Below are positions 1 to 64,000 of a stretch of DNA of 64,000 bases, piece by piece. Positions within the stretch are counted from its first letter, which is position 1. Every line of letters starts with the position of its first letter. A program made the position numbers and the translations under genes. The notes under the pieces were generated by a model. It saw only the letters and a list, made by a program, of their open reading frames with translations, was not told the origin of the DNA and did no database searches. The DNA comes from Tupaia tana (Eukaryota; Chordata; Mammalia; Scandentia; Tupaiidae): assembly GCA_026018925.1 (NCBI GenBank), contig JAKSZU010000016.1, positions 60,021,575 through 60,085,574 on the forward strand, given 5' to 3'.

Positions 1-643
1 CAGACACAGCCACAGAGTCAGCCAATGACTTGAGAGGAATTTCTATGTAGCTTTTGGAACAATGTCTCTGTAACTCCCTACTCTCTAAGACTTTGCTCTT
101 GATATCTAGCCATGCCAGGTGCCCCAGTCTCAGAGTGCTAGCTCCTTAGCCCAAGACTGCTGCCAGAAAGGGCATGTCGTCTCCTCTTCCTGTTTCTTTC
201 CCACATCGCCATTGCTATTCCTCTACGCCTAGCACAATTCCACTCTTGAGGATAGGGATAAAGGAGGAGGTCATGTTACCAGTGGTAAAAAGCATTTCTG
301 AATGCTTTGCGCATTTGAGTTTACTCAGTCAGCTCAATCTTTCCAAATAGAATATCTCTCAGTTAAAAACAAACAAACGAACAAAACAAGCGAAAAACCT
401 GGTTTGTTTACAGGTGTGGGGTCTTGGTTCTCTGGAGAACGGAGAGAGCAAGGGAGACCCACAGGCTCACTTCTTTGGTGAGGTTTGCTGACCTTCCCCA
501 CCCAGCTAGCCAAGCTTGTGAGAGGCTGTCAGAGCCCAAGAGAACTTTGTTCTGGACTTCCAGAAGGCGAGGCAGGCTGGGCTGAGCCACCCAGCAACGT
601 CCCCCATCATTCAACCTCTTGAGACTTACCCGCCAAGCCTCAC
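1..643. other. ITGAM: ITGAM intron 16 (partial), no recognised element
   Basis: This stretch follows the donor of exon 16 and runs to the window edge. I looked for exon 17 (the continuation of the thigh domain) on the minus strand and found no match. No repeat family is recognisable apart from an A-rich stretch near 365-400. Confidence 0.6.
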
Positions 644-807
644 CTTCTCTGAGACGATCCCGCGTGCTCTTGCGGACACGGAGGCAGACTCGGACCTCCC
701 CAGCAGCCTGGTTTCTCACCACCTGTTCACTACACTCAAACACATTTCTTGCCACTTGTCTGGGTGTAAAGTCCATGGTCACGTCAACTCTCAGTACTGG
801 CTGGGAC
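644..807 (-). CDS. ITGAM: ITGAM exon 16, end of beta-propeller and start of thigh domain
   Basis: 164 nt, codons 613-667. The acceptor is a CAG just above 807 and the donor AGAAG|gtgag lies below 644. The exon completes the arginine codon split with exon 15, then reads SQPVLRV and MDFTPRQVARNVFEC, the linker into the thigh Ig-like domain. The text matches CD11b rather than CD11c or CD11d, and this exon is the best paralogue discriminator in the window. It ends in phase 1 after LRE. The next exon is not present in the remaining 643 bases. Confidence 0.95.
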
Positions 808-947
808 CTGTAAGGTCACCAGAGGACCATCAGGGAGCTTCAGACAGCAAAAACAAAAACAAAACAAAGAGCAACAATGCACACACACACACACACACAC
901 ACACTCCTTCAAGCAGAAACCTGCTGTGCTTCAAAAGGAATCCTCAC
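808..947. repeat. (CA)n microsatellite in intron 15
   Basis: Intron 15 is only 140 bp. It carries a CA dinucleotide run at about 879-903 preceded by an A-rich stretch. Confidence 0.8.
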
Positions 948-1078
948 CTGAGCAGTACTATACGCCCTTGAGCCCCCACAGCCAGGTCCGCCAGTCCATC
1001 CATCGTGAGGTCCTGGCCCCCGCTCAGTGACTGACCGAAGTACTGGAGCCCAAGAGCTAGCTGGGAGCCTGCAATGCG
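948..1078 (-). CDS. ITGAM: ITGAM exon 15, FG-GAP/calcium-binding propeller blade
   Basis: 131 nt, codons 570-612. It encodes [20 protein letters not shown] followed by [17 protein letters not shown], an FG-GAP blade with a DxxxDG-type cation loop (D-L-T-M-D-G-L-A-D). The acceptor is CAG above 1078 and the donor CTCAG|gtgag lies below 948. It ends with two bases of an arginine codon completed in exon 16. Confidence 0.96.
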
Positions 1079-1326
1079 CTGAGAGTGGAAAAGAGAAGGA
1101 GAAAAGGGGAGCAAGAAAGAATCGGGAAGTAGGTAGCTCATTCATCAAAGGTGACCCGGGTCGAGGTGCTCTGTGGTCACACGAGTCTCATCTCCCACAG
1201 CTTATCAAGGAATTAGGCAACTTAGACTTTAACAAGGACTTTTTCATTTTTAGACCAGACCACATCCTCAAGATGATAATCAACTTTTACATGAAGTAAC
1301 ATGAATTTCGAAAAGTTTTACGGAGA

Positions 1327-1572
1327 GCCAGCCAGTGGAGTGGTCGTTAAGGCAGCCAGATCCCACATGGCCAGCTGCATGGTTCAAGTCCCAGACCTGG
1401 CAGTTTGAGAAACACACTAGGTGCATGTGCGTGCACGCCTAAAATCCCCAGAGGAGAACAGAGGAGAAGGGATTGCGGTGTGGCCATCCCCCCTGGGGAG
1501 TACTTTCTCTCTCTCTCTCCATCTCCAATGAGTACATGAGCCCCCACAGCAAAAACTAAAAAAGAAAAGAAA
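1327..1572 (+). mobile_element. SINE-C copy
   Basis: The head has GTGGTCGTTAAGGCAGCCAG and a B-box-like GGTTCAAGTCC. The body and a CT-rich 3' part follow, ending in an AAAAGA-rich tail. It lies in intron 14. Confidence 0.8.
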
Positions 1573-2251
1573 AGAAACGTGATTTTAAACAAAAGTTCAA
1601 GCTTTGGTGGTATAACAAGTAGCATACTAAACTGTAGTGCGGAAGCCACATGGCTGACCACGGGTTCAGACAAAAAAAATGTTAAAAATAACTGTAACTA
1701 TAAAAATATGTTAACAGACACACAATATTAATACACGTAAATTGTGAACCAATAGCACTAGGCGTGTGTTCCGGGGAAGGTAAGATGTGGAGTACATGCA
1801 ATTCAAGGGAAGTTGTTGTCAGCTTAAAGAGACCATTATAAGATATTTCACGTGGGTCCCATGGTAGCCACAAAGAAAACATCTTTAGAAGTCATACAAA
1901 ATCTTTGGTGCTATGGCAGAGAGAAGCAGGAAGGACTGCAGGTGCATATGTAGGGACAGAGAGAGATTTGAAAGCGACCGACTCTTCTCTAACAACCCAC
2001 TCTCACAGGGACTCGGGAAAACCGAGGCTGCCTTAATCTGCTCATGTGGGTCCCGAACACTCCATTAGGCCCCATCTCCCTAGACGGCCACACTGGGGGT
2101 CAAGTCACAATGCTCAAATCAGCAATAGCAATAAACACCTGCATTTAAAGAAAAGAATCATCTTAAATAAACAACCAAGTTTTATACCTCAAGGAACTAT
2201 AAACAACCACCATAACAACAACAACAACAAAACAGTTGAAACCCTAAGTTA

Positions 2252-2345
2252 GCTGGCTGAGGCTGGAGCGTGGATCACAGCGTTAGGGGTTCTCGCTCTC
2301 TCTGCCCCTCTCACTCATGGAAGAAATAAGTAAATAAACTTTTTA
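2252..2345 (+). mobile_element. Degenerate short SINE remnant
   Basis: A tRNA-like head remnant, a CT-rich segment and an AAATAAGTAAATAAAC tail are visible. The B box is lost, so family assignment is uncertain. Confidence 0.4.
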
Positions 2346-2376
2346 AATAATTTTTATTTTTTATAAGACACTGTCA

Positions 2377-2645
2377 GGCCAGCCCCACAGCTCAGTGGTT
2401 AAGTGCTGCATGTTGGGACCAAGATCCCACGTGGCCAACTGCAGTTCAAGTCCGGGCTCCAATGCCGTGAGGACATGTTGAACATACGCACATGCATTAT
2501 AATATCCTGATAGGATGGATAACTGGAAGAAAAAGGATTGGGGCATGACCAGCCCCATTAGGAGGTGCTTTCTCTCTCTCTCTCTGTCTCTGGTGAGTGC
2601 ACGTACCCTGTAGTAAATAAATAAATATTAATTTGTTTTACATTA
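2377..2645 (+). mobile_element. SINE-C copy
   Basis: It starts GGCCAGCCCCACAGCTCAG, has the B-box-like AGTTCAAGTCC and a CT run, and ends in AAATAAATAAAT. Confidence 0.8.
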
Positions 2646-2649
2646 AAAA

Positions 2650-3136
2650 TAAAAAAGGCAAAGCCTATGGCCTGGTGGTTAAGCCAGCTGGATTCTACAT
2701 GGCTAACCACACGGTTTGATCTCCAGACCTGGCAGGTTGAAAAATACGCAGGGTAGCAGCTGGCAGATGGTGTAGTTGCTATGTCACTGGACTCCTACGT
2801 GATTGGCTGTGGTTCAAGACCTGGACCCAGTGGCTTGGGCTTGAACTCACACCAGACGTGTGTGCGTGCATGCCCAGGATCTGGGAGGTGATTGGAGGAG
2901 AAGGGATTGCAGCTTGGTCATCCCTCCTGGCAGATGATTTCTCAATTTCCCTCTCATTGTCTCTCTCTCTCTCTTTCTCTCTGGCAAACGCAAACACCCT
3001 AATGCAAAAATCTCTACCACAAAAAAAAAAAAAAAGAAAGAAAAATAAGCAGGGTGAACTCCTGACAGGAGAGAAATGGAGGAAAATGGAGAAAATAGTA
3101 ATGATGTGACCATGCCCCATTAGGGAGTTTTCTTGC

Positions 3137-3192
<56 letters not shown>

Positions 3193-3235
3193 CAACACAT
3201 GTGCACTCTGGCAAATTTTTTTTAATTAAAAAAAA
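2650..3235 (+). mobile_element. SINE-C split by a younger SINE-A
   Basis: The outer copy runs 2650-2752 and resumes at about 3046-3235, with a 45-bp CT microsatellite near 3140-3187. The copy between them (2753-3045) is a SINE-A. The break is marked by a short repeat of the target (ACGCAGGGTA before, AGCAGGGTGA after), so the relative ages can be read directly. Confidence 0.75.
2753..3045 (+). mobile_element. SINE-A nested in SINE-C
   Basis: Full-length head, body and poly(A)-rich tail, inserted inside the older copy around it. Confidence 0.8.
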
Positions 3236-3646
3236 AGACAAGTGTTGGCAAAGATGTGGAGAAACTGGAACCTTGCACACTGTGGGTGGAAAAGCAAAAT
3301 GGTGGATTCCCTATGGAAAATAGTAGGGAAGTCCCTCCAAAAAACTAAAAATATAGCTACCCTCTGACCCATCAATCCTACTTCTGGATATTTACCCAAA
3401 AGAATTAAACCAAGACAGTGTGCAGTCCTGGGGTCTACTCGGAAAGACATAGAAATAGTGTTTCAAGGGAGATAGCCTTGTTGGTTTTGACTGGATATTC
3501 ATATAAACGTTTTAAAGGGATGAGCGATAGAGTTAACCCTTATCTGTAAGTTTTGAGTTTATATTGTTGCATTACATGTACAAAACCAAAACAATTTTTC
3601 CCTAAAAATAATTTTGGGTTTTGTGTGTGTGTGTTGAGGAATTGTA

Positions 3647-3712
3647 AAGAAAAGCAGAATGTTTCACCGGGCGTGGTGGCGCCCGCCCTATGGCAAGAAA
3701 AGCAGAATGTTT
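3647..3712 (+). repeat. 30-nt 7SL/Alu-like 5' stub between 18-bp direct repeats
   Basis: AAGAAAAGCAGAATGTTT occurs at 3647-3664 and 3695-3712. The 30 nt between begin with a sequence like the first 23 nt of 7SL RNA or an Alu left arm (CCGGGCGTGGTGGCGCCCGC). There is no poly(A) stretch at either side. Confidence 0.7.
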
Positions 3713-3726
3713 TCTCATGATTTTTT

Positions 3727-3957
3727 TTGAGAGGTTTTTGCTATAGGGCATGTGCGCTCACCAGAAAGACAGCGAGAGACAGAAAGTGAGAAATCACACC
3801 CCAGGGGGGTGGCCACACTGCAATCCCTTCTCCTGGGATCTTGGGCATGCATGCACATGTTCCCAGCGTGAGTTTAAGCTACTGGGTCTAGGACTCAAAC
3901 CGTGGTCAACTACATGGGGATCCAGCAACATAGCCACTATGCCAACTGCTGGTCCCA
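3727..3957 (-). mobile_element. SINE-A copy
   Basis: Minus orientation, poly-T at the left, head ending AACTGCTGGTCCC at the right. It lies inside the L1 fragment. Confidence 0.85.
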
Positions 3958-4009
3958 GTTTTATCATGATTTTTACTTCAGTGACTTTAAGACAATTTAT
4001 TATTTTTCT

Positions 4010-4231
4010 TTAGAGATTTTGCTCTAGGGCATTTGCACTCGCCAGAGAGACAGAAAGCAAGAAATCATCCCCCAGGGGGGATGGCCACACCTCAATTCCT
4101 TCTCCTCTTGGGGTTTTGGACATGCATACAGATGTGCCTAGTGTGAGTTTTAAGCCACCAGGTCTGAGGATCGAACAACGATCAACTATGGAGTCCAGTG
4201 ATGTAACCATTAAGTCATCTGCTGGTCCCAA
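4010..4231 (-). mobile_element. SINE-A copy
   Basis: Minus orientation, slightly shortened body. It lies in the same L1 3'UTR 50 bp from the previous copy. Confidence 0.85.
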
Positions 4232-5721
4232 CTTTAGGTCAAATTTTAAAAAATCCTCATTTCTGGTGCCAGGAAAAAAAAAATCAGGATTTTTGAATAA
4301 ATATTAGCATACCCATTTTCATGTAGCACCATCCACAATATCCAAGATGTGAAAACAAACTTAAATGGCTACTCAAAAATGGATTATTTTAATGTGGCAT
4401 ATATAGTCAGTCATTTAGCCTTATGCAAGAGAGATGTATTCTATCATTTGTGACAACATGGATGAACCTGGAAGACATTATTCTAAGTGAAATAAGACAG
4501 TCAAACCAACATTACTCTCTTCCATTTACATGCATTATCTAACATAGGCAAACTTATAGAAGTAGAGAATAGAATGGTGGATGCCAGAGCTAGAGAGGGA
4601 GGGAGATGAGAAATTGCTACTTGATGGGTACAAAATTTCTGTTATGCAGGATAAGTAAGTTCTAGAAATCTGCCATACAACATTGTGCTGGTAGGTAACA
4701 ATACTAAACTGTACACTTAAAAATATGTTATGAGGGGCTGGAGATTTTGAGTGTTAACTCCTCCACGCTGGCTGACGTAATAAACAGTTCTCCTAATCTC
4801 TCTGAGGGCTGTTTCCCACTCCTCGGCATCTAGTTTTCTGCAACATTTTGGTGCATTGGCCAGGAAACAGAAGCAGACTGGCCCTTTGAGCCACCAATCC
4901 TAGGGTGTTTCTCCCCAGGATGGGATGGTCACTACGGTGTGGAGAGAGAGGCACACCCCCATCTCAGTGGGGGTGCCCGCCTCAAGGCCAAGCATTGCTG
5001 GATCACCAGACTCCAACTGGAGAGAAGAAACCACTCCTGAAACCTGTTGCATCAATCTTGGTCAACTCTGGTAATCAGGTAAGCCCCCGGGGATCTGTAG
5101 AGCTCTGGTCAGACCCACTCGATTTGCGTGGAAGAGGAGACCCGTACAATCTCCTTTGGTCGCAAGACCAGCAGTTAGGGCTCATCTGGTAATTGGCTGG
5201 TTCGTGGCCAGCTCTGGTAATCCGATGTGTATGGCTGGTGTGGGGAGGCAATGTATAACCTCTGAATGAATGTGAGTGTTTGTGCCGAGTGAATGTGTTT
5301 GTGGCTCCACGGCTTCTCCCTACAGAGCATGATTAGGTCTGTTTAACTGCGTTTCCGCGGTATCCACCGCTGGAATACCGAGAGGGTGGAACCCGGAGAA
5401 ACCGCTGTGGTCCTTCTGATTGCAGCCCTTGGCCCGAGGCCCTCCTGCAAAACTTGAACAAACTTATCCCCTGCACTGCCTGGCCTATTCAGCAGCGCCC
5501 CCAGGAGGCTGCACAGCTTCTGAGCCTCTGGGTTAAGGCCCACCCCCAGAAGCCGCCATCCCTCCAGAGTTTCCTCATGGATCACTTCCTCCAACCAGTG
5601 ATCTCCCGAGCCTTCTGGGAAGTGCAGGCTTTTGATATTCTAGGTATAGGCAAGAAAAAGTTAAAACCCACCTTCCTCGAGTATATAATTAAAAATTTCA
5701 AGAAAGAGGGTTACTCTATGG

Positions 5722-5902
5722 GGCAGGCAGGTGGCCTGGTGGTTAAGGCAGCTGGACTCCCACATGACTGACAGTGGTTTGAGTCCCGGACCTGGCAGCT
5801 TGCTTTCTCACTTTCCTTCTCTCTCTCTGTCTTTCTCTGGTCAACATCAATAAAATAAAATAATAAAAATAGTTACAATAAATAAAAATTTTTAAAAAGG
5901 GG
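5722..5902 (+). mobile_element. SINE-B copy
   Basis: It lies between similar flanks (AGAGGGTTACTCTA before, GGGGGGTTACTCTA after), so the target duplication is still readable. The tail is AATAAAATAAAATAATAAAAA. Confidence 0.8.
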
Positions 5903-6762
5903 GGTTACTCTAAAGAGTATTAATGTCAAAGTAACCCCAGGGAAATTGGTTCTTAAAACCCTAATATATGTATGAACTCATATATGTAATATGTCAGGTT
6001 ACATACTGACAAGGGTCCCATGCTGTGTATCTGTGTGGGGAAAAAAAAGGCCTTAAAGAATTCTATTCAATTTGGTTTATAAAAAGAACGCTCATACAAA
6101 TTAGTTTAAAAGCTTTTCAAGTTCATATAACTTTAGTGAAAGAGCTGGCTTTAAATGTTGTGAAAGAAAAAGATTAATAAGTGAACGTCTTCACAATTTC
6201 CAACATATATTTTGTCTAGGTTTTCATTGATCAAGCAACATCATGTTTATCTTAATATGGCTGGTTTAATGAAACAACTAGTATTTGTGTTGTGTGTTGC
6301 GTTTTACATATTGGATGTCTAACAGGGAAATGAATTCATGACTAGCTTTTTCTGGCTTTAGTTTTAGTGCTAACAGAAGATCTTTGACCTCAAAGTAACT
6401 CTTGGATGTTCACAGAAGGCCCCTGAGACATCCAAAAGGGAGATGTTAAACCAATCAGGATTATTGTTTATATGTTGGATACAAATGGAAAGCATTGTCA
6501 AATTAAGTAATTCTAATTTTCTTGGTATTATATTTAAGTTATATGTATAAATATGTTCTGTACTTGTATGTCTATATATGCATTGTTTCAAAATAATTTG
6601 AGATTCTCAGGAATTAATGGTAGGCTATTATGTTAAACTGGTATATATAGCCAAATTCCTTTGCCAGTTATGAATTTTTGTCAGAGCATTAACTATGGCT
6701 ATAATCTTAATGTGATGTTCTTAAGAAAATTCACAAAGAGGATGGAAAGAGAATGTACTCTT
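5903..6762. other. AT-rich stretch inside the ERV-derived insertion, unrecognised
   Basis: No reading frame, SINE or recognised LTR is visible here. By position it belongs to the insertion bounded by the 13-bp duplication. Confidence 0.5.
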
Positions 6763-7067
6763 ACAAGTACAGGTTTCTTTTTTTTTTTTTTTTTTTTTGA
6801 GAGGTTTTTCGCTATAGGGCGCGTGCGCTCGCCAGACAGACAGAGAGAGACATAGAGACAGAAAGCGAGAAATCACCCCCCAGGGGGGATGGTCACGCCG
6901 CAATCCCTTCTCCTCCATTCTCCTCTCGGGATCTTGGGCACGCACGCACACGCGCCCGGCGTGAGTTGTAAGCCACCGGGTCCGAGACGCGAACCGCGGT
7001 CGACTACGTGGGAGTCCAGCGACATAGCCATTACGCTAACTGCTGGTTCCCACAAGTACAGGTTTCT
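6763..7067 (-). mobile_element. Young SINE-A with intact target duplication
   Basis: Flanked by ACAAGTACAGGTTTCT at 6763-6778 and 7052-7067. The element keeps CpG-rich sites in the head (CGACTACGTGGGAGTCCAGC on the + strand) and is almost identical to the copy at 7649, which marks a recent subfamily. Confidence 0.92.
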
Positions 7068-7148
7068 AAAAAAATCTAATCATTAAAAAAAATATATGTT
7101 ATGAGGGATGATCTCATGTTGTTTTCTTACCATGATAAAAAATATTTA

Positions 7149-7350
7149 GGGGCCAGGTGGTGGCACAGTGGTAACACAATGGACCCACATGGGAACGGTT
7201 CTGGGTTCACACCCCAGGGCCTCCCTCCTGCCCAGTGTGTGTGCACGTCCACCATCCAGGCCAGCTGATGCTGGAGGAGACTGTGGTGTGAGCACCACTG
7301 CCTGGAGAGGGTCTCTGTCTCTCAATAAATAAATAATTAAATTTCTAAAA
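7149..7350 (+). mobile_element. SINE-D copy
   Basis: The head GGGGCCAGGTGGTGGCACAG has a B-box-like GGTTCTGGGTTCACACC. The body lacks the SINE-A 3' motif and the tail is AATAAATAAATAATTAAA. Confidence 0.65.
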
Positions 7351-7648
7351 AGTCTTAAGAAATAAAGAAAAATGTGAAGCTGAAATAGAGCCAGAGACCA
7401 GAGGCCAGAAGACCAGGTGGCCTCCACGGGCTGTGGTGGGAGAGAATGGGGCATAGGTGATGTGGGACCAAATTCCAAGGGTCCCTCCAAACAGTGGATT
7501 CTATATGGCAGGAAACGAGGCCCTGTCTTAAGGAAGAAACTAGTCATAGGGGCCAGGACTTCGAGTGACCAGCCATCTACATGAGCTGCGTAATTTGCAA
7601 GGGCCAGTGCAAAAGAATAATGCAAAAAATCTCTTATTCAAAAATGAC

Positions 7649-7935
7649 TGGGAACCAGCAGTTAGCGTAATGGCTATGTCGCTGGACTCCCATGTAGTCG
7701 ACCGCGGTTCGCGTCTCGGACCCGGTGGCTTACAACTCACGCCGGGCGCGTGTGCGTGCGTGCCCAAGATCCCGAGAGGAGAATGGAGGAGAAGGGATTG
7801 CGGCGTGACCATCCCCCCTGGGGGGTGATTTCTCGCTTTCTGTCTCTATGTCTCTCTCTGTCTGTCTGGCGAGCGCACGCGCCCTATAGCGAAAAAACCT
7901 CTCCAAAAGAAAAAAAAAAAAAAAGAAAAAAAAAT
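7649..7935 (+). mobile_element. Young SINE-A
   Basis: Full-length copy. The target duplication AAAAATGACT is seen before the head and after the mixed A/G tail. Confidence 0.9.
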
Positions 7936-8338
7936 GACTAAGAATTCAAGATGGCAATATCAGAGCATTAAACCAAGTGCAGGGCCCCTCTGAGAAAAGG
8001 GCCCTTTGTAACTGTCTGTGTCACGTGGCCACGATCATGCAAACCTGTACTGTTACCAGTTAGATAGGTTTTCTAGGATGTGAAAGGCTAAACCCAGAAC
8101 AGATCTGGGAAATCCAAGACTCTTGGTCACCCTACCAGAACTGAGATTCAAAAGAAAAGAATGGGTCACACCTCAACACTCCAGTTTGTAGTTTACAGTT
8201 TCTGGGCCTTAATCTATTCATCTGTAACACTGAGGAGGTAATGCCCTCACGCGCTTCCTTTCCGATGTAGAAAGAACTCATCCAGAACTCAGAGCTTCGA
8301 GGTTTCTGTGAAGTATGTGCTATTAGTTTTGTTTGTTT

Positions 8339-8560
8339 TTGTTTTCTATAGGGCACATGTACTCGCCAGGGAAAGTGAGAAACCACCTCCCCAGAGGGGG
8401 TGGCCTCATTGCAGTCCCTTCTCCTCCATTCTTCTCTTGGGATTTCAGGCATGCACACATATGTGCCTGGCTTGTTTTTCAAGTCAGCAGGTCTGGGACT
8501 TGAACCATGGAGTCAGCCATGAGGATCCAGCCACTTTACCACCATGCCACTGCTGTTCCA
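8339..8560 (-). mobile_element. SINE-A/C-like copy
   Basis: Minus orientation with a shortened 3' body. It ends 127 bp from exon 14. Confidence 0.75.
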
Positions 8561-8686
8561 TGCTACTATTTTTGTAGGTTCTGAAAGGAGTACTGGGAAA
8601 ACTGGCAGCTATAAAAACATTATCTTAGAGGGAGACTGATCAGCAAAGGGGCTACCGTCCTGACAAGGACAGTGACTTGGACTCAC

Positions 8687-8896
8687 CTGGCTGTGGGAGG
8701 AACTGATTCTAAATCCTGAGGTTCCATGAAAAATGTAGACAGCACCCTGGTTTTCTTGCTCTCCTGGGGCTCCGATAGCCACGTCTGTCAGCTTGTCCCC
8801 GTTCACATCCCCCAGCACAGTTAGAGCTGCCCCAAAGCGGGCCCAGGGGTGGCCCTGCTCCCCGCGGAGAATAGCTTCACACTGCCACTGAGCTCT
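8687..8896 (-). CDS. ITGAM: ITGAM exon 14, propeller blade with calcium loop
   Basis: 210 nt, codons 500-569, both ends in phase 0. It begins [20 protein letters not shown] and contains [19 protein letters not shown], an FG-GAP repeat with a DxNxDxxxD calcium loop. It ends SSSHSQ before CAG|gtgag. The acceptor is AACAG above 8896. Confidence 0.97.
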
Positions 8897-8990
8897 CTGT
8901 TGGGGGGAGAAAAAGTGCCAGGCACAGCCCAGATGACTGCTTTACCTCACACCCACACCCCACCCAGCCCAGATCCCTGCAGCCACTCAC

Positions 8991-9131
8991 CCCCTTGGGC
9001 AACGGACACACGGACACCTGGCCCCCTCTTGTCTGCTCATAGAAATGAGGGGCTCCGATCAGGACCAGGTCAGTGCTGCCATTTTCATCCACATCCACAG
9101 AGCAGAGGGAAGCCCCAAAGTAGGAGCCAAT
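8991..9131 (-). CDS. ITGAM: ITGAM exon 13, propeller blade with calcium loop
   Basis: 141 nt, codons 453-499, phase 0 at both ends. It reads [20 protein letters not shown] and then [19 protein letters not shown], with the loop D-V-D-E-N-G-S-T-D. The acceptor is TTTCAG above 9131. The donor is AAGGGG|gtgag below 8991. Confidence 0.97.
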
Positions 9132-9249
9132 CTGAAAGAGATGGGGTCAGGATCACATACCTCTTCCCACCTGAAGCAGAGTGTGGGAGTTTTCTCTTTA
9201 TAAATAAAACCATGTCCTCTACAAAAAGCCCTCTGGAATGGATGTGATC

Positions 9250-9497
9250 ATTTTTTTTTTAAGAGAGATTTTTGTTGTAGGGTGCATCACTCGCCAGAGA
9301 GACAGAGACAGAAAGCAAGAAATCACCCCTCAGGGGAGATAGCCACACCCTTCTCCTCCATTCTCCTCTTGGAATCTTGGGCACGCACCCACACGCGCCT
9401 GGCGTGAGTTTTAAGCCACTGGGTCTGGGACTCGAGACGTGGTCGACTATGTGGGAGTCCAGCTACATAACCATTATGCCATCCTCTGGTCTCTGAA
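9250..9497 (-). mobile_element. SINE-A copy
   Basis: Minus orientation with an old, diverged poly-T at 9252-9261. It sits 119 bp upstream of exon 13. Confidence 0.8.
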
Positions 9498-9780
9498 TGT
9501 GATCTTCTATATGATTCATTATAAATTCTCATCCGAATGTACTGCCAGCTAGGGGAGCACATTATAGAGTCAATGGATGGAGGGTGAGGATTTGCCCCAA
9601 ATGGTGTTCCAGGGAGGAGAAGGCAGCAAAGAAATTGGACTGGAAAATACAGATAAGCCTAGAACAGACAAGATACCCTTTGGAAGTTTTTATGAGTGGA
9701 GGGGAGTTGGTAAAAAGTTAAAGTTGGCAGTCTGACTAATAAGGAATCAACTAGCTTGAATTAAAAAAAAACTATTGCTG
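9498..9780. other. Intron 12 spacer, no recognised element
   Basis: Nothing beyond ordinary intronic sequence is seen. Confidence 0.5.
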
Positions 9781-10032
9781 AGGCTAGCAGTTGGTGTGGT
9801 GGTTAAGGCACTGGACTCCCACATGGTCGACTGCGGTTTGAGTCTCAGACTCAGTGGCTTGAAAATCATGTTGGGCACATGTGTGTTCATGCCCAAAATA
9901 CCAAGAGGAGAATAAGGGAGATGGTCATGCAGAGTGGTCATGCCCCTTTAGGGGTAATTTCTCACTTTCCTTCTCTGTTTCTCTGTCTCTCTTCAGCCAG
10001 CACACACACCCTATGGGAAAAAAAATAATAAT
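9781..10032 (+). mobile_element. SINE-A copy
   Basis: Full head (GGTTTGAGTCTC as B box) and body. The tail is AAAAAAAATAATAATTATTG. Confidence 0.8.
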
Positions 10033-10078
10033 TATTGCTATCTAGGACAATTTTTTGTGATATTAAGAAATAATGTAG

Positions 10079-10335
10079 AGGGACCAGCAGATGGCATAGT
10101 GGTTACATCACTAGACTCCCCAGTGGCCGACTATGATTCAAGTCCTGGACCCAGTGGCTTGAAACTCACACTGAGCACATGTGTATGCATGCTCAAGATC
10201 CCAGGAAGAGAATGGAAAGAGATTGTGGCTGGGGCGGCGGGGGGGGGTGATTTCTCACTTTCCTTCTGTCTTTCTCTCTCCCACAAACAAGTGCACATGC
10301 ATAAGGCAAAAATATCTTTAAAAAAATAAAATAAA
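10079..10335 (+). mobile_element. SINE-A copy
   Basis: Full-length, with a G-run (about 8 G) at 10240-10247 in the body and the tail AAAAAAATAAAATAAAG. Confidence 0.8.
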
Positions 10336-10351
10336 GGGAATAATGTACGTG

Positions 10352-10590
10352 TGTTCCAGTGGCCTAATAGTTAAAGAGGTCAGATCCCACATGACTGGCC
10401 AGTGGCCTGTAAACATGTTGGATGTGTGTGCATGCATGCCCCAAATGCTGGGAGGATGGAGAAATGGAGAAGAAATTGCCATGTGACCACGTTGCATTGG
10501 GGAGGTTGCTTTCTCCCTCTCCCGCGCTCTCTGTTTCTCTCCAGTGAGTCTACATGCCTTCTAACAAAGTTTAAAAAAAAAAAAAAAAAA
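10352..10590 (+). mobile_element. SINE-C copy
   Basis: A diverged head lacking a clear B box, then body, CT-rich part and an 18-A tail. Confidence 0.7.
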
Positions 10591-10929
10591 GAATGCCTAT
10601 TGACCAATAAAATAATTTTTAAAAATACGTTCAGTGTCAATATATAGAATTCAACCATAATTTTTTTTTCACTTAATCACCCACTCATTTATTCATTTAA
10701 CAAATAAAGATTTGCTACTTGCTGAGCATGAGGCTGGGCAATAGAGTCAGAGTGACTTCCAGCGCTCTCAGTGCAGCAAGGCGGAGGGAGCAGAGTAGGA
10801 AACAGATACGTAGGGATGTGCATATGGTAATTTGAAACTGGGGCATGTTTTAGGAAGGAAAAGTGCAGGGGACGTGATGCCATGACTTACTGCAATTGGA
10901 TCTCTGTGGAGGAGTCTCTGATAATTCAA

Positions 10930-11760
10930 TAAATGCATTTAAGCTTTATCCTAAAGTCAGTAGGATTTTGGTTGTTTTTAGCTCGTGTTTATTACATGCA
11001 ATAAAATTTAGTCTTTTTAGTATATAGTTTTATGAGTTTTAGCAAACATATAAAGCCATCTAACCACCACCACGGCCAAGATATGGAATAGTTTTATCAT
11101 GCCCAAAATATTGCCTAGTGCCCCACTGTGGTCACCCTCTCTCCCCAACCACCAATCCCTGGCAACCATTGATCTGTTTTCTGTCCCTATAATTCTGTCT
11201 TTCCAAGAATGTTAGATAAGTGAAATTATATGGTGTGTAGCCTTTGGGATGTGGATTCCTTCACCTAGAATAATGCATTTAGACGTCATCTTTGTTGACA
11301 TATGTATTAGTAATTCACTTCTTTTTATTGCTGAGTACTATTCCCTCGTATGGGCATGTCACAGTTAGTTTATCTGCTCCTCAACTGAAAGACGTTTGAG
11401 TTGTTGCTAGTTTGGGGTGATTATTAGGAGTCACTAGACACATTTGTATATAGTTTTTGTGTGAACATCTATTTTTATTTCCATTAAGAGAATAATTTTG
11501 AATGGGATTGATGGTATAAATATATGTTACACTTTATAAGAAATTACTTGCTTTGAATTAATTCTTATATGGTGTGAGATATGGGTAGAGATTTACCAAG
11601 CATTCTAGTACCATTTGTTGGAAAAGATGTTCTATTAAAGTGTCTTTGCACATTTACTGAAAATCAATTGGTAAATTGACATCAATAACATAACATTGGA
11701 GAGGAGAAAGTTATAATACAGAGTCTTTGTATGTAGTTGAAGTTAAGTCGTAATCAGTTT
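10930..11760 (-). mobile_element. Ancient L1 3' end, antisense
   Basis: Read on the minus strand it resembles an old mammalian L1 3' region. The + strand shows CTGGCAACCATTGATCTG and the AGTATATAGTTTTATGAG text typical of reversed L1M 3'UTRs. The part after 11,560 resembles reversed ORF2. Confidence 0.6.
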
Positions 11761-11763
11761 AAA

Positions 11764-12041
11764 TAGACTGTTATGGGGACCACACATAGCGTAATAGTTA
11801 CGTTGCTGGACTCCCACGTGGCCAACTGCGGTTTGAATTCCAGACCCAGCATCTTGAAACTCAACCTGGTGCATGTGTGAGAGTGCCCAAAATCCCAAGA
11901 GGAGAGTGGAGGAGAAGGGATTGCAGCATGGTTATTCCCCTTTGGGAGTGATTTCTCACTTTCCATCTCTGTCTCTATAGCTAATGCACATACCTTATAG
12001 CAAAAATCTCTCTCTATTAAAAAAAAAAAAAGACTGTTATA
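11764..12041 (+). mobile_element. SINE-A with target duplication
   Basis: AGACTGTTAT is present at 11764-11773 and 12032-12041. The head and body are complete. Confidence 0.85.
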
Positions 12042-12337
12042 ACTCTATAGTAGAAACTCAAAAGATAAAGAAGAAGGAATCAAAGCATAGAAAAAAATCT
12101 TCAAAGCACAAAAGAAGACAGCAAGAGAGGAAGAATGAATAAAAGAACTATAAGACAATCAGAAAACAATGAACAAAACAGCGGTAGTAAGTCCTTGCCT
12201 ATAAATAATTACCTTAAATGTAAATAAATTTAAATTCTATCAAAAGGCATACAATAGCTGAGTGGATTTTTTAAAAGATCCAACCATATGCTCCCTAAAA
12301 ATAGGCTGAAAACAATGGGACAGAAAAAGATATTTCA

Positions 12338-12617
12338 GGGCCAGAAGATGGCATAATCATTACATTGCTGGGCTCCCACATGTCGACTGCAGTTCAAGTC
12401 CCAGACCTGGTGGCTTGAAACTCACTCCAGGCAAGTGTGCGTGTATGTCCAAGATCCCAGGAGGAGAATGGAGGAGAAAAAAGTGCATCATGGCCATGAC
12501 CCTGGGGGTGATTTCTCACTTTCCCTCTCACTGTCTTTGTCTGTCTTTTTCTCTTCAGTGAGCACACATGCCCTAAGGAAAAAATGCATACAAAAAAAAA
12601 AAAAAGAAAGAAAGAAA

Positions 12618-12663
<46 letters not shown>
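12338..12663 (+). mobile_element. SINE-A with (GAAA)n tail
   Basis: The body ends near 12,590. The tail has grown into about 60 bp of GAAA repeats. AGATATTT flanks both sides. Confidence 0.85.
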
Positions 12664-12664
<1 letters not shown>

Positions 12665-12867
12665 TTTTATGCAAATGATAAAAAAATAGCAGTTACCTAT
12701 ATTTACATGAGAAAAAATGAACATCCTGAACATCTAATGGGTAAGAGAAGAAATCAAAAGAGAAGTTTAAAGGAATTAATAAAAAAAATTTTAAACTTGA
12801 GAAGTGAAAATGGAAACATGCGTATCAAAACTTCTGGGATGCAAAAAATGCATTCCTCCACCCCCAA

Positions 12868-13392
12868 AAGGGCATGTGCACTCACCAGAGAGAGGAAGAA
12901 AAGTACCTCCCAATGGAGTGTGGTCATGTCATAATCCCTCTCCTTTCACTTCTCTTTCCTGACAGGATTTTTTTTTTCAGTTTTCTATAAGGCACATGCA
13001 CTCTCTCAAGAGAGAGATACAGAGAGAGAGAGAGAGATGAAGAGAGAGAAAGTGAGAAATCATCTTCCCCCCTCCCCCCAGGGAGGATAGCTATGCCACA
13101 ATCCCTTCTCCTCCATTCTCCTCTCAGGATTTTGATGAGGCATGCACATGTGCCCAGCTTGATTTTCAAGGTACTGGGTCCAGGACTCAAATGGTTTAGC
13201 TGATCATGTGAGATCTAGCTGCCTTACTGTCCATACCACCTGCTCCTGTCAGAATTTGGGCATACACATGTACGCACACATAGCTGGCATGTTTTTTAAA
13301 CCACTGGGGCCGGAACTTGCACTGTAGTCAGCCATGTAGGATCTAGCTCCCAATACACAGCACTTCACCATCGCACTGTAGGGCAGGCCAAA
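12868..13392 (-). mobile_element. Two nested minus-strand SINEs
   Basis: An older copy (12868-12966 and 13248-13392) is split by a second minus-strand copy (12967-13247) with a poly-T start and a GA-rich stretch. The outer copy's 3' body lies left of the break and its head lies right of it. Confidence 0.7.
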
Positions 13393-13439
13393 AGCAGTTC
13401 TAAGTTTATAAAGATAAATGCCTACACTAAGAAAGAACT

Positions 13440-13545
13440 AAAATAGAAGAAAGAAAGGAAGGAAGAGAAAGAAAAGGGAAGGAGGGAGGGAGGAAAAGAG
13501 AGAAAAGGAAGAAAGGAAGGAAGGAAGGAAAGAAGGAGAAATAAA
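13440..13545 (+). repeat. GA-rich low-complexity (GAAGG)n tract
   Basis: Purine-only run with GGAA and GGAG repeats inside the L1. Confidence 0.8.
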
Positions 13546-13987
13546 ATAAACAACCTAATTTTGCACCTCAATAAATTAGAAAAAGACCAACCTAAACCCA
13601 GTCATCAGAAGAAGGACAGAAACAATAAAGGTCAGGGCAGAAGTAGCCTGATAGAGGTAAAAGAAAATAAAAGAAAAGAAAAGATCAAGAAACCATTATG
13701 TTTTAGAAAAGATAAACAAAATTGACAGACCTCTGGCTAGACTAAGAAAAAAAAGAAGAATCAAGTAAATAAAATCAGAAATAAAGAGAGCACATTACAG
13801 TTGACACCACAGAGATACAAAAAAAAAATATAACAATAATCACAAAAGACTACTATCAACTAGTATGTGCCGACAAACTGGGATAAACTAGAAGAAATGA
13901 ATAAATTCCTAAAAAACAAAACAAACAAAAAACTACCAAGATTGAATGATAAAGAAATTAAAAAATCTAAACAGATCTATGAGTAAA

Positions 13988-14281
13988 AAGATTGAATCGG
14001 GGACCAGCAGTTAGCGTAATGGCTATGTCACTGGACTCCCACGTGGTCGACCGCGGTTCGAGTCCCGGACCCGGCGGCTTAAACTCACGCCGGGCGCGTG
14101 TGCGTGCGTGCCCAAGATCCCGAGAGGAGAATGGAGGAGAAGGGATTGCGGCGTGGCCATCCCCCCAGGGGGGTGATTTCCTGCTTTCTATCTCTCTGTC
14201 TCTCTCTGTCTGTCTGGCGAGCGCACGCGCCCTATAGCAAAAACCTCTCAAAAAAAAAAAAAAAAAAAAAGATTGAATCGA
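13988..14281 (+). mobile_element. Young SINE-A with target duplication
   Basis: AAAGATTGAATCG flanks the element at 13988-14000 and 14269-14281. CpG sites are preserved and the tail is about 20 A. Confidence 0.93.
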
Positions 14282-14894
14282 TAATCTAGTATCTCTCAAC
14301 AACGAAAGATCCAGGACCTAATGGCTTCACGGGTGAATTATACCAAACATTTAAAGAAGAATTAATGCCAATACTTCTCAAATTCATTCAAAAAATTGAA
14401 AAAGGTAGAATACTTCCAAACTGATTTTGTTTTTTCTTTCATTTATTTATTTACATCCGATGACTGTATATTGTTATGAGGCCAGCACTACCCCCATGCT
14501 AAAGCCAGATAAAGACTCTACAAGAAAAGAAAGTTATAGATCAAGATCCTTGATAAACATAAACACAAACATTCTCAACAAAATCCTAGCAATCTGAATT
14601 TGACAACATATCAAAAATATTATACATCCTGATCAAGTAAGATTTATCCTAGGAATGCAAGAATCGCTCAGTATATGCAAATCGATAAATGTGATACATC
14701 ACAAGAATAAGAAATGAAAATCGTATGCTCATATCAATTGATGCAGAAAAAGCACTTGATAAAATGCAGCATTCTTTAAGACTCTTAACAAATTAGGTAT
14801 AGAAGGCACATTTCTCTACATAATAAGGTCATGCATGACAAAGCCACAGCTACCATACTGAATGGGGAGAAACCGAAAGCTTTTTCTCTAAATA

Positions 14895-15350
14895 TGGAAT
14901 AACGGGACAGGCGCAGAGGAGTTCCCGGAGTGCTGGGCCGCTGACAGCGGCCCAGAGTCCATGAGCTGCAAGACAGCAGCCCCCCAGGCAGGGAATCAAC
15001 CACGCTGGAGGTGTGACGGCGTCCAGGCTTGCCGGCGGCCAGCCAGGACCAGCCATGAAGCTCAGTTCTGGGACTGTGGAGAACCCAGCCCTACCCAAAG
15101 CCCATCACGTCACGGTTGGCCAGAAACCAAGAAAGGACTGAAGAAGTGCCTTAATGCAGGGCACGTCAAGACTCCTGGTCCTGCCCAAAGACCAGCTCAC
15201 GCTCTGTCCACGCCAGTGTGCCAACCCTCAGGGTTAACCTGCTCCTGTTACCCTTGAGGCCCTCACCAGCTTGTTGCAGTCCCAGATAATGTCACTGGGA
15301 GGATTCAACAGGAGGAATAAAACATTTTTTTTTAATTAAAAAAAAAAACT
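14895..15350 (+). pseudogene. Processed pseudogene or retrotransposed transcript of unidentified gene
   Basis: A GC-rich block interrupts the L1. It has an AATAAA at 15316, a following A-rich end (15328-15348) and GGAATAA repeated on both sides (14896-14902 and 15351-15357). These are marks of L1-mediated retrotransposition. An ATG at 15055 opens a short frame that stops within 30 codons, and longer alternative frames have no family I recognise. The source gene is unknown to me. Confidence 0.6.
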
Positions 15351-15529
15351 GGAATAAGACAAGCACGTCCACTTTCTCCATTCCTATTCAACATAGTGCT
15401 GGAGATCGTGGCTAAAGCAATTAAGAAGGGAAATAAATTAAGTGTATCTAAATCATAAAGGAGGAAATAAAATTGCCACTGCAGATTCTCAGTAAGAGAG
15501 GGGAGTAAAAAAATACATATGTAGTAGAT

Positions 15530-15531
<2 letters not shown>

Positions 15532-15570
<39 letters not shown>

Positions 15571-15592
15571 ATTTATATATATGTAGTACATT

Positions 15593-15632
<40 letters not shown>
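15532..15632 (+). repeat. (TA)n and (CA)n microsatellites
   Basis: About 16 TA units at 15534-15566, then two copies of a TAGTACATTTATATATA unit, then about 15 CA units at 15602-15632. Confidence 0.9.
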
Positions 15633-15635
<3 letters not shown>

Positions 15636-15657
15636 CATGGATATATACATATATAAT

Positions 15658-15865
15658 TTTTTTTGGAGAGGTTTTTGCTATAGGGTATGTGTGCTCGCCA
15701 GAAAGACAGAGAGAGACAGAAAGCTAGAAATCACCCCCCAAAGGGGAATGGCCACACAGCAATCCCTTCTCCTCCATTCTCTTCTTGGGATCTTGGGCAC
15801 GCACGCACACGTGCCTGGTGTGAGTTTAAGCCACCGAGTCTGGAACTCGAATCGCGGTCGACTAA
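15658..15865 (-). mobile_element. SINE-A truncated at its head
   Basis: The right end stops at CGGTCGACTA, inside the head, and is followed directly by L1 sequence, so the element is 5'-truncated. Confidence 0.8.
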
Positions 15866-15959
15866 ATAATTCACTATCCTAAATAATTCACCAGAAACTC
15901 TTAGAACTGATAAAAATTTAATAAAGTAGCTGGATACAAAATCAATGTTACAAAAATCA

Positions 15960-16257
15960 GTAGTGTTCTTTTTTTTTTTTTTTTTTTTGGAGAGGTTTTT
16001 TCGCTATAGGGTGCATGCGCTCGCCAGACAGACAGAGAGAGACATAGAGACAGAAAGCGAGAAATCACCCCCCAGTGGGGATGGTCACGCTGCAATCCCT
16101 TCTCCTCCATTCTCCTCTCGGGATCTTGGGCATGCACACACATGCGCCCGGCGTGAGTTTTAAGCCACCGGGTCCGGGACGCGAACCACGGTCGACTACG
16201 TGGGAGTCCAGCGATATAGTCATTACGCTAACTGCTGGTTCCTAGTAGTGTTCTTTT
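15960..16257 (-). mobile_element. Young SINE-A with target duplication
   Basis: AGTAGTGTTCTTTT is present on both sides of a full-length minus-strand copy. Confidence 0.9.
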
Positions 16258-16734
16258 ACACCAGAAATGAACCAGATGATTAAGAAATCAAGAAAGCAAT
16301 CCCATTTACAATAACTACCGAAAATATAACAAAATACCTAGAAGTAAATTTAACGAAGAACGTGAATGATCTCTACACTAAAACTATAAAACACTGATGA
16401 AATAATTTAAAGAAGAGACACACAAAGATAGAAAGACATCCCATGTTCATGAATTGGAAGACTCAATACTGTTAAAATATCTACATGACCAAAAGTAATC
16501 TACAGATTTGATGCAATACCTCTCAAATTACCAATGACATTCTTCAGAGAAATAGAATAAACAATCATTGAATTTGTGTGGAATTACAAAAGACCCTGAA
16601 TAGTCAAATCCATCTTGTGCAAAAAGAACAAAGCTAGAGGCCTCATGCTACCTAACTTCAAAGTATGCTACAAAGCTACAATATCCAAAATTGCATGATA
16701 CTGGCACCAAAATGGACACATAGACCAATGGAAA

Positions 16735-16997
16735 AGAATGAGAACCTAGAGGGGCCAGTAGTTAGTGTAATGGCTATGTTGCTGGACTCGCATGTAGTCA
16801 ACCAGGGTTTGAGTCCCGGACCTGGTGGCTTAAAACTCACACCAGGCGTGTGTACGTGCGTGCCCAAAATCCCAAGAGGAGAATGGAGGAGAAGGGATGG
16901 CAGATGATTTCTCATTTTCTGTCTCTCTCTGTCTTTATGGTGAGCGCACATGCTCTGTAGCAAAATCCTCTCCAAAAAAATAAGAATGAGAACCTAG
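16735..16997 (+). mobile_element. SINE-A with target duplication
   Basis: AGAATGAGAACCTAGA occurs at 16735-16750 and 16982-16997. The body is shortened around 16897-16905. Confidence 0.9.
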
Positions 16998-17182
16998 AAA
17001 CAAATCTACAAATATACAACTAATTTTTCACAAAGATCCCAAGATAAATCAGTGGGGAAAATACAGACTCTTCAATAATTAATGCTGAGAAAGTTAGATA
17101 TCCATATGCCGAAGGAAAAAAAAACTCTATCTTTCACCATATACAAAAATGACTCAAAATGGATGAAAGATTTAAAGATAAG

Positions 17183-17450
17183 GGGACTGGCAGGTGGCAT
17201 GGTGGTTAAAGGCGCTGGACTCCCACATGGCTGATCGCGTTTTGAGTCCTGGACCTGGCGATTTACTTTCTCACTTTCTCTCTCTCTCTCTCTCTCTCAC
17301 TCTGTCCCTCTCTGGTTAAATTTAAAATAAAGAAGAAAGAAAGGAAAGAGAGAAAAAGAAAAGAAAGAAAAGAAAGAAAAGAAGGAAGGAAGGAAGGAAG
17401 GAAGGAAGGAAGGAAGGAAGGAAGGAAAGAAGGAAGAGAAAGAAAGAAAG

Positions 17451-17498
<48 letters not shown>

Positions 17499-17520
17499 GT
17501 TAGTTAAATGAGATATTTCT
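17183..17520 (+). mobile_element. SINE-B with expanded GAAA/GGAA/GA tail
   Basis: The SINE-B body ends near 17,330. About 190 bp of purine repeats (GAAA, then GGAA, then GA) have grown from its tail. Confidence 0.8.
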
Positions 17521-17889
17521 TTAAAAAAAAAAAAAGATTTAAACAAGCGACCAAAACCCATGAACTTTCTAGAAGAAAAAAAATAAAGGAAATGTTTTGG
17601 GACATCAATATAGGCAAACATAGCCCTCAAAAGCACAGACAACAAAAGCAAAAATAGTCAAATGGGATTACATCAAACTAAAAAGTTTCTACACAGCTAA
17701 TGAAATAATCAACAATGTGAAGAGACAAGCTATTGAATGGGAGAAAATACTTGCAAGTTACGCATCTGGTAAGGGTTAATAATCAGAATCTACAAAGAAT
17801 TCAAACAACTCACCAGCAAAAACATGCATAATTCAATATAAAAATGGGCAACCAATCCAGACATTCTTCAAAAAGAGAGCATTCCTCTT

Positions 17890-18420
17890 AACCCCATATA
17901 CTCACACTCTAAATTTTATCTCATGGTCTTCCTCCTCTGGCCCTTTTCTTCCCTCCACTCTTTTTTTTTTTTTTTTTTTTTTTGGAGAGGTTTTCACTAT
18001 AGGGCGCGTGCGCTCGCCAGACAGAGAGAGACATAGAGACAGAAAGCAAGAAATCATCCCCCAGTGGGGATGGTCACGCTGCAATCCCTTCTCCTCCATT
18101 TCCTCTCGGGATCTTGGGCACGCATGCACACGCGCCCGGCTAAGTTTTAAGCCACCGGGTCCGGGACGCGAACCACAGTCGACTATGTGGGAGTCCAGCG
18201 ACATAGCCATTATGCTAACTGCTGGTTCCCTTCCCTCCACTCTTCACTTTTCTAGTTCTTCCATCTCAAGCCTTGGCTCTCCTATCAGTTCCTCCAGAAA
18301 GCCTTCCTTAACACCTCGTGTGGGTGTCCCACCCATGTGCTCTCATAACTTGGGTTATCCCAGTCTGAGCTTTTATCACTCTTGATGGTCATCTGTGTGT
18401 ACCTGTGTGCAGTGGGGGAG
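17890..18420 (+). mobile_element. L2 3' end split by a SINE-A
   Basis: The CT-rich text on both sides of the SINE (with CAGAAAGCCTTCCTTAACAC at 18296) resembles the L2 3' end. It is a short and diverged match. Confidence 0.5.
17948..18243 (-). mobile_element. Young SINE-A with target duplication
   Basis: CTTCCCTCCACTCTT flanks it on both sides. The poly-T is about 22 bases. Confidence 0.9.
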
Positions 18421-19079
18421 GTGACCACCCAGCCTTCCTCGTGTGATCCTGGACCACATGTACAAAGCAGAAATAGCATCCACATCCACACTTGACTTCC
18501 TAGAATTCCCCTACACACTGCCCCAACCCTCCCCCTTATATGTGCCAGACACCGACACCATCCACAGTCAATGTGTGTTGGTAAAATGTATGGAAAAACT
18601 ACATGAAGAATTGAACTATTGGCAAAGAATTACAATAAGCTATTTCAGGTATCAGGGCAAACTGGTTTCATCCACATATGATACATCAATTGCAGGCCAA
18701 AGAGAACCACTGATGAAAATGAACGGAATACACATCCAATTACAGGCATGATAGATACCACGGCTGCAGTCCTATTTCAGGAATTTTCAAGAAAGATTTT
18801 GACTAGAGATTTGTGCCTCACACACCAGTTCCCACATAATGCACAACCAAACTGCTTTTAAAAGCAGCAGGGATGATATTTAAAATATTGAACTGCTGGG
18901 GCTGCGTAAGTACTGAGCAATGGCTTGGCTAAAACAGGCCCTGGAGGTCCCCTGAGGTTTCCTGCTTGACCTCAAAGTTGCTGGATCATTGTTAAGTCCA
19001 AATGGACCAGAGAGTATGGGGTAGGGAGAGCACCTCAAGGAAGTAGCCAGTTATTAACAGATAAGAAATTATTTTCTTA
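18421..19079. other. Intron 12 unique stretch, no recognised element
   Basis: Non-repetitive in appearance. One 102-codon open frame (18443-18751) has no recognisable domain and I do not call it a gene. Confidence 0.5.
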
Positions 19080-19248
19080 TTTTTATTGATTTTCTTTTAT
19101 TTTGTCAGAGATATATGTGCACTCACCAGAAACAGAATGACACAGAGAGAGAAACCTCTCCCCCAGTGGGACCTGGTCATTCCACAATCCCTTCTTCTCC
19201 ATTTCTCCATCCTGTTAGGATTTGGAGCATGCACATGCACCCACCTCC
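19080..19248 (-). mobile_element. Truncated SINE-C close to exon 12
   Basis: Only the 3' body is present (poly-T-like start, then GTGCACTCACCAGA). It ends 117 bp from the exon 12 donor. Confidence 0.7.
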
Positions 19249-19364
19249 CAAAGGCTCCTTTATAAGATTCTGCCATGCATGGCATCTGGCAATGCCCATT
19301 CTGAAATCTCAGCCTCCAGGGTGCCTCTGTTTGTATATTAATACTCCACACATTCCGAACTCAC

Positions 19365-19507
19365 CTGGCTGCCCTTGACATTCACGCTGGTTTCCCAGGT
19401 GCCAGCGTTCTGTCTGAACATCATCACCATGCCCGTGTGCTGATATCGAGGTGCCCCCAGAACCAGGTTCTGCACTCGGTTTCGCAAGATGATGGCAGCA
19501 GCATAAC
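19365..19507 (-). CDS. ITGAM: ITGAM exon 12, propeller blade
   Basis: 143 nt, codons 405-452. It reads YAAAIILRNRVQNLVLGAPR, then YQHTGMVMMFRQNAGTWETS and ends VKGSQ in phase 0 before CAG|gtgag. The LVLGAP text is the FG-GAP core of the blade just after the I domain returns to the propeller. Confidence 0.97.
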
Positions 19508-19696
19508 CTGAAAATGGTGTTCTAAGAGGTGAAGTGTTTTCCCTCACAGACCCTACCCTCCTCTCTGCCATGCAGACCCATCCCATAAGTGGCTTTAAGG
19601 AGCAATGGGGCAGCCCCATGCTTGGCAGGCTGAGTAACTCAGTCTTGCATATATTTCTCTTTGTAAACATAATTAAATTTAAAAATTAAAGTTTGG

Positions 19697-19860
19697 GGGC
19701 TGGCAGGTGGCATGGTGGTTAAAGGTGCTGGATTCCCACGTGGCCGACTATGGACTTGGCGGCTTGCTCTCTTGCTTTCCCTTTCTCTCTCTCTCTATCT
19801 CTGTCTGGTCAAATTAAAAAAAAAATAATAATAATAACAAATGGAAATAAATAAATAATT
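19697..19860 (+). mobile_element. SINE-B copy
   Basis: Head GGGGGCTGGCAGGTGGCATG, with a deletion in the head around the B box. The tail holds AATAATAATAATAACAAATG. Confidence 0.75.
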
Positions 19861-19877
19861 CTTTTTAAAAAATTAAA

Positions 19878-20140
19878 TTTTGACCAGCAGATGGCACAAT
19901 GGTTACGTCACTAGAATCCCACATAGTCAACAGCGGTTCGAGTCCTGGACCAGGCGGTTTAAACTCACTCCAGGCACCTGTGTGTTTGTGTTCAAGATTC
20001 TGAGAGGAGAATGGAGGAGAAGGGATTGCAGTGTGGCCATTCCCCCTGTGGGATGGTTTTTCGCTTTCTGTCTGTCTCTGTCTTTCTGGCAAGCACACAC
20101 GTCCTATAGCAAAAACCTCTCTTAAAAAAAATAAAAAATA
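19878..20140 (+). mobile_element. SINE-A copy
   Basis: Full-length, with B box GGTTCGAGTCC and an A-rich tail. Confidence 0.85.
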
Positions 20141-20172
20141 ACATTTTGAAATTTCCATCTTTAAGGCTATCC

Positions 20173-20300
20173 CAAGGCCAGCAGGAGACTAGAGGAGAAG
20201 GGATTGTGGTGTGGCCATACCCCCTGGAGGATGATTTCTCACTGTCACTGTCTCTCTAGCAAGCGCATGTGCTTTATAGCAAAAACTGAAAAGAAAAAAA
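20173..20300 (+). mobile_element. SINE-A internally deleted at head
   Basis: The head is cut to AGGCCAGCAGG and fused directly to the body at AGACTAGAGGAGAAGGG. The rest is intact to the tail. Confidence 0.7.
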
Positions 20301-20410
20301 AGAAAAAAGCTGTCCCAAGGGCCTATGAAAGATCCAATGACATATATACTAGCTGAATTATGACATACCCTAACGGCTTCTTTAGAGTAACTCCTGCCCT
20401 ACCCTCTTAC

Positions 20411-20540
20411 CCAAATAAGCATCATTCATGTCTGAATCCACCCTGGTAGTGTTGATGAAGACAGCTTTATCCTTTGATGTGTGCAGAAAGGCTCCACCAG
20501 TCCAGTCAAAGCTCCCCACAGTGCCCAGCAAGGGACCATT
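20411..20540 (-). CDS. ITGAM: ITGAM exon 11, return from I domain into propeller
   Basis: 130 nt, codons 362-404. It reads NGPLLGTVGSFDWTGGAFL and VFINTTRVDSDMNDAYL. NTT is an N-glycosylation sequon. The acceptor is TTCCAG above 20540. It ends in phase 1 before gtaag. Confidence 0.97.
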
Positions 20541-20704
20541 CTGGAAAAAGAGGTAGTACAGGATTAGTGAGGAAGGGAGAAGGGACCACTGCTCCCATCA
20601 AAGAGGTACCTCCCAACAAGAATGCATCACAGAGAAGAGCCCCCAAACCCTTGCACCTCTTTTCTTCTTGCCTCCCCACCCTAATTTGATAAAGGGCCAC
20701 TTAC

Positions 20705-20778
20705 AGAGGTGATGACAGCACTGAAGCCTTCCTGAGACATCTCATACTCAAAGGAGCTGGTACTTCCTGTCTGAGTAC
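20705..20778 (-). CDS. ITGAM: ITGAM exon 10, C-terminal edge of I domain
   Basis: 74 nt, codons 337-361: GTQTGSTSSFEYEMSQEGFS then AVITS. It continues the linker after the last I-domain helix (IFAIEG). The donor is TCT|gtaagt and the acceptor CACAG. Confidence 0.97.
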
Positions 20779-20921
20779 CTGTGAGAAGAAGAATTTCCTA
20801 TATTAAAGAAACCAGAAGAGCCTAGAACAAGAGCCAGAAAGTCAAATGCTATGGTGGCCAGACCAAAGGAGACTCAGATGGGGTCTGTGTTCAACTGGAA
20901 AGCATCTGCCCCCTTTCTTTT

Positions 20922-21103
20922 TTTTTTTTTATAAGATTTATTTAATTTCTTTCTTTTTAAATTTTACTCTAGGGCATGTTCACTCAACAGAGAGAGATAG
21001 AGAGAGGGAAAGTGAGAGAATAAGCTGCCAGGTCCAGGACTTGAACCACAGTTGGCCATGTAGGAGTCCAGTGCCTCAACCACCATGCCACCTGCTGGTC
21101 CTA
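20922..21103 (-). mobile_element. SINE-B copy
   Basis: Minus orientation with an AT-rich start (TTTATTTAATTTC) and GAGAGAGATAGAGAGAGG. Confidence 0.75.
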
Positions 21104-21264
21104 ACATCTTCCCCTCTTAAAGGGGGTTTTGGGCATGCACATGCATGCACATGGCAGCTATTCAGCAGCAGCTACATTATGCTAAATATGAATGAGATCC
21201 TCGAAGTATCCAGTCTTCCAGCTTTCCAAGAGAAGTCATAAATCCAAATTGTATATTACATTCT

Positions 21265-21517
21265 CTATTTTCTGGATTTTGTTTTAGTTTTACTGTACTG
21301 CACTCACTGGAGAGAGACAGAGAGAGAGGGAAAGAGAAATCATCCCCTATAGGAGATGGCCCTGCCACAATTCCTTCTCCTTCTCCTCTATTCTCTTCTT
21401 GGGATTTTGGGCAGGTGTACACATACACCCAGCATGTTTTTCAAATCCAGAATTTGAACCCTGCAGTCAGCCATATGGGATCCAGCCACCTTAACCTCCA
21501 TGAAACCTACTGGATCC
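21265..21517 (-). mobile_element. SINE-C-like copy
   Basis: Minus orientation, diverged head ending ACCTCCATGAAACC. Confidence 0.65.
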
Positions 21518-21890
21518 CAAATTCCCTAATTTCTGCATGGTTGTACTCAATCAACATTTATTGAGCACCTTCTATGTGCCAGGCGCTGTTTTTGCCTTGG
21601 TACTACTAAACTAGACTAATGTTGGCAACACATCCAAATCTAGATTGTGTGAGATTTGATTTCATGTTCCAATTTTTCAACCCATAGCCAAGACTTGCAA
21701 AATTAGAGATAAAAGTCTAGATTGTCCAAGTGAGGCCAGGGAGGCTGGGAGCTAGAGGAAGTGGAAAGAGAGTTAATGCTGAGGGTCAGGATACCACGGA
21801 TTAGTGGAGCCTAGTGTCTAGAGGGAAATAAATGTTTGGGGTGGAGGGCTGCCACTGGGTCTGCTCCAGGAACACAGATGCCTGCCTCAC

Positions 21891-22041
21891 CCTCAATTGC
21901 AAAGATCTTTTCCTGAAGCTGGTTTTGAATGGTCTTCAGAGCTTCAAAGTTGTTCACCCGGAAAACGTGATCACGGGATGGCTTGGATGCGATGGTGTTA
22001 AGTTCCTGGCGCGACACTTCATTGTTGAAGGCATTTCCCAC
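21891..22041 (-). CDS. ITGAM: ITGAM exon 9, C-terminal half of I domain
   Basis: 151 nt, codons 287-336. It reads [20 protein letters not shown], then [19 protein letters not shown] and QEKIFAIE. This covers the last strand and the C-terminal alpha-7 helix, which moves when the I domain opens. The acceptor is GACAG. It ends in phase 1 before gtgagg. Confidence 0.97.
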
Positions 22042-22591
22042 CTGTCACCACGGAAGAGAGATCAAATCATATATTGTTTAGGGATAGCAATTATCGCCTA
22101 GAAAAGAAAATTGTGCAGGAAAAGAATCTGAAACATGATTTGTTGAGTGAGAGAATGCACCAGAGGCCCCTAGGACGAGGCTGCCGAGGGTAGTTGGGCA
22201 GGTCGTAGCTGTGGAAGGCACTCTGGCAAGGGAGTAATTGGGTGCTAAAACCCAGTCTTGGATTCATTTGCCGTGCCATGCCATGCCTCCTGGTGTGGAA
22301 CTGACCTCCCTCCCATGGAAGTGGGGTCTTTTTCTTTATCTGAAGGTGTTTCCTACCATGCACCCATGATCATATCTTTTCTATATCACATGGGTGGTGT
22401 GGGAGTTTGATTACACTGATGATCCTAGTTTTTTATCTCGTCCTGTGTCCAAGCTCTTTCCCCATAGTTTTTCTGGGTTCTCCCACTCTTGGAGCAATTG
22501 CCTCATTCACTGTTTCTGGGCTCAGCCTTGTATCTCACGTTAGTTTATGGATATTATCAAACATGATGCAAACAGAGTTTCAAAAAGCACT

Positions 22592-22852
22592 TGCATGGGA
22601 TCAGCAGATGGTGTAATGGTTACATCACTGGACTCCTGTGTGGTCAATTGTAGTTAAAATTCCAAACCTGGGGGCTTAAAACTCATGCCAGGCACATGTG
22701 CATGTGTGCCCAAAACCCTGAGAGGAGAAGGGATTGAGATGTGGCCATCCGCGCTAGGGGGTGAGTTCTTGCTTTCTGTCTCTCTGTCTCTCCGGCAAGT
22801 ACACACATCCTATAGCAAAAATTTCTCTAAAAAACAAACAAAAAAAACGCAT
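22592..22852 (+). mobile_element. SINE-A copy
   Basis: The B box is damaged (TAGTTAAAATTCC). The body and the ACAAACAAAAAAAACG tail are intact. Confidence 0.8.
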
Positions 22853-22854
22853 TT

Positions 22855-23447
22855 CCATTTGATCTCATTTCTCCACCATCACCACAAGGACAGGCCCAGG
22901 TGAGCCCACTGGAGAATAAGATCCAGAGCATAGAAGGGACAAAGTCACCCCAGTTGTTCCAATCAGGGCCATTACTCTCGCGGACAGGCATAGCTGGCCA
23001 CCTCAGAAATGGAGAGAACCCAATCAAGATCATCAGATCTGCCTGCTAACTTGATGCTGATTACAGAAGTGTGAGTGAACCCCACTAAGACCAGAAAAAC
23101 TGTCCAGCTGATCTGTAGACTTAATTTTTTTTTTGAGAGATTTTTGCTACGTGGTGTGTACACTTGCCGGAGAGACAGAGAGACAGAAAGCCAGAATTCA
23201 TCCCCTGGGGGGTGAGTGGCCACACCACAATCCCTTTTCTGCTGTTCTCTTCTCTAGATTTTGGGCATGCACCACCATATGCCTGATGTGAGTCTCAAGC
23301 TGCCAGGTCTGGGATTCGAAACACATAGGAGTCCAGCAACGTAACCATTATGCCACCTGCTGGTCACACAGACTTATTATTTTAAGCTACTGAATTTTGG
23401 AATAGTTTGTTACACAGCATTATTGTGATAATAACTAACTGATGCCG
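22855..23447 (+). mobile_element. MLT1-like MaLR LTR, split by SINE-A
   Basis: The right part (TTTTAAGCTACTGAATTTTGG then GTTACACAGCATT) is the characteristic MLT1 3' end. The left part runs to about 23,120. A minus-strand SINE-A (23127-23368) interrupts it. Confidence 0.65.
23127..23368 (-). mobile_element. SINE-A copy in MLT1-like LTR
   Basis: Flanked by similar AGACTTAAT and AGACTTATT. Full head at the right. Confidence 0.8.
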
Positions 23448-23573
23448 GTGTATATGGGCTAGCAGTAACTCTTGCCTCACTTTGATTTTACAAAAATCTG
23501 CAAATTGAAAGGGGAGTGCATCCAAGTGGAAATGCTCCACAGAAGAATCTGGCCTGAGAGCCACATTTCCTAC

Positions 23574-23727
23574 CCCAATGACATAGCGAATGACCCCCGC
23601 TCTGTCTGCCTCAGGGATGACATCCTCATATTCCAAGCGATCGTCAAACTTTTGTCCATCTGTGATGACAACTAGGATCTTTAGCGCATTCTTCCGGGCT
23701 CCACTGGCACTGTGAAATAGTTCTCTT
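23574..23727 (-). CDS. ITGAM: ITGAM exon 8, I domain with MIDAS aspartate
   Basis: 154 nt, codons 235-286. It reads VRELFHSASGARKNALKILV, then VITDGQKFDDRLEYE and VIPEADRAGVIRYVIG. Asp258 of the precursor (242 in mature human numbering) in VITDG is the last MIDAS residue. The acceptor is CACAG. It ends in phase 0 before gtagga. Confidence 0.97.
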
Positions 23728-23763
23728 CTGTGAAGGGAAGAAGGATAAAGTCAAATGCAAGGG

Positions 23764-24045
23764 GGATCAGCAGTTGGCGTAATGGCTATGTCACTGAATT
23801 CCTATGTGGCCGACCGCGGTTCGCATCCCGGACCTGGTGGCTTAAACTCGCGCCGGGCATGTGTGCAAGTGTGTCCAAGATCCCGAGAGGAGAATGGAGG
23901 AGAAGGGATTGCGGTGTGGTCATCCTCCCTGGGGGGGGGGGGGGGGTGATTTCTCGCTTTCTGTCTCTCTGTCTCTCTCTGTCTGGCAAGCACACGTGCC
24001 CTATAGCAAAAACCTCTCCTAAATAAATAAATAAATAAAACAAAT
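23764..24045 (+). mobile_element. SINE-A copy next to exon 8
   Basis: 37 bp from the exon 8 acceptor. It carries a 15-G run in the body (about 23932-23946) and an AAATAAATAAATAAATAAAA tail. Confidence 0.85.
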
Positions 24046-24240
24046 GCAAGGATACAGAGATGATATTAATGTTACGGAGAAAATGTCAGCAGAGTCAAAC
24101 ATAAATATGGCTGGACTCTGTCTAGGAGGGGCTCAGGGGAGACTGAGACTCAACTGAGATGTGACCGCTCCAAGACCTAGACAGACAGTAGAGAACGGGA
24201 GAAGGGTGGAAGAAAAGGAAGTCTTCACGTCCTTTTATAC

Positions 24241-24425
24241 TTTCGGAGAGTTTAACTTTTAATGTTATATATTTTGAGTGTTATAACTATTATATCTGTA
24301 TAGTTATAATATTTATAATAATATTTGAATGTCTATAATATATTTATAATATTAAAATATAATAAATATTTATAATATAATAAATATCATAAATAGTATT
24401 CTAATATTACATTTCTAATATTATA
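24241..24425. repeat. AT-rich low-complexity region
   Basis: Repeats of TATAATA and ATTTATAAT without a clear period. Confidence 0.8.
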
Positions 24426-24429
24426 ACTT

Positions 24430-24686
24430 CCTCTTTTTTTTAGAGGTTTTTGCCTTAGAGCACGTGCCCTCACTGAAGAGACAGAGAGAAACAGAAAATG
24501 AGAAATCTCCTTCCCCCAGGGAGGATGGCCACACCACAATCCCTTCTCCTCATCCTCCTTCTGGGATCTTAGGGTCGCACCCACACATGCCCAGTGTGAG
24601 TTTCAAGCCACCAGGTCTGGGATTTGAACTGCCGTCAGCTATGTGAGAGTCCAGAGATACAACAACTATGCCATCTGTTGGTCCCA
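24430..24686 (-). mobile_element. SINE-A copy
   Basis: Minus orientation. TATTATAACTTCCTCTTT and TATTATAACTTCCTTTTT on the two sides give the target duplication. Confidence 0.85.
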
Positions 24687-24734
24687 AATATTATAACTTC
24701 CTTTTTTATGTTGTTTAAAACAAAATAAACCATG

Positions 24735-24823
24735 GGACTGGCAGTTGGTGTGGTGGTAAGGGTGCTGGACTTCCACATGACTGACCGAGGTTCAAGTCCC
24801 AAACCTGGCAGCTGGCTTTCTCA

Positions 24824-24889
<66 letters not shown>

Positions 24890-24958
24890 GCCCCTCTCTG
24901 GTAGAATTAAAATAAATAAATAAAGTTAAAATAAATAAATAAATAAAACAAAATAAAC
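24735..24958 (+). mobile_element. SINE-B with long (CT)n
   Basis: The CT-rich part is expanded to about 60 bp (24826-24887). The tail is AAATAAATAAATAAA. Confidence 0.85.
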
Positions 24959-24959
24959 C

Positions 24960-25385
24960 TAATTGGATCTTCATGGAACCTCTCTTGGAACACTGCAACA
25001 GCTCAGGAGCTCCTCTTTCTGCACTTCTGCCCCGTTTTGACACTAGCCTCTCCACACACACACTGAAATTACCGAAGGAGACCTGGTGGTGTCTCCCCAC
25101 TGCTTACAACCTTCCATGGACCCCCCGCTGGCTGTAAAGTTGCCTTTGGTGACCTGGCCCCAACCAGTATTTCTAGCCTCCCCACAGCCTCCTTTCCCTC
25201 ACTTCTTCCCTTTACCTTAACCCCCAGCGTGTTTTATTCGTGAACGTATTACATATGGCCCTCTCCACACCTGGACTCATGTCGTTCTCCCCACTGGAAA
25301 CATTCTTTACCCCATCCGTGTTCGAACAACTGCCCTCATCCTTAAAGCCCTGCTAAAAATATCTTCTCCTGCCATCCCGAGTGGA
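24960..25385 (+). mobile_element. L2 3' end
   Basis: Reads like a diverged L2 3' end (TACAACCTTCCATGGACC, GGTGACCTGGCCCCAACC, then CTGGAAACATTCTTTACCCC). It stops about 13 bp from exon 7. Confidence 0.6.
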
Positions 25386-25397
25386 GGAAGAGCTCAC

Positions 25398-25543
25398 ACT
25401 ACTTTGCGGATTCCTGTGGCGGTGTGTGTCCTCCCAAACAGCTGTCGGATGGGCCTCACCAGCGATGCCGGGTTAGGGTTCTCCTTGAAATTACTGAAGG
25501 TGAAGTGAGTCCGGAAGTCTTCAGAGTACTGCATCAAAGAGAA
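25398..25543 (-). CDS. ITGAM: ITGAM exon 7, I domain with MIDAS threonine
   Basis: 146 nt, codons 187-234. It reads [19 protein letters not shown], then [20 protein letters not shown] and TGIRKV. The Thr225 of the precursor in GRTHT corresponds to the MIDAS threonine 209. The acceptor is CCCAG. It ends in phase 2 before gtgagc. Confidence 0.97.
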
Positions 25544-25975
25544 CTGGGAACCGTACCTGGTATTACAACCGAGACGGTCCTACCTCCCCTCTCGAACATC
25601 TGCCAGCAAGCCCTACACAGTTCTTGAAATGTTCCAGTCCCTGATTTCCTCCAGTACACCCCAAAGTCCTCTGGCTCACCACGACAGAGACCTGCCACTA
25701 GCTCCCACTTCTCAGTGCCGAAGCTCAGTCGGAGGTAACACATGGGCCTCATCTCCCATCCCAGCCTCTATTAATTACGCAAAGATTTCTGCTTCAGAAA
25801 GGGCTGAATAATGCTGAGACTGCATCCACAACAGGAAGAAGTATGAAAGAAAATCACAATGGATTGTCGATTTGGCAATGCCTGCCATCGAAGTAGGAGG
25901 GAAAGCGGCAGACTGGTTGCCATCTACCTGCCAGCTTGACACGGGCTACTCCCTAACCTACCCATCGGCCCTCAC

Positions 25976-26106
25976 CAAGGTTTTGGACTTCTCGAATTGA
26001 TCCATCACAGTGGAGACAAAGTCTTTCATCTGCTGAAATTCAGTGGGTTTGATGCTACCAGAGCCATCAATCAAGAAGGCGATGTCACTGTCCTGCCGAG
26101 GACACT
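25976..26106 (-). CDS. ITGAM: ITGAM exon 6, I domain N-terminus with DxSxS MIDAS motif
   Basis: 131 nt, codons 143-186. It reads [19 protein letters not shown], then [18 protein letters not shown] and SKTL. Asp156, Ser158 and Ser160 form the DxSxS cation-binding motif, in register with human CD11b. The acceptor is CCCCAG. It ends in phase 0 before gtgagg. Confidence 0.97.
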
Positions 26107-26218
26107 CTGGGGCAGAGGAATAAAAGAGTATAAATTTAGTAAGCAACTGGAAAGGTAGGGTTCATTGTTCTGCGTGTCTGCTCTCTGCAGGGCAATGAGA
26201 ATAAAAGACAAGATAGAG

Positions 26219-26400
26219 TCAGCGGGTGGCATGGTGGTTAAGGTATTGGACTTCCACAAGGCCGACTACAGTTTGAGTCCTAAACCTAGCAACTTACTTC
26301 TCATTTTCTGTATCTTTCTCTTTGTCTCTCTCCCTCTCTGTCTCTCTCTAGTTAAATTAAAAAATAATAATAAATAAAAATTAAATAAATAATTCTCTAA
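26219..26400 (+). mobile_element. SINE-B copy
   Basis: Head GTCAGCGGGTGGCATGG, CT part and AATAATAATAAATAAAAATT tail. Confidence 0.8.
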
Positions 26401-26487
26401 AAATATGTTTTAAAGAGGCAGACAAGTGTTAATCCCTTTTCCAAGCTAAATAAAACATAGAAAAAGTGATAAAAAAATTTTTTGGTG

Positions 26488-26745
26488 GGGCCAGCAGGTA
26501 GTTTAGTGGTTGTGGTGCTGGACTCCCACCTGGCTGACCACGGTTTGAGTCCCAGACCTGGTGGCTTGAAACTCCAGTTGGGTGCATGTGCATGAGTACC
26601 CAAAATCCCAAGAGGAGAATGAAAGAGAAGGGATTCCGGTGTAACCGTCCCCCTGGCAGGGGAAGAGTGGAGTGGGATTTCTCACTTTCTGTCTCTCTGT
26701 CTCTTTCAGCAAGTGCATGTCCCTATAGCAAAAACCTCTCTAATT
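26488..26745 (+). mobile_element. SINE-A copy
   Basis: Head GGGGCCAGCAGGTAG with B box GGTTTGAGTCCC. An extra G-rich insertion lies near 26655-26675. Confidence 0.8.
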
Positions 26746-26779
26746 TAGACCAAAGAAGTCAGCCAAAGCAGTGATATTG

Positions 26780-27902
26780 ACTAGATCATGAAGAATGCTA
26801 GTTTGCCAGAAATGCAAAGGGAGGAAAAATGACAGAAAAAGAAATGGCACGTGTGGTGGATGGTAGGCCGGATGTGCTCCCAGTACCAAGTCCACTTTCT
26901 CTCCTCCATCTGCTCTGGGGCCCAGGAGGTCTACCTGTAGGGGCCACGTCAACAGTGTTCTTTGCCCTCTGCTTCTAGCTGGATTTGGCCAATGAGAAGA
27001 CTCGACATGAGAATGGAGGGAGAGAGGAGTGAGCTTAGGGTTCTCCGCTTGGCTCCCTCCCTTTGGGGTTGCTCTGGGCCAGCTGTCCTTGGCAGAAGAC
27101 CACTGCTCCTCTCAAGGAAGCCTGCTCCACACGAGCCTCTCTCCTGGATTCTGGTGACTTCTCCGTATTTCATCAGCCTACGGGCAGCGACAGGTCTATT
27201 ACTACTCACCCTGAGTTCCTGGACTATCCCTTAAGGTTTCCTTAAATCCCGCCATGTCTTTAAAATTAGTGCCTTTGAAAAGAAACACTTCTCACATTGT
27301 TCTAGTTGGAAGAGGCCAGAAGGTGGTGCCGTGGAAAAGGTGACACTCTGCAAAGCTGACCCACATTTGGACAATTGTCTTGGACATTTTAAATGGCTTT
27401 TCTCATGTCATTTTTTTTGTGTGGAACTGTTTCCAAAGTAGATAGGATTCTTGAAAGAATCCTATTAAGAAGTTCGGTGGTGAGGAGAGAGAACAGAAGA
27501 TGAGGAGGAGACAGGGAGAAGGAAGATTGCTTTGTTACTATTCATTTGGGTGGTTGATTGTTTTTAAGATATAGGATGCATAAGAATGTTTACATTCAGA
27601 GGAGAAGTAGACACTAAAGCTCCTGGAGAGAATGAGTGATTGAAGATGTGGGCCCCTTAGTTGATGCCTGAGAGACCCTTGAGCACCCAGATGGAAGAAT
27701 TAGTCACAGAAAGAAGGAAGGACGCAGCTTCCTCTAAAACCAGTGAGAAAGTGCCAAGGAAAATGCCATTATTGAAATTTGGACAAGGAGAAGGGGAGAG
27801 TGGAGGGAGCTCATGCCTGGAAACATTTGCTTTCTCTGTGAAGGAAGGAAGGTTATCTGTCGAGGGTGAAAAATAGAAGACCAGAACTTGAGAAAGAAAA
27901 CA
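26780..27902. other. Intron 5 stretch with possible ancient LTR-like repeat
   Basis: 26955-27250 (GGATTTGGCCAATGAGAAGA and a CT-rich end) resembles an old dispersed repeat I cannot name with confidence. The rest shows nothing recognisable. Confidence 0.35.
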
Positions 27903-28185
27903 TCCAGCAGGTAGTGTGGAGGTTAAGGTGACTGGATTCCACATGCCTGATTCTAGGGTTCGAATCCCAGACCTGGTGGCTTAAAAACACACTAGGCACA
28001 TGTGCATAAGTGCCCAGAATCCCAAAAGGAGAATGGAAGAGAAAGGATTGTGGCATGGCCATCCCCCCCAGGGAGGGTCCTCATTTTCCCTCTGTCTATC
28101 TCTCTCTCTCTCTCTGCTGAGTGCACACACTCTATAGGAAAAAAAAAAAAAAAAAAAAAAAAAAAGGAAGGAAGGAAGGAAAAAA
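27903..28185 (+). mobile_element. SINE-A/C-like copy with 27-A tail
   Basis: Head lacks its first bases. B box GGTTCGAATCCC. Long A-run at 28139-28166, then GGAAGGAAGG. Confidence 0.8.
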
Positions 28186-28496
28186 AAAACTATAAAAGGG
28201 AGCAATATCTGCCTTTGGTTCCAGAACCATCTTGGAGACAAGCAAAAAGATGGCCAAGCAGTTGGAAAAAGCAAAGGAAGAAAGCAGCCTGGAAGAGTCA
28301 CTCGCTCACTCTCTCTTTCAATAATCAACAAATGTTTAGGGAATAGGAGTATAGTAGGCAGTCACCTAGATGATCCCTAAGATTCCCAACTCCTGGCAAC
28401 AACACCCTAGCATAATCCTCTCCCTTGAGTATGAGCTGAATTTTTTGATTCACTTCAAAGGACTAGAATATGGCAGAAGTAATGATATTACTTCTT

Positions 28497-28650
28497 TTTT
28501 AAAATTTTAAATTTGACCAAAGAGAGACAGAGTGAGAGAGAGCAAGAGAGACAGAAAGTAAGAAAGCAAGCCACCAGGTCCAGGATTTGAACCATGGTTG
28601 GCCATGTGAGATTCCAGCACCCTTAACCACCACACTACCTGCCGGCCCCA
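28497..28650 (-). mobile_element. SINE-B copy
   Basis: Minus orientation with GAGAGAGAGCAAGAGAGACAG. TATTACTTCT and TGTTACTTCT flank it. Confidence 0.8.
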
Positions 28651-28679
28651 TGACATGTTACTTCTAAGATTAGATTATA

Positions 28680-28977
28680 AAAAGATTCTAACTTCGGGAC
28701 CAGCAGTTAGCGTAATGGCTATGTCGCTGGACTCCCACGTAGTCGACCGCGGTTTGAGTCCCGGACCCGGCGGCTTAAACTCACGCCGGGCGCGTGTGCG
28801 TGCGTGCCCAAGATCCCGAGAGGAGAATGGAGGAGAAGGGATTGCGGCGTGGCCATCCCCCCTGGGGGGTGATTTCCTGCTTTCTGTCTCTCTGTCTCTC
28901 TCTGTCTGTCTGGCGAGCGCACGTGCCCTATAGCAAAAACCTCTCCAAAAAAAAAAAAAAAAAGATTCTAACTTCTA
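28680..28977 (+). mobile_element. Young SINE-A with target duplication
   Basis: AAAGATTCTAACTTC on both sides. CpG-rich head. Confidence 0.93.
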
Positions 28978-29002
28978 CATTAGGTTCCCATTCTGCTTTG
29001 CT

Positions 29003-29014
29003 TTGCTTTTATTT

Positions 29015-29050
<36 letters not shown>

Positions 29051-29245
29051 TTATTAAAGACAAGGTCTCACAGTGTCATAACCCCCCTGTCTCAGCCTCT
29101 CAGTGGCTAGGATTACAGGTGTGCACCACAACTCTTGACTTTCAGGTCAGCTGAGAATTGAATCCAGGCCTCCCATGTGGCCTCAGCCTACAGAGTAGCA
29201 GCATTTCAACAGCAGCATGGCACTTCAGCTGGGCCCCAGCTACGA
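29003..29245 (-). mobile_element. 7SL-derived (Alu-like) SINE, antisense
   Basis: Reverse complement reads like the Alu/7SL region: GGTGCACACCTGTAATCC, then GAGAGGCTGAG, then GTGAGACCTTGTCT. A T-rich (TTTA)n stretch at 29005-29053 is its tail. The part beyond 29,150 is not Alu-like. 7SL SINEs are limited to Euarchontoglires, so this helps place the host. Confidence 0.65.
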
Positions 29246-29530
29246 TTTCATAAGCTGCTCTTTCAAGAAACCCATGTAGTGAGCAACTGAGAGAGGCCTT
29301 CAGCCAACAACCAGTGAGAAACTGAGGCCCTCAGTTCAGCGAGCACATGAAGAATTTGGAAGTAGGCCTTTCCCCAGTCAAGCCTTCAGATGAGACCATA
29401 GCCCTGGTTGGACAACTCTACTTCAGTGTCATGAGAGACCCTGAGACAGAGGCACCTGGTTAAACCACGCCCAGATTCCTGACTTACAGAAACTTTGAGA
29501 TAATAAATGTTGTTTTAAGCTGCTAAATTC

Positions 29531-30060
29531 GGGGATTGTTTGTTAAACAACCATAGATACACATGTACACAGCAGTAAACAAACGAGACGATATCCCTGC
29601 TCTCATAGAAACCACATCACCAAAAAAGGACAGGTAAGAAAAATAAAATATGAATATGTGAATGTGAAGAAGGTAAATAGGGTAGTGCAAAAGGGAGTGA
29701 TGGTGGGAATGATTAGAAGGCCCACACAGGAAAGGCTTCTTCAGAGGTGACATTTGAGCTGAGGTGACAATAATGGGTTGTCAGACCAGCACAGGAAGTC
29801 CAGTCAGGCTAAAGGAATAGGAAGTGCAAAGGCCCTGAGGCGGGGCAGCTGAGCCTGACCCTTGGAGAGGAAGGGCAGTCAGAGCAGTGGGGCTCAGCGA
29901 CTGAGGGGGGAGGGAGGAACTTAGAGGTTAGCAAAGGCCGCACCATTCGCAGCACCAAAAGCTATAGTGGGGAGATCCAGGCACTTACTCTAAGGACAAC
30001 AGCTGGGATTTCTGTGGGGTCGGTTGACCTGTCCCCTTCTCATAAAAGTGAGTAACTACT
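29531..30060. other. Intron 5 unique stretch
   Basis: 29,780-29,890 has text typical of an ancient mammalian dispersed repeat (AAGTGCAAAGGCCCTGAGGC) whose family I cannot fix. The rest is unremarkable. Confidence 0.4.
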
Positions 30061-30361
30061 AAGTGGGAGACTTTTTTTTTTTTTTTTTTTTTGAGAGGTT
30101 TTTCGCTATAGGGCGCGTGCGCTCGCCAGACAGACAGAGAGAGACATAGAGACAGAAAGCGAGAAATCACCCCCCAGGGGGGATGGTCACGCCGCAATCC
30201 CTTCTCCTCCATTCTCCTCTCGGGATCTTGGGCACGCACGCACACGCGCCCAGCGTGAGTTGTAAGCCACCGGGTCCGAGACGCGAACCGCGGTCGACTA
30301 CGTGGGAGTCCAGCGACATAGCCATTACGCTAACTGCTGGTTCCCTAAGTGGGAGACTTTT
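30058..30361 (-). mobile_element. Young SINE-A with target duplication
   Basis: TAAGTGGGAGACTTTTT is present on both sides, 18 T after the left copy. 184 bp from the exon 5 donor. Confidence 0.93.
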
Positions 30362-30544
30362 TTAAAGTGTGAGACCCTAGCACCTCCCCTAGATTCTCTC
30401 TTTAATGGAACCCAGTTTCCCCTGCCACCCCAGTTTCTGCACCTAGACCTCTAAGTCATCCCTTAGATCATGAGCCGTCCCAGTCCTGCCCTGCACCCTC
30501 CAGTCCCAGAGGCCTGCCTATAACCTCTCCCCAAAGTGACCTGC

Positions 30545-30662
30545 CTCTGAGGGTCTCTGGGATCCTCTGGGGCTGTCTCCGTAGGCTGGAGTCAAACAGG
30601 AAGCAGAAGCCATTCACGTATGTGTTCTCCTTGCAAGTTTGATGCACGGTGGGGCCACAGGC
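30545..30662 (-). CDS. ITGAM: ITGAM exon 5, propeller before the I domain (GC donor)
   Basis: 118 nt, codons 104-142 plus one base. It reads ACGPTVHQTCKENTYVNGF, then CFLFDSSLRRQPQRIPETLR. The reading frame and exon 6 (AG TGT CCT, giving E-C-P) fix the end at CTCAGAG|gcaggt, a GC donor. The only nearby GT, four bases on, would shift the frame. The acceptor is CTTAG. Confidence 0.95.
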
Positions 30663-30806
30663 CTAAGGACAGAATGGGCTGGTGGGAGGGGCTACCCCTG
30701 ATCCCTCCCATTCTCCCTCTCCAGCACCTCCACACCCCCTGCTCCAGCCTTGCAGCCCCAGGACCCCCTCCTCCCTCAGGATCCTCCTATGACAGGGGCA
30801 ACTCAC

Positions 30807-30877
30807 CAGCAGCTGGGAGGGGTTGGTGGTAGTTGCCAGGGACAGGCCTAGGGACATGTTCACAGCTTCTGGAGGGA
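30807..30877 (-). CDS. ITGAM: ITGAM exon 4, propeller
   Basis: 71 nt, codons 80-103. It completes a split valine, then PPEAVNMSLGLSLATTTNP and SQLL. NMS is an N-glycosylation sequon shared with human CD11b. The acceptor is CTTCAG and the donor CTGCTG|gtgag. Confidence 0.97.
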
Positions 30878-31126
30878 CTGAAGAGATAGTAACACACATG
30901 GTCACCATCAGGAGGCTGTATAAGAGCTGTCACCTCAACCTGGGTGACAGGTGATGGGGGCTGTAGGAGTACAGGGATGGGTGGGGAGGTCTAGAGAGGG
31001 TCAGGAAGCCTGTCTGAGGGAGAGGGTCAGCAGACAGAGCTGAAGCTGGGCAGCGGGAGTCCTGTGTCCTCTCAGGCCCTGGAATTAGGTGCCTGGCCCT
31101 GGGACCCAGGAGGGGCAGTGACTCAC

Positions 31127-31230
31127 CCTGCAGTTGGATGGGCTCACATTTGGTCGTGCTGTAGTCACACTGGTAGAGGCCACCTGTTTGATTAGGGGCC
31201 TTTATCTCCTGGGGGGCTCCAACCACCACC
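31127..31230 (-). CDS. ITGAM: ITGAM exon 3, propeller blade 1
   Basis: 104 nt, codons 45-79. It reads VVVGAPQEIKAPNQTGGLYQ then CDYSTTKCEPIQLQ. VVVGAP is the first FG-GAP-like core. The acceptor is TGCAG and the donor CAGG|gtgag. Confidence 0.97.
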
Positions 31231-31414
31231 CTGCAGGAAGAAGTGGAAATAGAAGATCTCTGACATGTGGGAGAGAGGGAGGCCATAGAAGGATTTCTAC
31301 TACCCAGAGAAAACTGGGAACTCTCACATGGATTCCTGAATTCCCACAAACAGGAAGAAGAATTAGCAAAGGAAAAATGGGGAAATTTTAAATCTCAAAA
31401 TGAGAAAGGCCTTT

Positions 31415-31680
31415 CTTTCTTTTTTTTAGAGAGAGATTTTTTGCTATAGGATGCGTGTACTCGCTGGAGAGACAGAGGGAGACACAGTGACAGAAAGCAA
31501 GAAATCACCCCTGCGGTGGGGTGAGCACACCACAATCCCTTCTCCTCCATTGTCTTGGGATTTAGGACATGCATGCACATGCACTGGCATGAGTTTTAAG
31601 CTGCTGGGTCCAGGACTCAAACTGCAGTTGATGAAGTAGGAATCCAGTGGCATAATTATCATGTCATCTGCTGGTCCCAC
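31415..31680 (-). mobile_element. SINE-A copy
   Basis: Minus orientation. GAAAGGCCTTTCTTTC before and GGGAAAGGCTTTTCT after suggest a target duplication. Confidence 0.8.
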
Positions 31681-31737
31681 AAGGGAAAGGCTTTTCTAAA
31701 AATAACACAGAAGTCATTTAAAATGATAAATTTGGGG

Positions 31738-31960
31738 GACCAGCAGTTAGAGTAATGGCTATGTCGCTGAACTCCCATGTAGTTGACCACAGTTCAAGTC
31801 CCAGACCGGTGGCTTAAACTCACACCATGGTGCAGCATGGCCATCCCCCCGGGGGGGGTGATTTCTTGCTTTCTGTCTCTCTGTCTCTCTCTGTCTTTCT
31901 GGCGAGCGCACGCGCCCTATAGCAAAACACCTCTCTGGAAAAAAAAAAAAAAAAAGATCA
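31738..31960 (+). mobile_element. SINE-A with internal deletion
   Basis: About 60 bp of body is missing after CTCACACCATGGTG. The 3' end and a 16-A tail are intact. Confidence 0.8.
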
Positions 31961-31967
31961 ATTTGGG

Positions 31968-32057
31968 CCAGCCCCATGGCTTAGCAGTTAAGAGAGCTGG
32001 ATCTCGCATGGCCAGCTGTGTGGTTCAAGTCCCAGACCCAACAACTTGAAAAACACA

Positions 32058-32095
<38 letters not shown>

Positions 32096-32225
32096 AAAAA
32101 ATTCCATCAGGATGGAGAAATGAAGAGAAGGAATTCAGGCATGACCACACCTCATTGGAGGTACTTTCTTCCTCTTCCTCTCTCTCTCTAGTGAGCAAAT
32201 GCACCCTTTGACAAAATTTTTTAAA
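31968..32225 (+). mobile_element. SINE-C with (GT)n
   Basis: The body contains a 33-bp GT run (32060-32092). Confidence 0.8.
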
Positions 32226-32455
32226 AAGGAAAAAATAAATTCAACCATGCAGTCATTTTAAATGTCTGTATATGAACTACCATAAGCAAAATCAAGACAA
32301 AGATTAACCACTCATATCCCAGACTACTTCTCTCGATATAATTAAAGTTCCTCAAACCAGTAAGGGAAAAAAATGGAAAAATGGTCAAGAGATAAGGGGA
32401 AAAAAATGCTCACAGAAATGGAAATACAGTGCTTATAAAAACAGAAAATAATTGG

Positions 32456-32960
32456 CCCAGGAGGCGGCATGGAGGTTAAGGGTTGGATCCTACCATGCAA
32501 TGCTAGTCCCTGACACGGTAGCTTGAAAATACACTGGGTGGGACCAACAGATGGCATAAAGGTTATGTTGCTGGACTCCCACATGGTTGATCATGGTTCG
32601 AGTCCTAGACCTGGTGGCTTAAAACTTATACCGGGTGCATGAGCATGCATGCCCAAAATCCTAGGAGGAGAATGAAGAGAAGGGATTACACCATGGCCAT
32701 CCCCTTGGGGAGTGATTTCTCACTTTCTGTCTGTCTCTGTCTCTCTGGTGAGCACATGCGCCCTATAGCAAAAACATCTCTTAAAAAAAAAGAAAAAGAA
32801 AAGAAAAGAAAGCACACTGGGTGTACGTGCCCACAATCCTGAGAGAAGAATGGAGGACAAGGGATTATGGTGTGGCCCTCCCCCACAGGGGTGGAGGTGA
32901 TTTCTCTCTCTCTCCCCACAGCAAGTACATATGCCTATATTAGAACTTGAAAAAAAAAAA
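32456..32960 (+). mobile_element. SINE-C split by nested SINE-A
   Basis: Outer parts 32456-32540 and 32808-32960. The inner SINE-A lies at 32541-32800. ACACTGGGT occurs on both sides of the inner copy. Confidence 0.8.
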
Positions 32961-33331
32961 AATAAAAACCAAACTGAGATACCACGTCTCACCTACTCAA
33001 TTTGCAAAGATAATAAATTTGATAACACATTGGACTGGCAGATGGGTAGAGAAGTAGGTATTTTAATGTATTTCCTGTGCCAGTATAAACTGCCAGCATA
33101 AACTCTATAGAAGGTAATCTGGCAAAAATATATTAAAATTATATCCACCTGTACCTTTTGATCCAACTGTCCCAGTTCTAGGAATTCACTTCCAAGTATA
33201 CTTGCTCATGTATGTGCATACTGACGGCATTGTTCAGATAGCAGAAGTTTGGAAATAATGGAAGTGACTATTTGTTAGAGAATTATTTTATTTAACTGTA
33301 TTCATTGTCATTATTTATTTATTTTATTTAT

Positions 33332-33577
33332 TTTTGGAGAGGTTTTTGCTATAGGGTGCATGTACTCGCCAGAAAGACAGAGAGGGAGAAAGTGAGAAAT
33401 CACCCCCCGGGGGGGATGGCCACGCCACAATTCCTTCTCCTCCATTCTTCTCTTGGGATCTCGGGCACGCACGTACATGCGCCTGGCGTGAGTTTAAGCA
33501 CCAGGTTCGGGACTCAAACTATGGTTGACTACATGGGAGTCCAGTGACATAGCCACTATACCAACTGCTGGTCCCCA
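33332..33577 (-). mobile_element. SINE-A copy
   Basis: Minus orientation, full-length, with a TTATTTATTTTATTTATTTT tail. Confidence 0.85.
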
Positions 33578-33579
33578 TT

Positions 33580-33722
33580 TTATTTTATTCCTTTAATGTT
33601 GACCAGAGAGAAACAGAGAGAGAAGGTAAGTGAGAAAGCAAGCTGCCAGATCTGGGACTCGAACTGCAGTCAGCCACGTGGGAGTCCAGCTGCCTTAACC
33701 ACCACGACACCTGCCAGCCCCT
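33580..33722 (-). mobile_element. SINE-B copy
   Basis: Directly follows the previous SINE-A. Head at the right ends ACCTGCCAGCCCC. Confidence 0.8.
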
Positions 33723-33749
33723 AAATGTCTATTAAGAAGAGATGCAGTG

Positions 33750-33990
33750 GAGCTGGCCCCTGGCCTGGTGGTTAAGAGAACTGGATTCCACAGTGGCCAA
33801 CTACGCCCGCAGCCCCAGCAGCTTGAAAAACATGCCAGGTGCACGAATGTGCACGAAATTCTGACGGGATGGAAATGGAGAAGGGATTGTGACGTGACCA
33901 CATCCCACTGAGGAGGTGTTTTCCCTCTTCCTCTGTCTCTGTCTCTGGGGTGAGTACATGCATCCTCTGACTTTTTTTTAAAGAAGAAAT
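33750..33990 (+). mobile_element. SINE-C copy
   Basis: Head GAGCTGGCCCCTGGCCTGG with a damaged B box. CT part and short A-rich tail. Confidence 0.7.
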
Positions 33991-34099
33991 TTAACATAAA
34001 GTAAAGGTAAATGACAGTATCTCCAAATAATGAAATATGATTCAAGCATAAAGCTGACTGAGTGCTTTATTTACATATCTGGTAAAAACTGGCAAGCCA

Positions 34100-34420
34100 T
34101 ATTAAGGGGGTGAAAAGAGCAAAGGGTTGAGTAGAGCAGAGACCAGCATACCTTTTCTGTAAAGGTAATATTATTTCCATAACTGTTATTTCTGTAAAAG
34201 TAAATGTTTGAGGCTTTGCAGGGCATGCAATCTCTGCCAGATCTACTCAATTCTGCCACTGTGGCTCGAAAGTGGTCATTAGCAGTAAGTGCCTAGTGGA
34301 CGGGTTTGTGTTAATAAAATTTATTTACAAAAATATATGCAATCAGGCCATGATTTGAGTATAATGTGTGCTACAAATTGTGTGGGGGTGAGGGAGATGT
34401 ATGTGTACGAAGCATAGACT
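34100..34420 (-). mobile_element. hAT-type nonautonomous DNA transposon fragment
   Basis: CTTTTCTGTAAAGGTAATA, GAGGCTTTGCAGGGCATG and AATAAAATTTATTTACAAAA are landmarks of a widespread mammalian hAT-Charlie-type element. The exact family name and the strand are not certain. Confidence 0.5.
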
Positions 34421-34643
34421 TCTCTGGAAGGATACACAAGAAACCGTTTGTTGAGGCCCTTTCTGGGACAGGAACTAGGGGAGAGAGTAAAGGAGAATTG
34501 TTTTATTTTTACACCTATTTGCATCTTTTTTAATCGGAATATTTAACTATTCAAAAAAGTCAAGGAAACTACTTTTTTTCCCCAGGCAATTAAATCTGGG
34601 AGGGAATGCTTATGAGACAGGGAATGCCTCCTGCAGCTCTTAC

Positions 34644-34749
34644 CGGGATCCCTCAAATTGGACCACACTCTGTCCGAAGCTCTTTGCATTCTCTTGGAAG
34701 TTCACTGTGTTTTCAGTGTCCAGATTGAATCCATGACACAAGGCCACAG
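34644..34749 (-). CDS. ITGAM: ITGAM exon 2, end of signal peptide and propeller start
   Basis: 106 nt, codons 10-44. It reads AVALCHG, the end of the signal peptide. Cleavage is expected before [20 protein letters not shown], followed by SVVQFEGSR. The acceptor is CTCCAG above 34749. The donor is TCCCG|gtaaga. Confidence 0.97.
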
Positions 34750-34814
34750 CTGGAGGGAGAACAAATGGGTAAAGGTCAGGCAAAGGAAAGGCAGCAGTTA
34801 AAATAACAGTACAA

Positions 34815-35060
34815 GCAGGCCTGCCCGTAGCCCAGTGGTTAGGCTTGGTGCAGAGGAAGCTGGATTCCACCTGGCCGGCCAGGGTTCCAGTCCTGGTTAC
34901 ACCAGGCCCTGCACATGCTGAAGATCCCAATGGGATGGAGAATTGAAGGAAAAGGCATTCTGATGTGACTGGACCCTGCAGGGGGAGGTGTTTTCTCTAT
35001 CTCTCAGACACACACACTCACACACACTCACATAGACATACACCCTCTGGCATAAAGGAA
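34815..35060 (+). mobile_element. SINE-C/D-like copy
   Basis: Head AGGCCTGCCCGTAGCCCAG, B box GGTTCCAGTCC. The 3' part holds ACAC repeats. Confidence 0.65.
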
Positions 35061-35164
35061 AGGGGGGGCACGCCTTGCTGCCCCACGCATCTTCCTGTAC
35101 AGATTCACCCTAACCCAGCAGCATACAGAGATTTGTCACCCAGGTCCCACTCTGACAGTCCGGG

Positions 35165-35520
35165 CCAGGGGTCAGCACACATTTTTTACCAAGAGCCAGA
35201 TAGTAAATTAAAAAAAAAAAAAAAAAAAGACTTTGCAGGCTAAGAGGTAAATAGAGTATGCTACACAGGTACTTGTACGACAAGAGACAAAATACATTTC
35301 CGCAAATTTTTCAGACTATAACTGCTGAGTACAATTGTTTTGTAATACAAGTTCATTAAAGAGACAAATGGAATTACTTGGAGGGGAGGGCAGCAAAGTT
35401 GGTATTCCCTATCATCAAGTCAACTGTACAGGTTTATCTTCAATTTATACCCCACAGGTGGTACAAAACCAGATGTTGGGACACACAGATCTAGTCTGCC
35501 GACCCATGACTTAGGGGTCA
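35165..35520 (+). mobile_element. hAT-type nonautonomous DNA transposon fragment
   Basis: CCAGGGGTCAGCACACATTT and GAGCCAGATAGTAAATTA begin it, and an A-run interrupts. The end near GTCTGCCGACCCATGAC complements the start, as expected for terminal inverted repeats. Confidence 0.5.
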
Positions 35521-36191
35521 CCACTGTGGGGCACATTTGGCCACTCTCTGAGCTCCGCCCTCCTTTCTGCGGGTGTCACCACCCTAGTGATTTGCTCAAC
35601 AATCAAGTTCCTATCGGACTCTTGGTTAGATAATTTCCTTCTTATGCAACTCTCAAGCATTTCCTTCCCTTCTTGGTTTATTATTCAAAAATATAGGCAT
35701 AAAAAAAATAAACTTAGAGTGGAGATGTAAATTAACATAGCGATTATGGAAATCAGTATGAAGGTTCCTCAAAAAAAAAAAAAAAAATTTAACCTAGAAC
35801 CTCCTTAGGGCCCAGAGGTCCCAGTGCAGTAACCTGAATGAACCTGGAAGGTGTTAGGCTAAGTGGAAGAAGCAGGCAAAGACAAATACTCCGTGACCTC
35901 GCTCCTGTGGAACCTGGATGAGTGGCTCTCATAGAAGCAAAGAGCAATATGGACTCTGGAAGTCATGGCTGAAGGCTGAAGAGAGCAGAAACCTAGAAGG
36001 TTACCAGAGACTGGTGCTTTTTTATTTTTTTTTTAATGGAGGAATTTTTTTCATTTTTTTTTTTAGTACACAGTTTTTAAAGTTATGATTAGAATAAAGT
36101 ATTTTATCTAGACTTGTCCTGCTGAGAAGGATAGCCCCAGCAACATGAGGCTATACTGCACTTGAAATATTGTTCATCAAAACGAGGTATC

Positions 36192-36443
36192 TTGAGCCAA
36201 CGGGTGGCAAAGTGGTTAAGTGGACTCCCACATGGTCAATTGCAGTTCGAGTCCCAGACCTGGTGGCTTGAAAATCACACCAGGTGCATGTAGTGTGTGT
36301 TCAAAATCCTGAGAGGAGAATGGAGGAGAACGGATTGAGGTGTGACCATCCCCCGGAGTATGATTTCTTACTTTTCATCTCTTTGTCTTTCCAGCAAGCA
36401 CATGCACCCTACAGCAAAAATCTCTCAAGATAAAAAAAGAGAA
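36192..36443 (+). mobile_element. SINE-A copy
   Basis: Shortened head (TTAAGTGGACTCC lacks part of the A-B spacer). Body intact. Confidence 0.8.
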
Positions 36444-36449
36444 AAGATG

Positions 36450-36640
36450 AGGTCGGCAGGTGGCATGATGGTTAAGGCTACTGGATTCTCACATGGCTGA
36501 CTGCAGTTTGAGTCCCAGACCCGGTGGCTTGCTTCCTCTCTTTATCTCTCTCTGTCGCTCCCCCTCCCTCTCTGGTCAAATTAAAATAAATAAATAAAAT
36601 AAAGAAATAAAGTTCAATAAAATAATTACTTTTTTAAAAA
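36450..36640 (+). mobile_element. SINE-B copy
   Basis: Head GAGGTCGGCAGGTGGCATG, tail AAATAAATAAAATAAAG. Confidence 0.8.
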
Positions 36641-36687
36641 GGAAAGAAAAAATGAGATATGCTGTAATGCTAATAACATGCATCTGA

Positions 36688-36957
36688 CTCTTTTTTTTTT
36701 TTTTTTTTTTTTTTTTGGAGAGGTTTTTGCTATAGGGCGCGTGTGCTCGCCAGAAAGACAGAGAGAGACAGAGAGTGAGAAATCACCCACCGGGGGGATG
36801 GCCACACCGCAATCCCTTCTCTTCAATTCTCCTCTCAAGATCTTGAGCATTCATACACATGCACCTGGCGTGAGTTTAAGCTACCGGGTCCAGGACTCAG
36901 ACCGCAGTTGACTGCATGGGAGTCCAGAGACATAGCCATTACACCGACTGCTGGTCC
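36688..36957 (-). mobile_element. SINE-A copy
   Basis: Minus orientation with a 26-T start. Confidence 0.88.
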
Positions 36958-37794
36958 TTTTTTTAAAAATACTTTTAAAATTTACATTTAATCACTCTAC
37001 ATCTCTACAGTATACAACATGGTTTTTCCAGCATAAATACAGTGCATATTAGTCAAGTCAAAGACCTTACCATATACATTGTCATCAGCAAATAACTTTT
37101 CGTTTCATGTCTGTTAAATGTTTTTCCCTAATCCCCTCCTTCCCACTCCCTATTACTCACCATTCTGGTACTGTTTCTAGTAGCTATGGTGGGGCTTTTT
37201 GATTTTTTGACAATTGTTGGTGAAAGGATACAAAGTTATGGTTAGATAGGAGGAATGGATTCAAGAGCTCTGCTGTATAGCATGGTGATGATGGTTAGTG
37301 ACAATATATTCTATTCTTTTTTTTTCATTTTAAAAAAATTTTATTCATTCACTATACATCATTACAGCATACAAAATGAGATTTCCCATTCAGTATACAC
37401 TGTACATTGGTTCAATCAAGCACATCAACATACGTGTTATCGTCAACAAAAGTTTTCCATTTCTTGTTTCCTGAGTATTTTGCCTTTTTTTTTTGCCATC
37501 AATATATTATATTCTTGACAAATGCTAAGCGAGTTCATGTTAAATGCCCCTGCCATAAAAATGACAATGCAATGAGCTACCTATATGCTAATTAGCTTGA
37601 ATTAACCATTCCACAACATCATGCTGTACACAAAACATATGCAATTTTATCTGTCATTTAGAAAAATTAATTTGAACAAAAAGAGGGAATAAATTCAAAT
37701 CATTTTGGTTTGTTAGTCATTCAACAAATATTTACTCCTGGGTCTTTGAAAAATAGAACAGGAGGCAAAGAGGAGGTGGTTAAGTTGGATTCCT

Positions 37795-37890
37795 ACTCAG
37801 GGAAGGGAGTCCAACACCTGCTGTGCACCTTGGGCATGTCACTTCACCTCTGAACCTCAGTTTCCCCACCTGTGAAGTGGGAGGACCAGT
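37795..37890 (+). mobile_element. MIR SINE core
   Basis: CACTTCACCTCTGAACCTCAG then TTTCCCCACCTGTGAAGTGG are MIR core landmarks. It lies in intron 1, 225 bp from exon 1. Confidence 0.75.
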
Positions 37891-38114
37891 CAAACAGCCT
37901 GCACCGTTAATGAATCCAGTATTCATCCAAACCCCCTTGGGCATCCCGCCCTGTTTTGGCTCTGGTCTCTGCTTCTTCTTGAATTCTTTATCCCTCTCCA
38001 AGTCCCCTTTGCCTCTTTCCAGTCTAACTGCTACAGAGTCTGTACCTTCTGTGTGTCCACTCACAGGCCCAAAAGTCCCCCTCATTCTCGCAGACCCCCA
38101 AGCCCCTGGTGCAC

Positions 38115-38142
38115 CTGTTAAGAGAAGGATTCTGTAAGTCAT
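38115..38142 (-). CDS. ITGAM: ITGAM exon 1, start codon and signal peptide start
   Basis: 28 coding nt: ATG then T-Y-R-I-L-L-L-T plus one base, followed by ACAG|gtgcac. Joined to exon 2 it gives MTYRILLLTAVALCHG, a 16-residue signal peptide of the same length and pattern as human CD11b (MALRVLLLTALTLCHG). The next upstream in-frame ATG (38,181) is not in the homologous position, so this start is chosen. Confidence 0.92.
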
Positions 38143-38224
38143 CGGTGAAGAGAGCAGGAACCTGGAAGGAGCATGAACCATGGGGTTTCAGACGCCACTA
38201 AGCCACTTCAAGGAAGCCACTAAC

Positions 38225-38290
38225 GCCAAGAAGGGCAGAAAAAGAGAAGTATGAGTTTTTAGAGACTCAAAGGAAGAGGGCGGAGATTCA
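38225..38290 (-). promoter_or_regulatory. ITGAM: Putative ITGAM promoter: PU.1-like site and GC box
   Basis: On the + strand AAAAAGAGAAGT (38239-38250) is a PU.1-like purine element. GGGCGG (38278-38283) is an Sp1-type GC box about 35 bp further upstream. The human CD11b promoter is known to use PU.1 near -20 and Sp1 near -60. The spacing fits a start of transcription near 38,225 and a 5'UTR of about 80 nt. No TATA box is seen. The functional role is inferred. Confidence 0.6.
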
Positions 38291-38669
38291 GTGAGCCTAC
38301 GCTCTGTTTGACCTGCTTCTAGAAACTGCACACCCTGCTCTCTAGGTTATGGCCCACATCATCACAGCCATATCCAGAAGGTGCCCACCTGCTTCTGGAG
38401 TTAACCAAAGCATTATGAAAAACAAGCTGAAGAGGCAAGGCCCGCCTCCTGGCATGTGTTCCAAACTCTAATACAAAACAAAACAGATGTGGGAGGTCAG
38501 ACTCTGTATTTGCCTTAAAACACGGCGGAGTGTCCATCCTCCTGCCCGCAGAAACAGGGAAGCCCTTCAGCCAGAGCTGTCCTTCCTTGTCGCCATCATA
38601 AGGACAGCTCAAGTACAGAAAAATCAGCTACTTTTTGGATATTATTTTGCTTTCCTAAAAAAATTCCCT

Positions 38670-38932
38670 GGGCCAGCTCCAAAGTACAGTGGTTAAGCCC
38701 TAGGCATAGAAAGCCAGATCCCACCTGGCCAACCGTGGTTTGAATCTTGGCTCCAGTGGCTTGAATAACTTGTTGGGCACATGTGGATGCATGCCCCAAA
38801 TCCTGATGGAATTTGGAATAGGAATAGAGGAAAAAGGATTGACTGTGGCATGATCGTGCCCTGCTGGTGGGGTGCTTTCTCTCTCTCTCTCTGGCAAGTG
38901 CACACACCCTCTGATCATTTTTTTTTTTTAAG
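38670..38932 (+). mobile_element. SINE-C copy
   Basis: Head CTGGGCCAGCTCCAAAGTAC, B-box-like GGTTTGAATCTTGG, CT part. Confidence 0.75.
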
Positions 38933-39257
38933 CTGCAAACTCTATATTTAGTTAGATATGTTTAGGTACACAAATAGGTACTAATGTGTTATATTAGGTA
39001 ATCCTGAAAGTTCTGACGAGTTTTTCTATGCAAAATGCTTCATGACTTTCCCGATGACCTGATAGTTGCCTACAGTATCCAGTAGAGTAACATGCTGTAC
39101 AGGTTAGGAGCAAATGGCTGTGCCACAAAGCCAGGTGTGTACGTAGGAGGCCGTATGATCAGGTTTTGTAAGTAACACTGGTGCTCCCATAGCAACCAAA
39201 TCACCTGATATACAGTTCTCAGAATGCATGCTGGTTGTTAAACAACAGATGGCTGGA
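38933..39257 (-). mobile_element. Tigger-like DNA transposon terminus
   Basis: The right end CAGTTCTCAGAATGCATGCT then GTTGTTAAACAACAGATGGC is the reverse complement of the transposon start at 46,650. The left part fits the same family's internal sequence. Confidence 0.55.
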
Positions 39258-39349
39258 TGGGTTGATATACCATCTAGGCTTGTGGATTTCAATTTCTAAG
39301 AATTTATCCCATGAAACCACTAAGTACAATCAAAGAAGTAAGTATAAAC

Positions 39350-39790
39350 TTGTTTTTTTTTTTTTATTTTTTTCCTATTTATTTATTTTTTTAAATTTTT
39401 TATATACATTCAATCATATTATTTAGCTTACAAAGTGAATATTTCAATATGTGAACATTTCTCCCCAGTCCAGTTGATCAAAATATCTTCAACCGATAAC
39501 ATCACACCTTCCCATCCCGTCAGAGGCTCTGCCTCTGTATCCCTCCTCCAAATGGCCTTCCTTAGGCCCCACTCCTCCACACACACCACATCTGGCATTC
39601 ACACCCATCTCTTGTGTTTGTACAACCTTTAGTCAATCTATTTCAGTCATAGAGTGCAGACACTCGGTATATATTAAGTGGGGATATGCAGTGTCTCTCC
39701 TTCATAGCCTGGCTTCCTTCACTCAGCAGTAAATCCTCCATATTCTTCCACTTTCTCATGGCAATATTTTTTTAATAGTGAAAAACTGAA
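39350..39790 (-). mobile_element. L1 3' end, antisense
   Basis: T-rich left end. CATAGCCTGGCTTCCTTCAC then TCAGCAGTAAATC is the reverse complement of the L1 text at 44,975-45,010, so both are copies of one L1 lineage. Confidence 0.7.
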
Positions 39791-39879
39791 CATCCAATGA
39801 CAGAATAGTAAAATGATTTCGCAGTCTGATATATTCCTACATTTCGTTGTAACAGTTACTTCTTCTAAGAAAAAAAGAA

Positions 39880-40038
39880 TTATTTTATTTTAACTTAATT
39901 TATTTATTTTAATTTTGCCAGAGAGGGAGAGCGTGAGAAAGGGAAAGTGAGAAAGCAAGTCACCAGGTCTGGGACTTGAACTGTGGTTGGCCATGTGGGA
40001 GTCCAGAACCTTTAACACCACACCACCTGCTGGCCCCT
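39880..40038 (-). mobile_element. SINE-B copy
   Basis: Minus orientation. Head ends ACCTGCTGGCCCC. Confidence 0.8.
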
Positions 40039-40149
40039 GTTTATAGTTACTTCTAATTCCATTTTCAAATACACAGGAAAATACTTTCACAGAATATGCA
40101 GAATATCAAACTGTAGCTTGTACGTGACTGCTAATGTGCCCAAATTGAT

Positions 40150-40395
40150 GATTTTTAAAATTTTATTCTTAATAGCATGTGTTCACACATGAGAAAGGAG
40201 AGAAAGAAAAGAGCACTTAACAGGTTCCTGTCACACCGCGATCCTGTCTCCCCAGACCTCCAGCCCATCGGTATCTAGGGCGCAAGCCTGCCCAGCATTT
40301 TTTCAGGCTGACCTAGGGATCTGACCCACAGTTGGCCACATGGCTTCTAGCACTATTGTTCAGTTTACTACCCACAGCACCAGGCTGGGCCACTA
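40150..40395 (-). mobile_element. SINE-C-like copy
   Basis: Minus orientation, diverged. ATTGATGATTTTTAAAATTT before and CTAATGATTTTCTTTTTC after may be remnants of its target duplication. Confidence 0.55.
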
Positions 40396-41392
40396 ATGAT
40401 TTTCTTTTTCACTCTTTCTCAGCACATTTTCTTCTGCAGCTAGTTCTACTTTCATAACAACCAGACAGAAATGAATGTGTACTGGCAGAAACAGACAGGT
40501 GGAACAATGGAACAGAATAGAGTCCCCAGAAATAAATTCATATACAGTCAGCTGATTTTTGACGAAGAGTACCAGTCAATCCAGTAGGAAAAGGAAAACC
40601 TCTTCAGCAAATGGTGCTGGAAAAACTGGATATTTACCTACAGAAAGATAAATGTGAACCCCTACCTCTTACCATTAACAAAAATCAACTCAAGGTGGAT
40701 CAAAGATCTAAAATTAAGACCTCAAAGTATAAAACTGCTGCTGAAAAACACTGGGGAAACTCTGGGAGACACTGGGGTAGGCAAAGACTTCTTAATTAAG
40801 ACCCCCAAAGCACAGTCAATAATCCCCAAAATAGATAAATTGGATTACATCAGACTAAGAAGTTTTGCATGGCAAAAGACACAGTAATTAGTGTGAATCG
40901 ACAGCCCTCAGGATGGGAAACTATTTTGTAAATATTTGTGCCAGATAAGGAACTGATAACCAAAATACACAAGGAACTCAAGCAGCTGTCCAGAAAAAAA
41001 AATGATCAACCCTATTAGAAGATGGGAGAATGAGTTGAAAAAAACACTCTCTAAGGATGACATATGAATAGCCAAAAGGTATATGAAAAAATGTTCAACA
41101 TCTCTCATTTTAAGGGAAATGCAGATCAAAACAACAATGAGATATCACCTAACCCCAGTCAGACTGACTAAGATTTAAAAAAATAATAATAAATGATAAG
41201 TGCTGATAGGGGTGTGGTGAAAGGGGAACTCTCTTACACTGTTGGTGGGAATATAAACTGGTCCAGCCACTGTGGAGAACAATTTGGAGATTCCTGAAAA
41301 ATCTACAAATAGAACTACCATATGATCCAGCAATCCCACTCCTTGGTATCTACCCAAAGGACAGAAGAATTCTTTTTTTTTTTTTTTTTTTT

Positions 41393-41594
41393 ATCTATTT
41401 TTTTATTACATTGAATTACATACAACTTTACAGTGTATTACATTGCTTTTTCAAAAGGGAATGCCATGCATGTCAGTAAGTACAGAGACATTAATCTCCC
41501 CGCTTCAACATTCAATATCTTTCCTATGTTTCCCCCAATCATTATTATTATTTTTCTAATTATTTTTTATGATAAACATGATTTTTTTTTCCAA
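41393..41594 (-). other. AT-rich 3' module of the composite element
   Basis: In sense it runs into TGTAATACACTGTAAAGTTG and an AATAAAAAAATAGAT just before the poly(A). It is probably an L1-type 3' end that serves recognition and polyadenylation; I did not identify its L1 family. Confidence 0.5.
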
Positions 41595-41748
41595 TTATCA
41601 GATCATAAAGTTCCCAACAATAGGAAACGTAGACTGCACTCAGGGCTGGACCAAGGGTGGGTCTCGTGCAGCCCCGCAAATGTAGGTGAATCTCCATGGA
41701 ACACAGTTTCAGGAACGCGGCTCAGGAAAGCAGAGACGGCCATCAGCG
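41595..41748 (-). repeat. LTR-like module homologous to 52.60-52.77 kb
   Basis: The sense text aligns with the + strand at 52,596-52,768 over about 150 bp at roughly 70-75% identity by eye. Shared anchors are GCACGAGACCCACCC, a TGGAGA..CACCTACA block and AACTTTATGA..TG.TAATTG. The homology starts exactly where the VNTR stops. Confidence 0.75.
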
Positions 41749-43205
41749 GTTGCGGCACGCGGGGCAGATCCCGGCCACGGCCCGCGGGGGCAGAGCCCCG
41801 GCCACGGCACGCGGGGCAGACCCCGGCCACGGCCCGCGGGGGCAGAGCCCCGGCCACGGCCCGCGGGGCAGACCCCGGCCACGGCACGCGGGGCCGAACC
41901 CCGGCCACGGCACGCGGGGACAGAACCCGGCCACGGCACGCGGGGGCAGAGCCCCGGCCACGGCACGCGGAGCAGAGCCCCGGCCACGGCACGCGGGGCA
42001 GAACCACGGCCACGGCACAAGGGACAGAGTCCCGGCCACGGCACGCGGGGCAGAACCGCAGCCACGGCACGCGGGGCAGAGTCCCGGCCACGGCACGCGG
42101 GGCAGACCCCGGCCACGGCACGTGGGGGCAGAGCCCGGCCACGGCATGCGCAGCAGAGCCCGGCCACGGCACGCGGGACAGGGCCACGGCCACGGCACGC
42201 GGGGCAGAACCCCGGCCACGGCACGCGGGGCAGAGTCCAGGCCACGGCACGCGGGGCAGACCCCGGCCAAGGCACGTGGGGGCAGAGCCCGGCCACGGCA
42301 CGCGGGGCAGAACCCCGGCCACGGCACGCGGGGCAGGGCCCCGGCCACGGCACGCGGGGACAGACCCCGGCCACGGCACGCGGGGCAGACCCCGGCCACG
42401 GCACGCGGGGACAGGACCACGGCACGCGGGGGCAGACCCCGGCCACGGCACACGGGGCAGACCCCGGCCACGGCACGTGGGGACAGGACCACGGCCACGG
42501 CACGCGGGGGCAAGCCCCGGCCATAGCACGCAGGGCAGAGTCCCGGCCACGGCACGCGGGACGGGGCCCCGGCCACGGCACGTGGGGCAGAACCCGGCCA
42601 CGGCACGAGGGGGCAGACCCCGGCCACGGCACACGGGGCAGTCCCCAGCCACGGACCGCGGGGACAGGACCACGGCCACGGCACGTGGGGCAGAACCTGG
42701 CCATGGCACGCGGGGTCAGACCCCGGCCACGGCACGTGGAACAGAGCCCCGGCCTCGGCACGCGGGGCAGAGTCCCGGCCACGGCACGCGGGGCAGAACC
42801 CGGCCACGGCACGCGGGGGCATACCCCGGCCACGGCACACGGGGCAGAGCGCGGCCACGGCACGCGGGGCAGAGCCCCGGTCGGGCCGGACCTCCGGATA
42901 GGGCATGCGGAGCAGAGCCCCGGCCACGGCACACGGGGCAGACCCCGGCCAAGGCACGCGGGGCAGACCCCGGCCACGGCACGCGGGGCAGACCCCGGCC
43001 ACGGCACGCGGGGCAGAGTCCCGGCCACGGCACGCGGGGCAGACCCCGGCCACGGCACGCGGGACAGACCCCGGCCAAGGCACGCGGGGCAGACCCTGGC
43101 CACGGCACACGGGGCAGACCCCGGCCATGGCACACAGGACAGAGCCCCGGCCACGGCACGTGGGGCAGAGCCTGTCGGGCCAGACCTCCAGACAGGGCAC
43201 GTGGA
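41748..43205 (-). repeat. GC-rich VNTR, about 25-bp unit, about 58 units
   Basis: On the + strand the unit is GGCACGCGGGGCAGACCCCG plus GCCAC, with 24-26 bp variants (an extra G, GAG for GAC). A different segment (TCGGGCCGGACCTCCGGATA and a similar copy) interrupts near 42,877 and 43,174, about 297 bp apart, suggesting a higher-order duplication. Every unit is CpG-rich. 43,206-43,320 continues as irregular GC-rich sequence. Confidence 0.95.
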
Positions 43206-43319
43206 GCGGAGCCCCCGTGCCCTGACCCCGCACCCCAGCACGTGGATTAGAGCCCCCGCGCCCGCCTCCCCACCCCCACGTGCCGGCACGCGGAGCGGAG
43301 CCCCCGCCTGCCGCCCCTG

Positions 43320-43812
43320 GACGTTTAATTGTATCTAGTACTTCTTGCATATTATTCTCAAAGTTTTGGGCCATTTTCTCAGACTTTATGGTGGACCTTT
43401 CTAGGCCAGCCATTTTCTCTTCTACATTAGAGATTCCATTTTCTGAATGATCTAGTCTGCTTTTAATACTTTCAAGGGAGATTTTGACTTCTTGTATTAT
43501 AGCCTTCATCTCTAACAGCTCCATCTGATTCTTTTGTAAAGTGTGAAACTCCTCTTTTAGATCTTGCATGAATTTCCTCACCTCCTAGAACTCTTCAACT
43601 CCTTTCTCCTTCCCCTTCAGCAGTTCCTTGTCTCTCTTCTCTTCGATCTCTGTTAGCTTTGCCATTATGAATGATCTGAATTGTTTATCAGACATTTCCA
43701 TGAATTCCCTTGAACTGTGTGTGGATGAAGAGGAGCTATCCGTTTCAATTGGAGGAGGGGCATTTTCCTGCTTCTCCATATTTCTTGTGGTCCTGCAGCG
43801 ATTTCTAGTCAT
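43320..43812 (-). pseudogene. L1 ORF1 N-terminal and coiled-coil segment, no RNA-binding domain
   Basis: An ATG at 43,812 opens MTRNRCRTTRNMEKQEN. The frame has a TAG stop at 43,587-43,585 and continues with a long heptad-rich coiled coil (QDLKEEFHTLQKNQMELLEM; SIKSRLDHSENGISNVEEKM). It breaks at VLDTIKRP, where other L1 ORF1 proteins enter the RRM. Beyond that the frame runs into the VNTR. The coiled coil would trimerise; the RRM and C-terminal domain are gone. Confidence 0.8.
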
Positions 43813-44304
43813 CTGGTGGATGGTTGGTTTCTTCCCAAACTTTTGAAGTTTAATATGAGGGTTGGGAAGTGTGCAGAAAAGGAAGCAGAGAGAGGGAAAC
43901 AATACCAACAACAACAACAACAAAAAACCAGACAAGAAACAGAGAAAAAAAAAGAGAAAAGCTTTGGAATAAATCTAAAAAAGAAAAATTAATATTAAAA
44001 AAATTTCAATAAAAATCAAAAATTAGAAAACCGCGCGGCGGAAATGTCTACATCTCAGGAGCCATTGAGCAGGCTTTCTCTTGAAGAAGGGCTGTTCTGG
44101 GAGGAGCAGAGGGGATTATTAACAAAACAAAGGCCTAGGAGGGAGGGGTCAAAGGGCCCTGTAAGAAGCCTCATCTTAAAAAATTCTAAAAAGCAAAAAT
44201 TAAAAAAAAAGACAGACAGACAGACAGAGAGAGAGAGAGAGTGAGAGGTAGAGAGATACAAAGATTGATTCAGAGACAGGAGATATGAAAGGGGTTTTCC
44301 TACC
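43813..44304 (-). promoter_or_regulatory. L1-type 5'UTR of the composite element
   Basis: Contains a partial 113-bp unit (44,044-44,097), then a 207-bp stretch (44,098-44,304) that is absent from the repeated monomers, with GA-repeat and T-rich parts. By analogy with rodent L1 it would be the tether between promoter monomers and ORF1. Confidence 0.6.
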
Positions 44305-44753
44305 ACGTGGGTTTTGTATGATGGAGGCCCAGTTAGGAGTGGGACATCTTCATTTCTCCCAGCATGTCTACATCTCAGGAGCCATTGAGCAGGCTTTCTC
44401 TTGAAGAAGGGCTGTTCACGTGGGTTTTGTATGATGGAGGCCCAGTTAGGAGTGGGACATCTTCATTTCTCCCAGCATGTCTACATCTCAGGAGCCATTG
44501 AGCAGGCTTTCTCTTGAAGAAGGGCTGTTCACGTGGGTTTTGTATGATGGAGGCCCAGTTAGGAGTGGGACATCTTCATTTCTCCCAGCATGTCTACATC
44601 TCAGGAGCCATTGAGCAGGCTTTCTCTTGAAGAAGGGCTGTTCACGTGGGTTTTGTATGATGGAGGCCCAGTTAGGAGTGGGACATCTTCATTTCTCCCA
44701 GCATGTCTACATCTCAGGAGCCATTGAGCAGGCTTTCTCTTGAAGAAGGGCTC
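44305..44753 (-). repeat. Four tandem 113-bp monomers
   Basis: ATGTCTACATCTCAGGAGCC recurs at 44,364, 44,477, 44,590 and 44,703, exactly 113 bp apart and nearly identical. They form the 5' end of the composite element, where mouse and rat L1s carry promoter monomers. Confidence 0.92.
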
Positions 44754-45221
44754 GACAGAAGAATTCTTAATCAGAAAAGTGCTTGCACATTGATGTTTAT
44801 TGCGGCACTATTCACAATTGCTAAGACATGGAGCCAACCCAAATGCCCATGAACAGATGAACAGATTGAAAAACTGTGGCACATATACTCTAGGGAATAC
44901 TACTCAGCCATAAAAAAACAAACTCAAACTCAACAAAACCCTGGCTTTTAACAGAAAGTGGATGAATATGAAAGATTTACTGCTGAGTGAAGCAAGCCAG
45001 GCTATGAAGGAGAGACATTGTATGTCTCCACTTAATATATACCGAGTGTTCGCACTCTATGACCAAAACTGAATGATATAAAAAGGGGTATAATCTGTAG
45101 AAGAAAACTTTATAGTATTATCAACTGGACTGGCGAGAAATGTACATGTTGGAATATTAATTCTGCAAGCTAAATAACATGATTGAATGTATAAATGAAC
45201 TTGAATTAAAATAAAAATAAA

Positions 45222-45530
45222 AGGACTAGCAGTTGGTGTAATGGCTATGTCGCTGGGCTCCCATGTAGTCAACTGTGGTTCGAGTCCCGGACACAGTGGC
45301 TTAAACTCACGCTGGGTGCATGTGCGTGCGTGTCCAAGATCCTGAGAGGAGACTGGAGGAGAAGGGGTTGCGACGTAGCCATCCCCCCGGGGGAGTGATT
45401 TCTCACTTTCTGTCTCTCTGTCTCTCTCTGTCTTTCTGGCATGCAGATGCACCCTTTAGCAAAACCTTCTCCAAATAAATAAATAAATAAAATAAAAATA
45501 AAGAAGTAATAATAATAAATAAAATTAAAT
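45222..45530 (+). mobile_element. SINE-A copy with long AAATA tail
   Basis: Head GGACTAGCAGTTGGTGTAATG. Tail of AAATAAATAAATAAAATAAA then AATAATAATAAATAAAATT. Confidence 0.85.
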
Positions 45531-45695
45531 CTTTTTTTTTTTTTTTTTTTTTAGAGGTTTTTCACTATAGGGCACGTGCGCTCGCCCGGCGTGGGTTTTA
45601 AGCCACCAGGTCCGGGACGCGAACCGCAGTCGACTACGTGGGAATCCAGCGACATAGCCATTATGCTAACTGCTGGTTCATTAAATCTTTTTTTT
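45522..45695 (-). mobile_element. SINE-A deletion derivative with target duplication
   Basis: The 3' end (CCCTATAG as reverse CTATAGGG) passes directly into the head through GCGCTCGCC|CGGCGTGGG, skipping about 120 bp of body. ATTAAATCTTTTTTT lies on both sides, so the short form was present when it inserted or shortened later. Confidence 0.85.
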
Positions 45696-45785
45696 AAAAA
45701 AAGAAAAAGAAATGAATGTTTGATGATGGGGGAGGGGAAGAAACAAAAACATTCTGTACCTCTTATTTAAAAATAATTTGTTTAA

Positions 45786-45948
45786 GGTCAGTAGGTGGTG
45801 GTGTGGTGGTTAAGGTGTGAGACTCCCAAATAGCCAACCACAGTTTGAGTCCCAGATCTGGTGGCTTGCTTTCTCACTGTCCATCTCTCTGTCTCTCTCT
45901 GGTAAGCACACGTACCCTGTAGCAAGATTTAATAATAATGATAAAGAA
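45786..45948 (+). mobile_element. SINE-B/A hybrid-like copy
   Basis: SINE-B head and CT part, but the end is GGTAAGCACACGTACCCTGTAG, as in SINE-A. Confidence 0.7.
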
Positions 45949-46210
45949 CTTTTTTTTTTTGGAGAGGTTTTTGCTATAGGGCACGTGTGCTCACCAGAAA
46001 GATAGAGACAGAGAGACAGAAAGCAAGAAATCATTCCCCAGTGGGGATGGCCATGCCGCAATTCCTTCTCTTCCATTCTCGTCTTGGGATCTTGGGCACA
46101 CACACACACACCTGCCCAGCGTGAGTTTAAGCCACCAGGCCCGGGACTCGAACTGTGGTTGACTACATGGGAGTCCAGCAACATAGCCATTACGCCAACT
46201 GCTGGTACCC
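45949..46210 (-). mobile_element. SINE-A copy
   Basis: Minus orientation, full-length, with an ACAC run at 46,097-46,110. Confidence 0.85.
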
Positions 46211-46241
46211 CATGATAAATAAAATTAAATAACCCTTTTTA

Positions 46242-46543
46242 AAGAAAGAACGCATATGGAACCAGCAGTTGGCGTAATGGCATGTCGCTGAACTCCCATG
46301 TAACCGACCGCGGTTCGAGTTTTGGACCTGGTGGCTTAAACTCACGCCAGGCGTGTGTGCGTGCATGCCCAAGATCCTGAGAGGAGAATGGAGGAGAAGG
46401 GATTGTGGAGTGGCCATCCCCCCGGGTGGTGATTTCTCACTTTCTATCGCTCTGTCTCTCTCTGTTTTTCTGGCAAGGGCATGCACCTTATAGCAAAAAC
46501 TTCTCCAAAAAAAAAAAAAAAGAAAGAAAAAAGAACGCATATG
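46242..46543 (+). mobile_element. SINE-A with target duplication
   Basis: AAGAACGCATATG on both sides. Confidence 0.9.
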
Positions 46544-47282
46544 TGCAAGAAAACCAAAATGTTAATAATAGTTATTTCCAAGATGGCAGGATTGTGAGTA
46601 TGTTGTAGTTACCTACTGTTGCATAACAAACCACTCCAAAATTTAATACAGTCATCCATTGCTTAACAACTAGGAGGCATTCTGAGAACTGTGTCATCAG
46701 GAGACTCAGTATGTGAACATCCCGGAATTATTTAGTCAAACCTAGACGGTATAGTTTACTACACACACACCCAGGCCAAGTGGTACAGGCCATCTACAAA
46801 CCTGTACAACGTGTACTGCACTGAACACTGCGGGCAGCTGTAACACCATGGTATTTGTGTGCCTTAACATATCCAGTAGAAGAGGTACAGTAAAAATACA
46901 ACCTAAAAAAAAATTTTTTTAAAGATACATCTGTACAGGGCATTTAACATGAATGAAGCTTTCGACACAGGAAGTTGCTCGGGTGAGTCAGTGAGTATGT
47001 AGGGAGTGAGTGTGAAGGCCTCGGACATTATCTTATGCTACTGTAGTTTTATAAACACTGTCCACTTAAGCGACACTAAATTTATAAAAAAAGGTTATTT
47101 TTCTTCAATAATAAATTAATCTTAGCTTGCTATAAATTTTTACTATATAAACCTTGAAATTGTTAAACTTTCTGACTCTCATAGCAACTTGAAAACAAAC
47201 ATTTTGTACAGCTGTACAAAAATATTTTCTTTATATCCTTATTTTATAGGCTTTTAAAATATGTATTTAAAGTTTTTTTATT

Positions 47283-48148
47283 AAAACTAAGACAGAGGCT
47301 GTGGGCCTGGAGGGCCTGTGAATCTGTCTCTTGCTTCAATAGTGTTTGGGTGAAACAGACCCAGGAACTCTTGACCACCTTCTAATCTCTTCTCCAGTTG
47401 CCATCTCTGAGACCATCTTCTGGGCCACCTCCTGCCTCTGGGACCAGCCAACACCGTTTTGTGGCTAGCTCCTAATTATGGACCAACCCCGAGCGCCCAG
47501 ATTTGTTAGAATTATTTTACTGAGATGGAGGTCCCCGTGAACAGCACGGTCAACCTGCATCTGTGGGCCTCTTCCCCCACCTCTCGCGGGTTTCTATCTG
47601 GACCATGGCAATGTGGCTCTGGAGGGCGTGGGCCACTTCTTCCACGAGTTGGAGGAGGAGAAGTGCGAGGGCACAGAGTGTACCTTAAAGATGTAAAACC
47701 AGCTCAGCGGCTACGCTCTTTTCCAGAACGTGCAGAAGCCATCTCAGGATGAGTGGGGTAAAACCCTGGACGCCATGGAAGCCATCTTGACCTTGGAGAA
47801 GAGTTTGAACCAGGCTCCTTTGGATCTTCATGCTCTGGGTTCTGCCCACATCGACCCCGATCTCTGTGACTGGAGACTTTCTAGATGAGGAGGTGCAACT
47901 CACCCAGAAGCTGGGCGACCACCTGACTAACAGGTAGGCGATGGGGTCCCCAGGCTGGGCTGGGCAAGGTTCGCCCTGAAACACAAGTAGGGACCTCCAG
48001 AGTCCAATGGCCTGGAGCCCCTGCATCTCCTGCTATTAGCTTCCAAGCCTCTCCCTCTGGCCACTGGGCAGCTTTTTAACTGCCCTGGAGCCCTCTCCTA
48101 TGCCTTGGACCAAATGAAAATAAAGTTTTTACAGAAAAAAAACTAAGA
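47283..48148 (+). pseudogene. FTL: Ferritin light chain processed pseudogene
   Basis: Full transcript copy. 5'UTR with the iron-responsive-element region (47,324-47,360), a degenerate coding region (GGAGGTCCCCGTGAACAGC; GGCCACTTCTTCCACGAGTT; GACCACCTGACTAAC), the 3'UTR ending CTTGGACCAAATG then AATAAAGTTTTTACAG, and an A tail. AAAACTAAGA flanks it at 47283-47292 and 48139-48148. The start codon is lost (CCG in place of ATG at 47,489), and frameshifts and stops break the rest. It is not functional. Confidence 0.92.
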
Positions 48149-48349
48149 TATAAACACACATATAAGTCTAGGCCTACATAGGGTCAAGATCATCAGTAGC
48201 ACCGTCGCCCATCACCACGTCATGTCTCTCTGGAAAGGCCATGATGAACAAAACAACATGAGGTTAAATCAAGCCCAAGAGAACATGATGACTCAGAAAT
48301 ATGAAATGCATAAGGCCATTGCCTGAACATGACACAGTGTTTCATGGTA

Positions 48350-48624
48350 AACTTTTCTTTTTTCTTTATTTAAGAAATAAGACAAACAGCATATGCACTT
48401 GTCAGAGAGACAGAGAAAGAGAAAGGGAGAAGGAGAAAGTACCCCCCCTGGGTAATGTCATGCCACAATCCATTCTCTTCCATTTCTCTATCCTGGGCCC
48501 ACACACACACAAGCACCCAACCCTGCAGACATTTCTCAAGCCACCAGGGCCAAGATTCAGACTTCTGTCAGTCAGGTGGGATCCAGCTTTCCTCAACCAC
48601 CAGGCTGTGGGACAGGCCCAGTAA
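48350..48624 (-). mobile_element. SINE-C copy
   Basis: Minus orientation inside the Tigger-like element. GTAAACTTTTCTT on both sides is the target duplication. Confidence 0.85.
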
Positions 48625-49127
48625 ACTTTTCTTATAAGTAGGAAGAGTAAAATAATAATAACTCTAAAATAATAATAAATAGCATAGTAAATACATAAAC
48701 CAGTAACCATCATTTTATTACCATTATCAAGTACCGTGTACTATCCATAACTGTATGTGCTATACTTTTATCCAACTGGGAGCATAGTAGGTTTGTTTAC
48801 AGCAGCATCGCTATAAACACTTGAGTAATGTTTTGCACTAAGACATTGTGACAACATGAGGCAATAGGAATTTATCGGCTCCATTATAATCTTATTGGGC
48901 CACCATCCCATTTCAGTCCATTATTGACTGAAATGTCATTACACAGTGCACGACTATAGCTTAAAACAGCAAGTTATTATTATCTCCAATGGTTCTGAAA
49001 ATTGCCTGGCCTCAGCTGTTCTCAGTGGGTGTCTCACATGATTGCAGTGAGATCAAGACCCAGGGCTGGAGTCATCCAATGGCACATGAGAAAAAAAAAA
49101 TCTTAAAGATAAATACAAGGGAAATCA

Positions 49128-49325
49128 TACAATCTAGTATTATTGGGGCTGGCAGGTGGCATGGTGGTTAAGGTGCTGAACTCTCACGTGGTTGACCATG
49201 GTTTGAGTCCCAACCCTGGTGGCTTGCTTTCTGACTTTCCCTCTCTTCCTTTCTCTGTCTCGCTCTGGTCAAATTAAAAAATAATAATAATGAATAAAAT
49301 AAAACAAACAAGTCTTTTAAAAAAT
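49128..49325 (+). mobile_element. SINE-B copy
   Basis: AATCTAGTATTATT before and AATCTGGTATTATT after mark the target duplication. Confidence 0.85.
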
Positions 49326-49605
49326 CTGGTATTATTATAACAATGGTATTGAATTCCACTTTTTGTTTTCCATACCATTTAAGAGACTAATAGCTTTTTA
49401 AACTATTACTCTGTTAGTGGACATAGAATGTACAGAGATACAATTCTGTGACATTAACAACTGAAGGAGGTAGGACTGAGCTATTAAAGGAGTACCGTGT
49501 GTGTTACTGAAGTTAAGCTTACACAAATTTTAATTAGCATACTCTACTTTTAGGATTAAAAATGTAATCCTCATGATAACCACAAGGAAAATAGTTAAAG
49601 AAATA

Positions 49606-49650
49606 CACCAAAAAAAAAAAAAAAAAAAAAAGAAAGAAAGAAAGAAAGAA
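49606..49650 (+). repeat. A-run and (GAAA)n
   Basis: About 22 A then four GAAA units, not attached to a recognisable SINE. Confidence 0.8.
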
Positions 49651-49809
49651 AAGAATTTAAACATTTCACTACAAACAAACAAACAAAAAAAATCAGCCAA
49701 ACACAGAAGATGATATTAACATAGGAAATGAGGGACAAAAGCCATAAGGCATATGGAAAATCAGTAGCAAAATTAGAGAAGTAATTAGAGAAGCAAATTC
49801 TCCAATCAA

Positions 49810-49965
49810 AAGATAGAGATTGGGGGACCAGCAGTTAGTGTAATGGCTATGTCGCTGAACTCCCATGAAGTCAACCACTGTTCGAGTCTCTGTCTTTCTG
49901 GCGAGCACACGCGCCCTATAGCAAAAAACTCTTAAAAAAAGAAAAAAAAAAGAGATTGGCAGAAT
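49810..49965 (+). mobile_element. SINE-A deletion derivative (about 120 bp)
   Basis: The head is joined at the B box to the 3' end: GTTCGAGTC|TCTGTCTTTCTGG. All of the body is missing. AGAGATTGG lies on both sides of the copy. Confidence 0.85.
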
Positions 49966-49989
49966 GAAGTTTTAAAAACACGAGCCACT

Positions 49990-50257
49990 GGGAACCAGCA
50001 GTTAGCGTAATGGCTATGTCGCTGGACTCCCACGTAGTCGACCGCGGTTTGCGTCCGTGGCTTAAAACTCATGCCGGGCGCATGTGCATGCGTGCCCAAG
50101 ATCCTGAGAGGAGAATGGAGGAGAAGGGATTGCGGCATGACCATCCCCCCTGGGGGGTGATTTCTCGCTTTCTGTCTCTATGTCTCTCTCTGTCTGTCTG
50201 GCGAGCGCATGCGCCCTATAGCAAAAACCTCTCAAAAAAAAAAAAAAAAAAAAAAGA
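49990..50257 (+). mobile_element. SINE-A whose 3' flank matches another SINE's 5' flank
   Basis: Full-length except for a short deletion after the B box (GCGTCCGTGGC). Its left flank does not match its right flank. The right flank AGAGATGACTTTT matches, inverted, the flank of the SINE at 53,152-53,290. Confidence 0.85.
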
Positions 50258-50331
50258 GAGATGACTTTTATGAAAACGAATTCTAAAGCACTAGGTAAAT
50301 CATAGTTGCTTTTTGTTTTGAAACTCCCACA

Positions 50332-50932
50332 TTTTCGTCCTTTTTGTGTTGCTATAATAGAATACGATGGACTGGGTAATTTATGGACAAAATAAGGTTA
50401 TTTGGCTCATAGCGCTAAAGGCTGGGAAGTGCAAGAGCATGGTGCTGACACCTGGTGAGGGCCTTCACGCTACATTATCCCATGGTGGAAGATGGAAGGG
50501 CAAGTGAGCGCATGAAATGGAGAGGGAAAAGGGGTCTGACTGCCACAATCACTAAACCTCCTGTGATAACAGCATTAACCCATTCATGAGGGCAGAGCCT
50601 TCATGACCTAATCACTTCTTGAAGGCCCTACTTTTTTTTTTTAAAGGTGCATGTGCTCTCCTGAGAGAGACAGAATAGGAAGGAGTAAGAAATCATGGTG
50701 GCCATGCTGCAATCCTTTCTCCTCTGTTCTTGGGATTTTGAGCACCCTTACACATGCACCCAGTGCGATCCTCAAGTCGCCAGGTCTAGGACTTGAACTG
50801 TCCTGTCAGCCATGTGGGATTCAGCCACCCCAATCTCCATGTCACCTGCAGACCCAAAGGCCTCATATCTTAATACTGTTACAATTCAATTTCAACATGA
50901 CTTTTGGAGGAGACATTTGAATCATAGCACTC
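50332..50932 (-). mobile_element. MaLR (MST/THE1-like) LTR, antisense
   Basis: TTGTGTTGCTATAATAGAAT, GACTGGGTAATTTATGG and CATTCATGAGGGCAGAGCC are MST/THE1 landmarks in reverse. The far end is ACTTTTGGAGGAGACATTTG. A SINE interrupts it. Confidence 0.75.
50630..50857 (-). mobile_element. SINE-C-like copy
   Basis: Minus orientation within the MaLR LTR. AGGCCCTACT and AAAGGCCTCA flank it. Confidence 0.75.
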
Positions 50933-51009
50933 CACAAAGTGTTATATTCTACTTTGGTTGATTTGATGCTAGAACCCCTAGTTTACTCCAATTATTTCAA
51001 GTTTGGGAT

Positions 51010-51315
51010 TTTTTAGAATAGTTTTTTTAGGGACCAGCAGTTAGCATAACGGCTATGTCGCTGGACTCCCACGTAGTCAACCATGGTTCACGTCCTGGAC
51101 CCGGTGGCTTAAACTCACACCGGGTGCGTGTGCGTGCGTGCCCAAGATCCCGAGAGGAGAATGGAGGAGAAGGGATTGAGGCATGGCCATCCCCTCTGGG
51201 GGGTGATTTCTCGCTTTCTGTCTCTCTGTCTCTCTCTGTCTGTCTGGCGAGCACACGCACCCTACAGCAAAAACCTCTCCAAAAAAAAAATTTAAAAAAA
51301 GAATAGGTTTTTTAA
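51010..51315 (+). mobile_element. SINE-A with target duplication
   Basis: AGAATAG followed by T-rich sequence lies on both sides. Full-length. Confidence 0.85.
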
Positions 51316-51458
51316 TTTAACTTTATTTATTATCATTATTATTTCAGTTTGACGAGAGAGAGAGAGAGAGAAAACAAGCCACTGGGTCTGGGATTCGAAC
51401 TGTGGTTGGTCATGTGGGAATCCAGTGCCCCCAAACACCATGCCACCTGCTGGTCTCA
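51316..51458 (-). mobile_element. SINE-B copy
   Basis: Minus orientation, directly after the previous copy. Contains (GA)n. Confidence 0.75.
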
Positions 51459-51889
51459 AGTTTGGGATATTTTATAGTTAGGGTTCTATGATGAGTGTCA
51501 CCACTTCCAGGGATAGGAAATAATTGTACTTCCTTTCTCCTTGAAGTTGGACATGGATATAGGACTTCTTTGGCTGATGAAATGGGAGCAGCATGATGTA
51601 TGCCACTCCTGGGTAGAAATACTTAAGACCCTGCTCAGGTTCTCTGTGCTCTTCTTCTGTCTTAGTGAGCAGAGACACATGTCGAGGTGACAGAAGACTG
51701 GAATTCTGAGACAATACATGGACAACAGCTGCCTAGAAGTGTTTCTTAGACTTGAAGTGAATTTTGGACAAAAAGAAATAAACTTTTTTTATTAGGTACT
51801 GAGATTTTTGGTACTGTTTGTTGTTGCAGCCTAACCTAACTTATCCTTAATGATCCAGAAACTCATAATCTGATTGAAAACACTTCTAA

Positions 51890-52865
51890 ATCAGAGGTAT
51901 TTTCACAGGAGACTGGAGGAGTCCGACCCAGTGAGGCCCCAGGATCTGTCTGAGCCCCCCGCCCCGACCTTTGAGCTCTGCTTCCGGTCAGATTAACATG
52001 CTGGCAAGGCCACTGTTGTGCACCCCCTGACCTTGGAACAAAGCTTGGGTCAATTAGCATGTCAGCAACTGCTTGCTATTTGCTCCAGAAAACTGGTAGC
52101 CTTGCTGGGAAGCGACCCCCCTCTGACTCCCCAATTTACTACTATAAAAGAATTGCATAGCTCTCTTATACATCCTGAGTATATGATAAAATTTTCTAGG
52201 AACTCCCCTGACTGCTCCCCTTTGCTATAATCACCTACTATTAATTACAATGCTTTATCTCCATGGTCACAGTAGAGGGTGGGCTGAAGTTCTATCTAGG
52301 CAGAAATGGTCTTGACCTTTGGAAGGCCCTCCAAAATACATTTAAGGTAAACTTAATCCTTTCTTTATGTAAAATAGGATTAGGTCAAAACTGGCCCAGG
52401 ACCACCACCACCACCCCCCCCCCCCCCCGCCCTCACCAAGCGAAATAGATAAATATTTTAAGACTCCTCAAATCAAGTTTTAAATCCCTATAAAACTATG
52501 TAAGTATCATTCTTTATTAAGATCCATAAGAACTAATATCTATTCTTGAGATTTTATTTTCTCAGAGCCATTCCTGGTAATCACAAGATGGCTGCTGCAC
52601 CGCATCAGCTGATAATCATCTCTGCTTACCGGAACCACTTTCCCGAAACTGCATTCTATGGAGACCCACCTACAATTGAGGAAATGCACGAGACCCACCC
52701 CTTAATCCAACCCTGAATAGAATCTATGTTCCCTTTTGTTAAAAACTTTATGAGCTGGTAATTGAAACACTAGCCCCTCTCCCTTTATTTGCATGTAACA
52801 CATTTTCAATAAAAAGGCACGATGATTCCTAGCAGTTGTCACTCCTCAGAGAGCGATCTTAGAGG
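51890..52865 (+). mobile_element. LTR-like ERV segment
   Basis: AAGATGGCTGCTGCACCGC and a TTTGCATGTAACACATTTTC lead to an AATAAA at 52,809, then a short R/U5-like stretch. The upstream part (TTAGCATGTCAGCAACTGC) also looks LTR-like. No open viral frame. 52,596-52,768 is the part shared with the composite element. A 17-C run lies at about 52,410-52,428. Confidence 0.55.
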
Positions 52866-53151
52866 AGTGTCCAGCATAGGACGTGCATGAAAAGGCACCG
52901 AGGCCTCTGTCTTCTGTTCACCTGCACCGCCTCCGTCAAGATAACCCACCCACGCCGAGGCTGGTCCTCGGCAGGAGACAATACTGTCTTTCACACACAG
53001 TGTCTCTACTTCTCTCTACAAATCAATTCTGATCTCTCACGAATGACCAGTTTCTCCTACTTACTTATAATTGTAGTTTATACAGGTCCTCTCAAGCCCC
53101 AGATTTATATTCTGAGATTCAAGTATTATTTCCTACTGCTAACTGAGTGTC

Positions 53152-53304
53152 CTCCATTCTCCTCTCGGGATCCTGGGCACACACGCACACGTGCCTGGCG
53201 TGAGTTTTAAGCCACCGGGTCCAGGACGCGAACCACAGTTGACTACGTGGGAGTCCAGCGACATAGCCATTACGCTAACTGCTGGTTCCCAAAAGTCATC
53301 TCTT
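53152..53304 (-). mobile_element. 3'-truncated SINE-A
   Basis: Head and part of the body only. The break is at TCCTCCATTCTC on the + strand, with no poly-T. Its 5' flank is AAAAGTCATCTCTT (53,291-53,304). Confidence 0.85.
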
Positions 53305-54285
53305 GTAGTCATGCTCAAACCGTGAGTTAGTTGTTAATTATAGCTGTCATTTCTCTTGGGCAGAAGTTCTTATGTTTAGCGTACCCAAATTTATTACTAG
53401 CCTTTTCTGTTGCTTGTTAGGAAATCTCCAAGGTTTAAAAACTTTTCTCACCAATATTCTCCAATTCTTGTTTTACTTCCATTATTTAAGTTCTTACTTT
53501 GCATAGAGTCCATCTTTGTATGTGTGATATGAAGTAGGGAATTCAGTTTCCTTTTTAGTCATATGAATCAATAATTTTCCAATTCCACTGTGTTCATTTA
53601 AATAAGCTTTAAAAAAGAAATTTTAGATTTCTGTATTTGTCAAACTTTTCTTTTTTTTACTGTCCATTTATGCTCTATCAAAGTCAATATAAAGCAAAGT
53701 TTCAATATTATATACCACTACTGGTGCAATGAATTTCTCTTTGAGTTGGAGCAAATCTGAGCAAATATTCCCAGCCCGTCTCTGAGGGCCTAGCTGGAAC
53801 AGTGCTTCAAAAGGAAGAAGTGACCCTTTTATTGCTTTCCCAAGAGTGAGCATGATGGGCAGAAGTTGTAGAAAGCAGCTACAATCTGAGCAAGCGCAGT
53901 GATGACCTTTAGACACAGGTAAAAACGCGGTTCTATGGGCTGTCGAACATTCAAGCATAATTCTGTTTCCTAACTTGAAGTAGGTTCAGTGGGAAAAGGA
54001 GTGTAAAAATCATTTGCAACAACAGATAATTTGTTAGAGCTAATGTTTTTTAGTAAGATTAACATGTATAAACCTAACCTATTTCTTATTTAGCAGAGAT
54101 TACTTATAAAATATAATAGGAAAAATAATATTCATAACATACCAAAAAAAAGCTATAAAAGACCTAAGCACAAATCTAACAAGAAATATGAAAGAACTAT
54201 ACTTTGTCAGGCTTCCCTGAAGGAGAAAAAGAAGAGAGAGATAGTATATGTCATATTCATGGATGATAAGATTTAACAGTGTAAA
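53305..54285. other. Upstream stretch with possible old L1 text
   Basis: 53,340-53,680 is T-rich and resembles an antisense old L1. The rest (53,690-54,285) shows nothing I can name. Confidence 0.35.
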
Positions 54286-54289
54286 AATG

Positions 54290-54482
54290 TAGGGCCAGCA
54301 GGTGACATGGTGGTTAAAGGCACTGATTCCCATATGGTTGACTATGGTTCAAGTCCCGGACCTGGTGGCTTGCTTGCTTGCTTTCCCTTTCTCTCTCTCT
54401 TTCTGTTTCTCTCTGGTGAAATTGAAAAAATAATGGAATTTTAAAAAGAAATAAATAATTCTTTTTTTTAAAAAAAAAAAGT
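54290..54482 (+). mobile_element. SINE-B copy
   Basis: Head AGGGCCAGCAGGTGACATGG, repeated GCTTGCTTGCTT, mixed A/T tail. Confidence 0.8.
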
Positions 54483-54540
54483 CTGTTCTTCATTAGGTTC
54501 ATTAGTAATTTTATGTAATCCCACACAACAGAATTTTTTT

Positions 54541-54848
54541 AAGAATTATTTTATTTAACTTGGGACCAGATTTAGCATAATGGCTGTTGCTGGACTCCCA
54601 TGTAGTCAACCGTGGTTCGAGTCCTGGACTCGGTGGCTTAAACTCACGCCGGGCATGTGTGCCTGCGTGCCCAAGATCCCAAGAGGAGAATGGAGGAGAA
54701 GGGATTGCAGCATGGCCAGCCCCTCTGGGGGGGTGATTTCTCTCTTTCTGTCTCTCTATCTCTCTCTGTCTTTCCGGCGAGCGCACACACCCTATAGCAA
54801 AAACCTCTCCCAAAAAAAAGAAAAAAAAATAATTATTTTATTTAACTT
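54541..54848 (+). mobile_element. SINE-A with 18-bp target duplication
   Basis: AATTATTTTATTTAACTT on both sides. Head shortened by 4 bp after GGGACCAGAT. Confidence 0.9.
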
Positions 54849-55003
54849 TATATTTATTTATTTATTTTAATTTGACTAGAGCGGGACAGAGTGAGAGAGA
54901 GCAGTTGAGGAGTGAGAAAGCAAGCTGTCAGGTCCAGGATTCAAACCACAGTCGACCATGTGGGAGTCAGCGCCCCTAACCACCACACCACCTGCTGGCC
55001 CCG
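54849..55003 (-). mobile_element. SINE-B copy
   Basis: Minus orientation, with TTTATTTATTTATTTTAATTT tail. The SINE-A above landed in this copy's tail. Confidence 0.8.
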
Positions 55004-55374
55004 CATACAACAGAATTTTTATGATATTTGACAAGCTGATTCTAAAATTCACCAGAAGACAAAACACACTGGAATAGCCTAGAAAACATACTTTATTAAA
55101 TTATGTCATTCCACAGCCAGGCATGGCCTGTCAAAATAATATCCTAAAGCTATCCTAAAATATGGTGTTGGTTCTGGAATAAGAAGAAAGAAATACAGAG
55201 AGAAAGAATAAAAGCATATGTATATGGAGAGGGAGAGCTGGTATTTGCATCAGAAATAACATATTTCTCTTAATGAAAAAGCAAATAAATCTCTCTTAAT
55301 CCCACTTCCCTCATCAACCACTACCCTGACTCTTTCCTCTGTGAGAGAGAAAGAGGAAGGGGGAGAGAGAGGTT

Positions 55375-55444
55375 TTTTTTAAAAGAACTATTTTATTTAA
55401 CTTTATTTTTAACTTTTTAAAATTTGACCAGAGAGAGACAAAGC

Positions 55445-55484
<40 letters not shown>

Positions 55485-55582
55485 GAGAAAGGGAGAAAGC
55501 AAGCCACCAGATCCAGGGAGTAAACCGTAGTCGGCTATGTGGGAGTCCAGCGCCCCTAACCACCACACCACCTGTCTGCTCC
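55375..55582 (-). mobile_element. SINE-B with (GA)n
   Basis: Minus orientation. About 45 bp of GA repeats at 55,447-55,490. Confidence 0.8.
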
Positions 55583-55629
55583 GAGAGAGAGATTTTTGGC
55601 AGGATCCTACTGATTTGGAATCCTCCTGC

Positions 55630-55668
55630 CCCCCCCCCCCGCCCCCGACACACACACACACACACCTC
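55630..55668 (+). repeat. C-run and (CA)n
   Basis: About 18 C/G bases followed by nine CA units. Confidence 0.85.
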
Positions 55669-56039
55669 CCAATTAGCTAAGATTACAAGTCTAGGAAGCC
55701 ATGGCCAGTGTGGTCAAGTTGGCTCAGGAACTGAACCCATGCGACTTCTAGCCTCCCATGTGGTGAATGCACCACTGTGGCTGAGTCTGCCCCATCTTTT
55801 GCTTCCCCTTTGAAGCACTTCTCCAAAACAACTGTCCATGTTTGCTGTGTTCTGTTCTGCTCCTGCTCTCCCTTAAACTCATTAGTACCAAGCTTTGCCC
55901 CACCTAGTCCCCACTTCACCAAGACTGTTTTCATCAAGGTCCTCTAAGATATGTGGTTAACTCACTGAGGCGGGAGGGGGGGAGGATTACAAATCAACAG
56001 GATCCCGCCAAAAATCAAGTCCATTCTTAGACTTCATCT

Positions 56040-57660
56040 TGAGAGATTCAGCAGCAGCTTTTAACATGTGACCATTGCTTCCTGGATCTAACTTGAACAT
56101 TTGGCCTCCAGGACTTCACGCTCACCTGGTTCTCCTCCACTATCCTGTTCCCTTCTGCTCACTCGGTTTCTTTTGCTGAGTCTCCTCTTTTCCTTAACTT
56201 CTCAGGGAGGCTCTCGGAGCTCAGTCCTTGCATCTCCTTTTTTTATCTACCCTCCGTCTTCAGGTGGCCTCAAGGCTATGAATAGCACCCATATGCTAAT
56301 GATTTGCAGGTTTACACCTGCATCCCAGACCTCACTCCTGAGCTCCAAACTTGGATGTCCAAGTGCCCACTAAATATCTAACAAGAACTTCAAACCAAGG
56401 ATGTGTGAAACAGAAACTCTAACCACTCCCAATCTTGCTCCACATCAGCTTGCCTCACCCTTGGCATCAACCACACATCACAGGGCCAGACCAGCCAGGG
56501 CCTGACTGACTTGACTCATGAAGATACAGTGCTCCATTTTTAGACTCAGACAGTCTATTATTTACATTGGCAGCAAAAGGAAGAGTAGCCAAAGGTCCCC
56601 ATGGTCCTTGTTCTGCATATCAAAAAGGACAACACTGGGGAGAAGAGGGGGGCTATACTCTAGACCACAGCTTAAGCAGTTTCGTCTGTAGCTGTGTTTG
56701 GGGGCAGATGGGAGAAGATAAAGCATAAAACCTCATAACCCATCCCAACCTGGGAGACGATGGGAAACTGTCTCCTAAGGAAGGCAAGGTGGTTGTGGAG
56801 CAGCTCCTCCAGGCCTGCCGTCGCCTGCTCATGGAGGATCACAAGGTGTCCTGCCAGACCCAGATTACCTGTGGTTCAAGCCACTGCCTTTGTGGCCTGT
56901 GGAGCTCCACGCAAGGATGCTAGGACACTGTGATAGCGCTGTTCCCCTACCTTCATTTGGTCTATGACTCAGTCAAAAGTCATAGGAACTGCTGTGACTC
57001 TGTCGTCAAACATGTCCAAAATATTACCACTTCCCACCAACTCCACCGACATCAAAATCGCCCATCCTGCCTGGGTGATTGCAGCAGCCTCTTCCTACAC
57101 CCGACTGCTCCTACGCTTGCCTCCCTCCGGTCACTTTCCAATACAGAAGCCACAGGGATCTTTTCACAACACAAGACATATCATGCCACTCCTCTGCTAT
57201 CTTCTTTCAAAGGTGCCTCACCTCTCTGGGAGTAGAAGCAGCTCCTTCCCACAGCCTACAAGGACTCGTGTGACCTGCCACCCCATGCTCTCACCCTGAC
57301 CTCACCGAATCATCTCCTCCTCTTCAGTCCCTTGCTCCTTGCACTCCAGCCACGCTGGCCTGTTCTATCCCTCCAACATGCCGACAGACTTTCGCTGGAA
57401 GGCCATCACTCTGGCTGGTCCCTCGGACTGAACTATTCTTCACATATCTGCATGACTCACTGCCTCCTCTCCTTCATATAGTAGGGTTTGCACCAGAGGA
57501 TTCTAAAGACTCAATTTCACAAGTCGCCTTTGCCATGTTTCTTCTCTCAAATTTTTGCAGCTTTGTTCTCAAGGGAATGAAGGTGTCAGGATCTCCCACA
57601 TCTCCCATTGTCCGCATGGCACTGAGGATCATGGCTTCTCTCTTCCCAGCCCACCTCTCC
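56040..57660 (+). mobile_element. L2 LINE 3' sequence
   Basis: 56,100-56,450 and 57,160-57,560 match the style and order of L2 3' text (TATGCTAATGATTTGCAGG; CATGCCACTCCTCTGCTATC; CTCCAGCCACGCTGGCC). The intervening part is less clear. Confidence 0.65.
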
Positions 57661-57689
57661 AAATCTCCTTCCCTTGTTTACACAGACGA

Positions 57690-57955
57690 ATGATCTGGGA
57701 CCAGCAGTTGGCATAATGGCTATATACTGGACTCCCATGTATTCCACCACAGTTTGAGTCTCGGACCCAGTGGCTTAAACTCGCTGGGCATGTGTGCGTG
57801 CGTGCCCAAGATCCCGAGAGGAGAATGGAGGAGAAGGGATTGCGGCGTGGCCATCCCCCCTGGGGGGTGATTTCTCACTTTCTGTCTCCCTGTCTCTCTC
57901 TGTCTGTCTGGTGAGCGCATGCGCCCTATAGCAAAAACCTCTCCAAAAATTAAGA
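57690..57955 (+). mobile_element. SINE-A copy
   Basis: Full-length, with head lacking 3 bp (GGCTATATACTGG). GATCT precedes the head and follows the tail. Confidence 0.85.
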
Positions 57956-58129
57956 AAGATCTCAGTCTAAACTCCTCCAATTTGCCTCACCTACCACATT
58001 CAGAGGAACCTGGCACACAGAATCCACCCTCCTGAAAAGGTTCTGAGAAGTACAGATAATACAATACTGGTTTTCCATCACACTAGGTTGCTAGAAAGGC
58101 TTCTTCCTGAAAGTCATCCTCAGTCACCT

Positions 58130-58320
58130 GGTTAAGTCTTTGGAGTCTGGACCCACACTAACTCTGTAAGTGTGTGACCTTGAGCAAGTTACTCTCTGGA
58201 CCTCACTGTCCTCCTCTGGAAGGTAGAGTACTAACATCTTGGGATTGTTTGTGACGATTCAATGAGGTAATAAGTGTCAGTGTGCACGTAGTGACTGCTC
58301 AGTCACCACTGGCTGTGAGT
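58130..58320 (+). mobile_element. MIR SINE
   Basis: GTGTGACCTTGAGCAAGTTA and GGACCTCACTGTCCTC then ATGAGGTAATAAGTG follow the MIR core order. Confidence 0.75.
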
Positions 58321-59280
58321 AATTCTACCAGCTGTGTCTTAAGCTGCTCAAAGATGTGGCTAGTGCAGCCCCAATGACACATAAAGGGTCAGAGTTGCCT
58401 ATTGATCAGTTGGAAGCGTTCTAGACCACTCCACCTGCTCCCTCGATCGTCCAAGCAGGGAGCAAAGACCAGGCAGGTGAAAAAACAGACCTATCACAGG
58501 CTTCTGAGAGCCTCAGGTGTTTCCAAAAGGTCACACTAGAAGCACGGTCGGCCAGAAGTCACTTCAGGGTACAAACAGATGTTTCGCCACCCCCAAAACA
58601 CTTCCTCCTGCTTTAGTCACCCTTGAAAGCAGAAGTAGCTCAGGCCTGACCTGAGCAGGACGGGGAGGAAACTACTAATTTCTGGAGTAGGACAAGAAGG
58701 AAGTTGCACTAGAAAAATCATCAACACTTTCAGGTGAATTATTTTGCTTCTGAAGTGAGATCAGTGAATACAAATGTTAAAGGACCACAGTCTCCCTCCA
58801 GCTCCACAGAACAGACCACTTCTGGACAGTGGGTCAAATACGACCTAAGATATGTGACCCTGTCCAACCACTAAGAGGTTGAGCAGGCCTAGGAGCTATT
58901 GCAATGTGTTTCATATCCCCATGATATTGACTATACAAGTGGTATTATGACTGTACTAAAGAAAACATAATGCACAGTCCCGACACCGTATATATCAGCT
59001 CTCCGCACTAACTCCTGGGCCTCACTCCCATGCAAATGTATTTTGCCAACTTGTCATGATGGCTTAATTCTGTATCGTGACTTTGTTATATACCATTTTA
59101 GCACACATAGGTTTATAGGACTATAATTATAATTTTAATGGGAATAAAATATTCCACTGAGAAATTTAAATATTTTACTATTTCAAGCAATATTACATTA
59201 AGTCATTTTCTATATTACAGCTTTTTACTTCTGTGGAATTCTTTCCTCTGGGTTTTTTTCATTGTTGTTGTTCATTTTAT
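58321..59280. other. Intergenic stretch, no recognised element
   Basis: No coding frame or repeat is recognised. 58,760-59,140 may hold diverged old transposon text. Confidence 0.4.
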
Positions 59281-59360
59281 TTTATTTATTTCTTCCATGA
59301 GCAGGAGAAACCGAGAGAGAGAGAGAGAGAGAGACAAAAACATAGACAGAGAGGCAGCAT

Positions 59361-60970
59361 CCCCAACAGGGTTGGGTTTTTTTCCACTTGATTAAAATAC
59401 TGAGTTTATTTCACATGTATATTTTTGTCTCCCCACCATTTCCATGTCTGACCACCACTACTCCTGGGTCCTATCATAACATTCCATACATACTTAAAAC
59501 CAAGCAAAGGGTGGAGTTCCATCTTCAAAAATTAAACAGGCATGTTGGACAACGCATTCTTGGCAATGGAACCCAGACAGCATTCATCAAACACGGTAGG
59601 GAAAGTCCTCACTCTGCATTAGAAAAAGGACAGCCAGGGAACCAGCAGTTAGTGTAATGGCTATGTTGCTGGACTCCCACGTAGTCGACCGCGGTTCGCG
59701 TCCCGGACCCGGTGGCTTAGAACTCACGCCGGGCACGTGTGAGTGCGTGCCTAAGATCCCGAGAGGAGAATGGAGGAGAAGGGATTGCAGCGTGACCATC
59801 CCCCCTGGGGGGTGATTTCTCGCTTTCTATCTCTCTGTCTGGTGAGCGCACGCGCCCTATAGCGAAAACCTCTCCAAAGGAAAAAAAAAAAAAAGAGAGA
59901 GAGAAAATGGACAGCCAGATAGCAACTGTTACAGAAATGAAATAAGATGGAAAATGTTAACTGTGTAAACTATTTTCTTAAAGAGACTTCCTCCACTGCC
60001 AGAGATCTTGAACAGCCTCCTAATCAGTCATCTGGAAACAATTCTTGACATAATTGATACACTTGGCTTCCACTTTGGGAAGAGAACCACCTTTTTCTAT
60101 ACTTGCTTGCATTTTTGCTTTAATGTCTTCTACAGAACTAGGTCCTTTTGGTGTTTTAATGTTTTTTTCCTGTTTTTTGAATGATTCTTGACCTTTTGAT
60201 CTTGGTGTTGATGGTTTTGAGTCTTTTCCGTTCTGGTTTGATTTTTGAGCATTTTTGCCACGATTATCTGATATAGATTTCTTCACTGGAGTTTTTTCTT
60301 CTGTTTCCTCATCTTCAAAATCGTCATCATCATCATCATCTTCTTCATCATCTTCATCTTCATCATCATCTTCATCATCATCATCTTCATCAGCAGCAAG
60401 TTTTACTTTTTTCTGTGGAACCTTGCTACAACCTCCAGGGGCAGATCGCTTTCCAGATATACTTAAGAGTTTCACGTCCTCTTCCTCTTCTTCTTCTGAC
60501 TCTGCATCTTCCTCCACAGCCACTAAGTGCTGTCCACTAATATGCACAGGCCTTGAACCATACTTCAACCTAAAGACCACAGGTGGTGTTATTTCAAAGC
60601 CCCCGAGGGAAACCGTTGGCTGTGCAGACGTTTTCAGTGTTGCCAGTGTTACTTTCATTGGACTGCCTTCATAATTCATTGCCTCTGCTTCCACAATGTG
60701 CAATTCATCCTTCACACCAGCCCCTAAACTGACCGTTCTTAAAGATAACTGGTGTGCATTTTCATCATTATCCACTTTAAAGTGATAATCTTTGTCGGCC
60801 TTTAGTTCACAACCGCAAAGATAGTTCTGGGGTCTCAGGGGGCTCATGTCCATGTCAAATCTTCCATGAGGTGGTGGCACACACTTGGGTGGGTGAGAAG
60901 GTGGATGGAGATAACAGCTTCCGAAAACAGCTGTGCAGGACAGAATCACTCCAGGGACCCCAACAGGGTT
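59361..60970 (-). pseudogene. NPM1: Nucleophosmin (NPM1) processed pseudogene, nearly open
   Basis: Full transcript copy with 5'UTR (60,868-60,957), coding region, 3'UTR to the AATAAA end and a short poly(A) (T at 59,377-59,383). CCCCAACAGGGTT flanks it at 59,361-59,373 and 60,958-60,970. The initiator ATG (60,867) is followed by a 4-nt deletion that leads to an early stop. An internal ATG restores [12 protein letters not shown], and the frame then stays open through the acidic tract to a TAG at 60,022-60,020. That stop stands where the glutamine after CFQMTD is expected and removes about 15 C-terminal residues with the nucleolar-localisation tryptophans. A SINE-A interrupts the 3'UTR. Confidence 0.95.
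59628..59918 (+). mobile_element. SINE-A inside the NPM1 pseudogene 3'UTR
   Basis: GGACAGCCAG on both sides (59,628-59,637 and 59,909-59,918). It postdates the pseudogene. Confidence 0.93.
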
Positions 60971-61140
60971 TTGATGCCACAACCCATCCCCAGCCTCAGT
61001 CAGCCCCAAATTATGGGCAGGTGCATGCCCAGTGTACTCAGGGAGGTCTCCAGATGCAAACTCAGAGCCTTTTCATGTGAGGGAGCCTCACAGAACATCA
61101 TGTTGTACTGCAGTGCCACTGTGCAGCCCCATGGATGTTA

Positions 61141-61330
61141 TTTTTTTAAAGAATTATGTTATTTAACTTTATTTATTTACTTATTTAAATTTGACCAGAG
61201 AGGGACAGAGCGTGAGAGAGAGAAAGAGAGGGAAAGTGAGAAAGCAAGCCGCCAGGTCAGGGACTTGAACCGTGGCCCGTCATGTGGGAGTCCAGCACAC
61301 TTAACCACCTTGCCACCTGCTGGCCCACTA
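61141..61330 (-). mobile_element. SINE-B copy
   Basis: ATGGATGTTATTTTT before and TATGGAAGTTATTTTT after mark the insertion. Minus orientation. Confidence 0.85.
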
Positions 61331-61711
61331 TGGAAGTTATTTTTAAGAAGAAATGACTGGGGCAAATTGGATGGCAAATTAGAGACCCTTCATACTCACT
61401 GCCAAGTGACTTCCCAAATGGGTTGTACAACATGCATTCTATTTTTAGCCCATTTATAGAGTGTGTTATCATTTCAAACCATTTCATAAATTTCTGCGGG
61501 TCTTCTCACAATTTTTAATTCATGTTGATAGACTCAAAGGACCACAGTCAGTCAGAGGTTTCGTTGTTTCCACACAGAGGAGAGAAGAGTGTTTGGACAC
61601 CTAAAGTTCCTCAATCTGTTTGGACCTTTGCACCCCGCAAGGCAGTGTGAAGGACGAAGCAGCCTGTAAGATGACAACAAAATGCCTCTAGTTTCCCAAC
61701 AATCCAATACA

Positions 61712-61930
61712 AAATATTTTGTTCTGGGGGCTGACAGGTGGTGTGGTGGTTGTGGTGGTTAAAGTGCTGGACTCCCATGTGGCTGATCATGGTTCAAGTT
61801 CCAGACCTGGTGGTTTGCTTTCTCACTTTCTCTCTTTCTCTGTCTCTCTCTGGTCAATTTTTCAAAAACAAAGAAATTAAATAAATATTTCTTTTAAAAA
61901 AATAATAAAATAAAGTATTTTGTTCTGTAG
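61712..61930 (+). mobile_element. SINE-B with duplicated head segment
   Basis: GTGGTGTGGTGGTTGTGGTGGTT shows a short tandem duplication in the A-box part. TATTTTGTTCTG flanks both sides. Confidence 0.85.
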
Positions 61931-61950
61931 TCAAAATATGAGTGGACTTC

Positions 61951-62260
61951 AAAAAGTTCACGCAAGGGACTAGCAGATGGCGTGATGGTTAGGTTGCTGG
62001 ACTCCCACATAGTTGACCATGGTTCGAGTCCTGGATCTGGTGACTTAAAACTCACGGGGCCGATAGGTGGCACGGTGGTTAAGGGCGCTGGACTCCCACA
62101 TGGCCGACCACCATTTGAGCTTCGGACCTGGTGGCTTGCTTTCTCACGTTCCCTCTGTCTCTCTCTTTCATTCTATCCCTCTCTGGTCAAATTAAAATAA
62201 ATTAAAATAAATAAGTAAATGAAGTTAAATAAATAATTCTTAAAAAAAAAAAAAAGTTCA
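61951..62260 (+). mobile_element. Dimeric SINE: SINE-A head plus complete SINE-B
   Basis: A SINE-A head (61,966-62,056, ending TTAAAACTCAC) is joined without a linker to a complete SINE-B (62,057-62,240). AAAAAGTTCA lies before the first and after the tail of the second, so one duplication encloses both. Confidence 0.8.
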
Positions 62261-62261
62261 T

Positions 62262-62500
62262 GGGAATACCAGCCACAGTGGTGCTGTGATAACACCACAT
62301 TTTGTGATGCTGAAGCCATACGGGGAGGTCCCAGAATCGTGTCCTGGAATCTCTCTGTACACACCAGATACATACGTGTGTATGATCCTGGCTGGGTGAG
62401 GCTGGAAGTGGATGGTGGGGACCCTGTTGGGAGTACTTATCTCTCTCCCTTTCTCTCCCCCTCCCCACGCCTCTCTCTCCTGGAAAAAATAAACAAGTAA
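62262..62500 (+). mobile_element. SINE-E copy
   Basis: Starts GGGAATACCAGCCACAGTGG. The body resembles SINE-C at GGAGTACTTATCTCTCTCCC. Tail AAAAAATAAACAAGTAAAC. Confidence 0.65.
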
Positions 62501-62599
62501 ACATTTTAAAATAACAATGGAAACTCATCCAAAAAAGTCATTAGAAAAATGGAATTCAAATATGAATTTATTTTGGTGCAAAAAATGTTTTAAATCCAT

Positions 62600-62962
62600 C
62601 CTTAGTCCACTACTGCATTGCTAACAGAAATAACCAAAATTGGGTGATTTCTATAAAGAAACAGAGATTTATTCAACTCATAGTTTGGGAGTCCAGGGGC
62701 CAGGGACCAAATTCTGATGAAGTGACAACAGAGCAGAGGATCTTGAGTAGAGCAGCTGTCCATAGCTTCTGCCTCTTCTGGTTTCCTTCTGCTCTTAGAA
62801 AACCAGCAAAAGTCAGTCAAAGGTCAGTGCCCTAATGACCTCATCACACCCAAACGCCCCACCCTGGGACGCCATAAAGGGATCATGTTTTTACTCAACA
62901 CCTTTGCAATACAGCCAAGCCTCAACACATGAATTTCTGGGGAACACCTAAACCATAGCATC
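62600..62962 (-). mobile_element. MaLR-type LTR, antisense
   Basis: GGGTGATTTCTATAAAGAAA, TAATGACCTCATCACACCC and CATGAATTTCTGGGGAACAC are landmarks of MST/MLT-type LTRs read in reverse. Confidence 0.65.
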
Positions 62963-63234
62963 CATCCATAGTTTTTTCATTGTACATATTTTCTGTTAAC
63001 TTCTTGAAGACCCCTCTTATATCCCCAGTTTGTGGCTAAATAAAGAAAAGAATCAACCAGAAAAAGCACTCCCATTAGATTCATCTTTACGCTCTCTTAG
63101 AAAGAGCATCAATCAGTAGAAAGCAAACTGGGTACAGAACTTCTCTGTGGGGACCCAAACAAAAATGTGCATGGTCTGAGTTAGCGCACCTGGAAGGCAC
63201 CCAGCATCCTGGTCACGAGCACCACAGTGCACCA

Positions 63235-63370
63235 GAGCCCAGACACTGGGTCCACCTTCTCCTAGCTGTGTGACTTCAGACAAGTTAATGCACCTCTCTG
63301 AGTCTCATTTTCCTTCTCGTGTAACCATGTGGCATACTATTACCCATAGTAGACATCTGTTGCCCGCAGG
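63235..63370 (+). mobile_element. MIR SINE
   Basis: CTAGCTGTGTGACTTCAGAC, then CACCTCTCTGAGTCTCATTT. Confidence 0.75.
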
Positions 63371-64000
63371 TCACTCAGCATCCATTCCCCCTTCTTTTCC
63401 TAGCAGCATGCAATTTCCTTTGGCCATTTCCCTCTCCACCATTATATGCAGTCTATGTACGTCAAGGTATCTTGCCCTCCCTTAACCAACTGAGCAGCCT
63501 TTGAACCAAAGCAAGGCCAAGTGGACTCTATTTTTTAATTTACATTTTGAACACAATGATACAGGATCGAAAATTAACATTTGGTTTCTTCCTCTCTGCT
63601 GGTGGGGCCTCCGAAGCCATGGTTTCTGTCCTGTCCAAGTCTTCTTCTTCAGTCCTCCCTTCTACCTTCTGAACCATCCCATTTCTGCCTAGTAATTTGT
63701 ATTTCTAACTTACTACTCAGAATCTGTTTCTACTACTTTTGCCCCAAAGGCAGAAACTACTTAACAAAGGTGTTGTCAGGGCTAAATTAACTAATATGCT
63801 TGAAAAGTGCCTCACATATAAGATCTGCCCCAAAAGCAATAATTCACACTGATGGAGACTGAGGTTCAATTGCTATAAGAAGGCCTCGAATCACCGAGGC
63901 ATGAGCCAGACTGGTTGACAGCCTACACAGAAGCTGTCTGGGAAGGCTGTAGAGACACCCTAGTGCTGGAAATCCAAGTTCCTCCCAGCAGGTCGCTCTG
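63371..64000. other. Intergenic end of window, no recognised element
   Basis: No coding exon, repeat or RNA gene is recognised to the edge. Confidence 0.4.

Follow-up and report, generated by a model that had tools for sequence, protein, structure and literature searches.

The window, that is, the whole 64,000-nucleotide stretch of DNA analyzed here, contains on its minus strand a 3,379-bp insert (41375-44753) bracketed by perfect 15-bp copies of GACAGAAGAATTCTT, at 41360-41374 and 44754-44768, with flanks that resemble L1 when judged by eye. The parts of this insert are listed in Table 1. The original prediction had described an insert of this size with a perfect target-site duplication, and its coordinates hold (15 of 15 bases are identical), as do the poly(A) tail of 18 nt, the L1-type 5′ monomers, which are four units of 113 bp identical to one another, and a GC-rich repeat that had been put at about 1.5 kb of 25-bp units. 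This variable-number tandem repeat (VNTR) extends over ~1.57 kb in the window copy, is 80% GC and contains 208 CpG, and its unit spacing, measured in 21 arrays, is mostly 25-27 bp.

Table 1. Features of the composite insert, in window coordinates, with the evidence for each.
Feature	Position	Strand	Evidence
Target-site duplication beside A tail	41360..41374		15/15 bases identical to 44754-44768
Poly(A) tail, 18 nt (T run on + strand)	41375..41392	-	Read from sequence
3′ UTR end of young autonomous L1, with AATAAA	41393..41572	-	181/200 identical to L043
A-rich linker between LTR-like piece and L1 3′ UTR	41573..41588	-	Gap between two alignments
LTR-like piece, about 165 bp	41589..41753	-	77% identical to window 52600-52767, in a comparison with repeats of this host only
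GC-rich VNTR, mostly 25-27 bp units	41754..43319	-	~1.57 kb array
L1 ORF1 5′ part, 493 bp, cut at ...DTIKRP	43320..43812	-	94.6% identical to ORF1-only L1 in L035
In-frame TAG, ORF1 codon 76	43585..43587	-	Common to 11/15 copies read
L1-type 5′ UTR	43813..44303	-	80.5% identical to L035
Facultative intron in 5′ UTR, 464 nt, GT...AG	43840..44303	-	Exactly missing from L017
Four 113-bp 5′ monomers, putative promoter	44304..44753	-	87-89% identical monomers in L035
Target-site duplication beside 5′ end	44754..44768		15/15 bases identical to 41360-41374

Both internal junctions of the insert recur in the host genome (2.95 Gb). The VNTR-to-tail junction, used as a 25-mer, has 551 exact matches and the ORF1-to-VNTR junction, used as a 27-mer, has 414, while the reversed patterns that served as controls have 0 genome-wide for either junction. 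With the 191-bp 5′ junction as a query, all 40 scored matches are full length, at 98-100% identity. The 20 copies that we fetched were drawn from those matching the window copy best, so their ages lean young. The complete order of parts is found in 13 of them, and in the other 7 the 5′ end lies inside the VNTR (5′ truncation). The VNTR ranges from 222 to 2194 bp across the 20, and the UTR and ORF1 of 15 copies diverge from the majority by 0-1.8%. On five contigs, 43 5′ junctions compare with 24 exact 3′ junctions pairing with them within 9 kb, two of which probably belong to neighbors. Among six copies fetched for want of a paired exact 3′ junction, five still have the tail, and the sixth (L033) is an internal fragment without it. 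Each junction is thus present several hundred times, in copies that differ in their flanks and in the length of their VNTR. This establishes a mobile, non-autonomous composite family of the kind originally predicted, and its junctions are by no means confined to this locus. The window insert very probably belongs to a young non-LTR retrotransposon family, composite and non-autonomous, of several hundred copies, the RNA of which would be taken up by host L1 proteins.

Judging by alignment, the 5′ end of the composite (monomers, UTR and 5′ part of ORF1) derives from an ORF1-only (HAL1-like) L1 family, for which 40 of 40 scored matches reach at least 98%. The source match, L035, resembles all three parts (Table 1), and another L1, in L016, has monomers upstream of ORF1 that are about 65% similar to those of the composite. 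It is this family that the 5′ half matches, not the L1 lineage supplying the 3′ end. The breakpoint in ORF1, placed from DNA alignments and the minus-strand open frame, falls in our domain map at the start of the RNA-binding domain, where the reading ends ...VLDTIKRPGAAGGG. The RNA-binding domains are absent from the composite, and the ORF1 piece runs into the VNTR and tail, with no ORF2, in the window copy as well as in all 13 complete copies. The element has neither the ORF2, with endonuclease and reverse transcriptase, that defines an autonomous LINE-1 nor the complete ORF1 that defines a HAL1, its ORF1 being cut and, in all 15 copies read, stopped no later than codon 76. As for the coiled coil seen in the original prediction, it is present in the DNA but has no joint translation with the N terminus, owing to the TAG at codon 76, and the claim that a trimerisation domain is kept has to be corrected, since the domain does not survive as a usable protein.

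These features also bear on whether the element is coding, with the ORF1 piece being translated, perhaps together with a basic tail encoded by the VNTR, and aiding its own mobilisation. A 612-aa open frame does run on the minus strand from within ORF1 across the VNTR, but it exists because the array is without stops. Of 15 copies read from the ORF1 ATG, 11 halt at codon 76 and the other 4 sooner, the frame that follows the stop ends at widely differing lengths among copies, and the RNA-binding domains are missing, which together make a coding element very improbable.

On its minus strand, L035 displays a second, older arrangement, in which ORF1 is cut about 140 bp earlier and is followed by another GC-rich array and a related LTR-like piece. 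We rejected this as an older subfamily: among 266 candidates, only 1 of the 40 scored matches, L035 itself, spans the junction, the other 39 covering only ~50 nt of ORF1. It is treated here as a singleton. The GC-rich zone of L035 aligns to the young VNTR with a local score of 67 (best of 100 shuffles, 43), its own repeat array gives a borderline 61 (best of 100 shuffles, 60), and its LTR-like piece and that of the composite share the same end point. The two arrangements may possibly share a related origin.

The 3′ module is itself composite. The last ~200 bp of the element, tail included, are identical to L043 (598-794) at 181 of 200 positions. The L1 version across the join has 815 genome matches with at most one mismatch, and at four of the listed L1 3′ UTR places a reverse-transcriptase match with an open frame of 1322-1343 aa is found 1776-1777 bp upstream. 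These alignments identify the AT-rich end as the 3′ UTR terminus of a young autonomous L1 of the host, and L1s whose ORF2 frames are long and open are present in the same genome. The original prediction of an LTR segment with an AT-rich tail is thus correct for the ~165 bp of LTR-like sequence but not for the terminal part, and we rejected an LTR identity for the whole tail because its end aligns to the L1 3′ UTR.

The copies bear the hallmarks of an L1-dependent non-autonomous retrotransposon, namely poly(A), target duplications and 5′ truncation. Target duplications of at least 10 bp, mostly with an A-rich start, are found in 18 of 20 copies vs 26 of 2000 control sites; L011 has no clear one, and in L024 an A/T-only duplication was overlooked by our filter. 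Moreover, L017 is without the 464-nt GT-AG intron, which is precisely excised, and the spliced junction (a joined 23-mer) has 27 matches genome-wide while its reversed control has 0. Loss of the intron in L017 and the recurrence of this junction support an RNA intermediate. Nine spliced places, on contigs with complete listings, could be checked against ORF1-VNTR junctions: an exact junction follows four of them precisely 512 bp downstream, four have none nearby, and one is at 802 bp. Because of the latter five, some spliced places may be spliced ORF1-only elements. That the copies spread at the DNA level instead, by segmental duplication or satellite-like expansion, is conceivable for an element with two tandem arrays (VNTR and monomers), one copy of which, L010, has an internal VNTR-tail-VNTR-tail duplication. 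However, target duplications, A tails, 5′ truncations and the 27 spliced junctions make this very unlikely. Mobilisation in trans by L1, which agrees with every hallmark seen, is the mode we infer for the family.

We propose the following mechanism. The composite would have been assembled through template switching or RNA recombination, giving the order of 5′ monomers, UTR with facultative intron, ORF1 5′ part, VNTR, LTR-like piece, L1 3′ UTR and poly(A). The 113-bp monomers most likely drive Pol II transcription, and the polyadenylated, sometimes spliced RNA would be captured by proteins of the host autonomous L1, which would copy it into target sites rich in A by target-primed reverse transcription. 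The family is presumably active today.

Since SVA and LAVA likewise combine a GC-rich VNTR with a piece of retroviral type close to the 3′ end, descent from that hominoid lineage has to be considered. A 52-nt Alu 5′ fragment has 0 matches at E ≤0.01 in the 363,794 bases of the window and fetched loci, which makes such descent unlikely. Furthermore, both ends derive from the host's own L1s, and the units, judged by size, are mostly 25-27 bp, not the 39-40 bp given in PMC4432496 for the ancestral units of SVA2. We therefore hold this descent to be very improbable as well. Weaker still, and practically negligible, is the reading that separate repeats were joined here by a single rearrangement or by an assembly artefact: every part does occur separately in the genome (ORF1-only L1, L1 3′ UTR, LTR-like repeat), but the exact junction counts of 551 and 414, against 0 for the controls, refute it, and 18 of 20 copies have target duplications of their own.

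VNTR composites are described as hominoid-primate-specific in the excerpts used of PMC7353768 and PMC4432496, and at the level of titles and abstract openings we found none in the literature outside primates; the main text of PMC12026660, on the African hedgehog, contains none of the terms VNTR, composite, SVA, monomer and tandem repeat. On balance, we favor the view that a VNTR composite resembling SVA arose independently in a mammal lineage that lacks Alu, as an L1 parasite put together from the promoter end of an ORF1-only L1 lineage, a CpG-dense VNTR, an LTR-like piece and the 3′ end of a second, autonomous L1. If so, such convergence would imply that the GC-rich tandem array has been selected as a functional part of L1-dependent composites, and that its presence in apes is no historical accident. 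Were there indeed a second origin, in which the VNTR differs, Alu is missing and both ends come from L1, one could test which parts render a composite a good substrate for L1 and what the GC-rich array contributes. In addition, the family scatters several hundred CpG-dense arrays across the genome. These differ in length, each may lie behind an L1-type promoter, and they may affect nearby genes and provide polymorphic markers.

SVA elements (SINE-R-VNTR-Alu) belong to hominoid primates, and their SINE-R, which is particular to SVA, derived from HERV-K10. Like SVA, our composite is non-autonomous, has a central GC-rich VNTR of variable length with a retroviral-type piece 3′ of it, and combines poly(A) with L1-type insertion hallmarks. 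In contrast to SVA, which begins with a hexamer and an Alu-like part, it begins with L1 monomers, UTR and ORF1, it ends in an L1 3′ UTR, and its units are mostly 25-27 bp vs about 35-50 bp as quoted from PMC5753468. The gibbon elements LAVA, PVA and FVA likewise join a VNTR to exchanged end modules, and LAVA too contains L1 sequence, but they have in common an Alu-like region and the hominoid VNTR (PMC4432496, in excerpt), neither of which is seen here. HAL1 (half-L1, ORF1-only) is represented in this host by the source family of the 5′ half; however, HAL1 encodes ORF1p according to the cited part of PMC5753468, whereas the ORF1 of the composite is cut and stop-bearing. Chimeric LINE-1 insertions, as outlined by Law and Burns (PMC13174262), also join L1 RNA to unrelated RNA, but in the human lineage, while here there is a family of hundreds of copies. 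The composite thus works like SVA and LAVA yet departs from them in the defining features tested, the Alu-like region and the VNTR unit size, and it appears to be an independently evolved equivalent of the ape SVA elements.

We searched the host genome (2.95 Gb in 1198 contigs) for both internal junctions of the composite, and both recur: the 25-mer spanning the VNTR-tail junction has 551 exact occurrences and the 27-mer spanning the ORF1-VNTR junction 414, while the reversed control patterns have none. The composite is a mobile family, not a single locus. When the 191-bp 5' junction was used as a DNA query, all 40 matches scored, of 1175 candidates, were full length and 98-100% identical. In the window, the original prediction of an insert flanked by a perfect 15-bp duplication on both sides was borne out (see the table). 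The VNTR of this copy is 80% GC, with a CpG observed/expected ratio of 0.84.

Features of the composite copy in the window, parts listed in sense order
Feature	Position	Strand	Description
Composite insert	41375-44753	minus	surrounded by L1-like sequence
5' end			four identical monomers of 113 bp each
5' UTR			between monomers and ORF1 part
L1 ORF1 piece			first 493 bp of ORF1
VNTR array			1.57 kb; units mostly 25-27 bp
LTR-like piece			~165 bp, 3' of VNTR
3' end			A-rich linker, AT-rich end, then poly(A)

The junctions were paired on the five contigs with complete lists for both, which hold 43 5' and 80 3' junctions. A same-strand 3' junction lies at most 9 kb from 24 of the 43; two of these pairs, 7.0 and 7.6 kb apart, are probably neighbouring copies, and the other 22 span 0.64-3.56 kb. 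We retrieved six of the 19 5' junctions left without a partner, and the tail is still present in five. The sixth, L033, is an internal fragment (sense orientation, ~1062-1298) with the end of the ORF1 part and the start of the VNTR, no tail or poly(A), and an 8-bp repeat, CCTAAGTC, on either end; perhaps this insertion began without the usual 3' start.

Twenty loci were chosen among the 40 matches that scored best against the window copy, so that this sample leans to young copies. Thirteen are complete (monomers, ORF1 part, VNTR and tail) and seven start within the VNTR, which is between 222 and 2194 bp long across copies; L019 also holds a second copy, truncated where the fetched sequence ends. 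Divergence from the majority sequence is 0-1.8% for UTR plus ORF1 in 15 copies (ORF1 only for L017) and 0-4.8% for the tail in 22. Duplications of at least 10 bp flank 18 of the 20 fetched copies vs 26 of 2000 control sites; L024 has a 14-bp duplication of A/T only, missed by the filter, and no clear duplication was found for L011. The duplications mostly start A-rich, matching expectation for the L1 endonuclease, whose site is described as TT/AAAA (PMC13174262). One copy, L010 (sense orientation, 5544-8627), carries an internal duplication, reading VNTR, tail without poly(A), VNTR, tail and a second time the tail's final ~75 bp. A short insert within the A tail, TTCAATAACTAC, is common to L009, L010 and L011, on different contigs, and suggests a possible common source copy or lineage.

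The 5' half of the composite resembles an L1 at locus L035, with identities of 87-89% in the monomers, 80.5% in the UTR and 94.6% in ORF1. This L1 continues past the breakpoint into the rest of ORF1 (ACGTCCAAACATCC vs ACGTCCAGGGGCGG in the composite). Since ORF2 matches within 742-3690 reach no lower than E 3.9, and the element terminates in its own 3' region, its sequence marks it as ORF1-only and HAL1-like. The ORF1-to-3' junction of this element is widespread, with all 40 matches scored, of 1711 candidates, at least 98% identical. The same locus holds an older chimera (7500-5200, minus strand), in which ORF1 breaks off earlier and is joined by another GC-rich array and a related LTR-like piece. 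Among the scored matches the junction of this chimera occurs once, and its GC-rich zone resembles the young VNTR unit.

The reading frame of the composite runs through ...VLDTIKRP into the VNTR, and in L035 the RNA-binding domain model starts at nt 1964, two codons before homology with the composite ends (1968). Of 15 copies translated from the ORF1 ATG, 11 reach their stop at codon 76 and four end sooner (after 21, 47, 72 and 72 aa), so the trimerisation domain proposed to be retained is not supported in a usable form. A 33-mer with Gln at codon 76 occurs 1143 times in the genome.

The 3' module had been noted to contain an LTR-homologous segment, which fits the LTR-like piece but not the last ~200 bp, where 181 of 200 positions are identical to the 3' UTR of a second L1 (L043/L045). 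The LTR-like piece shares 77% identity with a section of a dispersed repeat (window 52560-52974) that contains AATAAA and looks like a putative LTR. All 39 copies of this repeat scored among 3717 candidates, window copy excluded, match at 91-96%, and 37 stop at query position 413-423. In the L043/L045-type L1, ORF1 is open for 333 aa and includes both RNA-binding domains, and the reverse transcriptase lies within an open frame of 1343 aa. A pattern over the L1 side of the 3' join has 815 occurrences when one mismatch is allowed; of the 100 listed, four are found 1776-1777 bp downstream from reverse-transcriptase matches whose open frames are 1322-1343 aa long. This genome has recent autonomous L1s, since ~68 of 150 scored reverse-transcriptase matches have stop-free frames of at least 1250 aa (hand count). 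Two young L1s carry lineage-particular tandem 5' monomers, with periods of 129 and 222 bp in L044 and 158 bp in L045, both unlike the 113 bp of the composite. At L042 (~480-1170), a gene-like open frame, presumably resembling KIFAP3 and probably a processed pseudogene, is bracketed by two copies, in opposite orientations, of one L1 3' end.

L017, alone among the fetched loci, lacks element positions 451-914 (464 nt), a gap that fits a donor CACGTG/GTAGGA and an acceptor CTTCAAAAG/TTTGGG with one-base ambiguity. The joined 23-mer occurs 27 times in the genome (reversed control, 0). Nine of these places, on contigs with complete junction lists, could be checked against ORF1-VNTR junctions: four lie exactly 512 bp and one 802 bp upstream of an exact junction, and four have none nearby. 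Because spliced places recur at 512 bp, either spliced composite RNA was reverse-transcribed repeatedly or one spliced copy became a source. Part of the 27 may instead be ORF1-only elements that were spliced, as these have the same UTR. In the simplest reading, the 113-bp L1-type monomers would serve as promoter, the RNA would optionally be spliced and be polyadenylated at the L1-derived 3' end, and L1 would act in trans by target-primed reverse transcription. The chimera may have been assembled by template switching or RNA recombination.

Published descriptions confine SVA and the gibbon families to hominoid primates (PMC7353768, PMC4432496) and give HAL1s several separate origins within mammals (PMC5753468). 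Our literature search, at the level of titles and abstract openings, found no VNTR composite outside primates, and a catalogue entry may exist. The hominoid composites are reported to have ancestral VNTR units of 39-40 bp (PMC4432496), whereas those of the Tupaia composite are mostly 25-27 bp. They are also described as containing an Alu-derived region (PMC5753468), whereas a 52-nt Alu fragment gave no match in the 363,794 bases of window and fetched loci. Among short repeats in the window, a tRNA-like SINE of the host predominates (for example, 45240-45460), with 45 matches in 64 kb, query copy included. The composite acts like SVA but, given the lack of an Alu match, a host with its own SINE and units of a different size, is not classed as SVA.
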